A stretch of 51,804 bases of DNA from Actinomycetes bacterium (GTDB taxonomy: Bacteria; Actinomycetota; Acidimicrobiia; Acidimicrobiales; Acidimicrobiaceae): assembly GCA_021822605.1 (NCBI GenBank), contig JAKAQL010000012.1, forward strand, positions 1 to 51,804, read 5' to 3'. The notes beneath the pieces were generated by a model, which saw only the letters and a list, made by a program, of their open reading frames with translations, was not told the origin of the DNA and did not search any database. This document shows positions 1 to 51,804 of this stretch, one piece after another; within the stretch, counting starts at the first letter, position 1; each line of letters starts with the position of its first letter. Both the position numbers and the translations under genes were made by a program.

Positions 1-1
1 A

Positions 2-937
2 CGCACCGGTCCACCACCGGGACCGGGTATCACCTTGAACGAGATTCCCCGCGAGCTCACTTTGAACTCAGTCAGTTATAGCCACATCCAGGCCAACATC
101 GACCGGTCGAACGGCGTGGTAACCATCGAGATCAGTGGCCCAACAGAAGCTCCTTCCTCGTCTGGAGAACTCCTTTCTGAAGGGGATAACTCCTGGCTGA
201 TCGCCACGGCCCGCGAGCTCAACGACCTCATCTGTCACCTACGGTTCAACGAATCGACACTCGGCACCCTCCTCGTCAAGAGTCGCGGAGATCTCGCAAT
301 CGCCAAGCGCTACACGGAACTCCTTGAGCGAGAGAGGGGAGAATGGATCGTTGACGAGGGCCTTGCCCTCTGGCGTCGTACCCTTGCCCGTCTCGACTTG
401 ACCTCTCGATCGATCATGGCTGCCGTTGATAGCAGCAGTTGCTTTGTCGGGCCACTAGCAGAACTCGTCTTTGCCTCAGATCGCTCGTTCTTCCTCGACG
501 ACGCACAGGCGGGGCTCGTCGTCACTCGACTCAACCTCGAGGCCTTCCCGATGATGAATGGGCTCTCCAGACTCGCCACACGCTTCTGGGGCCATCCTGA
601 TGAGCTTGCACGACTGGAATCAATCATCGACCACCCCTTAGATGCTGCCACCGCCCAAGAATTCGGCCTTGTCACCTTCACCCCAGACACGTTCGACTGG
701 GAGGATGAACTTCGTCTAGCGCTCGACGGACGTAACGCCTTTTCACCCGACGCACTCACCGCCATGGAGGCGAACCTACGTTTTGCTGGTCCCGAGAGTA
801 TGGCTACCAAAATTTTCGGCCGCCTCAGTGCTTGGCAAAACTGGGTTTTCAATCGCCCAAACGCCGTCGGTCCAGAGGGCGCACTGCAGCGATACGGTAC
901 CGGGCTCGCCACCAACTTCCAAAGTGAAAGGATCTGA
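2..937 (+). CDS. boxC: Benzoyl-CoA-dihydrodiol lyase BoxC, C-terminal part (5' end outside window)
   Basis: The reading frame is open to the left edge, so the gene starts upstream; about 310 C-terminal residues are present of a family usually near 550. BoxC is a crotonase-superfamily enzyme that opens the ring of 2,3-dihydro-2,3-dihydroxybenzoyl-CoA (or the epoxide) hydrolytically, releasing formate, in the cytoplasmic box pathway of aerobic benzoate degradation. The identification rests on the conserved tail of the family and above all on the directly following boxB (2-nt gap) and boxA. A TTG at 35 is only an internal codon. The product and the order C-B-A are typical of box operons. Confidence 0.85.
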   Translation, partial: RTGPPPGPGITLNEIPRELTLNSVSYSHIQANIDRSNGVVTIEISGPTEAPSSSGELLSEGDNSWLIATARELNDLICHLRFNESTLGTLLVKSRGDLAIAKRYTELLERERGEWIVDEGLALWRRTLARLDLTSRSIMAAVDSSSCFVGPLAELVFASDRSFFLDDAQAGLVVTRLNLEAFPMMNGLSRLATRFWGHPDELARLESIIDHPLDAATAQEFGLVTFTPDTFDWEDELRLALDGRNAFSPDALTAMEANLRFAGPESMATKIFGRLSAWQNWVFNRPNAVGPEGALQRYGTGLATNFQSERI

Positions 938-939
938 CA

Positions 940-2379
940 ATGGAGCTCGTCGACTACGACTCACAAATCCCCAACAACGTAGAACTTGCCAACGACGAAC
1001 GTCTCAAGCGAGCACTCGAACAATGGCACCCAGGTTATCTCAACTGGTGGAACCAGATGGGACCCAGCGGCTTCGCAGACTCCGAGGTGTATCTTCGCAC
1101 CGCAACTGGTGTCGACCCAAAGGGCTGGGCCCAGTTCCAATACGTGAGAATGCCAGAGTATCGCTGGGGCATTTTTCTTGCCCCTGGTGATCCCGATCGA
1201 CTGATCGGCTTCGGAGAGCACGCCGGTGAACCGGTATGGCAAGAGGTGCCCGGCGAGTATCGGGCCATGTTGCGACGCCTCCTAGTGGTGCAGGGCGATA
1301 CCGAACCTGCCAGTGTTGAGCAACAACGTTACCTTGGGGCCACTGCACCATCCCTTTACGATCTGCGCAACCTCTTCCAAGTCAATGTCGAAGAGGGTCG
1401 CCACCTATGGGCAATGGTCTATCTTCTCCAACGGTACTTCGGGCGCGATGGCAGGGAGGAGGCGGAGGCACTGCTAAATCGTCGTTCGGGGGACGAGGAC
1501 CGTCCAAGAATGCTCGGTGCCTTCAACGAGGATACCCCAGACTGGCTCTCTTTCTTTATGTTCACCTTTTTCACTGACCGTGATGGCAAGTATCAGCTTG
1601 AAGCGCTTGCTCAATCAGGCTTTGACCCCTTGGCACGGACCACACGTTTCATGCTGACCGAAGAGGCTCACCATATGTTCGTCGGGGAGAGCGGAATCGG
1701 TCGTGTCATTGAGGCCACCGTGAGCGCCATGAGCAGCGCAGGTATCGAGGACCCTTATGACACCGATACCATTCGTGCACTCGGTGTTATCGATCTGCCA
1801 ACTCTTCAACGCTATCTCAACTTTCACTTCTCGGTAAGCCTCGACCTCTTTGGGGCAGAGGGGTCATCGAATGCAGCGAACGCCTTCGCGGCGGGACTCA
1901 AGGGCCGTTTCAATGAGCACAAGATCGCTGATGATCATCAACTCGTTGGCGCGACATACCCGGTACTGCGTCTCGATGGCACCAAGATCATCACACGCGA
2001 CGAACCGGCCCTCACTGTCTTGAATGCACGTCTGCGCGATGACTATGCCAACGACTGTGCTAACGGCGTCAAGCGATGGAACAAAGCGATCGAGAAGTCA
2101 GGCATTCAATTCCAGCTCACCCTACCTCACCTCGGCTTTCATCGTCGTGTCGGGGAGTTTGGAGCCAAACCCGTTGACCCAGCCGGCAACGTCGTCCCTG
2201 AGAGTACCTTCGACCAGGTGACCGCGTCACACTTGCCAAGCGCCGCCGACCGCGCCTTCATCAACTCCTTGATGTTGCCTGTCTACGATCGAGGCAGCTA
2301 TGCACGCTGGATCGCAGCACCAAAGGTCGCCATCGACAACAAACCGGGGGACTTCGAGTTCGTCCGCCTCCACGCATGA
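940..2379 (+). CDS. boxB: Benzoyl-CoA 2,3-epoxidase subunit BoxB
   Basis: This 479-aa protein is the di-iron oxygenase component that converts benzoyl-CoA to its 2,3-epoxide using O2 and electrons from BoxA. Two ExxH iron-binding motifs are visible, EEGRH (E152, H155) and EEAHH (E242, H245). E122 and D213 stand where the family has its other carboxylate ligands, at a constant offset of two from the Azoarcus evansii numbering as I remember it. The length matches the family. The ATG follows the boxC stop by 2 nt, with an AAGGA-type ribosome binding site inside boxC, and the 3' end overlaps the boxA start by ATGA. The three genes are therefore very likely one transcript. Confidence 0.95.
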   Translation: MELVDYDSQIPNNVELANDERLKRALEQWHPGYLNWWNQMGPSGFADSEVYLRTATGVDPKGWAQFQYVRMPEYRWGIFLAPGDPDRLIGFGEHAGEPVWQEVPGEYRAMLRRLLVVQGDTEPASVEQQRYLGATAPSLYDLRNLFQVNVEEGRHLWAMVYLLQRYFGRDGREEAEALLNRRSGDEDRPRMLGAFNEDTPDWLSFFMFTFFTDRDGKYQLEALAQSGFDPLARTTRFMLTEEAHHMFVGESGIGRVIEATVSAMSSAGIEDPYDTDTIRALGVIDLPTLQRYLNFHFSVSLDLFGAEGSSNAANAFAAGLKGRFNEHKIADDHQLVGATYPVLRLDGTKIITRDEPALTVLNARLRDDYANDCANGVKRWNKAIEKSGIQFQLTLPHLGFHRRVGEFGAKPVDPAGNVVPESTFDQVTASHLPSAADRAFINSLMLPVYDRGSYARWIAAPKVAIDNKPGDFEFVRLHA

Positions 2380-3563
2380 TCACCACCACGGGCCTACTCA
2401 GGCAGCATCTGATCGATCCAGAGGTCTGCATCCGCTGCAATACTTGCGAGGAGACCTGCCCGATCAATGCGATCACCCACAACGACGACAACTACGTGGT
2501 CGACCCAGATATCTGCGCCTCCTGCGGAGACTGCCTCGGTCCCTGTCCGACCGGGGCGATCGACTCTTGGCGAATCGTAACGACGCCACATTCGATCGCT
2601 GATCAGCTGACGTGGGAGCTCCTGCCCGAGGATACCGACGAGAACCACGAGTCGGCCGTCCAAACCGATGACGAGGTCCAGGCACTCCTTGAAGTCGCCC
2701 ATCAAGGAGCTCCGCGAGCGGTCGCCCCAAAAACCGCTAGCGTTCCGCATCTCAACGTCGCCACTCGCCACTCGCCGATCATCGCCACTGTGATGGGTAA
2801 TTACCGCATCACCGACCCACACAGCGACTCCGACGTACACCACCTAGTTCTCGATCTCGGTAGCCATGCCTTCCCGATTCTGGAGGGACAGAGTGTGGGT
2901 GTCCTCCCTCCACCAGCTCCCGATGCAACGCGACCAGTGTTACGTCTCTACTCGGTCTCCTCGCCTCGCGATGGTGAGCGTCCTGGCCACAACAACCTCG
3001 CACTCACCGTCAAGCGGGTGATGGACGATGGGAGCGGTGCACCTGGACTCGTGTCGAACTATCTCTGTGATCTTGTCAAGGGTGATCAGATAGCTCTTGT
3101 TGGGCCATTTGGTGATACGTTCCTGATGCCGACTGACCCTATGAGCAACCTCATCATGATCTGTACTGGCACTGGTTCTGCTCCGTTTCGCGCTATGACA
3201 GAGTTCCATCGTCGTCACCTCCCATCCGGTCCGGGCAAACTACTCCTTTTCTTCGGGGCCCGCACTCGATCCGAACTCCCCTATTTTGGTCCGCTGATGA
3301 AGCTAGATCGGGCTCTGATCGACATCGAACTCTGCCTCTCAAGAGAGCACGACGTGCCGGTTCGACACGTCCAAGATGGCCTACGCGATCGAGCCGCGGA
3401 CGTCTTGGAACTGATCGAGCAGGATGCCACCCATATCTATCTCTGTGGAGTCAAGGGTATGGAGAGCTCAGTCCGAGGCGTTCTTACAGAGTCGATCCCT
3501 GATTGGCCAACAAGAGAGGCGCAGCTCCTCAGGGAAGGTCGCCTCCACATCGAGACCTACTAG
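2376..3563 (+). CDS. boxA: Benzoyl-CoA epoxidase reductase subunit BoxA
   Basis: This 395-aa protein passes electrons from NADPH through FAD and two [4Fe-4S] clusters to BoxB. The N-terminus is a two-cluster ferredoxin with cysteines at 18, 21, 24, 28 and 47, 50, 53, 57 (CIRCNTCEETCP and CASCGDCLGPCP). The C-terminal two thirds are a ferredoxin-NADP reductase module with the FAD motif RLYSVSSP and the nucleotide motif GTGSAPFRAM. The ATG overlaps the boxB stop in an ATGA, so translation is probably coupled. It is the last gene of the box operon; a hairpin follows at 3566. Confidence 0.95.
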   Translation: MITTTGLLRQHLIDPEVCIRCNTCEETCPINAITHNDDNYVVDPDICASCGDCLGPCPTGAIDSWRIVTTPHSIADQLTWELLPEDTDENHESAVQTDDEVQALLEVAHQGAPRAVAPKTASVPHLNVATRHSPIIATVMGNYRITDPHSDSDVHHLVLDLGSHAFPILEGQSVGVLPPPAPDATRPVLRLYSVSSPRDGERPGHNNLALTVKRVMDDGSGAPGLVSNYLCDLVKGDQIALVGPFGDTFLMPTDPMSNLIMICTGTGSAPFRAMTEFHRRHLPSGPGKLLLFFGARTRSELPYFGPLMKLDRALIDIELCLSREHDVPVRHVQDGLRDRAADVLELIEQDATHIYLCGVKGMESSVRGVLTESIPDWPTREAQLLREGRLHIETY

Positions 3564-3565
3564 CT

Positions 3566-3593
3566 AGCAACTCTGCGCTGATGAGAGGTTGCT
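3566..3593. terminator. Hairpin between convergent boxA and DAHP synthase genes
   Basis: AGCAACTCT (3566-3574) pairs with AGAGGTTGCT (3584-3593), a nine-pair stem with one bulged G and a nine-base loop. It lies just after the boxA stop and 45 bases beyond the stop of the convergent gene. There is no U-run on either strand, so if it ends transcription it is of the U-less kind common in actinobacteria. Confidence 0.4.
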
Positions 3594-3638
3594 GGCAGCA
3601 CCTGCGAAAACCAAACCCAATGCGTTCCACTCGGGTGG

Positions 3639-4982
3639 CTAATGAATAAGCAGTTCTGCAACCCGGTAGGCAAGATCCAACGACTGGCGAGCATTGAGCC
3701 TCGGATCGCAGATGGTATCATAGGCACGCGAAAGTTCCTCCTCGAGAACTCCCTCTCCCCCGCCGAGACACTCGGTGACATCTTGACCGGTGAGTTCTAT
3801 GTGGATGCCGCCGGGCCATGTTCCTAGGCGCCGGTGCACCTCAAAGAAGCCCGAAATCTCATCCATGATATCCTCGAAGTCTCGCGTCTTGTATCCAGCT
3901 TCCGAGACAAAAGTATTGCCATGCATCGGATCACAAAGCCAGACGGCCGGGTGTCCTGCAACCCGGACAGCCGTTACTAGGTCACCGAGCCTTGCTCGGA
4001 CCGCCTCGTGGCCCATGCGAGCGACTAGGACCAAGCGTCCGGGTTCCCGATCCGGGTCAAGCTCTCCACAGACTGCGAGCAGGTCGTCCACCTCCATCCC
4101 AGGTCCCACCTTGACCCCAACCGGATTCGTAATCCCAGAGGCAAAACGGATATGTGCGCCCTTGGGGTCTCTGGTTCGATCGCCGATCCATACCTGATGT
4201 GCCGAAAGATCGTAGTAGCGATGCGATGCAGGGTCGAGACGAGTGAGGGCTGCTTCGTAGCCAAGGAGTAGGGCTTCGTGGGAGGTCCACAGCGTGACCT
4301 GATGAAGGACCTCTTCGTGTGACAGATCGATTCCACAGGCTCCCATGAAGTTCAACGCTCGCTCAATCTCAGCTGCAATAGTCTCATACCGTTCACCCTC
4401 CGGCGAGGACGCAACGAAGTCCTGGTTCCAGCTATGCGCACGGGACAGGTCGGAGAAACCTCCTTCAGTGAGTGCCCTCACCGTCGCAACGGTGGCACGT
4501 GAATAGTCATAAGCCGTCAACATCCGTTGTGGATCCGGACGGCGCGCCTCCACCGTCGGATCGTCGCCGTGAACAATGTGGCCCCGAAAAACGGGAATCT
4601 CGACCCCCTGGTGAAGCTCCGTATCGGCGGATCTCGGCTTGGCGTACTGGCCAGCAATCCGGCCGATTTTTACTACCGACACCCCAGACGAGTACGTTAA
4701 GACAACCGCCATCTGTAAGATCACCCGGAGCTTGGCGCGAATGGCCGCAGCCGAATGTTCATGGAACGACTCAGCACAGTCTCCTGCTTGAAGAACGAAG
4801 GCTCGACCTGCCGCAGCGCGTGCGAGACCCCGCTTGAGCGCATCAATCTCCCGTGGATACACCAACGGCGCACGCAGAGTAAGCTCGCGACGCACCGCCT
4901 CAAGCTCGTCTCGACTGTGCCACTCTGGCTGCTGAGTGATTGGATAGTTCTGCCAATCCCACGGATCCCACGCCAGCTCCAT
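3639..4982 (-). CDS. aroG: Class II 3-deoxy-7-phosphoheptulonate (DAHP) synthase
   Basis: This 447-aa enzyme condenses phosphoenolpyruvate and erythrose 4-phosphate, the first step of the shikimate pathway. It is the plant-like class II type. Visible signatures are the N-terminal WDPWDWQ, the metal-ligand cysteine in LQAGDCAESF (C69), KPRS in the active site, the metal histidine in CDPMHGNTF and the C-terminal DPRLNARQSL with its conserved Asp. The ATG has a strong GGGAGGT ribosome binding site. A TAGACT -10-like hexamer lies at 5005-5000 on the minus strand. It is transcribed divergently from nadD and stands alone. Allosteric behaviour cannot be read from sequence alone. Confidence 0.95.
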   Translation of the reverse strand: MELAWDPWDWQNYPITQQPEWHSRDELEAVRRELTLRAPLVYPREIDALKRGLARAAAGRAFVLQAGDCAESFHEHSAAAIRAKLRVILQMAVVLTYSSGVSVVKIGRIAGQYAKPRSADTELHQGVEIPVFRGHIVHGDDPTVEARRPDPQRMLTAYDYSRATVATVRALTEGGFSDLSRAHSWNQDFVASSPEGERYETIAAEIERALNFMGACGIDLSHEEVLHQVTLWTSHEALLLGYEAALTRLDPASHRYYDLSAHQVWIGDRTRDPKGAHIRFASGITNPVGVKVGPGMEVDDLLAVCGELDPDREPGRLVLVARMGHEAVRARLGDLVTAVRVAGHPAVWLCDPMHGNTFVSEAGYKTRDFEDIMDEISGFFEVHRRLGTWPGGIHIELTGQDVTECLGGGEGVLEEELSRAYDTICDPRLNARQSLDLAYRVAELLIH

Positions 4983-5099
4983 GTTTACCTCCCGGAACTA
5001 GTCTACGTGGCAATAAGCTCACCAGCGGTTCGTCCTGTGGGCGCCTACCCAAGTAAGATTGCTAGGCAACGCAGTCGCGCAACGGAGGAGCGTACCACT

Positions 5100-5153
5100 A
5101 TGAAGCGAGACCAGGTCGCTCACCACCCTCTAGGGCACCGCCAATGCGGTTAG
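5100..5153 (+). CDS. Putative leader ORF upstream of and overlapping nadD
   Basis: A 17-codon ORF begins with ATG at 5100, 11 bases after a strong GGAGG ribosome binding site, and ends with TAG at 5151-5153, ten bases inside nadD. The predicted peptide is MKRDQVAHHPLGHRQCG, with three histidines in six residues. nadD itself has only a weak site (AGGGC), so ribosomes ending on this ORF could re-initiate at 5144, giving translational coupling. Whether the peptide has any role is unknown; the SD and geometry are the only evidence. Confidence 0.4.
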   Translation: MKRDQVAHHPLGHRQCG

Positions 5154-5740
5154 GAGTCTTTGGGGGGACCTTTGACCCTATTCACATTGGCCACCTTGTC
5201 GCAGCCCAAAACGCGATGCATGCCGCTCGCCTCGACCGCGTGCTCTTCATCGTCGCCAACCAGCCATGGCAGAAGGAAGGTACGAGGGAGGTGACCGACG
5301 CTCAGCTACGCCACTTGGTGGTGACCCAGGTGCTCGCCCCAATCCCGGGCCTCGAGCCAAGCGACATCGAGATCCGACGTGGCGGGCTGTCCTATTCGAT
5401 CGATACGTTGATTGAACTTCACGATACCCAACCGAATGACGAACTCTTCCTCGTCGTAGGTGCTGACGCGGCATCCCAGATGCCTTCGTGGGAGCGAGCT
5501 GAGGAACTCTCGAAGCTGGCTCGCCTGGTGATCGTCAATCGCTACGGTTACCCAACCATCAGCCACATCCTCGACTTTCACGAGCCAATACTCGCCGAGA
5601 TGCCATGGCTCGACATCTCCTCCACCGACCTTCGAGAGCGAGTCCGAGATCATCGCCCCCTCCAATTCCTCTTGCCTGCAACCGCAATTGATGCGATAGA
5701 GCTCTATAAGCTCTATCGTGAAAGTGGCGCCCAAAGCTGA
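5144..5740 (+). CDS. nadD: Nicotinate-nucleotide adenylyltransferase NadD
   Basis: This 198-aa enzyme adenylates nicotinate mononucleotide to deamido-NAD in NAD synthesis. The nucleotidyltransferase motif GGTFDPIHIGH is at residues 7-17 (H14, H17) and the ISSTDLR motif at 157-163, both typical of NadD. In actinobacteria nadD usually follows obg-proB-proA and precedes rsfS. Here the pair nadD...rsfS is kept, with one small gene between, but lies about 8 kb from proA on the opposite strand. A short ORF overlaps its start and may control translation. The start is fixed by the motif near the N-terminus. Confidence 0.95.
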   Translation: MRLGVFGGTFDPIHIGHLVAAQNAMHAARLDRVLFIVANQPWQKEGTREVTDAQLRHLVVTQVLAPIPGLEPSDIEIRRGGLSYSIDTLIELHDTQPNDELFLVVGADAASQMPSWERAEELSKLARLVIVNRYGYPTISHILDFHEPILAEMPWLDISSTDLRERVRDHRPLQFLLPATAIDAIELYKLYRESGAQS

Positions 5741-5835
5741 GGGTGACGTGGGAGTCAGGATCCGCCTACCGGGTCGCGGCCTTGCCTGAACTAAAATGTA
5801 AGACGCCTAGGATCGAACGCACGATCAGGACAGAG

Positions 5836-6225
5836 ATGTCCTTGCAGATTGGAATACTACGCATGGCTGCACGCATACACGAATCAAATGATCGTTATGA
5901 GACGATTGAGACCTGCAACAGTTTGTGGATCTTCGAGGCGCAAGAGAAGAGGTTCTTACGCCTACCGAGGAGTCACCCATTGCCAAGCTCCTATTCGCTA
6001 CTGCCCGAGTCAGCATGGGAGCACTATGAGTCACTTACGCTCGATCCCGTCTCTGGCGAGTTCATCGTACGACTCACTGCCGATGGCTCTAGGGTACTGA
6101 GGTCTCAGCGCCATAGACAGCCTTGTCCGATCTGCTCGGCCGAGATTGACTCTTCAATGACTCGCGAGATCAGCACCATAGAGTTATCGCTCCTTGACGG
6201 TACGCCCCTCCAACCTGGTGCCTGA
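5836..6225 (+). CDS. Hypothetical protein between nadD and rsfS
   Basis: I do not recognise this protein of about 129 aa. The chosen ATG (MSLQIG...) has AGGA eight bases upstream, and a TAAAAT -10-like hexamer at 5792-5797 makes a start further upstream (GTG 5743) unlikely; a second ATG is at 5863. Near the C-terminus is a single CPIC motif followed by SAEI, which could be half of a zinc site or a redox pair. No signal peptide or membrane segment is seen. Its place between nadD and rsfS suggests co-expression but gives no function. Confidence 0.6.
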   Translation: MSLQIGILRMAARIHESNDRYETIETCNSLWIFEAQEKRFLRLPRSHPLPSSYSLLPESAWEHYESLTLDPVSGEFIVRLTADGSRVLRSQRHRQPCPICSAEIDSSMTREISTIELSLLDGTPLQPGA

Positions 6226-6250
6226 TCTCAGATCCTCGATCCAAACCTCC

Positions 6251-6266
6251 CTACCGCTAGCGGTAG
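6251..6266. promoter_or_regulatory. Perfect 16-bp palindrome upstream of rsfS
   Basis: CTACCGCTAGCGGTAG is a perfect inverted repeat without a loop. It ends ten bases before a TAAACT -10-like hexamer (6276-6281), so it covers the -35 region. That position suits an operator for a dimeric repressor. With no loop and no U-run it is a poor terminator, though it could end the preceding gene. Confidence 0.4.
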
Positions 6267-6275
6267 AGCAGCGGC

Positions 6276-6281
6276 TAAACT
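6276..6281 (+). promoter_or_regulatory. -10-like hexamer for rsfS, possibly giving a near-leaderless mRNA
   Basis: TAAACT ends nine bases before the GTG start at 6291. If it is the -10 box, transcription starts about three bases before the GTG. No convincing -35 box is visible; the position is occupied by the palindrome. Confidence 0.35.
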
Positions 6282-6290
6282 GGGACGATC

Positions 6291-6743
6291 GTGAAGCATA
6301 ACCTACGACCAGGGCAAAAGTTGGGTATAGAGATTTATCCAGGTCCCACTCCGCAACTCCAACATCGCCACATCGATGTTGAGCCTCGCGACTTAACCCT
6401 GTTTCTTGCCACAGCGGCTATCGAAAAATCCGCTAGCGATGTGCTAGCGATCGATATTGGAGATGTCTCGACCTTTGCCAGTTACTTTTTGATCCTTACG
6501 GCGTCAAACACACGACTACTGCACTCGTTAGTCGATGAACTACGCGATCGTGCGAGAGATGAGTACGGTCTCCATGTCCGCGTAGAGGGCGAGAGAAGCG
6601 AGGAGTGGGTGCTGCTCGACTTTGGATCGCTCATCGTGCACTGCTTCTCCGCCGAGGCCCGCGAGTTCTATCAACTCGAGCGCCTTTGGTCGGACGCTGC
6701 TCGTATCGAGCTGCCAACCCCCTCAGAGATTCAACCGCACTAA
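6291..6743 (+). CDS. rsfS: Ribosomal silencing factor RsfS
   Basis: RsfS binds ribosomal protein L14 on the large subunit and blocks subunit joining when nutrients are short. The 150-aa product has the family core: ATAAIEKSASDVLAIDIGD, then SYFLILTASN, then EGERSEEWVLLDFGSLIVHCF. It is longer than the usual 110-130 aa because of about 30 extra N-terminal residues, so the true start could lie further in. GTG at 6291 is preferred because of the -10-like box just upstream. It is the last gene of the nadD group. Confidence 0.85.
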   Translation: MKHNLRPGQKLGIEIYPGPTPQLQHRHIDVEPRDLTLFLATAAIEKSASDVLAIDIGDVSTFASYFLILTASNTRLLHSLVDELRDRARDEYGLHVRVEGERSEEWVLLDFGSLIVHCFSAEAREFYQLERLWSDAARIELPTPSEIQPH

Positions 6744-7109
6744 ACAGGTATGCGGTAACGCTGCTGACAACGGCGTGACGTGACATCTGTTGCATACCGT
6801 GGCAACCACGCGCCGCAGCAACCACACATCATGGTGCCCACACTGAAGCCGACTCGCAGCTTCGGTGCGTCGTGTAGCCATCGGCCATGAAGCTGATCCG
6901 TGCATATCGTGGGCGCCGCCCTCAGCGCTCCCCATTCTGCGATGATCACGATTGCTGCAAGAGGGGCATGTCGCGGTCACATGGCACTCCGCGGTCGTGA
7001 TCACGCCGCGATGTCGAGAGAACCGCAATCCGACGGCATTCGCACCGTCAACGTTCGCGCTGGCAACCAGCCAGGCTACCGTGCACCTCCAACAACCGTT
7101 TAGCGGCCC
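6744..7109. other. Intergenic stretch without a convincing gene
   Basis: The 366 bases between convergent rsfS and the UPF0149 gene hold several overlapping open frames on both strands, none with a good ribosome binding site or a recognisable product. A CGTGATCACG palindrome and a partly matching GATGATCACG about 50 bases before it could form a long imperfect hairpin. I see no tRNA, IS end or clear terminator. Confidence 0.5.
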
Positions 7110-7724
7110 TCACTCAGGCAGAGACGACTCGGTAACCGACTGGGCTGACGAGTCAGTGGCCTCACGCTCGCCCAAGTAGCGGAAAAGACCGATCACCGAA
7201 GGCTGAATAGAGTCGATGAGCTCCTCGGCAAAACCATCTTGATTCTCTTCGAGTGCCTCGAGCCCCTCCTCGGTCCCAAATACCACAAATGGCAACATGA
7301 GGTTCACCGCCTCATCGTCGTCAGCAAGTGTGGAAAACGCCTCTGGAAATAGATCGGTAGCGAGCAAGAAGCCAGCGCACCACTCTACCGGGGAGATCTC
7401 CTCAAGCTCTTCATCCCCGTCTACCTCAACAATGGAATCAAAGATGGGCAGGAACTCCTCTGGGTGTAGACGGATCACCTCGCGCACGACCTGAGCGTGA
7501 CGCGTCATGAACTCGATTACGGCAGGATCGATCTCCTCCCCCTCACGCACAACCCCAAGTGCCAACTCTATCCATTCAGCCTGCTCAACGCTGTCCGGAG
7601 CCACGGCAAGGCCAGCAACGAAACCATCAAAGGCGGTGAGCGTCAAACGTTCGGGCGGTGCCTCTGGGTCATCGAGAAACTCAGCTAGAGTATCCAGTTC
7701 CTCTTCGCTCAATTGTTCAGTCAA
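7110..7724 (-). CDS. UPF0149 (YecA/YgfB-like) family protein
   Basis: This 204-aa acidic protein has the family pattern: an N-terminal LSEEELDTLAEFLDD helix, the signature LTAFDGFVAGLAVAPD with EW shortly after, and the central SPVEWCAGFLLATDLF. It lacks the C-terminal SEC-C zinc motif found in YecA. The biochemical role of the family is poorly known. The start is TTG with GGGAG seven bases upstream. It is monocistronic, convergent with rsfS and divergent from the FAH gene. The family is best known from gammaproteobacteria, so its presence here is a little unusual. Confidence 0.7.
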   Translation of the reverse strand: MTEQLSEEELDTLAEFLDDPEAPPERLTLTAFDGFVAGLAVAPDSVEQAEWIELALGVVREGEEIDPAVIEFMTRHAQVVREVIRLHPEEFLPIFDSIVEVDGDEELEEISPVEWCAGFLLATDLFPEAFSTLADDDEAVNLMLPFVVFGTEEGLEALEENQDGFAEELIDSIQPSVIGLFRYLGEREATDSSAQSVTESSLPE

Positions 7725-7818
7725 GGCCCGCTCCCATCATCCGCCCGATCATACGATCCGCAACAAAGCTAGTCAACCAGTCAACACTGGCCGCCAGACC
7801 AGGCTAGCCGGTATCCAA

Positions 7819-7848
7819 TTGCTCCCTTGGCCTTTTGCCCGTTAGAAT
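7819..7848 (+). promoter_or_regulatory. Likely promoter of the FAH-family gene
   Basis: TTGCTC (7819-7824), an 18-base spacer and TAGAAT (7843-7848) fit a housekeeping sigma-factor promoter. The start codon at 7899 follows with an AGGGAG ribosome binding site. Confidence 0.45.
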
Positions 7849-7898
7849 GATGCGCAAGCACTGCGACACGCGTCGCCATTTCACTCAAGGGAGTCACC

Positions 7899-8744
7899 AT
7901 GCGCTTTGCAACAATCGATTTTCAAGGACAACCTCGTGCGGCGATTGACTTTGAAAGCCACTATCGCGTGACTCCGTTCCAGGACCTAGCAGAAGCCTTG
8001 CGGGCTTTTGACGGCGACATCAGTGCCCTTGCCGATGTGACCGAGTTCGAGACGGTTGAGACCGCGGACGCCGTCTTGCGCGCTGCTGTGTTGGCTCCAC
8101 GCAAAATTATCTGCCTAGGTCTCAACTTCACTGACCATGTCGCCGAAATGGCTCATGATCGTCCAGCTTTCCCAACCCTGTTTGCCAAGTATCCCCTGAC
8201 ACTGACCGATCCTTATGCCCCACTCGTCAAACCTGCGATCTCCGACAAGATGGACTGGGAGGTTGAGGTCGGTGTGATCATCGGCAAGGCGGCCCGTTTT
8301 GTCACCGAGGAGCAGGCTCTCGATCATGTCGCCGGGTATACGGTCGTCAATGACGTCTCTTTCCGTGACTTTCAAAATCGAACTAGTCAGTTTTTACAGG
8401 GCAAAATCTTCGAGCGCTCCACGCCGGTTGGACCATGTTTGGTGACCCGCGATGAAGTTGACGACGCCACCGATCTCGCAATGACCCTCACGGTCAACGG
8501 TGAGGTGATGCAAAGCGGTCGGAGTTCGCAGATGATTTTTGGAATCGCCGAAACGATCTCCTATCTGTCACAGATACTCACCCTTGAGCCTGGCGACCTG
8601 CTGAGTATGGGCACGCCATCTGGCGTTGGCGCCGGACGCAACCCTCAGCGATTTCTCACTCCGGGAGATGTCATGGAGTCGACCATCGAAGGCATCGGCG
8701 TTCTGACCAACCGCATCGTCGCTCCTGACTCTTCGATGAGTTGA
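7899..8744 (+). CDS. Fumarylacetoacetate hydrolase (FAH) family protein
   Basis: This 281-aa protein carries the FAH fold in its C-terminal 200 residues. Members hydrolyse or isomerise acylpyruvates and related oxo-acids, or decarboxylate oxaloacetate, with a divalent metal. The metal-ligand pattern is visible: ICLGLNFTDHVAEM, then DWEVEVGVIIG (E-x-E), then TVVNDVSFRDFQ (Asp), then QGKIFERSTPVGP and GDLLSMGTPSGVG. The substrate cannot be told. An aromatic-pathway role is possible given the box genes 4 kb away, but they are not linked. The ATG has AGGGAG six bases upstream. Its last 100 bases overlap a gene on the other strand. Confidence 0.9.
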   Translation: MRFATIDFQGQPRAAIDFESHYRVTPFQDLAEALRAFDGDISALADVTEFETVETADAVLRAAVLAPRKIICLGLNFTDHVAEMAHDRPAFPTLFAKYPLTLTDPYAPLVKPAISDKMDWEVEVGVIIGKAARFVTEEQALDHVAGYTVVNDVSFRDFQNRTSQFLQGKIFERSTPVGPCLVTRDEVDDATDLAMTLTVNGEVMQSGRSSQMIFGIAETISYLSQILTLEPGDLLSMGTPSGVGAGRNPQRFLTPGDVMESTIEGIGVLTNRIVAPDSSMS

Positions 8745-8935
8745 CAGTCAACGATCCTGTCGAGTCCGAGGACGACGTCGGTCTCCTCACCATCGACCTC
8801 AGTCAACCACATAGTAGGGTGAACACCTCCAGAGACACTGAGCAGCCGCCCCATCAGGTGCTGGTCTCCCACCATACGCACATCCATGCGCCGGTCGAGA
8901 AAACGACGGACACTTTGTGGCTGTAACGGTTCCAT
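8645..8935 (-). CDS. Small hypothetical protein, SH3/Sm-like pattern, overlapping the FAH gene
   Basis: The 96-aa product is supported by a near-perfect ribosome binding site (AAGGAGGT, five bases before ATG at 8935). Residues about 12-68 alternate charged and hydrophobic residues with turns, as in a small beta barrel: RRMDVRMVGDQHLMGRLLS, then PTMWLTEVDG, then TDVVLGLDRIVDCQLIEE. That recalls Sm/Hfq-like or other SH3-type barrels, but I do not recognise a family. The last 100 bases are antisense to the end of the FAH gene. Its start faces the promoter region of the secreted repeat protein. Confidence 0.6.
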   Translation of the reverse strand: MEPLQPQSVRRFLDRRMDVRMVGDQHLMGRLLSVSGGVHPTMWLTEVDGEETDVVLGLDRIVDCQLIEESGATMRLVRTPMPSMVDSMTSPGVRNR

Positions 8936-9009
8936 AACCACCTCCTTGGTGCTCTCTCGGCTGTTCGTCGCCGCACTTGAGGACATCTTCGATGTATCGA
9001 ATGTTTTTA

Positions 9010-9048
9010 TTGAACATTTGTTGGATGTATTCTCTCAATAGTTGAACA
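9010..9048. promoter_or_regulatory. TTGAACA direct repeat in an AT-rich divergent promoter region
   Basis: TTGAACA occurs at 9010-9016 and 9042-9048, 32 bases apart start to start, which is about three helical turns. The stretch is much richer in A and T than its surroundings and lies between two divergent genes, so it may bind a regulator. A TTGACG at 9053-9058 could be the -35 box for the repeat protein. Confidence 0.3.
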
Positions 9049-9106
9049 CCGATTGACGATAGAGGGTAACATAACTACCGTCGATTCACCGTTACCTGGG
9101 GGTATC

Positions 9107-11029
9107 ATGTTCAGACACAGCCGTGGTGCGATTTTGCGCTCGTTGGCTATCAGCCTTGCACTCGTACTCGCAGTCCTCGCTCTGCCGACGAAACAGGCGA
9201 CTCGGTCAACCGCGACCCTTCCCGCCTCACATCTCACCAGCTCGACTACCGCCAGTGCTGGTTACCTCCTTGCCGGGGCGGACGGTTCTGTCTACGGTTT
9301 TGGGGCACAGAGCTATGGGTCGACCTACTCCGACGGACTCACCGGGTTAGGCGGCACTCACCCGCTAGCGGCACCGATCGTTGGCATGGCAGCGACACCA
9401 GACGGAGGGGGCTACTGGATGGTTGGCAAGGATGGTGGCATCTTTGACTTTGGTAACGCGCACTTCTACGGCTCCACCTACACCTACGGGATCACGGGCC
9501 TGGGTGGAGCCCACCCGTTGAATGCCCCGATCGTTGGCATGGCGGCGACGCCAAACGGAGGGGGCTACTGGCTCGTAGCTGCCGATGGTGGGGTCTTTGA
9601 CTTTGGTAACGCGCACTTCTACGGCTCCACCTACACCTACGGGATCACGGGCCTGAGTGGAGCCCACCCGTTGAATGCCCCGATCGTTGGCATCGTTCCT
9701 ACTCCGAACGGGGGAGGCTACTGGTTAATCGCTGCCGATGGTGGGGTCTTTGACTTTGGCGATGCTGGCTTCTACGGCTCCACCTACACCTACGGGATCA
9801 CGGGCCTGAGTGGAGCCCACCCGTTGAATGCCCCGATCGTTGGCATGGCAGCGACGCCAAACGGAGAGGGCTATTGGATGGTGGCCGCCGATGGTGGGGT
9901 CTTTGACTTTGGCGATGCTGGATTCTACGGCTCGACCTACTCCGATGGGATCACGGGCCTGGGTGGAGCCCACCCACTGAACAAACCGATCGTTGGCATG
10001 ACGGTTGCACCCGGGGGCAACGGCTACTGGTTGGTGGCCGCCGATGGTGGGGTCTTTAACTTCGGCTCTGCCCCGTTCTTAAACTCCTTGGGTAGCGAAC
10101 AGATACCAGCTCCCATCGTGGCAATGGTCATGGTCCCGCAGGAGCATGGCTACGACGTATCCAACTTCAACTGCCAAGACCTACCGAACTCCCCACAGGG
10201 GCTCATGTTCGTCGAGACCAACGGCTATCCCTTTAGTTTCGACTACGCTCCGCCGTCAAGCACCGCGTGCGGAACACCTAGCGATGGGATCTCACAGGGT
10301 CTCATGGCCGCACTTGAGATCGCAGGCAACGCCACCCAACCCTACCTTTTCGTTGGTGACAGCCCGAGTGCCACTAACGCGAACCCCGCCGTCACCGACT
10401 ACGTCCCCAGCGGGTGCGCCACTGACAGCGCCGACGTAGGCCTCGCCGCTAACGGCACTGCACTCCCGGGTTGGAATAGCACAACCTGCCAATACGATGA
10501 GCCAAGTGCTGGCGGAGACTTTACCAATGCACCGGTGACGACACAGGGTTGCCAACTCTACGTGGACGCTGGCCACTCCTGTGGCGCACCAGGCCCTAAC
10601 TTCAACTTCGGTTGGCAGCAGGCGATCTTTGGCTACGACACCGCTACCATCAACGCCAACGCTGCAGATCTTCCAAACATTGTCCATAACACCTGGTGGC
10701 TCGACGTTGAGACAGGAGGAACGTGGACCAGCAACCCGCAATCCAATTACGACGCCATCCTCGGCGCCATCTCAGCCCTTGAGTCACTCGGCGTCGCCAA
10801 CGTAGGCGTCTACTCAACGAACTACCAGTGGTCCCAGATCACTGACGGAGGCACTCTTCCCTCGGGGACCTCCCTCTGGGTCCCCGATCCCGGAGCAAGC
10901 CCAGCATCCGTCTGTCAAGGGACCGCTGGATCGAGTTGGTCTCCGTTTGGCGGTGGTGCCATTCGCTATGTCCAATACGGTACAACAGGCCAGTTCGGTG
11001 GCGCTATCGATGAGGATGCGAGCTGCTAA
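9107..11029 (+). CDS. Secreted repeat protein with a GH25-like C-terminal domain
   Basis: The start is ATG at 9107, with GGGGGT just upstream and a signal peptide directly after (RHSRGAILR, then a hydrophobic stretch to about residue 28). The 640-aa product then has six units of the GYWLVAADGGVFDFG type, five of them exactly 51 residues, a repeat common in Acidimicrobiia and other actinobacteria and probably a beta-propeller-like fold. From about residue 348 a cysteine-containing C-terminal domain begins with YDVSNFNC and includes WWLDVETGG and GVYSTNYQW, which recall the GH25-like TIM barrel with its D-x-E site. The protein is probably exported and acts on or binds the envelope; enzymatic activity is unproven. 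It ends in a 4-base overlap (CTAA) with the convergent VWA gene. Confidence 0.8.
   Translation: MFRHSRGAILRSLAISLALVLAVLALPTKQATRSTATLPASHLTSSTTASAGYLLAGADGSVYGFGAQSYGSTYSDGLTGLGGTHPLAAPIVGMAATPDGGGYWMVGKDGGIFDFGNAHFYGSTYTYGITGLGGAHPLNAPIVGMAATPNGGGYWLVAADGGVFDFGNAHFYGSTYTYGITGLSGAHPLNAPIVGIVPTPNGGGYWLIAADGGVFDFGDAGFYGSTYTYGITGLSGAHPLNAPIVGMAATPNGEGYWMVAADGGVFDFGDAGFYGSTYSDGITGLGGAHPLNKPIVGMTVAPGGNGYWLVAADGGVFNFGSAPFLNSLGSEQIPAPIVAMVMVPQEHGYDVSNFNCQDLPNSPQGLMFVETNGYPFSFDYAPPSSTACGTPSDGISQGLMAALEIAGNATQPYLFVGDSPSATNANPAVTDYVPSGCATDSADVGLAANGTALPGWNSTTCQYDEPSAGGDFTNAPVTTQGCQLYVDAGHSCGAPGPNFNFGWQQAIFGYDTATINANAADLPNIVHNTWWLDVETGGTWTSNPQSNYDAILGAISALESLGVANVGVYSTNYQWSQITDGGTLPSGTSLWVPDPGASPASVCQGTAGSSWSPFGGGAIRYVQYGTTGQFGGAIDEDASC
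9257..10143 (+). repeat. 153-bp tandem repeat within the secreted protein gene
   Basis: Five units of 153 bp (51 codons) plus a shorter sixth. The phrase TTCTACGGCTC recurs at 9464, 9617, 9770 and 9923, exactly 153 bases apart, and the middle copies are nearly identical in DNA for long stretches. That points to recent duplication or gene conversion, and copy number may vary between strains. Confidence 0.9.
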
Positions 11030-12366
11030 AGGATCTGCTCAACGAAGTGCTCCAACTGCCGTAGCGTTCGGCACTCAACGACGGAACCACACCAGGAGGA
11101 GTAACTCGCCATCGTCGAGTCCCCAGTGTTCCAGTAACCCTTCGGCTCCGGATTCAGCCAATACGTGGCTTTTGCACGCTCGGCGAAGGCCCGAAAGTGG
11201 AGTTCCTCTGGGTCATGATAGTTCGACCGCGCGTCGCCGCAGATGATAAGAGTCGTCGAAGGAGAGATGGCTGCTGAATAACGCTCATCAAAGTGGCGAA
11301 AGGTAGCCCCGTAGTCTGAGTGTCCAACCAACCCAACGACCTTGGCAGACTGAGCGACACTTCGGAGCGCAACCTCGATATCGCGCCCGCCTCCAAGGAG
11401 CTCCGTCACCTCGTCTACCTCGTCGATGAAGGCGAAGCTGCGCAGGCGTCGGAGTTCGTGTGAGAGTGCAAACAGCAGTTGCATGGTGAACCGAGCGAAG
11501 GAGGCGACAGAGCCGGAGACATCCGCCAGTAGGACAACCTCCGGGCGCATCGGTCGATCGTCACGAGTCACCGGGTCGAGCGGAACGCCACCGGTCGACA
11601 ATGATCGTCGGATCGTTGCCCGAAAGTCAAGACGACCAGCGTTATGAGCTCGATGTCGGCGTTCAAGTTTAGCGGTTAACTTCACCGCTAACGGAGTAAC
11701 GATACGCCGCAGCTCTCGGAGCTCCTCGCGTGAGGCATGCATAATCTCCACATCCTCGGGCAGGTGTAAACCAAGCGTTCGTGCAACCTCAGCTGCACCT
11801 CGGGCCTCCACAACGCGTGCTAACACCTCGCGGTCGATAGCCGATGTCAGCGCCTTTAAGCGCTGGGTGGCTTCGAAATCAGCATCATCGAAGACTGACA
11901 CCGGATCCCCCTGTTGCTGGGTGGCGAGTCCTGCCAAGAGCTCAAAGCGGAGCCGATCAATATCAAGCCCCCTCGCCGTTCGATAGGCGTAGTAGACCCC
12001 TGAGACAGGGCGCTCCGGCGAAACGCCGGCAAAACGCTCGACCGCCTGACCGACCAGCTCGCCAAGTCGCTCGTAGTCTTGGGCCAGTAGAGCGTCCCGA
12101 ATGGCCTCGACAAGCTCCTCCTCCTCGTCTTGATCGGCTCCCGAACGTGAGCCAACGGAGAAGAAGACATCGAAGAGGCGGTTGAAGATGGCCAACGAGG
12201 ACTGATCCTTGATGAGGGTAGCCGCCAGCGCTGAGCGGAGCACCTCTCTGTCGAGTAGGTCAATCGATGCCAAAGCGGCTCCTGCGTCGATCACCGATGA
12301 CGGACTCAGGTTCACTCCTGCAGCACGGAGAGCTCCCACAAACGCAAGAAGGGTGTTGAGCAGCAC
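11026..12366 (-). CDS. VWA domain protein, CoxE-like
   Basis: This 446-aa protein has a helical N-terminal region and a C-terminal von Willebrand A domain with the metal-site motif LLADVSGSVASF (DVSGS at 282-286) and later THR/DAR-type segments. It is the CoxE-like family, which works with MoxR AAA+ ATPases to insert metals or remodel protein complexes. I chose GTG at 12366, one base after the moxR stop. A longer form from 12417 would overlap moxR. The tight coupling and the MoxR partner support a two-protein ATPase/VWA system; the target is not encoded nearby. It ends in a 4-base overlap with the convergent repeat-protein gene. Confidence 0.85.
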   Translation of the reverse strand: MLLNTLLAFVGALRAAGVNLSPSSVIDAGAALASIDLLDREVLRSALAATLIKDQSSLAIFNRLFDVFFSVGSRSGADQDEEEELVEAIRDALLAQDYERLGELVGQAVERFAGVSPERPVSGVYYAYRTARGLDIDRLRFELLAGLATQQQGDPVSVFDDADFEATQRLKALTSAIDREVLARVVEARGAAEVARTLGLHLPEDVEIMHASREELRELRRIVTPLAVKLTAKLERRHRAHNAGRLDFRATIRRSLSTGGVPLDPVTRDDRPMRPEVVLLADVSGSVASFARFTMQLLFALSHELRRLRSFAFIDEVDEVTELLGGGRDIEVALRSVAQSAKVVGLVGHSDYGATFRHFDERYSAAISPSTTLIICGDARSNYHDPEELHFRAFAERAKATYWLNPEPKGYWNTGDSTMASYSSWCGSVVECRTLRQLEHFVEQIL

Positions 12367-12367
12367 G

Positions 12368-13219
12368 TTACGAGACTCGTGGCAACAGTTCCTTGAGTGC
12401 CCTCTCGATGTCGGCACGATTCTTCAACAGAATGGGAAGGGTCGAAGCTAGGATCTCATCGTCAAGAGACTCTACCGAGAGTGCCAACAACGATCGACCC
12501 CAATCAAGCGTTTCGGCGATCGATGGGCTCTTCTTCAGGTCCATCGATCGCAGGCGAGCCACGATGGACACGAGACGCTCAGCAAGTGTCTCCTCAATCC
12601 CAGGGATCGCTGTACGCACAATGTCGAGTTCCCGTGCTTGGCTTGGATAATCGAGATAGAGATACAGTGCCCGCCGCTTCAGTGCCTCAGAGAGCTCCCG
12701 CATGCCGTTGGAGGTTAACACAACGATCGGCTTGGAGGTGGCTACAACCGTACCAAGTTCAGGAACCGTGACCTGGAACTCGGCTAGGACCTCAAGCAAC
12801 AGAGCTTCCGTTTCGACCTCTAAACGGTCCACCTCATCGATGAGCAATATTTTCTCGGCCCCTCCCCTCAGGGCAGCCAGGAGTGGACGCTCCAACAGAA
12901 ACTCCGACGAGAAGATCGACTGCACCTCTCGATCAGCATGGGCCTGCAGTGCTAATAGCTGCTTGCGGTAGTCCCACTCATAGAGCGCTCGCGATTCATC
13001 CAGCCCTTCATAACACTGCAACCGAATCAACTCCAACGAAAACGCCTTAGAGAGCGCTTTGGCAAGCTCGGTCTTCCCAGTCCCTGCCGGACCCTCGACC
13101 AAAATAGGCTTCGATAACTTGGTCGCGAGGAAGACAGCTGTGGCGATCTCGGTACTCGGCAGGTAACCTACCTGAGAGAGTGAGTCCGAGACCTCCTTTT
13201 GACTCTGAAGGTACAACAC
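12368..13219 (-). CDS. MoxR-family AAA+ ATPase
   Basis: This 283-aa ATPase has Walker A GPAGTGKT at 43-50, Walker B LLIDEVD at 124-130 and a sensor-type segment IVVLTSNG. MoxR proteins use ATP to remodel or activate partner complexes, usually with a VWA protein, which here is the next gene. The GTG at 13219 follows a GGAGG site with very short spacing; the next codon TTG would be better spaced, so the start may shift by one codon. It begins 9 bases after the proA stop and is likely transcribed with it. Confidence 0.9.
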   Translation of the reverse strand: MLYLQSQKEVSDSLSQVGYLPSTEIATAVFLATKLSKPILVEGPAGTGKTELAKALSKAFSLELIRLQCYEGLDESRALYEWDYRKQLLALQAHADREVQSIFSSEFLLERPLLAALRGGAEKILLIDEVDRLEVETEALLLEVLAEFQVTVPELGTVVATSKPIVVLTSNGMRELSEALKRRALYLYLDYPSQARELDIVRTAIPGIEETLAERLVSIVARLRSMDLKKSPSIAETLDWGRSLLALSVESLDDEILASTLPILLKNRADIERALKELLPRVS

Positions 13220-13228
13220 CCCTCCAGG

Positions 13229-14530
13229 TTAGCAACGAATCTGGCCCTCTCCTTCGATAAGGATCTTGGTAGTCGTCAGTTGCGCGATCCCCATCGGACC
13301 GCGCGCGTGGAGTTTTTGCGTGCTAATGCCTATTTCTGCACCCATGCCTAATTGGCCCCCATCAACAAAGCGCGTCGAGGCATTGACGAGTACGCTGGCC
13401 GCATCAACCTCACGTTCAAAGCGCTGCGCGTGACCAAAGCTCTCGGTAATAATAGCCTCAGAATGGCCGGAGCTGTACTGACGTATATGGTCGATCGCCT
13501 CGTCGAGGCTATCGACCACTCGAACCGCCAGAATCAAATCCAAGAACTCACGAGCGTAGTCATCCTCCGTGACGGCGACCGCACGCTGACAGGTTTGCCG
13601 AGTACGCTCATCACCCCGAAACTCTACGGCTGGTAGCGCCTTTTCCAACAGGCGCAGCAGCGGCTCGGCAATGCTGGCATGGATGAGAAGTGTCTCGATA
13701 GCATTGCAGACTCCTGGGCGTTGCACCTTAGCGTTCTCGATGATCGCGACCGCCATCGAAAGATCGGCACCCTCATCGACATAGACATGGCAGTTCCCAT
13801 CGCCGTCGATGATGGTAGGCACCGTGGCCTGGGAGCGAACGGTAGCGATCAGTTCCGGACCTCCTCTTGGAATAAGCACATCCATCGCCTCACCAAGTCG
13901 CATAAAAGCGATGGCACCATCGCGACTTGTCTCCGTTGCCAACCCAACAAGGCTCGTCGGCAAACCGACCTTGACGAGCGCCCTCTTGAGCGACGCGACG
14001 ATAGCCTGATTCGAGTGCAGCGCCTGTGACGAGCCTCGCAGCAAAATAGCATTTCCGGAATACAGAGCAAGTGCACTCGCGTCCGAGGTTACGTTAGGGC
14101 GATTCTCATAGATCACGCCCACTACGCCGAGAGGCACCCGAACCCTTCGTACCCTTAACCCGTTCGCAAGCACCCAGCCCTCAACCACCTCGCCGACCAC
14201 ATCACGCTGGCGAGAGATCTCTCGAACCGAGGCGACCATGGATCCTATGCGAGCCTCATCAAGAGTGAGGCGATCACGTTGTGCGGCGGTGAGGTCCGAT
14301 GCACCATCGAGATCGATCTGATTCGCCGCTAGTATCGCTCGCCGATCAGCTTCGATCGCTATCGCAATACTCTCGAGAAGTTGAGCTCGCAGCGCACCCG
14401 AGCTCGTCGCTAGGAGACGCTGTGCAACCTTCGCCTCTTCAGCCATACTCATGAGCCCATCACGAGCATGCGCGTAGACACTACGGCTTTCCTCCGTAAT
14501 CTTCTCTTGCACAGTGGCATCCTGTGTCAT
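13229..14530 (-). CDS. proA: Glutamate-5-semialdehyde dehydrogenase ProA
   Basis: The 433-aa enzyme reduces gamma-glutamyl phosphate with NADPH, the second step of proline synthesis. Family motifs are ENRPNVTSDASALALYSGN, the catalytic cysteine in RPGVCNAIETLL and VDGGQLGMGAEIGISTQK near the C-terminus. ATG at 14530 has GAGGT five bases upstream. It follows proB by 41 bases and is very probably co-transcribed with it. Confidence 0.95.
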   Translation of the reverse strand: MTQDATVQEKITEESRSVYAHARDGLMSMAEEAKVAQRLLATSSGALRAQLLESIAIAIEADRRAILAANQIDLDGASDLTAAQRDRLTLDEARIGSMVASVREISRQRDVVGEVVEGWVLANGLRVRRVRVPLGVVGVIYENRPNVTSDASALALYSGNAILLRGSSQALHSNQAIVASLKRALVKVGLPTSLVGLATETSRDGAIAFMRLGEAMDVLIPRGGPELIATVRSQATVPTIIDGDGNCHVYVDEGADLSMAVAIIENAKVQRPGVCNAIETLLIHASIAEPLLRLLEKALPAVEFRGDERTRQTCQRAVAVTEDDYAREFLDLILAVRVVDSLDEAIDHIRQYSSGHSEAIITESFGHAQRFEREVDAASVLVNASTRFVDGGQLGMGAEIGISTQKLHARGPMGIAQLTTTKILIEGEGQIRC

Positions 14531-14571
14531 GGCACCTCACCTCGGGCTAGGGGACGTTCCTCGCATTCCTC

Positions 14572-15654
14572 TCAGCGTACCCCGTCGGCGCCACTGCTTT
14601 GGACAAGAATGGCGAGATCGTCTCGATGCACCACAACCCCTCGAGTCCCGAGTATGACCGAGGCATCTAGGCGGGCAATTCCACGAGCGAACACCTCGCC
14701 CGCTACCGTCTCGATCTCAACCGTGGCGCCTGCCATGAAACGACCACGCACTTCGCGAACTCCGACCGCCAACAGAGATGCCGAACTCGAACAAAGTGCA
14801 TTTCTGGCCCCCTCGTCGACGATGAGCGACCCTTCTGGATCGGTAGCGTATGCGATCCAGAGGCGGCGTGCAGGCTCACGCACACCAAGGGACGGTATCA
14901 GCGTCGATGGAGAAGGGCGTGCTCCAATTGAAGCGACGATGACGTCCTCCGTCCCTGCTGACGCTATCAGGCAATCCACGCCAGAGCGGGCAGCGATAGT
15001 GGCCGCCGCTAACTTCGACGACATCCCCCCGCTTCCTCGACCTGAGATGGAGCCTTGCGCCCGCACAGAATCAAAGTCGTCAAGCTCCAGTCGTTCGATC
15101 AGCTGCGCTCCGCTGACTCGCCTGGGATCGGCGTCGTAGACCCCTGGCAAATCGGTCAACAGAAGCAAGAGATCAGCATGGACAAGATGGGAGACCAGTG
15201 CCGCTAGACGATCGTTATCGCCAAAGCGAATCTCCTCGTTCGCAACGGCATCATTTTCGTTGATCACCGGGACGACCTGCATACGCAACAACTCCAAAAG
15301 CGTGGATCTCGCATGCAAATACTGACGGCGATCTCCAAAATCCTGTGGAGCAAGCAGTATCTGGCCAATCTCCATGTCACGAGCTCGGAAAAGCTGTGCC
15401 AGCTGCGCGAGCAACTCCACTTGGCCAACAGCGCTGATCGCCTGCAGGACTGCAGCCTCCGTTGGCCTGGCGATACCCAGTCGCCGCACGCCGAGTGCGA
15501 TCGCGCCTGAGACGACCAGAACAACCTCAACACCACGACGACGTACCACATCGATACCTTGGACCAGACTTGTGGCGATCTCTTCGCGAAACTCCCCGAC
15601 ATCGGTGGTCAACGATGTCGTTCCAACCTTCACAACGAGGCGCGAGACGCTCAT
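14572..15654 (-). CDS. proB: Glutamate 5-kinase ProB with PUA domain
   Basis: The 360-aa kinase phosphorylates glutamate, the first and usually proline-inhibited step of proline synthesis. The amino-acid kinase domain shows KVGTTSL at residues 9-15, NENDAVA and the SGGMSSKL loop. A C-terminal PUA domain follows from about residue 270, giving the full-length two-domain form. The ATG overlaps the obg stop in ATGA, so translation is coupled to obg. Confidence 0.95.
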   Translation of the reverse strand: MSVSRLVVKVGTTSLTTDVGEFREEIATSLVQGIDVVRRRGVEVVLVVSGAIALGVRRLGIARPTEAAVLQAISAVGQVELLAQLAQLFRARDMEIGQILLAPQDFGDRRQYLHARSTLLELLRMQVVPVINENDAVANEEIRFGDNDRLAALVSHLVHADLLLLLTDLPGVYDADPRRVSGAQLIERLELDDFDSVRAQGSISGRGSGGMSSKLAAATIAARSGVDCLIASAGTEDVIVASIGARPSPSTLIPSLGVREPARRLWIAYATDPEGSLIVDEGARNALCSSSASLLAVGVREVRGRFMAGATVEIETVAGEVFARGIARLDASVILGTRGVVVHRDDLAILVQSSGADGVR

Positions 15655-16934
15655 CAGTCCTCCTCGAAGGTGAACTCGAAACTCCCTATCTTCACGAGGT
15701 CACCTTCACGACAGCCAAGCCGTCGCAGCATCCGGAAAACTCCCATACGCTCCAATCGCGTGTGGACAATGGCGAGTGCATCGGCTTGACCCAGGTCACT
15801 CAAACCTACAGCATGCAGGGCATCTCTTCCGTCAACCACAAAGGTCGCGTCTCCAGTACGGCTTACCCGAACCTCAAAATTCGGTCGAGGTCGATAGACC
15901 ATCCTCTCGACCGCCGCTGGACCTTCAGCTTTTGCAGACGTCACAATTTGGGCGAACCCATAGATGACATTCGCCATACCTCGCCGATCGACGTTCGAGA
16001 CAACCCCGACGAGTGGCATGGAGAACTGTTCGGCGATCCGACTCATACGTCGCTCCGCCTCCTCCTCATCGTCAACTAGATCGAGCCGTGTACCCACAAG
16101 TACGCGTGGACGATCACCGAGCGACTCCTGGTAGTTGGTCAGTTCACGCAGCAACTGCCTCACACAAACCGCCATTGCCCGCTCCTCCAGATCAGCTGGA
16201 ACAACGAGGGCCAAGGCGACCGCCCGCTCGACGTGCCGCAAGAAGGCATGACCCAACCCGCGGCCCTCACTCGCACCCTCAATCAGCCCTGGAATATCAG
16301 CGACAATGTACTCCGTCGCGTCCGCCGGACGCACTACCCCTAGGTTCGGGATGAGCGTGGTGAAAGCGTAGTCCGCTATTTTCGGGCGTGCCCTGGAGAT
16401 GTTAGCGATCAGGGAGGACTTACCAACGTTTGGCTCCCCGATCAAACAGACATCGGCCTTGAGTTTGAGCTCGAGATTAAACCAGAACTCTTCTCCCACC
16501 TCGCCCTGTTCGGCGAAACCAGGTGCCCGCCGCCGATTGGAGAGAAACCTAGCGTTGCCAGCACCCCCTCGGCCGCCCCGGGCGAGCACGTAGACCGCAC
16601 CGGGTTCTGCAAGATCGGCGACGAGTGTGCCGTCAAAGTCTCGCACCACCGTACCGAGAGGCACTCCAACCACCTGATCACGACCCCCCGCTCCGTGCAT
16701 CTTCTTTCCTTGTCCGTGGGCACCATCGCCGGCTCGACGGAATGGCTGATCTCGGAAGATAATCAACGAAGCAAGCTGTGGATTGACCTTGAGAATCACG
16801 TCTCCGCCCTTGCCTCCGTCTCCCCCGTCCGGCCCACCGCGGTCCACGTGTGCTTCGCGTCGAAATGAGACTGCACCGGCTCCTCCGTTCCCCCCCTTCA
16901 CATGGATCTGGGCAGCATCTACGAACTCCGCCAT
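15654..16934 (-). CDS. obgE: GTPase Obg/CgtA
   Basis: Obg is an essential GTPase of 50S ribosome assembly and growth control. The 426-aa product has the glycine-rich Obg domain (GGNGGAGAVSFRRE...), the GTPase domain with GEPNVGKSSLI, DIPGLIEGAS and TRLD (its NKxD-type motif), and the C-terminal OCT domain found in Gram-positive and actinobacterial proteins. I chose ATG at 16934 (MAEFVDAA) over GTG at 16940 because GAGGT is well placed for it and the family starts there. Confidence 0.96.
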   Translation of the reverse strand: MAEFVDAAQIHVKGGNGGAGAVSFRREAHVDRGGPDGGDGGKGGDVILKVNPQLASLIIFRDQPFRRAGDGAHGQGKKMHGAGGRDQVVGVPLGTVVRDFDGTLVADLAEPGAVYVLARGGRGGAGNARFLSNRRRAPGFAEQGEVGEEFWFNLELKLKADVCLIGEPNVGKSSLIANISRARPKIADYAFTTLIPNLGVVRPADATEYIVADIPGLIEGASEGRGLGHAFLRHVERAVALALVVPADLEERAMAVCVRQLLRELTNYQESLGDRPRVLVGTRLDLVDDEEEAERRMSRIAEQFSMPLVGVVSNVDRRGMANVIYGFAQIVTSAKAEGPAAVERMVYRPRPNFEVRVSRTGDATFVVDGRDALHAVGLSDLGQADALAIVHTRLERMGVFRMLRRLGCREGDLVKIGSFEFTFEED

Positions 16935-16955
16935 CCTCACCTCGTCTATACCAGA

Positions 16956-16982
16956 GAAGGCGGGGTACCTGACCCCGCCTTC
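16956..16982 (-). terminator. Strong GC hairpin between rpmA and obg
   Basis: GAAGGCGGGGT (16956-16966) and ACCCCGCCTTC (16972-16982) form a perfect 11-pair stem with a 5-base loop, 21 bases before the obg ATG on the transcribed minus strand. There is no U-run after it. It could partly end the ribosomal protein transcript, protect its 3' end or affect obg translation. A TATAGA just after it (minus strand) could be a -10 box for obg. Confidence 0.55.
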
Positions 16983-17122
16983 CGAATCTCACTCACGGTG
17001 CTCGTTGCACCCAACAGGTCTGCTCAGAGACATCAAAACGATTCACGTGCCTCAAGCTACCACGACCCTCTCGGTCCGTGACCACCGAACCGCCTCGCAC
17101 TGGAATCCCTTAGAAGGTGTCC

Positions 17123-17389
17123 CTAGCTAGGGGAGTCCTCGACTGGCACGACAGAGACGACCTTGCGACCCCGATGGATGCCATACACAACCTGACCAAA
17201 CTCCTTGGCAAACAACGTGTCATCACTGCCACGTCCTACATGATTGCCCGGGTAGAATTTCGTACCGCGTTGCCGAACGAGGATCGAACCAGGTTGCACG
17301 GTCTGCCCGCCATACACCTTCACTCCCAGGCGCTGTGCATTGGAGTCGCGGCCGTTCTTAGTAGAACCACCACCCTTAGTCTTTGACAT
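17123..17389 (-). CDS. rpmA: 50S ribosomal protein L27
   Basis: The 88-aa protein has the L27 pattern [20 protein letters not shown] near the N-terminus, then [14 protein letters not shown]. The N-terminus MSKTKGGGS replaces the usual MAHKKGGGS, with no extension needing cleavage. L27 reaches the peptidyl transferase centre of the 50S subunit. It follows rplU after 147 bases, an unusually long gap for this pair, in which I see no gene. Confidence 0.97.
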
Positions 17390-17536
17390 TCTCTCTATAT
17401 CCCCTTCGTATTCGTATTGCCATCACTCGAATCCATGCTCAGCCCACCTGACTGAACACGACCAAAACGCTTCCCGATCGCGAGAAAGATCTCAGCATCC
17501 AATTGCCCTAGAGCAAGTGAGAATCGGTCGTTACAG

Positions 17537-17848
17537 CTATTCGGCGACGATTGCGGTAATTCGGACCCGCGTGTACTTCTGGCGGTGACCGAAGTGTTTA
17601 CGCTCGTTTGCCTTGGACTTATAACGGAAACCAATCACCTTGGTCCCTTTCACCTCATCGACGACCTCACCACGAACGGAGACGCCAGCGAGTTCATCAG
17701 CGCGCGCAAGAATGCGGTCATCATCGACGAACAACACTGGGCGCAACGTCACCTCGTCGCCAGCAGGAAGGTCGAGACGCTCTACCAGAACCGTTCGACC
17801 CTCAAAAACCTTGGCTTGCTTTGAGCCTACATCAACAACTGCATACAT
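17537..17848 (-). CDS. rplU: 50S ribosomal protein L21
   Basis: The 103-aa product matches L21 in length and pattern: MYAVVDVGSKQAKV at the N-terminus and FRYKSKANERKHFGHRQKYT towards the C-terminus. It is a 50S subunit protein binding 23S rRNA. It begins 19 bases after the rne stop, so rne and rplU are probably on one mRNA, as in many actinobacteria. Confidence 0.97.
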   Translation of the reverse strand: MYAVVDVGSKQAKVFEGRTVLVERLDLPAGDEVTLRPVLFVDDDRILARADELAGVSVRGEVVDEVKGTKVIGFRYKSKANERKHFGHRQKYTRVRITAIVAE

Positions 17849-17867
17849 ATCGGAACCAGTATAGGTC

Positions 17868-19436
17868 CTACTGCGTGATCATCGGGTCGATGACGTAGCC
17901 ACTTCCACCGCAACTGGGGCAAACCTCTGACAAAGCCTCTACCAGTCCTTCAGCAATGCGGTGACGGGTCATCTGAACCAGACCCAGCTGCGACATCTCA
18001 TACACATGGGTCTTGGTCTTATCACGCGTGAGCGCGGCACGGAACGCACGCATGACATCCTCCCGATTCTGCGCCTCAATCATGTCAACAAAGTCGATGA
18101 CGATAATCCCCCCGATGTCACGGAGCCTCAGTTGTCGGGCGATCTCTTCTACAGCTTCCAAGTTATTTTTGTGGATTGTCTCCTCAAGAGAGACCGTACC
18201 AACATTACGAGAGGTATTCACGTCGATCACCGTCAACGCCTCAGTTCGGTCGATCACGATGGAACCGCCGGAGGGGAGCCAGACCTTATGTTCAAGAACC
18301 TTCTGAAGCTGCTCGCGAACGTGAAACTGATCGAAAATGGCAAGCTTCTCAGTCTCGGGATTAAAGTACTCCACCCGATCAGCCAACTCCGGAGAGATGG
18401 CCGCCACATACCCAGCGATCTCCTGATAGAGATTTAAGTCGTCAATAGTGACTCCTCGGAACTCACGGTTGAACTCCTCGCGGATCACGCGCACAGCCGA
18501 CGGAGGTTCGCGATAGAGAAGAGCTGGAGCGTGCGCTGATTTGGTCATCTCCTCGATCTTCTTCCACGACTCCATCAAGCTGTCAACATCTCGCTTCAGT
18601 TCCTCCTTGGTGGACCCCTCCGCGGCGGTGCGCAAAATAACACCAAAACCCTCGGGAGCAACGTCGTCAAGAATGCGCCGGAGACGACGGCGCTCGTCAT
18701 CGGGAAGGCGTTTGGAGATCCCAAAACTGCCCCCGCCAGGCAGCAGCACTGCGAACCGCCCTGGCAACGAGACCTCCTGTGTGAGGCGAGCGCCCTTCTG
18801 GGCGATCGGATTCTTTACAACCTGACAGACCACGACCTGCTTGGGTCGCAATAGCTGCTCAATGCGGACATTACGGTCGAATGATTCAAGATCTTCTCGA
18901 TCATAGCGAACGTCACCTCGGTAAAGCACCGCATTCTTGTTGGTGCCAATGTCCACAAAGGCAGCCTCCATGCCTGGGAGCACGTTAGCTACTCGCCCGA
19001 GATAGATGTTGCCACTGATATTGGATTGTGAATCCGAAGCGCGCGACACAAAGTGCTGAATAAGCGTTCTACCCTCAAGTATTGCCACCTGTGTCACGTC
19101 GCCAGCAACATGCACTACCATCTGATAGCGGCCAACCGGGCGACCGTGACGCTCACGAGGCGCGCGCTGGGCGAAGCGACGCTTGATCTTGGCGCCAGCA
19201 TCGATCGTCTCCGCTACCTGGCCTTGGATCTCCATCTCAACTGGGGCCTGTGGTTTGGCTGGTCGCCGCCTCGACTGGGTTCGCCGCGGAGGGTTCGCCG
19301 ACGTCACATCCCCCGATTTCACCGGCTGACGAGCCCGAGAGTTAGACCGTCGATTTGTCGATCGTTGGCTTTGAGCTGGCTTACTTTCGTTCGCAGCCCC
19401 ATCGGTACCGGACCCTACCGGGTTCGTTTCTTCCAT
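17868..19436 (-). CDS. rne: Ribonuclease E/G family endoribonuclease
   Basis: The 522-aa protein is an RNase E/G type enzyme that processes rRNA and mRNA. About the first 100 residues are basic and low-complexity (rich in R, S, Q, P). The catalytic part follows: an S1-like segment (GNIYLGRVANVLPGMEAAFVDIG), the metal-binding aspartates in VIDVNTSRNVG and IIVIDFVDM, and the C-terminal CPSCGGSG zinc-link motif. It is shorter than E. coli RNase E and has no long C-terminal scaffold. ATG at 19436 has AAAGG eight bases upstream. A 280-base gap separates it from the PBP2 gene. Confidence 0.9.
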   Translation of the reverse strand: MEETNPVGSGTDGAANESKPAQSQRSTNRRSNSRARQPVKSGDVTSANPPRRTQSRRRPAKPQAPVEMEIQGQVAETIDAGAKIKRRFAQRAPRERHGRPVGRYQMVVHVAGDVTQVAILEGRTLIQHFVSRASDSQSNISGNIYLGRVANVLPGMEAAFVDIGTNKNAVLYRGDVRYDREDLESFDRNVRIEQLLRPKQVVVCQVVKNPIAQKGARLTQEVSLPGRFAVLLPGGGSFGISKRLPDDERRRLRRILDDVAPEGFGVILRTAAEGSTKEELKRDVDSLMESWKKIEEMTKSAHAPALLYREPPSAVRVIREEFNREFRGVTIDDLNLYQEIAGYVAAISPELADRVEYFNPETEKLAIFDQFHVREQLQKVLEHKVWLPSGGSIVIDRTEALTVIDVNTSRNVGTVSLEETIHKNNLEAVEEIARQLRLRDIGGIIVIDFVDMIEAQNREDVMRAFRAALTRDKTKTHVYEMSQLGLVQMTRHRIAEGLVEALSEVCPSCGGSGYVIDPMITQ

Positions 19437-19718
19437 TCAAAAACCTTTCAAAATCACTCATGCGGGCACTACAGCGCATTTCATACGTTGGAAGATGCCG
19501 AGAGCACCAACACCGTTGGGTGTCGTTCGCATGACTCAAAACAGAATGCGTACTGCTACCATCTCTAGGGGAAATAACCGCGTCGAGGAGCGATAACCGG
19601 TCAACGGCTACCAACTCAGCGGGCACGTACTGCAACATCTCACTCGCCAGTGTAGTGGCCTGACCCGGGGCCGTCGCTCGAAAGCCGCCACCCTGATCGA
19701 CCTCGGTCTCCATGAAGG
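19437..19718 (-). other. Gap between PBP2 gene and rne, with a doubtful ORF
   Basis: A minus-strand frame opens at ATG 19713, five bases after the PBP2 stop (METEVDQGGG...), and ends at 19381 inside rne. Its first 50 residues include LASEMLQYVPAELVAVDRLS, which faintly recalls the radical-SAM-associated protein often found just before rne; it could be a remnant. No strong ribosome binding site is seen. A TACACT hexamer (19654-19649, minus strand) could be a -10 box for rne, which would give it a long 5' leader. Confidence 0.3.
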
Positions 19719-21791
19719 CTATCCATTCTTCTTCTTGGGAGGTGTAGTCAATGCACCCGAGGCGCTCGCTGTCGTCGTGGTTCCCGCCTTTGAACTCCCC
19801 GAAGATTTGACCGTCGTTTTCCTTGCGGGTGCAGGAGCGTTCAATGCAACCGTCGAGCCAGCCGCAAGATGCTTCAGTCCATAGGTGGGAGGAGCAACCG
19901 GATGATCCTTCAGGTACTGAAAGATCTGGCGGACAACCGGTGCTGAGCCCGTGTCACCAAATCCACCCTCCTTGATCACCACCACCACTACATATTTAGG
20001 GCTAGGCTCAGGACCGAAGGCCACAAACCAGGCGTTTGGAACCTCTCCATGAACTGAAGCAGTACCGGTTTTGCCAGCCAACGTATAGCTGCTCTCTGGC
20101 CAACCAAGGAAGATGCCATGAGCGGTTCCTAGTGGGTTGGAGATCACCCCCTCGAAACCGGCGAGAATGGCTGCACGGACCGAGGGGCTTAATGGCACAT
20201 GCCCTGCCACCTTGGGCGCAAAGCGCTTGACGAGATCGCCGTTGCCGTTGACGATTCCCTCGGCAATCCGTGGCACATACCGGGTACCCCCATTGGCAAA
20301 AGTTGCATAGGCGTTCGCCATCTGCAACGGGGTGATTTCAGTTAATCCTTGGCCAAAAGACATCTCGAGTTGGTCGGCTACGTACCACGTGTCGTAGGGA
20401 TAGGCTTGGGGGTAGAGCTGGTGTAACTTCTTCCGGAGCGCTGGGGAGTCGACCATCCCCGCCGCCTCGCCGGGCAGCGCTATCCCCGTCGGTGAGCCCC
20501 ACCCGTACTTTGCGGCCATGTTCTGAATAGGGGTGGCGCCAAACTTTGATTGCTGGGTATAGAAACGGTAACCCAGGGTGTAAAAGAATACATCGTCAGA
20601 GGCACTGATCGCGGTACTGATATCAATCGGACCGAGTGTCTCACCACCCGAGTTATGCAGGCTACAGAAGGAACCAGTGCAGTTGGGGATCACAAAATGA
20701 CCGGTGTCGTCGATGATCGTCGTGGGGCTGAGCAGTCCGTCCTGGAGCGCCGCAGAGGAGGTCGCCAGCTTGAAGGTAGAACCGGGGGTATACACACCCG
20801 AGATCGCCCTATTCAACAATGGATCGCGTGAATTCGCCGCAGTAAGCTTCGCATAGTTGGCGTACGAAATGCCCCCAACCCATAAGCTCGGCTGATAGGT
20901 CGGATAGGAGGCCATCGCGAGCACCGACCCATCGTTGACGCTCTCTACCACAGCAGCCCCGGTGACATCGTTGGAGTACCTGCCAAAGTAACTACTGTAG
21001 CTTCCCTGCAATTGATTCACCCGTTGTGCCAATAGCTTGTCGACGTACTGTTGCAGAGGGAGAGAGATCGTCAATTGAAGGTCGCCGCCTGGTTTGGCAC
21101 GAGTCCTCGACGCGATCCCAACCTCTTGACCGTAGGAGTTCACGATCAGCTTCTCCTCGCCTGGCGTACCATGGAGATAATTCTGATAGCTCTCCTCCAC
21201 GCCAGCGAGACCAATCTGATCACCAGGGGCATAACCCTTCGACGCAAGCTTGGCTAGCTGTTGCGGGCTAATCGCACCGACATAGCCAAGCACGTGTGCA
21301 GCCGTAGAACCATAGGGGTAGGTGCGCTCAGTCTCGAAGTTCGTAGTCACCCCTGGAAATTCGTTGCTGTGCTCGGCAACATAGAGCGCGGTGGCCTGAG
21401 AAATGTTGGATCCGATCGGCGTTGGTACATAGGTTGAGTACTGTGAATTGCGCAGGTCCGATGCGACCTGCGAGACGGGAATCCCCAGCAATTTCGCAAC
21501 TCTGTTCTCCACCTTTGGATGTAGCGATGCTTCATATTGCGATAGCCCAAGAACGTCGACAACCTTGTTGCCTGCCAACACATCCTCTTCTCGAGAGAGG
21601 ATTAACCCACGAGGAGCAGGTACCGCCACCGTCCGTGTCGAGTTCTGTGCCGCAGCCTGCTGAAAGGAGGGCGCCTCAAGCACCTGTAGTGCGTAGAGGC
21701 GAGCGACGAGACCGCCGAGTAGAGCAAGCCCGGTCAACCCGAGCAGGCGGGCCCGGAAACTCAACGAAACCTTCTTCGACCCCTTCGGCAC
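19719..21791 (-). CDS. mrdA: Penicillin-binding protein 2 (elongasome transpeptidase)
   Basis: The 690-aa protein cross-links peptidoglycan for lateral wall growth. It has a short cytoplasmic N-terminus, one membrane segment (LLGLTGLALLGGLVARLYAL), a dimerisation domain and the transpeptidase domain with STFK at 338-341, SASDD (SxN-like, with D at the third position, as in many PBP2) and AGKTGTAS. The tail is a low-complexity stretch of K, S, T, A. GTG at 21791 is chosen because GGAGGT stands four bases upstream, two bases after the mreD stop; the longer frame to 21848 would overlap mreD. rodA, its usual glycosyltransferase partner, is not next to it. Confidence 0.93.
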   Translation of the reverse strand: MPKGSKKVSLSFRARLLGLTGLALLGGLVARLYALQVLEAPSFQQAAAQNSTRTVAVPAPRGLILSREEDVLAGNKVVDVLGLSQYEASLHPKVENRVAKLLGIPVSQVASDLRNSQYSTYVPTPIGSNISQATALYVAEHSNEFPGVTTNFETERTYPYGSTAAHVLGYVGAISPQQLAKLASKGYAPGDQIGLAGVEESYQNYLHGTPGEEKLIVNSYGQEVGIASRTRAKPGGDLQLTISLPLQQYVDKLLAQRVNQLQGSYSSYFGRYSNDVTGAAVVESVNDGSVLAMASYPTYQPSLWVGGISYANYAKLTAANSRDPLLNRAISGVYTPGSTFKLATSSAALQDGLLSPTTIIDDTGHFVIPNCTGSFCSLHNSGGETLGPIDISTAISASDDVFFYTLGYRFYTQQSKFGATPIQNMAAKYGWGSPTGIALPGEAAGMVDSPALRKKLHQLYPQAYPYDTWYVADQLEMSFGQGLTEITPLQMANAYATFANGGTRYVPRIAEGIVNGNGDLVKRFAPKVAGHVPLSPSVRAAILAGFEGVISNPLGTAHGIFLGWPESSYTLAGKTGTASVHGEVPNAWFVAFGPEPSPKYVVVVVIKEGGFGDTGSAPVVRQIFQYLKDHPVAPPTYGLKHLAAGSTVALNAPAPARKTTVKSSGSSKAGTTTTASASGALTTPPKKKNG

Positions 21792-21793
21792 CC

Positions 21794-22309
21794 TTACCTC
21801 CGTTCGAGCATCGGGGTTCGTTCCACGGGTCCGAACACCAGGCGGCAAAGACCCAAAGCGAACACAGCGAGAACGAGATTGATACCTCCCACGATGATCA
21901 CTTCGTCAAGTGTTCTCGCCTGCAGTGGGTTACCAATGCCAAGCAGATAAAGGACCAGGGAACTCAATCCTTCGCCTACAACGCTAGTGGCCCCAACTAT
22001 GAGAATTTTGAGAGCGAGCGGACTTGCGCCGTCCATGCGCTCTATCTCTCCTGCGAGATAGCCAACGACACAGAGAACAAGCGCTGAGATACCAAATGGC
22101 GTCGTAAGGAAGGAGTCGACTAACAAACCAGCAAAGAATCCGGTTAACGCACCAATCTCCCTGCCCCGATAGACTCCCACTGCTGCAACCATCAGCATCA
22201 CGAAATCGGGGTGTATCCCTAAAACCGTGAGTTCGCCAGCCCCTGAACGCTGGACAACAACCGCCGTGAAGATCAGCAAGGGCAATCCAAGTGCCCTCAC
22301 CCACCTCAT
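21794..22309 (-). CDS. mreD: Rod shape-determining protein MreD
   Basis: The 171-aa product has about five hydrophobic segments and the MreD pattern (LGIHPDFVMLMVAAVGVYRG, then GFFAGLLVDSF). It is an inner-membrane part of the elongasome. ATG at 22309 overlaps the mreC stop in ATGA; a longer frame to 22330 is less likely. It is directly followed by the PBP2 gene. mreB, mreC, mreD and mrdA form one unit. Confidence 0.92.
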   Translation of the reverse strand: MRWVRALGLPLLIFTAVVVQRSGAGELTVLGIHPDFVMLMVAAVGVYRGREIGALTGFFAGLLVDSFLTTPFGISALVLCVVGYLAGEIERMDGASPLALKILIVGATSVVGEGLSSLVLYLLGIGNPLQARTLDEVIIVGGINLVLAVFALGLCRLVFGPVERTPMLERR

Positions 22310-23139
22310 GAACCAACCCCTGGCGTCCACTTCAACACCGCAACATACTGAAGAGAGGCGTATTCGACCAACGGGACAGCGCGGATACTCTCCTGGAGAT
22401 CACCTGAGGGATTTGAAACCTGGGTAACCCGAACTGCTGGGATGCCGGGGGGAAATAACTCACCCTGCAGGCCAGACGTCACCAAAACAGCGCCTCGCCG
22501 AATGTGAGTACCAGGTACGACCAGATTAATAGTCAACGGCTGTCCTGTGCCCTGCCCAACTGCAGCACCAACCTGGCCAGTCTTCGGAATCCGAACACCA
22601 ACTGTCGAGGATGGGTCGGTGAGCATGAGCACTGTCGCAGTCGACGAGGTTGTCTGCACCACACGCCCCACCAACCCGGCATCACCTACGACTGGATTGC
22701 CGACCGCTACACCGTTCGCACTCCCCCGGTCGATCACGAACGTAAGCTGCAGATTACTGGGGGTCATTTCGATCACCTCGGCCGGCGTCGACGCGAGCGT
22801 CGTGGCAAAGGGTAAGTCAGTGAGTCGACTCAACTGCGTAAGGGCGCGCAACGCACCAAGGTCCTCAAAATGCGAACGTGCCAGAATACCGATCCTTGAC
22901 TTTAATTGGGCAATCTCTCGTTGGTCAGCTGGGTAGTTCTCAACCCCGTGGTACGCGTTTGCGAGCGGACGAAATACCGTATCGAGTGCCGATTTCGTCG
23001 GATTGACCACATCTGCCACCACCGTCTTCAACGACCCAATGTGCATCCGAGACGCGTTGAAATTGATCGTGATGAGCGAGATCGAAAGCAGAATCAGAAC
23101 AGCAAGCGTTACCCTGGGTCGCTCAAGTAGTCGTGACAA
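22306..23139 (-). CDS. mreC: Rod shape-determining protein MreC
   Basis: The 277-aa protein has one N-terminal membrane segment (VTLAVLILLSISLITINF), a coiled-coil region and the extracytoplasmic beta-barrel domain of MreC (FVIDRGSANGVAVGNPVVGDAGLVGRV). It links MreB filaments to the wall enzymes. The start is TTG at 23139, with AGG inside the preceding intergenic 13 bases; no ATG is near. It overlaps mreD by 4 bases. Confidence 0.93.
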   Translation of the reverse strand: MSRLLERPRVTLAVLILLSISLITINFNASRMHIGSLKTVVADVVNPTKSALDTVFRPLANAYHGVENYPADQREIAQLKSRIGILARSHFEDLGALRALTQLSRLTDLPFATTLASTPAEVIEMTPSNLQLTFVIDRGSANGVAVGNPVVGDAGLVGRVVQTTSSTATVLMLTDPSSTVGVRIPKTGQVGAAVGQGTGQPLTINLVVPGTHIRRGAVLVTSGLQGELFPPGIPAVRVTQVSNPSGDLQESIRAVPLVEYASLQYVAVLKWTPGVGS

Positions 23140-23152
23140 GTCGATGGAGAAC

Positions 23153-24184
23153 CTAGCGCGACGAGGTAATCAAGACCTGCTTGAGCGCCTCAAACTCCTC
23201 CAGGCACTGACCCGAACCGAGGGCCACGCACTGGAGCGGATTCTTCGCGACGACGATAGGCATTCCCGTCTCTTCATGCAATCGTCGATCGAGACCGGCA
23301 AGCAGCGCACCGCCACCGGTAAGCACGATACCCTGGTCCATGATATCTGCCGCCAACTCCGGAGGAGTATTGTCCAGTGTCACCTTTACCGCATCAACGA
23401 TCGCGTTGATGGGCTCAGCAATGGCAGAGCGAATCTCCTCAGTCGTGACCGAGATTGTCTTCGGCAAGCCCGTAACTAAATCTCGCCCCTTGATTTCGGC
23501 TCGCAGCTCCTCCTCGAGTGGATAGGCAGAGGCCAACGTCATCTTGATGGACTCAGAGGTCCGTTCGCCGAGGGCAACGGAGTACTGCTTTTTGATATAG
23601 GCAATAATCGCCTCATCCATCTCGTCGCCACCGACGCGTATGGACCGGGAGGTAACAATCCCACCGAGTGAGATCACCGCGACCTCCGTGGTACCACCAC
23701 CGATGTCAACGACCATGTTACCAGCTGGCTCATGCACAGGAAGACCGGCGCCAATCGCGGCAGCCATCGGTTCCTCGATAATATAGGCAGGCTTTCTTGC
23801 TCCTGCGTACTCGGCCGCTTCTTGGACCGCCCGGCGCTCGACACCCGTGATACCACTAGGGACGCAGATAACCATGCGCGGCTTGCCCATCTTGGATTGA
23901 TTCACCTTATGGATGAAGTAGCGAAGCATCTTCTCGCAGATCTCGAAGTCCGCGATCACACCGTCTTTCAGGGGTCGAATGGCCTGGATGTTCGAAGGTG
24001 TACGCCCAATCATCCTCTTGGCCTCGGCGCCGACGGCTAGCGGACGACCATCCTTGATGTTAATTGCAACCACCGACGGCTCGTTGAGGACGATACCCTT
24101 CCCCCGTACATACACCAACGTGTTGGCGGTACCAAGATCCACTGCGATGTCCTTACCGAATAGACCGCTGTTACCCTTTGCCAT
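23153..24184 (-). CDS. mreB: Rod shape-determining protein MreB
   Basis: The 343-aa actin homologue forms membrane-bound filaments that guide wall synthesis. Motifs: phosphate 1 [11 protein letters not shown], the connector and phosphate 2 [15 protein letters not shown] and the adenosine motif [13 protein letters not shown]. An ideal AGGAGGT site lies just before the ATG. Presence of MreBCD with PBP2 suggests a rod-shaped cell that uses lateral growth, unlike apically growing mycobacteria. Confidence 0.97.
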
Positions 24185-24210
24185 CTGACCTCCTAATATC
24201 GGAGCCCCGC

Positions 24211-24627
24211 CTACGTAAGGCGAAACTCTGGGAAGAATAAACCGATTTCGCGTTCTGCTGCCGCAGGTGAATCCGAACCATGAATCAAGTTCTCATCCAT
24301 GAGCATAGCAAGGTCCCCACGGATCGTGCCCGGTGTCGCCTGTGCGGAATTCGTCGCTCCCATCATGGTTCTCACCATCTCCACAACTTGGGGTGGCCCC
24401 TCGACTATACCAACGACAACTGGTCCTCTTGTTAGGAAGCCGATGAGGTCCTGATAAAACGGCTTTTCCTGGTGCTCCGCGTAATGCTGAGCAACCAAAG
24501 TACTTGCCAACTGTCGCAACTCAAGGGTGAGGAACCTCAACCCTCGTTTTTCAAAGCGGCCAAGGATTTCGCCGATCAAGCCGCGCTCGATTGCATCTGG
24601 TTTGAGAATGATGAGAGTAGTAGCCAT
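24211..24627 (-). CDS. ndk: Nucleoside diphosphate kinase
   Basis: The 138-aa enzyme moves the terminal phosphate between nucleoside di- and triphosphates. The N-terminus [19 protein letters not shown] and the phospho-histidine motif NLIHGSDS (H116) are clear. ATG at 24627 fits the family; frames starting at 24663 only add a spurious extension reaching into folC. No Shine-Dalgarno sequence is visible; TACCAT at 24637-24632 (minus strand) resembles a -10 box but is rather close to the start. Confidence 0.95.
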
Positions 24628-24649
24628 ACGAATGGTACAGGCTACCGTC

Positions 24650-25933
24650 TCACGACCCCTCAATCAGTAGCCTGGGCGTATCTTTGCACAAAACTGTACC
24701 ACAGGCGCAATGTGACCCGGTGATCAGAATCAACTCAACATCAAGTGAGCTGAGCAAATCGCCAACTGAACGCAACTCAGCCGACCAATCAAGAATACGC
24801 GCGTTCGGGTAAACCTCCTCCACCCCAGCCCGCAGAATCAGCGGTGCTACCCCACAATCGAGCAAGGCAACCACGGCAACCTCCGGGAGCGCCAAGGCTC
24901 TCAAAAACTCACCGGGATCCCGTCCATGACTCATTCCAAGGACGATCCCTACTCGATACTCTTGACCGAAGGTCTCTAGAAGCGCCACACCAAGTGCCGC
25001 GGCCGCCTCGCGATTATGCGCCGTATCGACAACGACAAGAGCTTCTCCTCGTAGCACCTCAAAGCAACCCGGCAAGTGCAGATGCGCCAGTCCACTCTCA
25101 ATGCGCTCGCTCGATAGTCTGCGACCAAGAAGCGCTTCAACTGCATGAATAGCGAGCATGACGTTGAAGCCGGTTGCCTCACCAAAGAGTGGGATGAAAA
25201 AAGATCGGTCACCAAGGGGCGAATGTTCAATAATCTCCTGCCCGCCTACTCCTGGAAAGCGCTCGATCTCAAGCTCATCCATCCAGATGGTGGGGTTGAG
25301 TGAGAGTCGTTCCCTCGCCACCGCCCGCAACGCATCATCGAGAGGTCCTAAGCAAACCGTCGCCCCGTCATGCACGATTCCCAGCTTGTGGTTAAGCACA
25401 TCGGTCAGGGTCGGGCCCAGTTCGTTGAGATGGTCATGTCCAATGGAGGTAATAACCGCCACCTCAGCGTCAATGATGTTCGTCGCGTCGTACCGGCCAC
25501 CCAGTCCAGCCTCAATGACGGCAACCTCACAGCCCTCGAGCGAGAACACTGAAAGTGCTGCCACAAACAACGCTTCAAAGTGCGTGAGCTGAGGAACCAG
25601 CTCTTGATCAGTCATGGCAGCCAGCTGGGCCAGCTCTTGATCCAGACGTCCTGCGTCCACTGGAACTGCGTCGATTATCACCCGCTCCTCGAGCCGACAA
25701 AGATGTGGGGAGCGGAAGAGTCCCACTCGAAAACCCATGTCACCCAGCAACACCGCTACCGTTGCGGCGACACTACCCTTGCCATTGGTACCAGCGACAT
25801 GGATAAACCTGAGACCAGAGTTGATGCCCCCCAATACCGATGCGGCAACTCGCACATTCTCAAGTGGAGACACCGCCACCGAGCGATCGGCCTCAAAGTT
25901 CGGCAGACCCTCCAACCATTCGATGCCCTGCAA
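24650..25933 (-). CDS. folC: Dihydrofolate/folylpolyglutamate synthase FolC
   Basis: The 427-aa Mur-ligase-type enzyme adds glutamate to dihydropteroate and folates. The ATP loop is FIHVAGTNGKGSVAA, and SIGHDHLNELGPTL is the second family motif. The N-terminus GIEWLEGLPNFE matches the usual start of the family, so translation must begin close to TTG 25933. That TTG is the codon directly after the clpX stop TAG and in the same frame as clpX. No own ribosome binding site is obvious, so coupling to clpX termination is likely. Confidence 0.93.
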   Translation of the reverse strand: MQGIEWLEGLPNFEADRSVAVSPLENVRVAASVLGGINSGLRFIHVAGTNGKGSVAATVAVLLGDMGFRVGLFRSPHLCRLEERVIIDAVPVDAGRLDQELAQLAAMTDQELVPQLTHFEALFVAALSVFSLEGCEVAVIEAGLGGRYDATNIIDAEVAVITSIGHDHLNELGPTLTDVLNHKLGIVHDGATVCLGPLDDALRAVARERLSLNPTIWMDELEIERFPGVGGQEIIEHSPLGDRSFFIPLFGEATGFNVMLAIHAVEALLGRRLSSERIESGLAHLHLPGCFEVLRGEALVVVDTAHNREAAAALGVALLETFGQEYRVGIVLGMSHGRDPGEFLRALALPEVAVVALLDCGVAPLILRAGVEEVYPNARILDWSAELRSVGDLLSSLDVELILITGSHCACGTVLCKDTPRLLIEGS

Positions 25934-27196
25934 CTACGAGGCTTGCCTCGTCGATGACCCATCCTGATCTGGAGCCGCAGGAATCAGCGTAGGTGCGACA
26001 TGCTCAAGCACAACTTGTTCATCGATCACACACTTTGTCACATCGTCACGCGATGGCACTTCGTACATCACATCGAGCAGAACCTCCTCAAGAATCGCCT
26101 TGAGGCCGCGAGCACCCGTCCCTCGCAACATGGCTTGATCTGCAATGGCATCGAGAGCACCAGCGGTGATCTCCAGTTCAACGCCATCAAGCTCAAGCAC
26201 CTTCTTGTACTGCTTGACAAGCGCATTCTTTGGCTCGGTGAGGATCTCAATCAAGGCGGGTCGGTCGAGGTTGTCGATAGTCCCAATGATAGGAAGGCGT
26301 CCGATGAACTCAGGGAGCAACCCAAACTTCAAGAGATCTTCAGGCTGCACCTCGCCGAGCACCTCAATCTCCCTCTTTGCATGGGTCATGGTCCCAGAGA
26401 ATCCGATACCGCGCCGCCCTAGACGACTTGCGACGATCTCCTCGAGGCCGACAAACGCACCACCGCAGATGAAGAGCACATTGGTGGTATCGATCTGAAT
26501 GAACTCTTGATGTGGATGCTTCCGACCACCCTGGGGGGGTACTGAAGCAACGGTACCCTCAAGAATCTTCAAAAGCGCCTGCTGGACTCCCTCTCCCGAC
26601 ACATCGCGAGTGATCGACGGGTTTTCACTTTTGCGAGCTATCTTGTCGATCTCATCGATATAGATGATCCCCATCTCGGCACGCTTGACGTCGAAGTCGG
26701 CTGCCTGAATGAGCTTCAAAAGAATGTTTTCCACGTCCTCACCGACATAACCAGCCTCAGTGAGTGCGGTAGCATCGGCGATCGCGAAAGGTACATTGAG
26801 CATCCTCGCGAGCGTCTGAGCGAGCAACGTCTTGCCACAACCAGTTGGGCCAAGCAACAACACATTGGACTTTGCCAGCTCAACATCGTCTTTCATGCCA
26901 CTACGGATGCGCTTGTAGTGGTTATAGACCGCCACTGACAGGATCTTTTTCGCGCTCTCCTGGCCAATCACGTAGCCGTTGAGAAACTCCATGATCTCTT
27001 TCGGCTTAGGGAGTTTGTCGTCGCTCTGAGCCTCCGGCTTTGCGCCTAACTCCTCTGAAATGATGTCGTTGCACAACTCGATACACTTATCGCAGATGTA
27101 GACGCCTGGCCCCGCTATGAGTTTGCGCACCTGCTTCTGCGACATCCCACAGAAGCTGCACTTCACCATCTCTTGGCCTTCACCAATCTTTGCCAT
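25934..27196 (-). CDS. clpX: ATP-dependent Clp protease ATP-binding subunit ClpX
   Basis: The 420-aa AAA+ unfoldase feeds substrates to ClpP. It has the N-terminal zinc-binding domain (CSFCGMSQ and CDKCIELC), Walker A GPTGCGKT, Walker B YIDEIDK and the GYVGEDVE segment. ATG at 27196 is preferred; GGAG stands ten bases upstream, and GTG at 27205 is possible. It lies next to clpP and tig in the classical order. Confidence 0.96.
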
Positions 27197-27272
27197 GGCC
27201 GACACTCTCCTTGTTCCTTACCGTAACCATATCGCAATCGCAGCAGCGATTGGTGTGTTTCAGTAAGACTTC

Positions 27273-27881
27273 CTATTTTCCAATGGAATCACGTGAGGAG
27301 AATACCTCATCGATTACCCCATACTCAAGCGCCTGTTCTGCCTCAAGGATGAAATCCCTATCGGTATCGTGGGCGATTTTCTCAACCGTTTGACCGGTCG
27401 AATCTGATAGCATCTGGTTAAGCAGATCACGCATCCGCAGAATCTCCTTCGCCTGTAACTCGATATCGGTCGCTTGTCCACCGACCCCTCCATAGGGTTG
27501 GTGCAAAAGGATGCGAGCGTGAGGAAGCGCGTAGCGCTTCCCTTTGGCCCCTGCCGAAAGCACCACCGCAGCAGCTGAGGCTGCTTGACCGAAGCAGAGG
27601 GTGGAAACGTCTGGACGGATATAGCGCATCGTGTCGTAAATCGCAAACAATCCGGTGATCTCACCGCCGGGCGAATTGATGTAGAGATTGATATCACGGT
27701 CAGGGTCCTCATACTCGAGGTACAGTAACTGCGAGCAGACCAAGTTCGCGACCGCGTCGTCGATCGGTGTTCCTAGAACGATAATTCGCTCCCGAAGGAG
27801 CCGGGAGTAGAGATCGTAGGCTCGTTCACCCCTTGAGGACGTCTCAATCACGGTAGGAACCAAATAGTTATACGCTTGCAT
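27273..27881 (-). CDS. clpP: ATP-dependent Clp protease proteolytic subunit ClpP
   Basis: The 202-aa serine protease forms the barrel core of the ClpXP complex. Catalytic residues are visible as S102 ([10 protein letters not shown]), H127 (ILLHQPYGG) and D176. Only one clpP is seen in the window; many actinobacteria have two adjacent copies. ATG at 27881 has AGAGG five bases upstream. Confidence 0.96.
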
Positions 27882-27961
27882 GCAACCTCTCGATCTCGAC
27901 TATCTGCCCTTTGGCTAGCACCAGAAGGAACAATCCTTACATTCTAATGGTGCCGCCATGG

Positions 27962-29338
27962 TTATTCCTCTGAAGGGACAACGGGTTCAGCGATCGTCTC
28001 CGCTTCCGACTCGTCGGAAGCCTCGACCAACTGATCCAACCCGAGCTGGGACAACGACACGTGGTTCCCATCGCTGTCTTTGATGGTAACGAGGTTGGCC
28101 AACCTTCGATACGCCTTCTGCTTGACAAGCGAGGTGCGGACCTGGAACTCCTGCAGTGGTGAGACGCCACCCTGTCGAAGCTCAAGCGCTCCTGAAGCTT
28201 TCAGTTTTTCTATCTCCTCCTCCACCTCCTGAGGCTCGACACTGACCGCTTCGTCGATAGCGATCGCCCGCAACGCCAGGTCCCACAGGACTGATTGCGC
28301 GGCTTTCGAGCTGAGCTGTCCAGCCAAACTGTTTTCGTCCTGCTGACTCATCTCAAGGTATCGTCGTAGCGAGATGCCAGAGCCATCGAGAGCATGACCG
28401 AACTCATGCAACTCCTGCTGATAGGCGGAGTTCAGAAGCACCTCTGGGATGGTCTTAGGTTCCGTCAGCTCCAGTACCTTCTGATAGAGCTGCTGCTCAA
28501 AGAGCGAACGCGCCTCAGCTACACGCCGAGACGCCATACTGGTGCGCACGTCATCACGCAGCTCATCGACAGTGGTGAACTCAGAGACCTGAGCGACAAA
28601 GTCGGCATCGAGTTCAGGGAGCACCAACTCGCGTACAGCAAGTACCTCAAGGATCGTCTCCTTAACCCCCGCATCGCTGTCCGTATCGCCCTCAGTTGCC
28701 ACCTTCACCTTGTCGCCAACACTTGCACCAAGTAAGGCTGCCTCGAACTCAGGGGAAACCTCACCCTTGCCAAGGCGAGCGGTGAGATAGGGTGTCACCA
28801 CGTCCTGAACATCACCCTCAACGGTGATGACATTGAAGGTCACCTGATCACCGTCCGCCACCGGGCGGTCCACCTCGTTGAGGGTGGCCATCTGTTCACG
28901 TATGCTGTCGATGACGGCATTGACATCATCGTCGGTCAACTCGACGCGCGGGAGTTCTATCTCGATGGACCCGATGCCCTCTACTCGAACAACCGGACGC
29001 AAGGTAACATCAAGCTCGACCTTCACGTCCCCCTCCTGGGCTCCATCGACAATTCGAAGATTTGGTGACTCGATGACGTCAAGCCCATTGTCGACAATCA
29101 CCTCTTCGTAGCTCTCCTGCACCGCATCCTCGACCGCCTCACGGCGGACGGCTTCCTGTCCTAGCCGGGCCACAAGTACCGAAGCTGGGACATGCCCCTT
29201 TCGGAAGCCAGGGATTCGAACCTGAGAACGGAGCTTTCGCACCGCCTGGTCGAGGTACGGTCGCAACTCCTCGTCTCGGAGTTCGATCGTAACAACAGCA
29301 GAATTGGACCCTTGATGAAGTTCAGCAGATGAGCGCAT
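27962..29338 (-). CDS. tig: Trigger factor
   Basis: The 458-aa ribosome-associated chaperone and prolyl isomerase has the ribosome-docking signature IPGFRKGHVP, a middle FKBP-type domain (GDQVTFNVI...) and a helical C-terminal chaperone domain with an acidic tail. ATG at 29338 fits the family; the frame extends to a TTG at 29356. No Shine-Dalgarno is seen, but TATGCT at 29353-29348 (minus strand) ends nine bases before the ATG, so the mRNA may be almost leaderless. Confidence 0.95.
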   Translation of the reverse strand: MRSSAELHQGSNSAVVTIELRDEELRPYLDQAVRKLRSQVRIPGFRKGHVPASVLVARLGQEAVRREAVEDAVQESYEEVIVDNGLDVIESPNLRIVDGAQEGDVKVELDVTLRPVVRVEGIGSIEIELPRVELTDDDVNAVIDSIREQMATLNEVDRPVADGDQVTFNVITVEGDVQDVVTPYLTARLGKGEVSPEFEAALLGASVGDKVKVATEGDTDSDAGVKETILEVLAVRELVLPELDADFVAQVSEFTTVDELRDDVRTSMASRRVAEARSLFEQQLYQKVLELTEPKTIPEVLLNSAYQQELHEFGHALDGSGISLRRYLEMSQQDENSLAGQLSSKAAQSVLWDLALRAIAIDEAVSVEPQEVEEEIEKLKASGALELRQGGVSPLQEFQVRTSLVKQKAYRRLANLVTIKDSDGNHVSLSQLGLDQLVEASDESEAETIAEPVVPSEE

Positions 29339-29382
29339 AGCAACCAAAGCATACAAGCTCTACGCGCGAGGTCGTGAAGGTC

Positions 29383-29670
29383 CTAGCGAAGTCGTCCCAA
29401 CAAGCGACGAAGTTCCTCGAGCGAAGTGCCCTCCTCCAGCGCTAGTTCGGGATTCTCGATACAGTACACAAGGTGTGCGGTGAGATAGTTGATAGCAGCT
29501 CGATCCAATGCTTTCGTCACCGCAGCAAACTGCATTGAGAGTTCCTTGCAATCACGACCCTCAGCGACCATACGCCGAATCCCTCGCACCTGTCCTTCAA
29601 TCCTTGAGAGACGGCGATCGAGGTCTGCCTCCTCCTGTCGTAGGTCTGTCTGACTTGGTTCGGGGGTCAT
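29383..29670 (-). CDS. csoR: CsoR/RcnR-family metal-sensing transcriptional repressor
   Basis: The 95-aa all-helical protein has the family signature RLSRIEGQVRGIRRMV and the copper-type ligand set C41 (GRDCKEL), H66 and C70 (TAHLVYC), the C-H-C pattern of Cu(I)-sensing CsoR. Such repressors leave DNA on binding metal. A matching operator lies in its own promoter at 29815-29832, suggesting autoregulation. No copper ATPase or chaperone gene is adjacent, so the other targets lie elsewhere. The tig gene follows 44 bases downstream. Confidence 0.88.
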   Translation of the reverse strand: MTPEPSQTDLRQEEADLDRRLSRIEGQVRGIRRMVAEGRDCKELSMQFAAVTKALDRAAINYLTAHLVYCIENPELALEEGTSLEELRRLLGRLR

Positions 29671-29793
29671 GGTCTCTCCAAAAACTTCCGATGTACCCTG
29701 ACCATCTCATTCACCTTCTTCACGTAGGAGCCACACGGCTCTACCGTCTGACTCTGAAGCCAACCTTAGCCACCGATAACGCCCTGTTGATCG

Positions 29794-29832
29794 AGTGTAG
29801 CCGAGGAGCAGCAAAATACCATAGGGGGTTAG
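29794..29832 (-). promoter_or_regulatory. csoR promoter with CsoR-type operator
   Basis: On the plus strand AATACCATAGGGGGTTAG (29815-29832) closely resembles CsoR boxes such as the B. subtilis AATACCCTACGGGGGTAT as I remember it. On the minus strand TACACT (29799-29794) fits a -10 box, and TGGTAT, 16 bases before it, would be the -35 inside the operator. Repressor binding would thus block csoR transcription. The leader to the csoR ATG would be about 115 bases. Confidence 0.55.
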
Positions 29833-30018
29833 TCAAACGTGTCGAACGAGAGCGGCGCCGTTCATTGAACCAGCGCGCTTGACCGAACCCTCAAGCGGAT
29901 CAGGAGGGATAAACATGCCTGCACCGCGAAGACCGCTGCAGGAGCTTAGTGTGTACCCGCTACGCCCATGCAACGCAGTTGGCAGCCAAACTCGCAGACT
30001 CAGGAGTCAACTGCAACC

Positions 30019-30092
<74 letters not shown>

Positions 30093-30114
30093 ATCGGAAC
30101 ATAACGATGCACCG

Positions 30115-30188
30115 TCGGGAAGGCGGGATTTGAACCCGCGGCCCCCTGCTCCCAAAGCAGGTGCGCTACCAAGCTGCGCCACTTCCCG
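30115..30188 (-). tRNA. tRNA-Pro (anticodon TGG), CCA not encoded
   Basis: The minus strand reads CGGGAAG...CTTCCCG with C1-G72 as usual for tRNA-Pro. The anticodon stem CCTGC/GCAGG encloses TTTGGGA, giving TGG. The T-arm GCGGGTTCAAATCCCGC is canonical. The bases after the discriminator A are CGG, so CCA must be added afterwards. Confidence 0.95.
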
Positions 30189-30208
30189 CAAGCGCAAAGT
30201 TTAGCTGA

Positions 30209-30829
30209 TTATTCTCCAAGTGCCTCTAAATTGGCGCGCCGACGATACCGAAACCAGACAAAACCCACAATCAGTAACACCAACAGGGCACCCAGACCAT
30301 ACCCCAGATCCTGGACGACCTTGACCAACACCGTGTAGTTGGCTCCCAGCCAATACCCCGCCAACGTCAGCACGGTAACGAAGGGGATACTCCCAATCAA
30401 GGTGTAGAGCAAAAATTTACCAATCGGCATCTCTGCGACACCGGCCGGGAGACTAATGATCGAGCGAACAACAGGCAGCAAGCGTGAAACGATGACCGCT
30501 GCCTCACCATGACGCTGAAACCACCGCTCTGCCCGATCAAGATCCCGGGGTTTCACTAACACAAAACGCCCAAAACGTTCGACCAGTGCCCTGCCGCCAG
30601 TCCGACCGATCGCCCAAAGAACAACGCTACCGATCAAGTTGCCGAGGATCCCTACCAGGATCGCACCAACAAGACTGAGTTTGCCAGAGGCAGCGAGTAC
30701 ACCAGCTAAGGTCATTACCAGCTCCGATGGAACAGGTATCAGCGCCGACTCCAATGTCATCAGCACCAAAATCGCCAGCAGCCCATAGGTCACCACGTAG
30801 GTATCGACGAAGGAGTTCATCCCCGTCAT
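30209..30829 (-). CDS. DedA/SNARE-associated family membrane protein
   Basis: The 206-aa protein has the DedA pattern: ESALIPVPSELVMTLAGVLA at the N-terminus, GNLIGSVVLWAIGRTGG and the basic FxRxxP-like segment VSRLLPVVRSIISLPAG. Four to five membrane segments are predicted by eye. DedA proteins are thought to move lipids such as undecaprenyl phosphate across the membrane using the proton gradient. ATG at 30829 has GGAG eight bases upstream. It lies just downstream of the tRNA-Pro gene region but is read from its own divergent promoter region. Confidence 0.9.
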   Translation of the reverse strand: MTGMNSFVDTYVVTYGLLAILVLMTLESALIPVPSELVMTLAGVLAASGKLSLVGAILVGILGNLIGSVVLWAIGRTGGRALVERFGRFVLVKPRDLDRAERWFQRHGEAAVIVSRLLPVVRSIISLPAGVAEMPIGKFLLYTLIGSIPFVTVLTLAGYWLGANYTVLVKVVQDLGYGLGALLVLLIVGFVWFRYRRRANLEALGE

Positions 30830-30959
30830 AGTACCTACTCCAATCGGAACACGCTCCAGTCTCCAGGAATTCTTACCGGTGTTTCAAGGGGACTCCCAGG
30901 CCGACTCAGCTGGGAAATCAGCAGGCAAGCCGTCCAGATGCTGACAACGGATCGGCCGA

Positions 30960-30965
30960 TAGACT
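30960..30965 (+). promoter_or_regulatory. TAGACT -10-like box before the RecB-family nuclease gene
   Basis: TAGACT lies 24 bases before the start codon at 30990. The same hexamer precedes three other genes in this window (5005-5000 minus, 32409-32414 plus, 47072-47077 plus). No clear -35 is seen here. Confidence 0.35.
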
Positions 30966-30989
30966 GATGACGCTGGTAGCCTTAGAGGG

Positions 30990-31811
30990 ATGGGGCTACC
31001 ACTACCTTGTTCGTTGACGCCTACCAAGGTCACCGCCTTCAAGGATTGTGCCTACGCCTTTCGACTCTCCATCATCGAGAAAGTCCCCCAGCCGCTCTCT
31101 GTCTGGACTGTGAAAGGTGTCCTCGCACATAAGGCGCTCGACCGCTTCTACTTCTCATTGCCAGCAGCCGAGCGCACGCCACAACAGGCACGTTCAATCG
31201 TGCAGGATCAGCTGATCGACAGCCGAAGCAGGGGGTATGCAGCCGGCTTCCTAGAGGGACTTCCTGAATCGGCACGAGTCCGCCTCGGCCAGGAGGTTGA
31301 GCAGCTGGTATTGAACATCTTCACTCTCGAGGATCCAACTACCACCAAGGTGCTCGGCACCGAAATTATGCTCGAGTCACCAATGAGCGATGTCCTTGCT
31401 CGCGGTGTGATCGATCGTCTCGACCGAGACGCGAACGGAGATCTTGTGATCGTTGACTACAAAACGGGTCGTCCACCATCACACACCCACGAGCAAGATA
31501 AGCTCGCAGGCGTTCTCTTCTATGCACTTCTGGTCGAGCGCGTCCTTGGGATGAAACCAAAGAGCGTCAAGTTGATGTATCTCAGGGATCGCATGCTGAT
31601 CGAGGCGGAGGTGACCACCCATCGATTGCGCGCCGTCGAGGGAAAAACCGCAGCGATCTGGTCAGCGGTTCGAATGGCCTGTGAGACCGAGAACTTTCGC
31701 CCTCGACCGTCAAGGCTTTGCAACTTTTGTGCTTACCAATGCCAGTGCCCCTCGTTTGGAGCACCCGCAACCAGGCGACCACCGACCGATACAGGAGCAT
31801 CGGAGGCTTGA
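30990..31811 (+). CDS. PD-(D/E)XK nuclease, RecB/Cas4-like with Fe-S cluster motif
   Basis: The 273-aa protein has the RecB-type nuclease core: H47, D142 (GVIDRLDR), D156 and K158 (VIVDYKTG), with a Q/Y helix after it. Four cysteines, C20 near the N-terminus and C244, C247, C253 near the C-terminus (C-x2-C-x5-C), match the Fe-S clamp of Cas4 and AddB. It probably acts on DNA ends in repair. It is a stand-alone protein of a type common in actinobacteria; no cas genes or CRISPR repeats are near. The next gene overlaps its stop. Confidence 0.88.
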   Translation: MGLPLPCSLTPTKVTAFKDCAYAFRLSIIEKVPQPLSVWTVKGVLAHKALDRFYFSLPAAERTPQQARSIVQDQLIDSRSRGYAAGFLEGLPESARVRLGQEVEQLVLNIFTLEDPTTTKVLGTEIMLESPMSDVLARGVIDRLDRDANGDLVIVDYKTGRPPSHTHEQDKLAGVLFYALLVERVLGMKPKSVKLMYLRDRMLIEAEVTTHRLRAVEGKTAAIWSAVRMACETENFRPRPSRLCNFCAYQCQCPSFGAPATRRPPTDTGASEA

Positions 31812-32341
31812 ACCCGCTCGATCGTTTCGATACCGCAGTCGACCGTCTCTTCCTGCCGCTGAGGGGGCGCAGGCAGGTGGACCGTCTCTTCTATACACTC
31901 TCCGCGCTGGCAGATCACTCGCTGTTATGGGAACTCCTTGCTGCAACTCTTGCGATCTCCCCACGAAGACGCCCCCGGGCCCTCCGCGCTGGAGCAGCGT
32001 TGGGCGTTGAGTCCCTCTTGATCAACGTGATCGTCAAGTCCTTCTTTTCGCGCAAACGCCCGATCGATGATAGCTACGAACATCCCCATTATCTCCGTTA
32101 CCCACTGACATCTAGCTTCCCAAGTGGCCATGCAACCGCAGCGTTCGCAGCAGCTTCGCTGCTCTCTGAACACAAGCGGGGTCGCTGTCTCCTCTATCCG
32201 TTGGCAACCCTCATTGCACTTTCGCGCATCCATGTTCGGATCCACCATGCCTCCGACGTACTCGGCGGCGCCCTGATTGGTCTTGCCTACGCGCGCTTGG
32301 TCAAGTCTCTGGTTCCGCTCTCACCTAATCCAAACAGCTGA
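31808..32341 (+). CDS. PAP2-superfamily phosphatase
   Basis: The product of about 177 aa is a membrane phosphatase of the PAP2 superfamily with all three motifs: KSFFSRKRP, SFPSGHATAA and SRIHVRIHHASDVLGG. Such enzymes dephosphorylate lipid phosphates such as undecaprenyl pyrophosphate or phosphatidic acid. The frame extends to 31718 inside the nuclease gene; I prefer TTG at 31808, which overlaps the preceding stop (TTGA) and has AGGAG ten bases upstream. The start is not certain. Confidence 0.85.
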   Translation: MNPLDRFDTAVDRLFLPLRGRRQVDRLFYTLSALADHSLLWELLAATLAISPRRRPRALRAGAALGVESLLINVIVKSFFSRKRPIDDSYEHPHYLRYPLTSSFPSGHATAAFAAASLLSEHKRGRCLLYPLATLIALSRIHVRIHHASDVLGGALIGLAYARLVKSLVPLSPNPNS

Positions 32342-32385
32342 TCGACCCGCGACTGGTTCGTCCTCTCCGCAAAACTTGTCCGCCT

Positions 32386-32431
32386 TTACTGATAGCGCCA
32401 CAATCCGGTAGACTGGTTGTAAAAGCAACCA
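32386..32431 (+). promoter_or_regulatory. Promoter and 5' leader hairpin of the DsbA-like gene
   Basis: TTACTG (32386-32391), 17 bases, TAGACT (32409-32414) make a good promoter. Directly after the -10 box, TGGTTG-TAAAAG-CAACCA (32414-32431) can form a six-pair hairpin near or at the 5' end of the mRNA, which may stabilise it. AAGGAG then precedes the ATG at 32451. Confidence 0.5.
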
Positions 32432-32450
32432 AAACAAGGAGACGTAACCG

Positions 32451-33047
32451 ATGCAATTCGCAATCAACTGGGACTACCGTTGCCCGTTCGCCCGGAACAT
32501 GCACGAGCACCTTATCACTGCAATGCAGGATGGCGGTGACTACCAAGTCAGCTTCATACCGTTCTCCCTCAGCCAGGTGCATATTGAAGACGGAGAGCCA
32601 GACGTTTGGTCAGACCCAAAGCGCTACAACGAACTCCTGGCGGTGATGACCGGAATGACCGTACAACGGTACTTTCCAGAGAACTTCCCCGGCATTCACC
32701 TTGCGCTCTTTGCCGCCCGACACGACCGTGCGCTCGACCTGAGCGACTGGTCTGTGCTTGCATCTATCCTTGAAAGTCATGGTGTCGCACCCGAAAAGGT
32801 CCTGGGGCTCATCGAATCGGAGCACATCCTTGAAGACTTTCGACACCAACATCTGGCCTCAGTCGATGAACACCATGTCTTCGGCGTGCCGACCTTTATT
32901 GTCGACGGTCGAGCCGCGTTCGTGAGGGTCATGCATCGACCTAATGGTGATGCAAAGATAGCCCGCAAAACCATCGATCGTGTCCTCGATACCATGACCA
33001 ACTACCCCGAATTCAACGAGTTCAAATACACCTCGATACCCCGTTAG
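32451..33047 (+). CDS. DsbA-family thioredoxin-fold protein
   Basis: The 198-aa protein has the DsbA-type fold: an N-terminal strand leading to the active-site segment WDYRCPFARN, an inserted helical domain and the cis-proline motif GVPTFIVDG. Only one cysteine is in the active site (CPFA instead of CxxC), so it is probably not a disulphide oxidase; it may be an isomerase or reductase using a low-molecular-weight thiol. No signal peptide is present, so it is cytoplasmic. The gene has its own promoter and a good AAGGAG site. Confidence 0.85.
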   Translation: MQFAINWDYRCPFARNMHEHLITAMQDGGDYQVSFIPFSLSQVHIEDGEPDVWSDPKRYNELLAVMTGMTVQRYFPENFPGIHLALFAARHDRALDLSDWSVLASILESHGVAPEKVLGLIESEHILEDFRHQHLASVDEHHVFGVPTFIVDGRAAFVRVMHRPNGDAKIARKTIDRVLDTMTNYPEFNEFKYTSIPR

Positions 33048-33824
33048 AAAGTCCTTGCCTCCTTGACAATGGCTCGCCCCAGGTCACAACAACCGCACGG
33101 ATCCGCCCAGCCGGAGAATCGTGCGTCATTGACGGATGCACGCACAGCGGCGCTAACCGGTGAGGCAGCTGGCTTTCCCCGGAAAGGTAGCGCATCATTA
33201 CATTGGAAACCCCGCGATACCGAAGCCCGTGAGGGCGTTTTTCTGCGCCGTGATAGGAGTCCGAGAGGAGGATGATGGAGGTCCTCCCCTCATGACGCCC
33301 CCTAGTCCCTACCCAGATTGTGGCTGCCAGATAGCGTTCGTTGTCCAAACTGGTCTCATTCGCAGACCTCGATTATGCAGGCGAGTCTGTCTCTAGCTGC
33401 CAAGAAGGACGGCGCCCAAGGAAGGGACATGCCCCAGATGCGTATAATGGGCTATTCTGAGTGCTGTTAGTCGACGAGGACCCCAGTCTCCATGGATCTC
33501 TTGGGATCCACCGTACGAACGAACCCCAATAATGCATGACCCGATATATTCGTGAACGCCACCGGATCGATAGCGTCGTCAACATGCTTGCCTCTTGTGC
33601 CTCACCTGCAGAGAAGTTCTCGTAAGGGGTCGAGACTATCGTGTACCACCCGAACTTCGACCATTCAATGGGTGCTCCTCAGGCCACAAATTGACCCGTC
33701 ACTGCATCCGGTGTTCTTGCCGGGCGACTGTGCCAATCACCCGTCTTCTCCTCTTTGCCACACCCAGGCAAGTCTGTAGATCCTAGGGCAGCGTGGGTCA
33801 TCCGTCACCCTGGTCACTCGGTAA
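33048..33824. other. Long intergenic stretch without a convincing gene
   Basis: The 777 bases between the DsbA-like gene and the convergent GalT-like gene hold only short frames without ribosome binding sites. A perfect TATAAT (33443-33448) has no -35 partner. A GGAGG...CCTCC hairpin lies near 33262-33290. A frame from TTG 33595 encodes CxxC pairs (CLTC, CIRC) but lacks other support. It may be decayed DNA or may hold an unrecognised RNA. Confidence 0.5.
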
Positions 33825-34862
33825 TTAACCAGTCATCGTCGTGCCGAAGTTACTCCGGAGGGTCTGCGCCCACTCCTCAGGCGAATAGTCAATCATCGTC
33901 TCAAGACAAAGGCGTTCAAAGTACGTGACATCACTCCGATAATAGGGCTCCATAGGTGATCGAGCAACGATGCGAAACAACAAGCTCGCGCCATAGTCCC
34001 TACTGTCAGGAGTTGCGCCGATAAGCGAGAAATTGAAGGACTGGACACCTATCTGCTCATAGGTTGCAAGTACAAGTGCAAGTCCCGAAGCCAGTTGATA
34101 TACATCGGGGTCACTCAGTTCAATGAGATCACCAAGCCCCGGTGCCAGGGCCCAAACCTCGTAGAAACCAGAGGGAGCAAACGGGACCAGCCAGACGAAT
34201 GGATCCATGTGCGCCACCATGCGTTGGCTCTGCGCATCCTCGAGCGCTATCAGCTCTTCGAAGTAGGGTTGACCGTAACTGTCGAGATGTTGCTTTGACG
34301 CCAGCAACAGTCTCGACTGTGCGCCAAGAGGAATAGAATCGTGGGAGGATTGGATATGTGGGTGAATCAGCGAACTTCCCGATGGCGGTAGATAGTTCGC
34401 GTTGACCGAAGAGTAGATCAACTCCGGATGCTGGGCACGCACTGCCGTGGCATGTTGTTGGATCGCCAAGAGCACATCATAGACCACCTCGCGGGTCATG
34501 GCCGTAAGCGGGAGAAAATGACGACTCACGTCGTAGACACCTACCGCCGAAGCAGAGGAGTAGGCGATCACGTTAGGAACCACCCAGGCATTCCCAACGA
34601 TAATACGACCGTTTCTGGCAATCTCCTCAGGGAACGGCGCGGTTGCATCGCCGATTGTGTCCGCGCAAAATGGGCAGAAGCCGTCCCGCTCCACAACTGA
34701 ACCGAGTTCAACGGCACCAGGGGTCAACTTCGCACCCTCGATCAGTCGGGTACCGTGTCCGAAGAGCGGATCCACCCGATGCACGAGCGTCGCCGGTCTA
34801 AACCCGCCCCGCTCAAAGTCTGGGACTTCAGCTTGAAGCTCACGCTCCTGGAACAAAATCAT
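33825..34862 (-). CDS. Galactose-1-phosphate uridylyltransferase-like (GalT/HIT superfamily) protein
   Basis: The 345-aa protein has a CPFC zinc-type pair (about residues 63-66) and the catalytic HIT-type motif SSLIHPHIQ, where GalT has HPHGQ. Replacing the glycine by Ile is a small departure from the classical enzyme, so it may act on another sugar phosphate. GalT enzymes swap UMP between UDP-glucose and galactose 1-phosphate. ATG at 34862 has GGAG eight bases upstream. It is divergent from the histidine kinase gene. Confidence 0.7.
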   Translation of the reverse strand: MILFQERELQAEVPDFERGGFRPATLVHRVDPLFGHGTRLIEGAKLTPGAVELGSVVERDGFCPFCADTIGDATAPFPEEIARNGRIIVGNAWVVPNVIAYSSASAVGVYDVSRHFLPLTAMTREVVYDVLLAIQQHATAVRAQHPELIYSSVNANYLPPSGSSLIHPHIQSSHDSIPLGAQSRLLLASKQHLDSYGQPYFEELIALEDAQSQRMVAHMDPFVWLVPFAPSGFYEVWALAPGLGDLIELSDPDVYQLASGLALVLATYEQIGVQSFNFSLIGATPDSRDYGASLLFRIVARSPMEPYYRSDVTYFERLCLETMIDYSPEEWAQTLRSNFGTTMTG

Positions 34863-34892
34863 CGATCTCTCTCCTCGAACCGGAACCCATGT

Positions 34893-36032
34893 ATGGGGAC
34901 TAACCTAGTCGGGGTGGACCGACTGGTTAGCGAACCGCGTCTGAAAGACATATTTGCGGCATTGATCGACGTGGTGAGCAAGCTCGATATGGATGAGACG
35001 CTCTCGCTGCTCGCCGAACATGCGCGCTCACTCACGCGTGCACGATATGCCGCAATTGGAGTGCTCGATCCAGAACAACCCGATCGATTGCTTGACTTTG
35101 TGACGTCAGGAATCAGTTCTCACGATCGAGTTCGCATCGGCGATCTCCCCTCCGGAGGCGGACTCCTTGGGGCAGTCATCGACACCAGTAGTCCCGTCAT
35201 CTCTGACTCCATCGCCCTAGATCCAAGGGCAGCCGGTTTCCCACCGAATCACCCTGTAATGAACCACTTTCTAGGTGTTCCCATCAGCACTGGTGACCGA
35301 GTCTTTGGCAACATCTACGTGACCGATCGCCTCGACGACGAGCCGTTCGATCAGATCGATATTGCCATCCTTGAGACCCTTGCCACCGGTGCGTCAGCGG
35401 TGATTGGCAATCTATTATTACGCCAGGAACTTGCTCGTGCACAGGTCGAGGATGACCGAGCGCGCATTGCCCGTGACCTTCACGACGATATCGTACAGCG
35501 CCTCTTTGCGGTTGGGCTCCAGCTGCAAGCCGCGCTTCCCTCGCTAGAGGGAAGCGCTGGTTTCCCCTTCGTCCGCCAAGCAATTGAAGACCTTGATGCC
35601 GCGATTGCGGAGATTCGAACCACGATCTTCGAACTCGAATCCCCTCAGGAAGGGTCATCTCGGTCCGAGATACTCGACCTCGTCTCGCGCCTCTGCACCA
35701 TCGCTGACCTCAAGTATCATGTCGTCTTCTCGGGTCCAATCGACACCCTTGTCAACAACTCACAACAGGCGCTCCTTCTCACGGTCTTACGAGAGCTCAT
35801 CACCAACGTGATAAAGCATGCTCATGCTCATGAACTCCGCACCGAAATCCAGGTATCTGAAGTGCTCACCCTTATCGTCACCGATGATGGCGTGGGCATT
35901 AGCGACCATCCTCGCCTCGGTCATGGAATCAAGAACCTTCGGGCCAAGGCCGCAACGCATGGTGGCACCTTTTCAATCGATGCAAGCCCGTTAGGCGGAT
36001 CGCGGGCCACCTTCTCCATTCCTCTGGATTGA
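34893..36032 (+). CDS. GAF-domain sensor histidine kinase (NarL/DevS type), orphan
   Basis: The product of about 380 aa has one GAF domain (about residues 20-170), a HisKA_3-type dimerisation helix with RARIARDLHDDIVQRL (phospho-acceptor His) and an HATPase_c domain with ELITNVIKHAHAH (N box) and VTDDGVGI (G1), then HGIKNLRAKA. No membrane segment is seen, so it senses a cytoplasmic or diffusible signal. No response regulator gene is adjacent. ATG 34893 is given as start; GTG 34914 is also likely, because TAACCT (34901-34906) would give a leaderless mRNA from there. It overlaps zapE by 42 bases tail to tail. Confidence 0.9.
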   Translation: MGTNLVGVDRLVSEPRLKDIFAALIDVVSKLDMDETLSLLAEHARSLTRARYAAIGVLDPEQPDRLLDFVTSGISSHDRVRIGDLPSGGGLLGAVIDTSSPVISDSIALDPRAAGFPPNHPVMNHFLGVPISTGDRVFGNIYVTDRLDDEPFDQIDIAILETLATGASAVIGNLLLRQELARAQVEDDRARIARDLHDDIVQRLFAVGLQLQAALPSLEGSAGFPFVRQAIEDLDAAIAEIRTTIFELESPQEGSSRSEILDLVSRLCTIADLKYHVVFSGPIDTLVNNSQQALLLTVLRELITNVIKHAHAHELRTEIQVSEVLTLIVTDDGVGISDHPRLGHGIKNLRAKAATHGGTFSIDASPLGGSRATFSIPLD

Positions 36033-37049
36033 CGCAGCCTCAACTCTTGCTAGCTCATAGAGGCGAGAGAGGCAGCGACCGTACTTCTGCCGGAACCCAC
36101 CAGCTAGGAAACTCTCTGGGAACAGACTCCCAAGCTCGCCGCCCCCTTGCATGTGGACTGCAACGCCATAGTCATACAGAACATCGACAAGCCTACAGAA
36201 TCGCAATGCATCGCTTTGGAGTTCAATGGTCCTGGCCTCTTGGATTGCAACCGCCTCAAGTCCTTGCACGACACCTCGATAACGAATCGGGTGCACTCGA
36301 CGAAGCTGACGTAAAAGTACATCCAATTCGATTTGCACGGCACTCTCCGGGCAAGATCCAATCTCGCTCTCAACACGATCAGGAGCGAAACTCCGTCGTC
36401 TAAAATCCCCACCTTCGATCGAAAGCACCCTGAAGGCTCGCGCCAACCCCTGTATCTCCCGCAGAAAGTCATCTGCACCAAAGCGTCCTTCGCCAAGCCG
36501 ATCGGGCAAGGTATTGGACGTCACGACGAGGTTGGTGCCCCCAAGGAGCAGCTCATCGGCGAGCCTGCTGATGAGGACCGTGTCCCCCGGATCATCGAGC
36601 TCGAACTCGTCGATCGCCAGCAGCGTTGCACCCTGAAGCAATTGGAGCGCTCCCTTGAAAGAGAGTGCCCCAACGAGACTCGTCAGCTCCGAAAAGGAGG
36701 CGTAGAATTTCCGCCCACGCCAGGCATGAAACGTCGCAGCCAAGAGATGGGTCTTACCAACACCAAACCCACCATCGAGGTACCAACCAACCGATCGTTC
36801 ACCCGTTGATCGTCGCCAAAACCGTCTGAGACGGTCCTCGGTTGTGCTTGCAGCGGCACAGGCGACGAGCACCTCCTTGGCTCGCACCTGTGAGGGGAAT
36901 CGATGATCTGGACGGTACGAATCAAAAGATGCATCCGCGAATGCTCTCGGTGGGGCCAACGCGGCAATCAACTCTTCGTGGGTCGGGGCAAGCGCGGGGC
37001 GACCAAGCAACATCTCCATCACTACCACGCTAGAGGCGCCTCGGCGCAT
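35991..37049 (-). CDS. zapE: Cell division protein ZapE / AFG1-like ATPase
   Basis: The product of about 352 aa is an AFG1-type P-loop ATPase: YLDGGFGVGKTHLLAATFHA (Walker A), ATLLAIDEFELDDPGD (Walker B) and LVVTSNTLP (sensor 1), then RLYELARVEA at the C-terminus. In E. coli ZapE acts on the FtsZ ring under stress; in mitochondria the homologue takes part in protein quality control. The N-terminus is uncertain: ATG at 37049, GTGs, or ATG at 37019. It is convergent with the histidine kinase gene. Confidence 0.85.
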   Translation of the reverse strand: MRRGASSVVVMEMLLGRPALAPTHEELIAALAPPRAFADASFDSYRPDHRFPSQVRAKEVLVACAAASTTEDRLRRFWRRSTGERSVGWYLDGGFGVGKTHLLAATFHAWRGRKFYASFSELTSLVGALSFKGALQLLQGATLLAIDEFELDDPGDTVLISRLADELLLGGTNLVVTSNTLPDRLGEGRFGADDFLREIQGLARAFRVLSIEGGDFRRRSFAPDRVESEIGSCPESAVQIELDVLLRQLRRVHPIRYRGVVQGLEAVAIQEARTIELQSDALRFCRLVDVLYDYGVAVHMQGGGELGSLFPESFLAGGFRQKYGRCLSRLYELARVEAASIQRNGEGGPRSA

Positions 37050-37181
37050 TGACAACTACCGACCTGAGTTCCATCTCTAGGTGGCCCACCCACAGCCGAC
37101 CATGTCAACGGTCTTGGCGGCTAGAGTAACGTCACCGACAAGCACGTCGCTTTCCATCGCTCGACCACGAGGAGTTTTACC

Positions 37182-37847
37182 ATGTTTGTCTCCGATGGCA
37201 CGACTCCTAGCTACGAACAACTGCTGGAACGGTATCCGGTCACCAATGCGGCCGTCCTGCGCGCCAACATGGTCACCTCACTCGACGGCAGGGTGACCAT
37301 CGATGGTCGATCAAAGGGTCTCTCCACGAGCCTCGATCGCCGGATCTTTCACCTCCTGCGTGCAACTGCACAGGTGATCCTGGTGGGATCAGGAACCGCC
37401 CGACTAGAGAACTACCAAGCCCCTCAACTCGCTCCCGAGTTGATCCAACTTCGCCAACAAGTAGGACTGACCCAGCCTCTGCGCATCGTCATTGCATCCA
37501 GACAACAGCCGCTTGACTCGACGCCCGCCCACAGCCCAGGTGACCCCCCGGCCATCGTGTGGCGTCACCTGCCCGACCAGTTAAGCCGTAATGAACTGGA
37601 ACGAGTCCTACGCACCGACCCCAACCAGCCGGGCGGGATCCTGTGCGAGGGAGGTCCAACGCTACTGGGGAATCTCCTCCAACGTGGACTGGTCGATCAA
37701 CTCTGCATCACCCTGCGACATATGGTCGTCGGCGGGGAGGGTGCTCAGCTTGTCTCCACTGGGTTGGAGATACCCGCAGACTTTGATCTCACAGACAGCA
37801 TCTCGACTCGCCAGGCTACCTTTCTACGGCTCACTCATTTGAACTAG
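37182..37847 (+). CDS. RibD C-terminal domain (dihydrofolate reductase fold) pyrimidine reductase-like protein
   Basis: The 221-aa protein matches the reductase half of RibD: ANMVTSLDGRVTIDG, then LRATAQVILVGSGTARLENY, and ILCEGGPTLLGNLLQRGLVDQL near the C-terminus. It could reduce the ribityl side chain in riboflavin synthesis, but stand-alone members of this family in actinobacteria are mostly uncharacterised. ATG at 37182 has AGGAG eight bases upstream. It is divergent from zapE, and the next gene begins nine bases after its stop. Confidence 0.85.
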   Translation: MFVSDGTTPSYEQLLERYPVTNAAVLRANMVTSLDGRVTIDGRSKGLSTSLDRRIFHLLRATAQVILVGSGTARLENYQAPQLAPELIQLRQQVGLTQPLRIVIASRQQPLDSTPAHSPGDPPAIVWRHLPDQLSRNELERVLRTDPNQPGGILCEGGPTLLGNLLQRGLVDQLCITLRHMVVGGEGAQLVSTGLEIPADFDLTDSISTRQATFLRLTHLN

Positions 37848-37856
37848 GATGGCATT

Positions 37857-38372
37857 ATGCAGCTGGGTCGCGTCGTACGAGACTATCAACGTGCCTACGA
37901 TGAGGCACTCACCTTCTTGAATGGCAAGGTCCAAGAAGTCGACACCAGCCAACAGGTGCTCTCCTGGACCGATGGACCAACTCTCATGGACCTGTCCACC
38001 CACCTCTCCGAGGTCCTGGGTTTGGTGACTATCGAGCAACGAGACTATCTGGGAACGACCTACACGCTCAATCCCAATCGCCGGAGTGCAACGCTCCAGG
38101 TTGCGCGAACGCTGTCGCTCCACGCACTCTGTGAGACTATTCTGCGTAGCTGGGGTGCCACCGGTGCGTTAACAACCGAAACACCGAATCTGTCAGAGCG
38201 ACTCATCAGTGTGGCTGAGCAAGGAGGAACGTACCCCATCCCAAACGCAATGGCGACCGCCCTACTCTTGGCGCACCCCGAGCTGAGCGCCGAAGCCAAC
38301 GTCATTATCCCTGCCATCTCAAAGGTCGGCTACGAACACCTCTGGACCATCGGCTTCTCAGAGCTTCAGTAG
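37857..38372 (+). CDS. Hypothetical protein
   Basis: I do not recognise this 171-aa protein. It is mostly helical by eye with no signal peptide or membrane segment. It starts nine bases after the RibD-like gene and has a GGATGG upstream of ATG 37857, so it is probably co-transcribed with that gene. Segments of possible note are TLMDLSTHLSEVLGLVTIEQ and the C-terminal KVGYEHLWTIGFSEL. Confidence 0.65.
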   Translation: MQLGRVVRDYQRAYDEALTFLNGKVQEVDTSQQVLSWTDGPTLMDLSTHLSEVLGLVTIEQRDYLGTTYTLNPNRRSATLQVARTLSLHALCETILRSWGATGALTTETPNLSERLISVAEQGGTYPIPNAMATALLLAHPELSAEANVIIPAISKVGYEHLWTIGFSELQ

Positions 38373-38413
38373 TCCCTGACGGCACCAGACTGGTTGCCAG
38401 TGTCAATCCGAGT

Positions 38414-38436
38414 TCGTCCAGAAAAACAATGGACGA
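38414..38436. terminator. Hairpin between convergent genes
   Basis: TCGTCCA (38414-38420) and TGGACGA (38430-38436) form a perfect seven-pair stem with an A-rich nine-base loop, in the 72-base gap between two convergent genes. A smaller stem ACTGG-TTG-CCAGT lies just before it. No U-run is present on either side. Confidence 0.45.
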
Positions 38437-38444
38437 GCAGTGCA

Positions 38445-39812
38445 TCAGGTAGCCGGAAGTGCGGTACAACCCTCCACCATGGGCAACGTTGCCACTGTCA
38501 TCGCGTGTGATACCTGTAGTTCATAGAGCGATGGCGTCGTGGCGACCAGACCGATCGGCTCAAGCGAAGGGCGCAAGATATTGGTGGCAGTCGACCTCTG
38601 GGCATGTCCACCAACAAGACTTCCACCGATAATCGAGGCGAGACTCGCACGACTAAAGACCACCTCAGGGGCGTTGGTGCTCGGATTCGCCACACAACTG
38701 ACCCACCAATGTGAGGAGTGGAAGTATATTGGCTTCAACTCGTAGAAGGGAGACGTAGGGCTCGTTGATTGCACTGTACCAATTCCATACAAAGCATTTC
38801 GACCAGCTACCTTTACGGCAACAGCTCGCGTTCCAACGGCGCTCGCAATCGAGGTAAGATTGACGACCAATGGAGCTTGCGGTGGAACCGTCACTCGTTC
38901 CACTGTGCGCATTCGACCCATATCGGCAGCATTGGCAGTTCCATCAAAGCCCGCCATCGAGATCGTCACGGGATCCGGTACCGTTGAGGTGTTCACGAGA
39001 TCCAGCGACAGCGCCTTGGTGCCCACCAACGGAATATAGGGGAGGTACAGCCGACCAGATGGAGTGGCATCAGCGAGGGTCTCCTGTGTGTTCGGGGCTG
39101 CGACACTTGAGGCGACCACGATACTTCCAGAACGGGCAGCGATAGCCGCAGCGATATTGGCGGTGTTAGGCGCAAACTGTCCTGCATTGATCGTCAAAAC
39201 TGCACCGGGCCGGACGATAAGGCCTTCAACCGACGGAACTGACTCCTCGCCCTCCACGGAGTAGTAGTTCAAATCGACTACCGCCTGCACCTTGAACGGG
39301 TTGTAGACGGCGATAGTCGAGTGGCTACCTGTCGTCGTCGACAGGCCCTCAACGGTCCAGCTGCTGCTCGGGGAGGAGCTGCAAGGGTAGATCTGTGGCG
39401 TCGCAGTTGGTGTTGTCTGCGTTTCCATAAAGGCAACGACGCCTCCCGAAGATACGATCACCCTTCCATGACCGGGTGGCACAAGCAGGCGCAGCGACGA
39501 ATGTGCCAACAATAGACCGTGCTCTACCCGTGTGCCCACTTCGGAGCTGATAAGCAATCGCCGGTCGAATCGAGTTGGATTCTCCAAGATAATCCCGTCG
39601 AAACGAAGATCTCCGAGAGACGGAGGGACCACGCAGTACCAGCTCACCGATGTCGCATCGGGTACCGCCGTCGGTACCGCCAAACTACCAATCCCCAAAG
39701 GCACATTCGCCACCGCGAACTGAGCCCGTCGAACAGCGAACGTGTGCGTCAATGCCACCGCACCCACGAGCACCACTACAAGTCCCAGCAGGATCACCTT
39801 CGCACTCTTCAT
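38445..39812 (-). CDS. DUF5719 family secreted or membrane-anchored protein
   Basis: The 455-aa protein has an N-terminal hydrophobic segment (VILLGLVVVLVGAVALTHTF) that acts as signal or anchor, and an extracytoplasmic beta-rich domain. Its pattern (VYNPFKVQAVVDLNYYSVEG, then GLIVRPGAVLTINAG) and its position after a large GT2 gene fit DUF5719 of actinobacteria. The role is unknown; co-occurrence with the glycosyltransferase suggests a part in cell-surface glycan assembly. Its ATG overlaps the GT2 stop in ATGA. Confidence 0.75.
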   Translation of the reverse strand: MKSAKVILLGLVVVLVGAVALTHTFAVRRAQFAVANVPLGIGSLAVPTAVPDATSVSWYCVVPPSLGDLRFDGIILENPTRFDRRLLISSEVGTRVEHGLLLAHSSLRLLVPPGHGRVIVSSGGVVAFMETQTTPTATPQIYPCSSSPSSSWTVEGLSTTTGSHSTIAVYNPFKVQAVVDLNYYSVEGEESVPSVEGLIVRPGAVLTINAGQFAPNTANIAAAIAARSGSIVVASSVAAPNTQETLADATPSGRLYLPYIPLVGTKALSLDLVNTSTVPDPVTISMAGFDGTANAADMGRMRTVERVTVPPQAPLVVNLTSIASAVGTRAVAVKVAGRNALYGIGTVQSTSPTSPFYELKPIYFHSSHWWVSCVANPSTNAPEVVFSRASLASIIGGSLVGGHAQRSTATNILRPSLEPIGLVATTPSLYELQVSHAMTVATLPMVEGCTALPAT

Positions 39813-42709
39813 CGAGACTGGACCCCAACTGGCTCCGTTGGTGCAGTAGCAGGCCGCGAACCTGATCTCTTCGATGAACCGAAGGTTCGCCCTCGCAGCC
39901 AGGACCGACGTCCAAAGAGTCCTAGAACCAAAACAAGGATCGTCCCAAGCTGGATTACGGTGCCCAAGATCAACCAGGGATCGCTTACGGACACACCGGT
40001 GGACAGTGCGGCCATGCGCGCAGTCAGACGATAGACGGAGATGCCACCTTCAGAGAAGAGTTGGACCATATCGAGCTGCCGACCAAAGGCAGTCGTAAAA
40101 GCGTCTGCTGCTAGCGTTCTCGGCGCACCGACAACTACCACCTCGCCAACTCCGTCGGCCGCGAGATCATCACCAAGACGCACCGTTTGTCCAGCAAGAG
40201 CCAGACTTACTAGATGATCCAACGCGGCCTGACCATGAGTGATTGCCGGAGCCCCGGCGGTCAAGACGGTCGGGGCCACACCCTCAGTCAGGCCGACATA
40301 GACACCATTGGTGAGCTTCTCGCCCGTTACGATGCGAGGCCCAGTCCCCAGCTCCACCCAGAGCACCGAACCGGGGTCGCGAACCAACCCCTCGACCAAA
40401 GGAAGGGTGTTGCGTGCCGTTGTCACCGGGCCTGGCTGGCCTACGAGCGCACCGAGGACAGATCCTAGCAAGGTCACCGCCAGCGCGATGGCAACGATGC
40501 CGGCCATCACGTGATGGAGTCCAACGCCAAAGGAACGGAGCCTTCCTAAGATCAGACGAATTGCCCCAGGCACGGCAATTGACGCAATCAGCGCCGCCAG
40601 AATCGTCGGGTAGATGGGTGCGATGGGCGAGCCACCAAGCACTCCTCGACCGGCCAAAACTCCAAGCATAAGGCAGCCCACCGTTGCGATCGTCGCCGCC
40701 ATGAGTGCTCCGCCTCTTCCTTCCCCAAATCCAAGCACCGCAACAATGAGTGTCAAAAGCATTGCACCAAGCAGCCAGGAGGATAGACCTTCGACAACAG
40801 AGGCACCAAAAAGTGCGCTGATCATCGAACTTGCGGGGTTGACAAAGCCAGTAAATACATAATCAGCACCTGGGTGGACGATGATAAGGGCACCGATCCA
40901 GGGAAGGTTCGCAAGCACCCCAAAGGCAACGGCGTAGCCGACCACAACGACCAACCTCCGCACTCTCTCGGCGCCGCCGGTCAGTACATAGGCCACCATT
41001 TGCACCACGACAGCCAGGAGCCACACCAAGGCGAGTTGCGGGCTTAGGGCGATAGCTAGGGCAAAGAGTGCGGCTACGCGCAGGTTGGATCTGCGCATCA
41101 CCCTACGCGATCTGCGCTGAGCTGCCAGTGCGTCGATCGTAGCCCCCAGCAACAGCGGTGCGATCGCATAAGCAAACAGGACATAGATCGAACCCCGGAC
41201 CAGAGCGATTGCCACCAAGGGTGACAAGGCGTAGAGCACACCAGCGGTTCGCGCATACCCATCAGGAAGGCGCCGTCGGGCAACCCGGTATGCCCCCAGA
41301 GGCCCAACAACCAGGGAAGCAACCACTAACAACCATACGCCCAGTGCCGTATGTCCAAGGAGAATCAGGCCCAACAGTCCCACAACAAGGTCTGAGGCGG
41401 GCAGAACAGCAACTCCAAGTAGGTGGCTCGCTCCATGGCCCGAAAAGTAGGCTCCGAGAAGTTGCAGTGGAGAGGAATAGAGAGTGAAGGAGCCCACCAA
41501 CGGTGTGGGCGAGAACAGGGTGGAGCGCGCCAAGACAATACTCAGCAGTATCGCTATCCACAATGCCCATCTTCCCACTCCGCTGCGTCCTTGGCTCGAG
41601 ACCTCCACATCTGGAGCACTCGGTTCCGCAGACACCTCAACAGTGGAGCTCGTGCTGGAACTAGTCCTTGCCTGCATGAAGAAACCTCGCAGCGTCAGCC
41701 ACGAACCTGAGAAGTTCAACAGCCGAGCATCGAGGCCACTCGCCGCCATAAGCTGGCGCTGATGACGCAGTTCGTCCCGCTCTCGCAGAACACCGAAGGA
41801 CCGAAGACATCCCCAAGCCACTCGCGGCCGGGCGGTCAGTGCGAGAAAGAACGCCTCTACTAGTCGTTCAAGGTAAAACAAAGAAGTGGCAAAAGTTCGT
41901 GTTCGCCCTTGTTCGAGTTTTGCGATACAGCGTGCCTGATGGCGTCGCTTGCGTTCAATGCGCTCAGCCTGGGTCAGCGCTACTCGTTCCTCAAAGATAA
42001 CCCCACGTTGGACAGCTCTAAGACGAGGCGATCGGCGTCCCGCAGTGGAGACTGACCGGTGGCGTACTCGAGCATGTGGAGCTGTAGAGATTCGAGCCCC
42101 CGCCATTCGAACACGACAGGAGAGGTCCACCTCCTGATAGACACTGCCAAAGACTTCGTCAAAGCCTTCAAGGGCGTTGAAAAGATCAGCGCGAATGAGC
42201 ATGGCACAACCAGCTGCTACCGCGACCTCATTGATCTCGTCATACTGACCTTGATCCAGATCTCCAACCTCAACACGAGGTGCGGTCCCCATCAAAAAAT
42301 CAAGATCACTGCCGAGCTCAAGAATCTGGCGAGGGGAATCATAGGCGACAATTTTCGGCGTAACCAGCCCCGAATTCGTGGCATACGCAACCTCCATCAT
42401 CGCAGCAAGCGAATTTGGGGCGAGCGCGACATCGTCATGGCAGAGAAGCAGAAACTTCGCCTCTGGCACCAGTTCCGCTGCCGCATTCGCCGCTGCAGCA
42501 AAACCCGGGTTACCAGGTATTTCGCAAACACGCGCCATCGGCAACAAACGACAAGTTAACTCGTCAACTCGACTGGACTGGTCAACGTTGGCTACCACGA
42601 CATCGAGGTCTGGGTAGCCTAGGGAGGAGATACTCGCAAGGCATTCCTCGAAGTAATCACCTGGATCGTGGGCAACAACAACCACTGCCACTTTAGGGGG
42701 TGCTTGCAT
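39809..42709 (-). CDS. Large membrane glycosyltransferase, family 2
   Basis: The 966-aa protein has an N-terminal GT-A catalytic domain of about 270 residues (VAVVVVAHDPGDYFEECLASI at the start, HDDVALAPNSL as the DxD region, EVDLSCRVRMAG further on). About a dozen hydrophobic segments follow from residue 375, with a C-terminal extracytoplasmic part and a last membrane segment. It probably uses a nucleotide sugar at the cytoplasmic face to build a cell-envelope polysaccharide. It starts 13 bases after the rmd-like gene and is translationally coupled to DUF5719. Confidence 0.85.
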   Translation of the reverse strand: MQAPPKVAVVVVAHDPGDYFEECLASISSLGYPDLDVVVANVDQSSRVDELTCRLLPMARVCEIPGNPGFAAAANAAAELVPEAKFLLLCHDDVALAPNSLAAMMEVAYATNSGLVTPKIVAYDSPRQILELGSDLDFLMGTAPRVEVGDLDQGQYDEINEVAVAAGCAMLIRADLFNALEGFDEVFGSVYQEVDLSCRVRMAGARISTAPHARVRHRSVSTAGRRSPRLRAVQRGVIFEERVALTQAERIERKRRHQARCIAKLEQGRTRTFATSLFYLERLVEAFFLALTARPRVAWGCLRSFGVLRERDELRHQRQLMAASGLDARLLNFSGSWLTLRGFFMQARTSSSTSSTVEVSAEPSAPDVEVSSQGRSGVGRWALWIAILLSIVLARSTLFSPTPLVGSFTLYSSPLQLLGAYFSGHGASHLLGVAVLPASDLVVGLLGLILLGHTALGVWLLVVASLVVGPLGAYRVARRRLPDGYARTAGVLYALSPLVAIALVRGSIYVLFAYAIAPLLLGATIDALAAQRRSRRVMRRSNLRVAALFALAIALSPQLALVWLLAVVVQMVAYVLTGGAERVRRLVVVVGYAVAFGVLANLPWIGALIIVHPGADYVFTGFVNPASSMISALFGASVVEGLSSWLLGAMLLTLIVAVLGFGEGRGGALMAATIATVGCLMLGVLAGRGVLGGSPIAPIYPTILAALIASIAVPGAIRLILGRLRSFGVGLHHVMAGIVAIALAVTLLGSVLGALVGQPGPVTTARNTLPLVEGLVRDPGSVLWVELGTGPRIVTGEKLTNGVYVGLTEGVAPTVLTAGAPAITHGQAALDHLVSLALAGQTVRLGDDLAADGVGEVVVVGAPRTLAADAFTTAFGRQLDMVQLFSEGGISVYRLTARMAALSTGVSVSDPWLILGTVIQLGTILVLVLGLFGRRSWLRGRTFGSSKRSGSRPATAPTEPVGVQSR

Positions 42710-42722
42710 CAGAAGCTACACG

Positions 42723-43634
42723 CTAGTCGCCAGGTCGGGGAGAACGACCGCCGCCGATGGCTTCAACGACTCCGGCGATCGTCTGGTGCAGAGAAAACTG
42801 ACGATGGAATCCCGTCACCTCGGTCATTTTCAGCGGGTCTCCCACCACGACCTCGACATCGTTCGGGCGCACGAGTACAGGGTCTACTTCGAGATCCACT
42901 TGGTGGTCAAGAATAACGGACAGCTCTCCCACAATCTCACGGACGCTGACCGACTCGCCCGAACATACGTTATAGGCATCTCCCGGCACCCCATGGACCG
43001 CAAGGAGGCGATAGGCTCTCACCACATCTCGCACATCCATGAAGTCGCGCCGGGCGTCGACATTGCCAACCCGAAGGCTCGACCTCCCCCTCGCTTTTGC
43101 CTCGACCATTCGGGCGCCAAGTGCAGGGACCAGATAGTCGACAGACTGCCCTGGACCGGTATGGTTGAATGGGCGAGCTACCACAGTGGGTAGACCATAA
43201 CCATACCAGGCCTGCATTGATGCGAATTCGGCCGATGCCTTCGAGGCGGCATACGGTGATACTGGGCGCAGCGGCTGAGACTCCTCGATAGGGAGATCGT
43301 CGCCGTTGACTCTTCCGTACACCTCGGAGGATGAGACGTGCAAGAGACGTGGAAGCTGGGGCAGCCGCGCGAGAACTGCGACGAGATTCGCAGTTCCAAC
43401 GACATTGTTGACAAAGTACAGCTGAGGGTTTGACCATGACGCACCCACGTGCGACAATGCAGCTAGATGGTAACAGACATCGATCTCTATCCCGCCCAAC
43501 GCCTCCTCAAGCGCTTCCCTGTCACACAGGTTTAGGCCCTCTCGGAGTTCAATGACCTCATCTCCTTGATCGGAGAGGTAATGACAAAGCCATCCTCCCA
43601 CAAACCCACGACTACCAGTGATCAAAGCCCGCAT
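42723..43634 (-). CDS. NAD(P)-dependent sugar epimerase/reductase, GDP-6-deoxy-4-keto-mannose reductase-like
   Basis: The 303-aa short-chain dehydrogenase of the extended type has the nucleotide loop TGSRGFVGGWL, SSSEVYG and the catalytic YAASK. It is closest in pattern to GDP-6-deoxy-D-lyxo-4-hexulose reductase (Rmd), which makes GDP-D-rhamnose; the alternative is a dehydratase such as Gmd. ATG at 43634 follows the preceding stop by 7 bases with GAGGG upstream. A partner GDP-mannose dehydratase is not in the window. Confidence 0.75.
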   Translation of the reverse strand: MRALITGSRGFVGGWLCHYLSDQGDEVIELREGLNLCDREALEEALGGIEIDVCYHLAALSHVGASWSNPQLYFVNNVVGTANLVAVLARLPQLPRLLHVSSSEVYGRVNGDDLPIEESQPLRPVSPYAASKASAEFASMQAWYGYGLPTVVARPFNHTGPGQSVDYLVPALGARMVEAKARGRSSLRVGNVDARRDFMDVRDVVRAYRLLAVHGVPGDAYNVCSGESVSVREIVGELSVILDHQVDLEVDPVLVRPNDVEVVVGDPLKMTEVTGFHRQFSLHQTIAGVVEAIGGGRSPRPGD

Positions 43635-43641
43635 TGTGCCC

Positions 43642-44739
43642 TCAGGCCTCGAGCAGTTGGCAATAAAGCGCAATCGTTTGGCGAGCAGCGCGCTCCCAAG
43701 TGAAGCTCCGCGCCCAGTTCACCTGCCGTTCAATCTCGTCAGGAGTACGCGAAGTCAGCGCTGCCGCCTCAATACCCTGAGCAATCGCATCGACATCGTC
43801 AGGGTCAGCCAGCCACGCGAAGTCTCCAGCCACCTCGGCCATTGCTGACTTGTTGCTGGTGACGACGTTCAGACCCGAGGCAAGTGCTTCCAAAACTGGT
43901 AGGCCAAAACCTTCGGCGTTGGAGACGTAGATCATGGCACGCGCCCGTCGCAGCGCCCGTCGCAACTCCTTCTCTTCGAGGTACCCTTCGACACTGACGC
44001 ACCCCCGATTCCGCATCGCGTACAAGGCCGCATCAAAATCACTTGTCTTCCAACCCCGTTTCCCAATAATTCGGAGCCGCCAATTAGGATGTTGGTCTGC
44101 CACTTTATCAAAGGCCTCAAGAACCCGAGCAAGATTCTTGCGAGGCTCAATCGTTCCTAACGAGCAAAGCTCCACGGCATCATCCTCATCGCCACCGTGC
44201 TCTGGAACAAGCAACGGATCAACACCATGATAGATTACGTGGATCGGTGGGGTTGATGGGAAATGGTTGCGCAGACGATCCGCTGTCGCTTGGGACGGAA
44301 CGATCAAAGCATCGGAACGCTTCACTGCCAAACGGATCGCTCGTTGAAAGTAGCGCACCTTTGTGGGCTCGTGCCACTCGGGGTTGTCAAAAAAAGTGAG
44401 GTCATGAATCGTGGAGATCACCCGCAATCTATGACGAGCAGCCGGAACTTGATAGTGCAGCCCATGGAAGACGTGGGCACCTCCCTTGATCGCGATAGAA
44501 CCAAGGCTTCGTTCCTGGTAGAGCAGCCGAAGGGGTCGGCTGTTCGGAGCAGCAATCAAATTCTCGTAGTTAGCTCTTGGGGGAAGAGCAAAAAGACGCA
44601 GTGACGCCCGAGTCGTCAACAGCGAGATGGGAGGGCGATCATCAAGCTGATAAATGGCAGCAACCAGTTCTTTTGCATAACGCCCGACCCCAGTGGGGTC
44701 GCTAGGGATCGAAGTCGCATCAATAGCCACAGGGTTCAC
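43642..44739 (-). CDS. Glycosyltransferase family 4 (first downstream copy)
   Basis: The 365-aa GT-B enzyme has the N-terminal loop PTGVGRYAKEL, LGTIEPRKNL at the start of the second domain and the nucleotide-sugar motif NAEGFGLPVLEALASG. It transfers a sugar, probably mannose or a related hexose, to a growing glycan. GTG at 44739 overlaps the preceding stop in GTGA and has GGAGG ten bases upstream; the longer frame from 44757 is less likely. Confidence 0.88.
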   Translation of the reverse strand: MNPVAIDATSIPSDPTGVGRYAKELVAAIYQLDDRPPISLLTTRASLRLFALPPRANYENLIAAPNSRPLRLLYQERSLGSIAIKGGAHVFHGLHYQVPAARHRLRVISTIHDLTFFDNPEWHEPTKVRYFQRAIRLAVKRSDALIVPSQATADRLRNHFPSTPPIHVIYHGVDPLLVPEHGGDEDDAVELCSLGTIEPRKNLARVLEAFDKVADQHPNWRLRIIGKRGWKTSDFDAALYAMRNRGCVSVEGYLEEKELRRALRRARAMIYVSNAEGFGLPVLEALASGLNVVTSNKSAMAEVAGDFAWLADPDDVDAIAQGIEAAALTSRTPDEIERQVNWARSFTWERAARQTIALYCQLLEA

Positions 44740-45815
44740 TCGGTCAGCTCCTCCCATAATCGAACATGTTGCTCGGCGGCCACCACCCAGGATAGCCCAT
44801 CGACCGCAAGCAGGCCATGAGTCACCAGTCGAGAACGTAAAGGGTCATCATTGGCAATCTGATCTATGGCTTGAGCAATCGCATCGACATCACGGGGTTC
44901 AACGCCAAGCCCTCCAAAACGGGCAGCGGGAATGTTCGCCGTCGTGATGACTGGTACCGCTGCTGCTAACGCCTCGATGACTGGTAGCCCAAAACCCTCC
45001 TGCAGTGGCACATACACCAATGCAAGGGCACGGGCGAGCAGTCCTGACACTACCTCGCCCGGCAGGCTCCCAACCATAAAGGCTCCTCGAGGTGGCACGA
45101 TATCCGGACCCCAGCCCTTCGGACCTACGATTACCAACGGTACTGGATCAAATGACGTTGCACGATAGTGTTGATAGGCCTGAAGGATGCGCTGTAAATT
45201 CTTCCGTGGCTCGATCGTACCTAGCACCATCAGATAGCGTCCGACAATGCCAAGATTATCCAACAACTTTGCGGTCGCCACCGTATCGGCAGGCGGAACG
45301 TGATCAACTCCAGGCGGTATGACCACGATCCGTTCCGCTGAGACACCGGCTTCCACAAGCAGCTTGACCGTCTCTGCTGCCAACGTCACCACCCGAGCGT
45401 TACTCGCTACCACCTGAGCGAAGCGGCGTTCATGCCAGGCTCTTGCCCGGGAAGGGAAAGTCTCCCCTTCCGAGCGAAACAGCAGGTCATAGACGGCCAC
45501 CACGCAGGGCATGTTCATCCGCAAAAGAGGACCGCCGAGCGAAAACGCGTGGTAGAAAGACCAGTTACCCTTGGGTGCGCCCGCACCATAATCCCAAAGG
45601 CGTTGTTGTAAGCGATAGTCGAGGCGAGTCTGGACACGAGTTCCAACCCACGAGGATGGACCAACGCGGGTCGTGGTGTGCGAGGTGAAGAGCGTAAGAT
45701 CCCTGTCCATGCCGATTTGATTCAGACCCTGGAGTACACCGGAGATGTAAACCCCAATGCCCCCAGAAACTCTCCTTGTGAGCTGATCCACCAGCAGCAA
45801 CCCTGGCTTTGTCAT
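44736..45815 (-). CDS. Glycosyltransferase family 4 (middle copy)
   Basis: The 359-aa GT-B enzyme has the N-terminal loop RRVSGGIGVYISG, LGTIEPRKNLQRIL and QEGFGLPVIEALAAAVPV. It resembles its two neighbours in the second domain but differs in the acceptor domain, so the three probably add different residues to one glycan. Its ATG overlaps the preceding gene's stop in ATGA, and its own stop overlaps the next start. Confidence 0.9.
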   Translation of the reverse strand: MTKPGLLLVDQLTRRVSGGIGVYISGVLQGLNQIGMDRDLTLFTSHTTTRVGPSSWVGTRVQTRLDYRLQQRLWDYGAGAPKGNWSFYHAFSLGGPLLRMNMPCVVAVYDLLFRSEGETFPSRARAWHERRFAQVVASNARVVTLAAETVKLLVEAGVSAERIVVIPPGVDHVPPADTVATAKLLDNLGIVGRYLMVLGTIEPRKNLQRILQAYQHYRATSFDPVPLVIVGPKGWGPDIVPPRGAFMVGSLPGEVVSGLLARALALVYVPLQEGFGLPVIEALAAAVPVITTANIPAARFGGLGVEPRDVDAIAQAIDQIANDDPLRSRLVTHGLLAVDGLSWVVAAEQHVRLWEELTE

Positions 45816-46912
45816 CGAGCGGCCTTTGCATACAGCGCCGCCATCTGCTCCCCACTGCGATGCCAGGAGAACAGTGCTGCTCGTTTGCGACCTCGCGCAA
45901 TCAACTCACCGCGAAGCTCATCCTTCTCGATCACCGCAGTAAGGGCCGTCACAAGCTCGTCAGCAGAGCGCGGCGCAACCGTAATCGCTGCGTCGCCGAC
46001 GACCTCTACGATGGCACCAGCGGTCGTGGTCACAACAGGGGTCCCCACGCTCATCGCCTCCAACAGGGGCAATCCGAAGCCCTCGTACAGGCTTGGATAG
46101 GCGAAGAGTAGAGCGTTACGGAGCAACCATGAGCGAGTATCCTCGGTGACATAGCCTGGTAACAGGATGCGGTGAGTCAGGGCTGGCGTATGCACGCTAG
46201 CGAGCAACTCATCGAAACCCCAGCCATACTGGCCTGTCAACACGAGGCGGAGGTCGGGATAGCGAGCGGTGAGGTCCGCGAAAGCCTGAACGAGATAGTT
46301 CAAACCTTTGCGCGGCTCAAGCGTTGACATTGCAAGGATGTACGGACGACCGCCTAGCTGATGAGCGATTGGCGGTAATGACGGCCTTGCTTGCAGTGGT
46401 GTGATGCCATGAGCAATAGCCACAACTCGATCCGGTTCGACACCAAAATAATCGATCACCTGGCCCCGTATGAACTCAGAAGGTGTGTGCACAAAGGATC
46501 CCGCCTGGACAGCATGGCGCACCAAGGTCGGGAATGCGAGCACCTCGGGTCGGCAAAGACGCGGATAAAGCAGTGGGGTCAGGTCATGGACCGTCACGAC
46601 CGTCGCCTTGCCCCGCGCTGGCGGAACGACAAAGTTGGTTCCATGGATCACATCAAAACCATGAAAGAGATCTCGCAGGTCCGGTCGGTACCATCGCTGC
46701 CAGGATGCGAGCAGCGGCCGTGCAGGAAGGGGCAGGTTCAGGTAGTCAACCCCAGCAGGCAGCGCCTGCCTCAGCTGACCGTGTCGACGGAGTGAGACCA
46801 TAAAACCTGTGGCATCGACGTGGGAGGCCACCGCCTCCGCCATGCGATAGGCAAACTCTCCAATACCGCTACGTTGTCCTACGATCGCTGTGAGCTCGAT
46901 TGCTACTCGGAC
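45812..46912 (-). CDS. Glycosyltransferase family 4 (first gene of the cluster), probable GTC start
   Basis: The second domain has STLEPRKGLNYL and YEGFGLPLLEAMSVGTPV. The first ATG in frame (46843) would remove the N-terminal strand and the glycine-rich loop of GT4. In frame upstream are VRVAIELTAIVG and QRSGIGEFAYR, exactly the missing part, and then a TAG at 46918-46916. No ATG, GTG or TTG lies between them; a GTC at 46912, six bases after the end of GGAGG (in GGAGGT, 46923-46918), is the best start. Either a rare start codon is used or GTG has mutated to GTC, or the sequence has an error. The protein would have 366 aa. Confidence 0.85.
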   Translation of the reverse strand, partial: VRVAIELTAIVGQRSGIGEFAYRMAEAVASHVDATGFMVSLRRHGQLRQALPAGVDYLNLPLPARPLLASWQRWYRPDLRDLFHGFDVIHGTNFVVPPARGKATVVTVHDLTPLLYPRLCRPEVLAFPTLVRHAVQAGSFVHTPSEFIRGQVIDYFGVEPDRVVAIAHGITPLQARPSLPPIAHQLGGRPYILAMSTLEPRKGLNYLVQAFADLTARYPDLRLVLTGQYGWGFDELLASVHTPALTHRILLPGYVTEDTRSWLLRNALLFAYPSLYEGFGLPLLEAMSVGTPVVTTTAGAIVEVVGDAAITVAPRSADELVTALTAVIEKDELRGELIARGRKRAALFSWHRSGEQMAALYAKAAR

Positions 46913-47071
46913 GACCTACCTCCACGCCTCAACCAACCGGCTCCAGAACACAGCGGAGCACCGTCAGAACCCAACACTATCGAACAACAACGCTAGTGGC
47001 GATTGTCCCAAGCGGTTCCGATCGTCGCTGATCGCTCCAGCGCGATGCCGACTTGTCTCTCGATCGATCGG

Positions 47072-47077
47072 TAGACT
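47072..47077 (+). promoter_or_regulatory. TAGACT -10-like box before cofD
   Basis: TAGACT lies 63 bases before the cofD GTG. TTGTCT at 47053-47058 is too close (13 bases) to be an ordinary -35. The AAGGAG ribosome binding site is at about 47125-47130. This 228-base region also has to hold the promoter of the divergent GT4 operon. Confidence 0.35.
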
Positions 47078-47140
47078 GACAAACGAGTCATCAACGGTGA
47101 GCTCTGAAATTCGGGCAGATCAACAAGGAGACCAACGGTT

Positions 47141-48097
47141 GTGATTGCGGTACTCGCTGGTGGGGTTGGAGCAGCCAAATTTCTCCAAGGCCTCGTAAAC
47201 GCCGAACTCCAAGAGGAGGTGGTTGTGATCGTCAATACCGGCGACGACTTGGTACAGTATGGCCTTCACATCTCCCCAGACCTCGACACGATCGTCTACA
47301 CGCTGGCTAACCTCGTCAACCCTGAGACAGGCTGGGGTGTTCGCAATGAGAGCTTTCAGGCAAGATCGTCGCTCCAACGCCTCGGAGATAACCCGTGGTT
47401 CACCCTCGGGGACCGTGATATCGGGCTCCACATGTTTCGGACACAGCGACTCTCCGAAGGGGCTAGCCTCACCCAAGTCACCGCGGAGATCGCGAAGGCA
47501 TTCAACGTTGGTGTCACCGTTCTCCCCATGAGCGATGATGCTGTTCGCACCAAGGTCCTCGCCCAGCTGCCCTCGAATGACGATCGCGGTGATCAGATTG
47601 TTGAACTCGATTTCCAAGAGTACTTTGTTCGCTACCAACACCAACCAAGGGTGCTCCGAGTTCGCTACGACCATATTGAGACGGCAAAGCCGGCCATCGC
47701 CGTCGAACACGCGCTCAGTGCGGCACGTCGTATCATCATTGCCCCTTCGAATCCCATACTCTCGATCGGACCAATCATTGCGCTACGAGGCATCGATGAG
47801 CAACTCCGGCGACGGGCAAAGGAAGGGGACGTCGTTGCAATCTCCCCAATTATTGCCGGCGAAGCGGTCAAAGGGCCACTCGCCGAGATACTTGACTCGC
47901 TCATGACCCAACACGATGCGCGCACTGTCGCACAACTCTACCAAGAGTTTACGAGTGTTTTTATAGTCGACGCGGCCGATGCACACCTCATCGACCCAAT
48001 CAGCACCCTCGGCATCACTTGCTTGGCGACCCAAACCCTTATGACCGATCTCGAGGTCGCTGTCAACCTGGCACGATTCGCGGTGATGGCGCAATGA
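47141..48097 (+). CDS. fbiA: 2-phospho-L-lactate transferase (CofD/FbiA), coenzyme F420 synthesis
   Basis: The 318-aa enzyme joins Fo to a phosphoenolpyruvyl or lactyl phosphate donor to form (dehydro-)F420-0. The N-terminus AVLAGGVGAAKFLQGL and NTGDDLVQYGLHISPDLDT are diagnostic, as is APSNPILSIGPI. GTG at 47141 has AAGGAG ten bases upstream. It overlaps the cofE gene in ATGA. In actinobacteria fbiA and fbiB commonly lie next to mannose nucleotide and glycosyltransferase genes, as here. Confidence 0.95.
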   Translation: MIAVLAGGVGAAKFLQGLVNAELQEEVVVIVNTGDDLVQYGLHISPDLDTIVYTLANLVNPETGWGVRNESFQARSSLQRLGDNPWFTLGDRDIGLHMFRTQRLSEGASLTQVTAEIAKAFNVGVTVLPMSDDAVRTKVLAQLPSNDDRGDQIVELDFQEYFVRYQHQPRVLRVRYDHIETAKPAIAVEHALSAARRIIIAPSNPILSIGPIIALRGIDEQLRRRAKEGDVVAISPIIAGEAVKGPLAEILDSLMTQHDARTVAQLYQEFTSVFIVDAADAHLIDPISTLGITCLATQTLMTDLEVAVNLARFAVMAQ

Positions 48098-48798
48098 ACC
48101 AAGTCGGGCTTCAGCTCTTCTCCATTCCACTCGAGGAAGAGATCGGGCAGGGAGCTGACCTCGCAGCTCTCATCGTCCGAGATTTTGAACTTGTCGATGG
48201 TGATGTAATGGTGGTGACTCAGAAGGTGGTTTCGAAGGCCGAAGGACGGGTCGTAAGCGTCATCGACGACGACCAAGAGAGTTTTGATGCCCTGGTACGC
48301 TCCGAATCCCGTCGCGTGCTTCGCCGTCGGGGAACGCTCTCGATCACGGAGACCCACCACGGATTCGTCTGTGCTAACGCTGGCATCGATCGATCAAATA
48401 CCAACCCAGGCACCGTCACACTCTTGCCCGCCGACCCTGATCGAAGCGCTCGCCGACTGTTGCATCAATTGCAGCATCTCACGGGATGTCGTCTTGGGGT
48501 AATCATCACTGACACCTTCGGCCGCACTTGGCGTTCAGGGGTGACCGATGTCGCTATCGGCGTTGCTGGCCTTCGGCCCATTAGCGACCTTCGCGGGACC
48601 ACCGACTACAACGGAGCGCTCCTGCAGGCAACCGAGATCTGCATTGCGGATGAGATTGCTGGTGCTGCCGACCTCGTCAAACGCAAGGATGGCCGCACCC
48701 CCTTCGTCCTTGTCAGAGGAATCGATAGCTGTCACCTTGGAAATGGGAGCATCGAAGCCGATGTCGTTCGTGGCTACGACTCCGATCTCTTCCGCTAA
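48094..48798 (+). CDS. cofE: Coenzyme F420-0:L-glutamate ligase (CofE), single-domain form
   Basis: The 234-aa enzyme adds glutamate residues to F420-0 with GTP. Family segments are VMVVTQKVVSKAEGRVV, RSGVTDVAIGVAG with TDTFGRTW before it, and the ADLVKRKDGRTPFVLVRG tail. ATG at 48094 overlaps the cofD stop. Mycobacterial FbiB has an added C-terminal nitroreductase domain that reduces dehydro-F420-0; it is absent here, so that step must be done by a separate protein or the pathway uses another donor. Its stop overlaps the convergent galE stop by four bases. Confidence 0.92.
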   Translation: MNQVGLQLFSIPLEEEIGQGADLAALIVRDFELVDGDVMVVTQKVVSKAEGRVVSVIDDDQESFDALVRSESRRVLRRRGTLSITETHHGFVCANAGIDRSNTNPGTVTLLPADPDRSARRLLHQLQHLTGCRLGVIITDTFGRTWRSGVTDVAIGVAGLRPISDLRGTTDYNGALLQATEICIADEIAGAADLVKRKDGRTPFVLVRGIDSCHLGNGSIEADVVRGYDSDLFR

Positions 48799-49769
48799 GA
48801 ACGAGCGGTCTGTGAGTCCAGATCTTCATACCACTCAACCACGCGCTCAAGGCCTCGCTCAAGCGTCGTGCTCGCGTGCCATCTGAGATACCATCCGGCG
48901 CGCCTTGCATCAAGACTTGAACGCATAATCTCACCCGGGATGGGCTGGCAATAGACCGGCTGACGATATTCGCTCCCTGCGATCCGATACATCTCCTTGT
49001 GGAGCGTGTTAATTGAGGTTTCGATCCCTGTCGCGATGTTGAGAGTCAGGCCGCTCCCATGCTCAAGGGACCGATAGAAGGCATCGACAACGTCGTCGAC
49101 ATACACGAAATCACGCGTCTGACTTCCATCCCCGAGAATACTGGCCTGCTCGCCCGAGATAATCGCCTGAGCAAACTTGGCCACCACCCCTCCTTCCCCG
49201 AGAATTCCCTGCCTTGGCCCATAGACGTTTGCCAACACAAGGGCGGTGTAGTCGAGGTCGAAGTTGACCCGGTAGAGCCGCAAGTAAGCAAGAACAGTAT
49301 CTTTTGACAGTCCATAGAAGGAATCAGGAAGATGGGCGACATCTTCACGAACTGGCAGATCCGTCGATGTTATGGCACCGTAGATGCCAGCACTTGTAGC
49401 AAAGATCACCTTAGAGACTCCAGAATGCCTCGCAGCCTCAAGGACTCGGAGGGAGCCCACGACATTCGTCACCAGATCACCAACCGGATCCAGCATGGAC
49501 TCACGGACATTGACCTGAGCAGCGAGATGAATCACCGCCCAAGGTTGGCGTCGCATCATTAGCGCATCCAAATCACCATCAACGATATCAAGTCTGTGGA
49601 AGCGCAGCCCCCGATCACCCTTCCCTCTCGCCGTACGAAGATTTGCCAGAGAGCCAGTCGAAAGGTTATCAACGACGTCCACTTCGTAGCCAGCGTCAAC
49701 GAGTCTCTCCACCAGGTGAGAGCCGATGAAGCCAGCACCGCCGGTTACAAGGATAGGAGACGACGTCAT
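48795..49769 (-). CDS. galE: NAD-dependent sugar epimerase, UDP-glucose 4-epimerase-like
   Basis: The 324-aa extended short-chain dehydrogenase has TGGAGFIGSHLVERL, HLAAQVNVRESM, the SAGIYG segment and the catalytic YGLSK. These fit the bacterial UDP-glucose/UDP-GlcNAc 4-epimerase group, but the substrate is not certain. The ATG begins directly after the stop of the nucleotidyltransferase gene, so the two are co-translated. It probably supplies UDP-galactose for the glycan cluster. Confidence 0.85.
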   Translation of the reverse strand: MTSSPILVTGGAGFIGSHLVERLVDAGYEVDVVDNLSTGSLANLRTARGKGDRGLRFHRLDIVDGDLDALMMRRQPWAVIHLAAQVNVRESMLDPVGDLVTNVVGSLRVLEAARHSGVSKVIFATSAGIYGAITSTDLPVREDVAHLPDSFYGLSKDTVLAYLRLYRVNFDLDYTALVLANVYGPRQGILGEGGVVAKFAQAIISGEQASILGDGSQTRDFVYVDDVVDAFYRSLEHGSGLTLNIATGIETSINTLHKEMYRIAGSEYRQPVYCQPIPGEIMRSSLDARRAGWYLRWHASTTLERGLERVVEWYEDLDSQTARS

Positions 49770-50822
49770 TTACGACTGTCCAACGCCCACCAACGTGTCG
49801 CCGGGATGGAGATCGGTGCTCTCTGCGACAATGGCTAGCTCGTCGAGGTGAACATCCTCAGGAACAACGGTACGTGCACCCACAATAGAGCCCCGAACCA
49901 CTGAGCCTGGGCCGACATGGGCACCCTCAAGGACAACCGAATCTATGATCGTAGCCCCGTCAGAAATCTCGACTCCATCTTCGATCACCGATCCGACGAC
50001 TCTCGACATCGAACTCAGCTGCACTGACGAACCAATATAGCAATGTCCTGTCGAGTCATCTGGTTGGTTCGGAGCCGGATACCAAGCCCGTGGGGGTACC
50101 AGCTCACCCATTCGGGCGCCAAAGAGAATGTCACGGATGGCCCGGTAATAGTTCTTGGGGGTTCCAGCGTCAAGCCAGTAGCATTCATAGGCGCGAGCGA
50201 AGAGGCTCCCCTGCTCTACCAGCTGAGGAAAGAGCTCTCTCTCGATCGACATTCTGCCACCCTGAGGAATTAACTCCAACGCACTCGGTTCCAAAATGTA
50301 AATGCCTGCATTGATGTCGTGGGAGGGGGCAGACTCGATCGATGGCTTTTCTACAAAGCGCAGGGCTCGCCCATTCTCATCCTTGACGACGACACCAAAC
50401 TGACTGGGGTTGTCCACACGCACCAGTCCGATCGTTGCTCGGCTTCGTCGATCCAGATGGAAATCGATCAAATCCTTCACATCGAGGTCAGTCAAAATGT
50501 CACCGTTGACCACAAGAAAAGTCTCGTTGATGCCGGCACTCTCGGCAGCAAACCTAATTGCACCCGCCGTATCAAGTGGTTCCTCCTCAATGGCATAGGT
50601 TAGTCGCACTCCCGCCGCCTCCCCCGTGGGATACGCCAAGCGAAAAGCATCGGGTTGATAACCGAGTGACAAGACCACCTCATCAACCCCAAACCCTCGA
50701 AGACGGTGCAGAACCCGTTCCAGCATGGGGAAACCGATCACTCGGAGCATCTGTTTTGGGGTATGAAACGTTAACGGTCGGAGGCGAGTGCCCTCCCCTC
50801 CGACGAGAACGACTGCTCGCAT
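49770..50822 (-). CDS. Sugar-1-phosphate nucleotidyltransferase, mannose-1-phosphate guanylyltransferase type
   Basis: The 350-aa protein has the nucleotidyltransferase loop LVGGEGTRLRPLTFHTPKQ, NGDILTDLD as the metal site, VEKP and a C-terminal left-handed beta-helix with hexapeptide-like repeats (SVIEDGVEISDGATIIDSVV). Actinobacterial ManB/ManC-type GDP-mannose pyrophosphorylases have this form; glucose-1-phosphate thymidylyl- or uridylyltransferase is the alternative. It supplies activated sugar to the envelope cluster. It starts 11 bases after the preceding gene. Confidence 0.85.
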   Translation of the reverse strand: MRAVVLVGGEGTRLRPLTFHTPKQMLRVIGFPMLERVLHRLRGFGVDEVVLSLGYQPDAFRLAYPTGEAAGVRLTYAIEEEPLDTAGAIRFAAESAGINETFLVVNGDILTDLDVKDLIDFHLDRRSRATIGLVRVDNPSQFGVVVKDENGRALRFVEKPSIESAPSHDINAGIYILEPSALELIPQGGRMSIERELFPQLVEQGSLFARAYECYWLDAGTPKNYYRAIRDILFGARMGELVPPRAWYPAPNQPDDSTGHCYIGSSVQLSSMSRVVGSVIEDGVEISDGATIIDSVVLEGAHVGPGSVVRGSIVGARTVVPEDVHLDELAIVAESTDLHPGDTLVGVGQS

Positions 50823-50833
50823 CTCCCCTCCTG

Positions 50834-51604
50834 CTACTTGGTACTGCTCTTAGACTTCGAGGTACTGGTTGACTTCGAGGTACTGGTTGACTTCGAGGTA
50901 CTGGTTGACTTCGAGGTACTGGTTGACTTCGAGGTACTGGTTGACTTCGAGGTAGATACGCTCGACCCGACCGTCGCAAGATTCGCTGCCGTCGGTGGCT
51001 GCGGCGGAGTGGTGCCCTTGGGAACCACACCTAGCGTAATGACCTGATCATTTTCCAGCCGCACCTGCGCGAGACTCTTATAGACCGTGGGTTTCGTGGC
51101 CAGCAGCGATGACCACACGTAGATACCGAATGTAGCCGGCTTGCCACCACAACCCGCCGTCGCACTCACCGTTTTGGCCCCAGGCAACGTGAATCCGTCC
51201 TTCGATATCGCTAAGCCCTTAATTCCTTTGGGGAGCAGGGCCAAGGTAGCATTTGCCCCCTCCTCTGATTTTGACTTTGGTGCAATCGCTAAGACACCGT
51301 TCCCTAGCGACGTTATCCCACTCTTTGTGTCGGTCGTCTTCGCCAGCACCGGCTGATACTTACCACACGCGTCAAATCCGATAGCGGTATGCCACGTCGT
51401 TCCAATCACCGGTTGATCAGCAGCAGTCGCCACTGAGGTTGGATGATCGATCTCGTATTTCGAGTAGCCAATGACGGCAACACCAGCAACGACAATCACC
51501 GTCAGTGCCGAATAAAAACCCAATGGAACCTGCCGTCGGACTTTTGCCCCACGACCTGACGCTTGTGCCCGTGCGACTCTTCGAGCGCTCTCTTTGCTTG
51601 CCAT
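50834..51604 (-). CDS. Membrane-anchored hypothetical protein with Ser/Thr/Lys repeat tail
   Basis: I do not recognise this 256-aa protein with certainty. Residues 1-28 are basic, a membrane segment follows (FYSALTVIVVAGVAVIGY), then an outside domain with GTTWHTAIGFDACGKYQP, GANATLALLP and a Cys-Gly-Gly, which faintly recalls a conserved actinobacterial extracytoplasmic protein. The last 45 residues are STSK repeats coded by an 18-bp tandem repeat, probably a flexible wall-spanning tail. No Shine-Dalgarno is seen; TTGGAC-15-TAACCT (51640-51614, minus strand) may give a near-leaderless mRNA. It lies directly upstream of the nucleotidyltransferase gene. Confidence 0.7.
   Translation of the reverse strand: MASKESARRVARAQASGRGAKVRRQVPLGFYSALTVIVVAGVAVIGYSKYEIDHPTSVATAADQPVIGTTWHTAIGFDACGKYQPVLAKTTDTKSGITSLGNGVLAIAPKSKSEEGANATLALLPKGIKGLAISKDGFTLPGAKTVSATAGCGGKPATFGIYVWSSLLATKPTVYKSLAQVRLENDQVITLGVVPKGTTPPQPPTAANLATVGSSVSTSKSTSTSKSTSTSKSTSTSKSTSTSKSTSTSKSKSSTK
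50853..50954 (+). repeat. 18-bp perfect tandem repeat, 5.7 copies
   Basis: The unit gacttcgaggtactggtt occurs five times without a change (50853-50942) and a sixth time for its first 12 bases. It encodes the Ser/Thr/Lys repeats on the minus strand. The unit is a multiple of three, so changes in copy number would keep the frame and only alter tail length. Confidence 0.95.
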
Positions 51605-51721
51605 AACAGGATAAGGTTACCGTCTTTGCGGCCTGTCCAAGACCGATGGCCGCCAGACTCGGCGAGAGAAACCCGTAAGGGTTGCAACAGTTGACGCAGA
51701 GATGAGCTACAATTACACATA

Positions 51722-51804
51722 GTGAACTTGCGTGAGTGGGCACTGTCTCAAGGTATACATCCTCAAACGGCATATAGGTGGTATCGTGCCGGTACTCTGC
51801 CTGT
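51722..51804 (+). mobile_element. tnpA: IS607-family element: N-terminus of serine recombinase TnpA (cut by window edge)
   Basis: From GTG 51722 the frame reads VNLREWALSQGIHPQTAYRW and then YRAGTLPV to the edge. This is the MerR-like helix-turn-helix start of IS607-type serine recombinases, which usually begin MNLREWA...G, with AxRWFRAGxLPVPA further on. The catalytic resolvase domain and the expected tnpB lie beyond the window. A TTGACG (51691-51696) and TACACA (51714-51719), 17 bases apart, could be its promoter. The element's left end must lie between about 51605 and 51721. Confidence 0.85.

Follow-up and report, generated by a model that had tools for sequence, protein, structure and literature searches.

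The locus studied here raises the question of where translation of a glycosyltransferase gene begins when the conserved N-terminus of its product lies upstream of the first ATG. The gene (gene 1, 45812..46912, minus strand, 366 codons plus stop) is located in a window of 51,804 nucleotides, the whole stretch of DNA that was analysed. Inspection of the window sequence bore out exactly what the initial annotation had reported: the conserved N-terminal region precedes the first in-frame ATG (46841..46843, minus strand, codon 24 counted from GTC 46912), the frame is shut by a TAG stop (46916..46918, minus strand), and no ATG, GTG or TTG is present between this stop and the N-terminal motif. The TAG occurs in all seven genomes of the genus. 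Reading along the minus strand, GGAGGT (46923-46918) is followed by the TAG (46918-46916), whose first base is the T of GGAGGT, by a GTC at 46915-46913, a GTC at 46912-46910, and CGA GTA GCA ATC GAG (R V A I E). The GGAGGT was assigned as the Shine-Dalgarno sequence on the basis of its sequence and of spacing controls, consisting of 93 genes with GGAGG at most 20 nt upstream of an ATG. Between the end of its GGAGG and GTC 46912 the distance is 6 nt, a common spacing that was found in 11 of the 93 control genes, so that the earlier claim of a well-placed site for this codon held, while the single GTC described at the time proved to be two in tandem. In this genome gene 1 almost certainly begins with GTC, whichever of the two candidate codons is considered, and GTC 46912 is the most likely start.

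The identity of the gene product was evaluated by domain and structure searches. The protein matched PF13439 with 43.3 bits (cut-off 28.5) and PF00534 with 108.8 bits (cut-off 26.4), as expected for a GT4 glycosyltransferase with GT-B fold, and the Pfam Glyco_transf_4 match began at residue 16, corresponding to profile position 3. The sequence EGFGLPLLEAM was found in the product and contains EGFGLP...EA, which we take to be the C-terminal motif type of GT4 glycosyltransferases; Y276, E277, G278, F279, G280 and P282 were invariant in an alignment of 17 sequences picked from those fetched. The best Foldseek matches were GT4 enzymes of GT-B fold sharing both PF13439 and PF00534 (MshA, methylmannose polysaccharide mannosyltransferase, GlgM, PimA and BshA), with 19-23% identity to the gene 1 product in the ten best rows.

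Gene 1 is followed on the minus strand by a GT4-type glycosyltransferase (gene 2, 44736..45815), a GT4 glycosyltransferase (gene 3, 43642..44757, which in the window shares 22 nt with gene 2), a member of the NAD-dependent epimerase / GDP-mannose 4,6-dehydratase family (gene 4, 42723..43634, for which an internal ATG was chosen as start) and a GT2 glycosyltransferase whose C-terminal part is long (gene 5, 39809..42709). Since the neighbouring cofD (47141..48097, plus strand) is divergent, gene 1 is the first gene of the glycan operon, in agreement with the initial annotation. The stop of gene 1 and the ATG of gene 2 share bases (ATGA 45815-45812), and an NTGA junction occurred in all six complete copies (ATGA in five, TTGA in one), its frame being seen to be that of gene 2 in the window, G004 and G005. 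From this overlapping layout, gene 1 may be translationally coupled to the downstream glycosyltransferases. Elsewhere in the window, a predicted protein encoded at 50834-51604 (minus strand) carries a C-terminal Ser-Thr-Lys repeat (STSKSTSK...).

The conservation of the start region was then evaluated. A protein search of 41 genomes returned gene 1 in six further genomes of the genus, with 65-82% identity to the window copy; the G006 copy was divided between two contigs. All seven genomes read TGGAGGTAG(G/A)TC GTC CGA GT(A/T) GCA AT(C/T), and the 20-base initiation block TGGAGGTAGRTCGTCCGAGT (R = A or G; 46905..46924, minus strand) showed in each of them exactly one perfect match, located at gene 1. 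The leader upstream of the block could be aligned only among closer species, except for a TARCGT element lying some 78 nt upstream of the GTC, and the initiation block stands out because the surrounding leader DNA has diverged. GTC at column 1 was identical in the six complete copies and in the seventh, partial copy, while only one of 25 other invariant Val columns used the same codon throughout. Codons 2 and 4 were also invariant, so that the first four codons held three of the nine same-codon columns found among 188 invariant columns; given these invariant codons, the block may be fixed partly for an RNA reason.

Searches for the block at other loci gave no sign of a regulon in the genus: with up to three mismatches, three other matches were returned (in G000 and G002, each with three mismatches) against one for the reversed control, and a looser pattern starting with AGGAGG, to which the block does not conform, gave no matches in the seven genomes. 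Among 42 family genomes the block search returned one further match, with two mismatches, in G014; a search of the public genome_contigs collection returned three distant loci and that of viral_contigs none. The TARCGT element (46990..46995, minus strand), common to all seven otherwise diverged leaders, is a possible -10 element of the operon promoter. Around the start, a scan for the sigma-70 consensus detected no promoter, a terminator scan detected no terminator, and no Rfam match was found.

The initial annotation had also proposed comparing the first codons of orthologues, and this comparison, which gave GTC throughout the genus, was extended outside it. From 34 genomes outside the genus 23 loci were fetched, and the column of GTC 46912 was occupied by ATG, GTG or TTG in 12 of them; a further 17 family genomes yielded 14 with the locus, 13 of which reached the N-terminus, with a canonical codon at this column in 8 of the 13. 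A canonical codon was found at the aligned column or within 60 codons upstream in 35 of 36 loci outside the genus. The exception was the orthologue L036 (G013:C54, genus g8), which reads TAG GAG GAA CCG ATC GAT CGC ATA AAG ATA and carries no ATG, GTG or TTG; AGGAGG lies 5 nt upstream of its ATC, which is possibly its start codon. A canonical codon was present in three other g8 genomes (L031, L033 and L161).

Alternative locations of the start were weighed against GTC 46912. Initiation could occur at the preceding codon, RTC 46915 (46913..46915, minus strand; GTC in four and ATC in three of the seven species), giving a product beginning with MVRVAIEL. This reading, which we consider rather unlikely, finds support in three orthologues of genus g4 that start one codon upstream of the aligned column (TGA GTG GT(T/A) AGA GT(C/T)) and in the infC gene of the genus, which seems to use ATC. 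However, RTC 46915 lies 3 nt from the GGAGG, a spacing found in none of the 93 controls and none of a set of 12 controls, though 11 of the 93 showed spacings of 1-2 nt, which may reflect wrongly picked ATGs, and its first base varies, whereas GTC 46912 is invariant. In the window, moreover, initiation at this codon would be a GTC start all the same.

It is improbable that translation begins instead at the out-of-frame NTG overlapping the Shine-Dalgarno site (GTG in the window, 46923..46925, minus strand) and reaches the frame of the glycosyltransferase by a +1 frameshift. An NTG occurs at this position in all seven genomes (GTG in four, ATG, TTG and CTG in one each) and its T is invariant despite lying outside GGAGGT, but the presence of CTG in one genome speaks against a start there, and the frame that it opens meets a TGA after nine codons in four genomes and runs on in three, which leaves no common shift site. 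By inspection we detected neither a slippery codon nor a well-placed Shine-Dalgarno site upstream of this NTG. The annotated GTG of Streptomyces sigR likewise lay inside the ribosome-binding site and was disproved, according to the report on that gene (PMC5472188).

The ATG at codon 24 is present in all seven genomes of the genus, and a start there, with the preceding part left untranslated, was the outcome under which the GTC reading of the initial annotation would have failed. The region before it, however, behaves as coding sequence. Over the 22 codons 2-23, the seven genomes varied at 4, 2 and 19 sites in codon positions 1, 2 and 3, respectively, against 14, 14 and 13 over the 14 codons -18 to -5, and the pairwise amino acid identity among six genomes was 89% before codon 24 versus 75% in the following 100 codons. 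Residues G12, G16 and G18 were invariant and A4 and T8 nearly invariant in the 17-sequence alignment. The predicted fold (mean pLDDT 91.8) assigned strand 1 to residues 2-6 and helix 1 to residues 16-28, placing codon 24 inside helix 1; according to this model, a protein begun at codon 24 would miss the first strand of the N-terminal domain together with half of helix 1. Given that codons 2-23 evolve as coding sequence, hold invariant residues and make up strand 1 together with half of helix 1, translation is very unlikely to start at this ATG, which by inspection also lacks a well-spaced Shine-Dalgarno site. Finally, the initial annotation had raised an error of sequencing and a GTG turned GTC in a weakened gene, and nothing beyond the rarity of GTC favours either of them. 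The error is refuted by the identical GTC in all seven genomes, from different species; recent decay has a negligible probability because the block is common to all seven within a diverged leader and gene 1 is, as the comparison indicates, under purifying selection; what may be real in the earlier suggestion of a GTG turned GTC is a weak start kept as a trait.

As the preferred reading, initiation at GTC 46912, calls for an initiator able to read this codon, the tRNA complement was searched. A total of 41 tRNA genes was found in the genome, all of them typed (30 + 11), in a set that is incomplete over the amino acids, indicating that some genes are absent from the assembly or from the search. 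Two Met-CAT tRNA genes were present, and one of them (L067) was initiator-like by inspection, with three G-C pairs and an unpaired 1-72 end. No sign of a special initiator tRNA for GTC was detected among the 41 genes of this 95.3% complete genome, the single Val-GAC tRNA showing no initiator features. IF3 gave one match per genome in the seven genomes of the genus. The infC frame carries no ATG, GTG or TTG upstream of the conserved N-terminus and reads GGAAGGAGTAGCTCT ATC in 7/7 genomes; at all seven loci (L102-L108, in G005, G000, G001, G004, G003, G006 and G002 respectively) the ATC lies 7 nt downstream of GGAAGGAG. On this evidence ATC appears to be the start of infC in this genus, one that standard-rule annotation would misplace. 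Because infC reads as an ATC start in all seven genomes, starts discriminated against by IF3 are probably in use in the genus.

All 64 codons have reportedly been measured as start codons in E. coli by Hecht et al. A natural GTC start has been described for Streptomyces sigR, the first documented to its authors' knowledge (Feeney et al. 2017, PMC5472188). In that paper, codon-to-stop changes located the start at GTC, and the protein level rose with canonical codons and in IF3 fidelity mutants but fell when extra IF3 was supplied; the sigR start has AGGAGGTG and an ATGA overlap. In common with natural GTC starts of the sigR kind, gene 1 has no usable in-frame ATG, GTG or TTG upstream of its conserved coding start, possesses a strong, well-spaced Shine-Dalgarno site and keeps GTC among related species, within the genus (7/7) and not outside it; for sigR, the same paper gives retention within the genus in 32 of 34 Streptomyces species. 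The two genes also share a canonical-looking GTG inside the Shine-Dalgarno site and a second gene overlapping by ATGA. Unlike sigR, gene 1 encodes a GT4 enzyme rather than a sigma factor, belongs to another genus and has a frame closed by TAG, its start being predicted from sequence.

Streptomyces infC is reported with an ATC start in the same paper (PMC5472188), and infC genes with ATT or ATC starts provide a further precedent of a rare start that is kept and is IF3-sensitive in E. coli and Streptomyces, gene 1 likewise having a rare, kept start. However, the ATC of infC is one base off ATG and feeds back on IF3, whereas the GTC of gene 1 is two bases off and its product is an enzyme. GTC can also be a very poor start: PMC11398486 describes a GTG to GTC change of a reporter start that abolished fluorescence. 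PMC5960689 uses the term 'GTC start codon' loosely ('more common ATG or GTC'). A full-text literature search, which resolved only part of the matching texts, confirmed no second natural GTC-start gene. As far as can be judged from sequence, gene 1 would represent a genus-wide GTC start that lies beyond both Streptomyces and sigma-factor control. To have such a start shared by a second genus, from a different lineage and in an operon for enzymes, would mark GTC starts as a reusable operon throttle. A gene finder that accepts only ATG, GTG and TTG would probably put the start of gene 1 23 codons late; further cases may thus have escaped notice, and closed-frame comparison over a genus can reveal hidden rare starts without experiments.

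We infer initiation at the GTC itself, and the mechanism that we regard as likely is that gene 1 starts at GTC 46912 with the ordinary initiator tRNA and a strong Shine-Dalgarno site, the weak codon being kept, repressible by IF3 and capping operon output. Translation would begin at GTC 46912 to give a product starting MRVAIEL..., with the N-terminus (M)RVAIELTAIVGQR. The ordinary initiator tRNA (CAU) would read GTC despite the mismatch, the fMet-tRNA pairing poorly with GUC, and the strong, well-spaced GGAGGT would anchor the 30S subunit and offset part of this poor pairing. As IF3 rejects imperfect codon-anticodon pairs, initiation at GTC would be inefficient and repressible, and its rate low. 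The retention of GTC in all seven species of the genus examined suggests that the start of gene 1 is deliberately weak and holds the operon output down. The weak GTC would then be a kept feature, limiting the output of gene 1 to a low level and, via the NTGA overlap, that of the downstream glycosyltransferases as well. The likely benefit would be that a costly glycan pathway receives its first enzyme, and perhaps those coupled to it, in small and constant amounts. Taken by themselves, IF3 control and coupling, which are transferred to gene 1 by analogy with sigR, are, in our analysis, about as probable as not.

A second lock on the same start was also considered, in which the UC of the GTC and the next C would pair with the GGA of the Shine-Dalgarno site in a hairpin and form, together with the IF3-limited GTC, a two-lock translational switch. 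The hairpin UGGA-G-G-UAGRU-C-G-UCCG showed a folding energy of -4.7 kcal/mol alone, and its pair probabilities varied with the folded length and were near zero in some species. Compared with 253 control genes, which include orthologues of gene 1, six of the seven copies ranked within the bottom quarter for accessibility of GGAGG and the remaining one at the 76th percentile, and the block is nearly invariant, so that no covariation signal is obtainable for the hairpin. We consider the two-lock switch doubtful; if it were true, any exchange of GTC for a canonical start would at the same time open the Shine-Dalgarno site, and surface glycan output would track IF3 abundance or ribosome state.

Finally, stretches of six genomes were scanned for other rare starts in the genus. 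A first version of the scan was swamped by upstream noncoding DNA still similar among close species; the second comprised 196 families, 99 of them with only two members. A first filter flagged 14 of the 196, including the GT4 family of gene 1 and a CobB/CbiA-like family, most of the others being merely without a shared start column as judged from the table. A second filter retained 42 of the 196 families, from which GT4 was absent because G001 has TTG at codon 7; the G001 and G005 copies of gene 1 also carry GTG at codons 10-11. No other GTC start was noticed among the 196 families, with the DNA read for four of them, in this rough scan of part of each genome. In the 42-family list only the CobB/CbiA-like family, a putative assignment from its P-loop sequence, displayed a long coding-like stretch before any NTG, with 54 third-position changes versus 14 at first and second positions. 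This gene (G002:C1 at about 9,500, plus strand, L091; G003:C1 at about 379,100, minus strand, L115; G004:C14 at about 14,800, plus strand, L117) has no ATG, GTG or TTG before its conserved N-terminus and reads GTA CTG AGC in all three genomes examined, which suggests that its translation starts at CTG.
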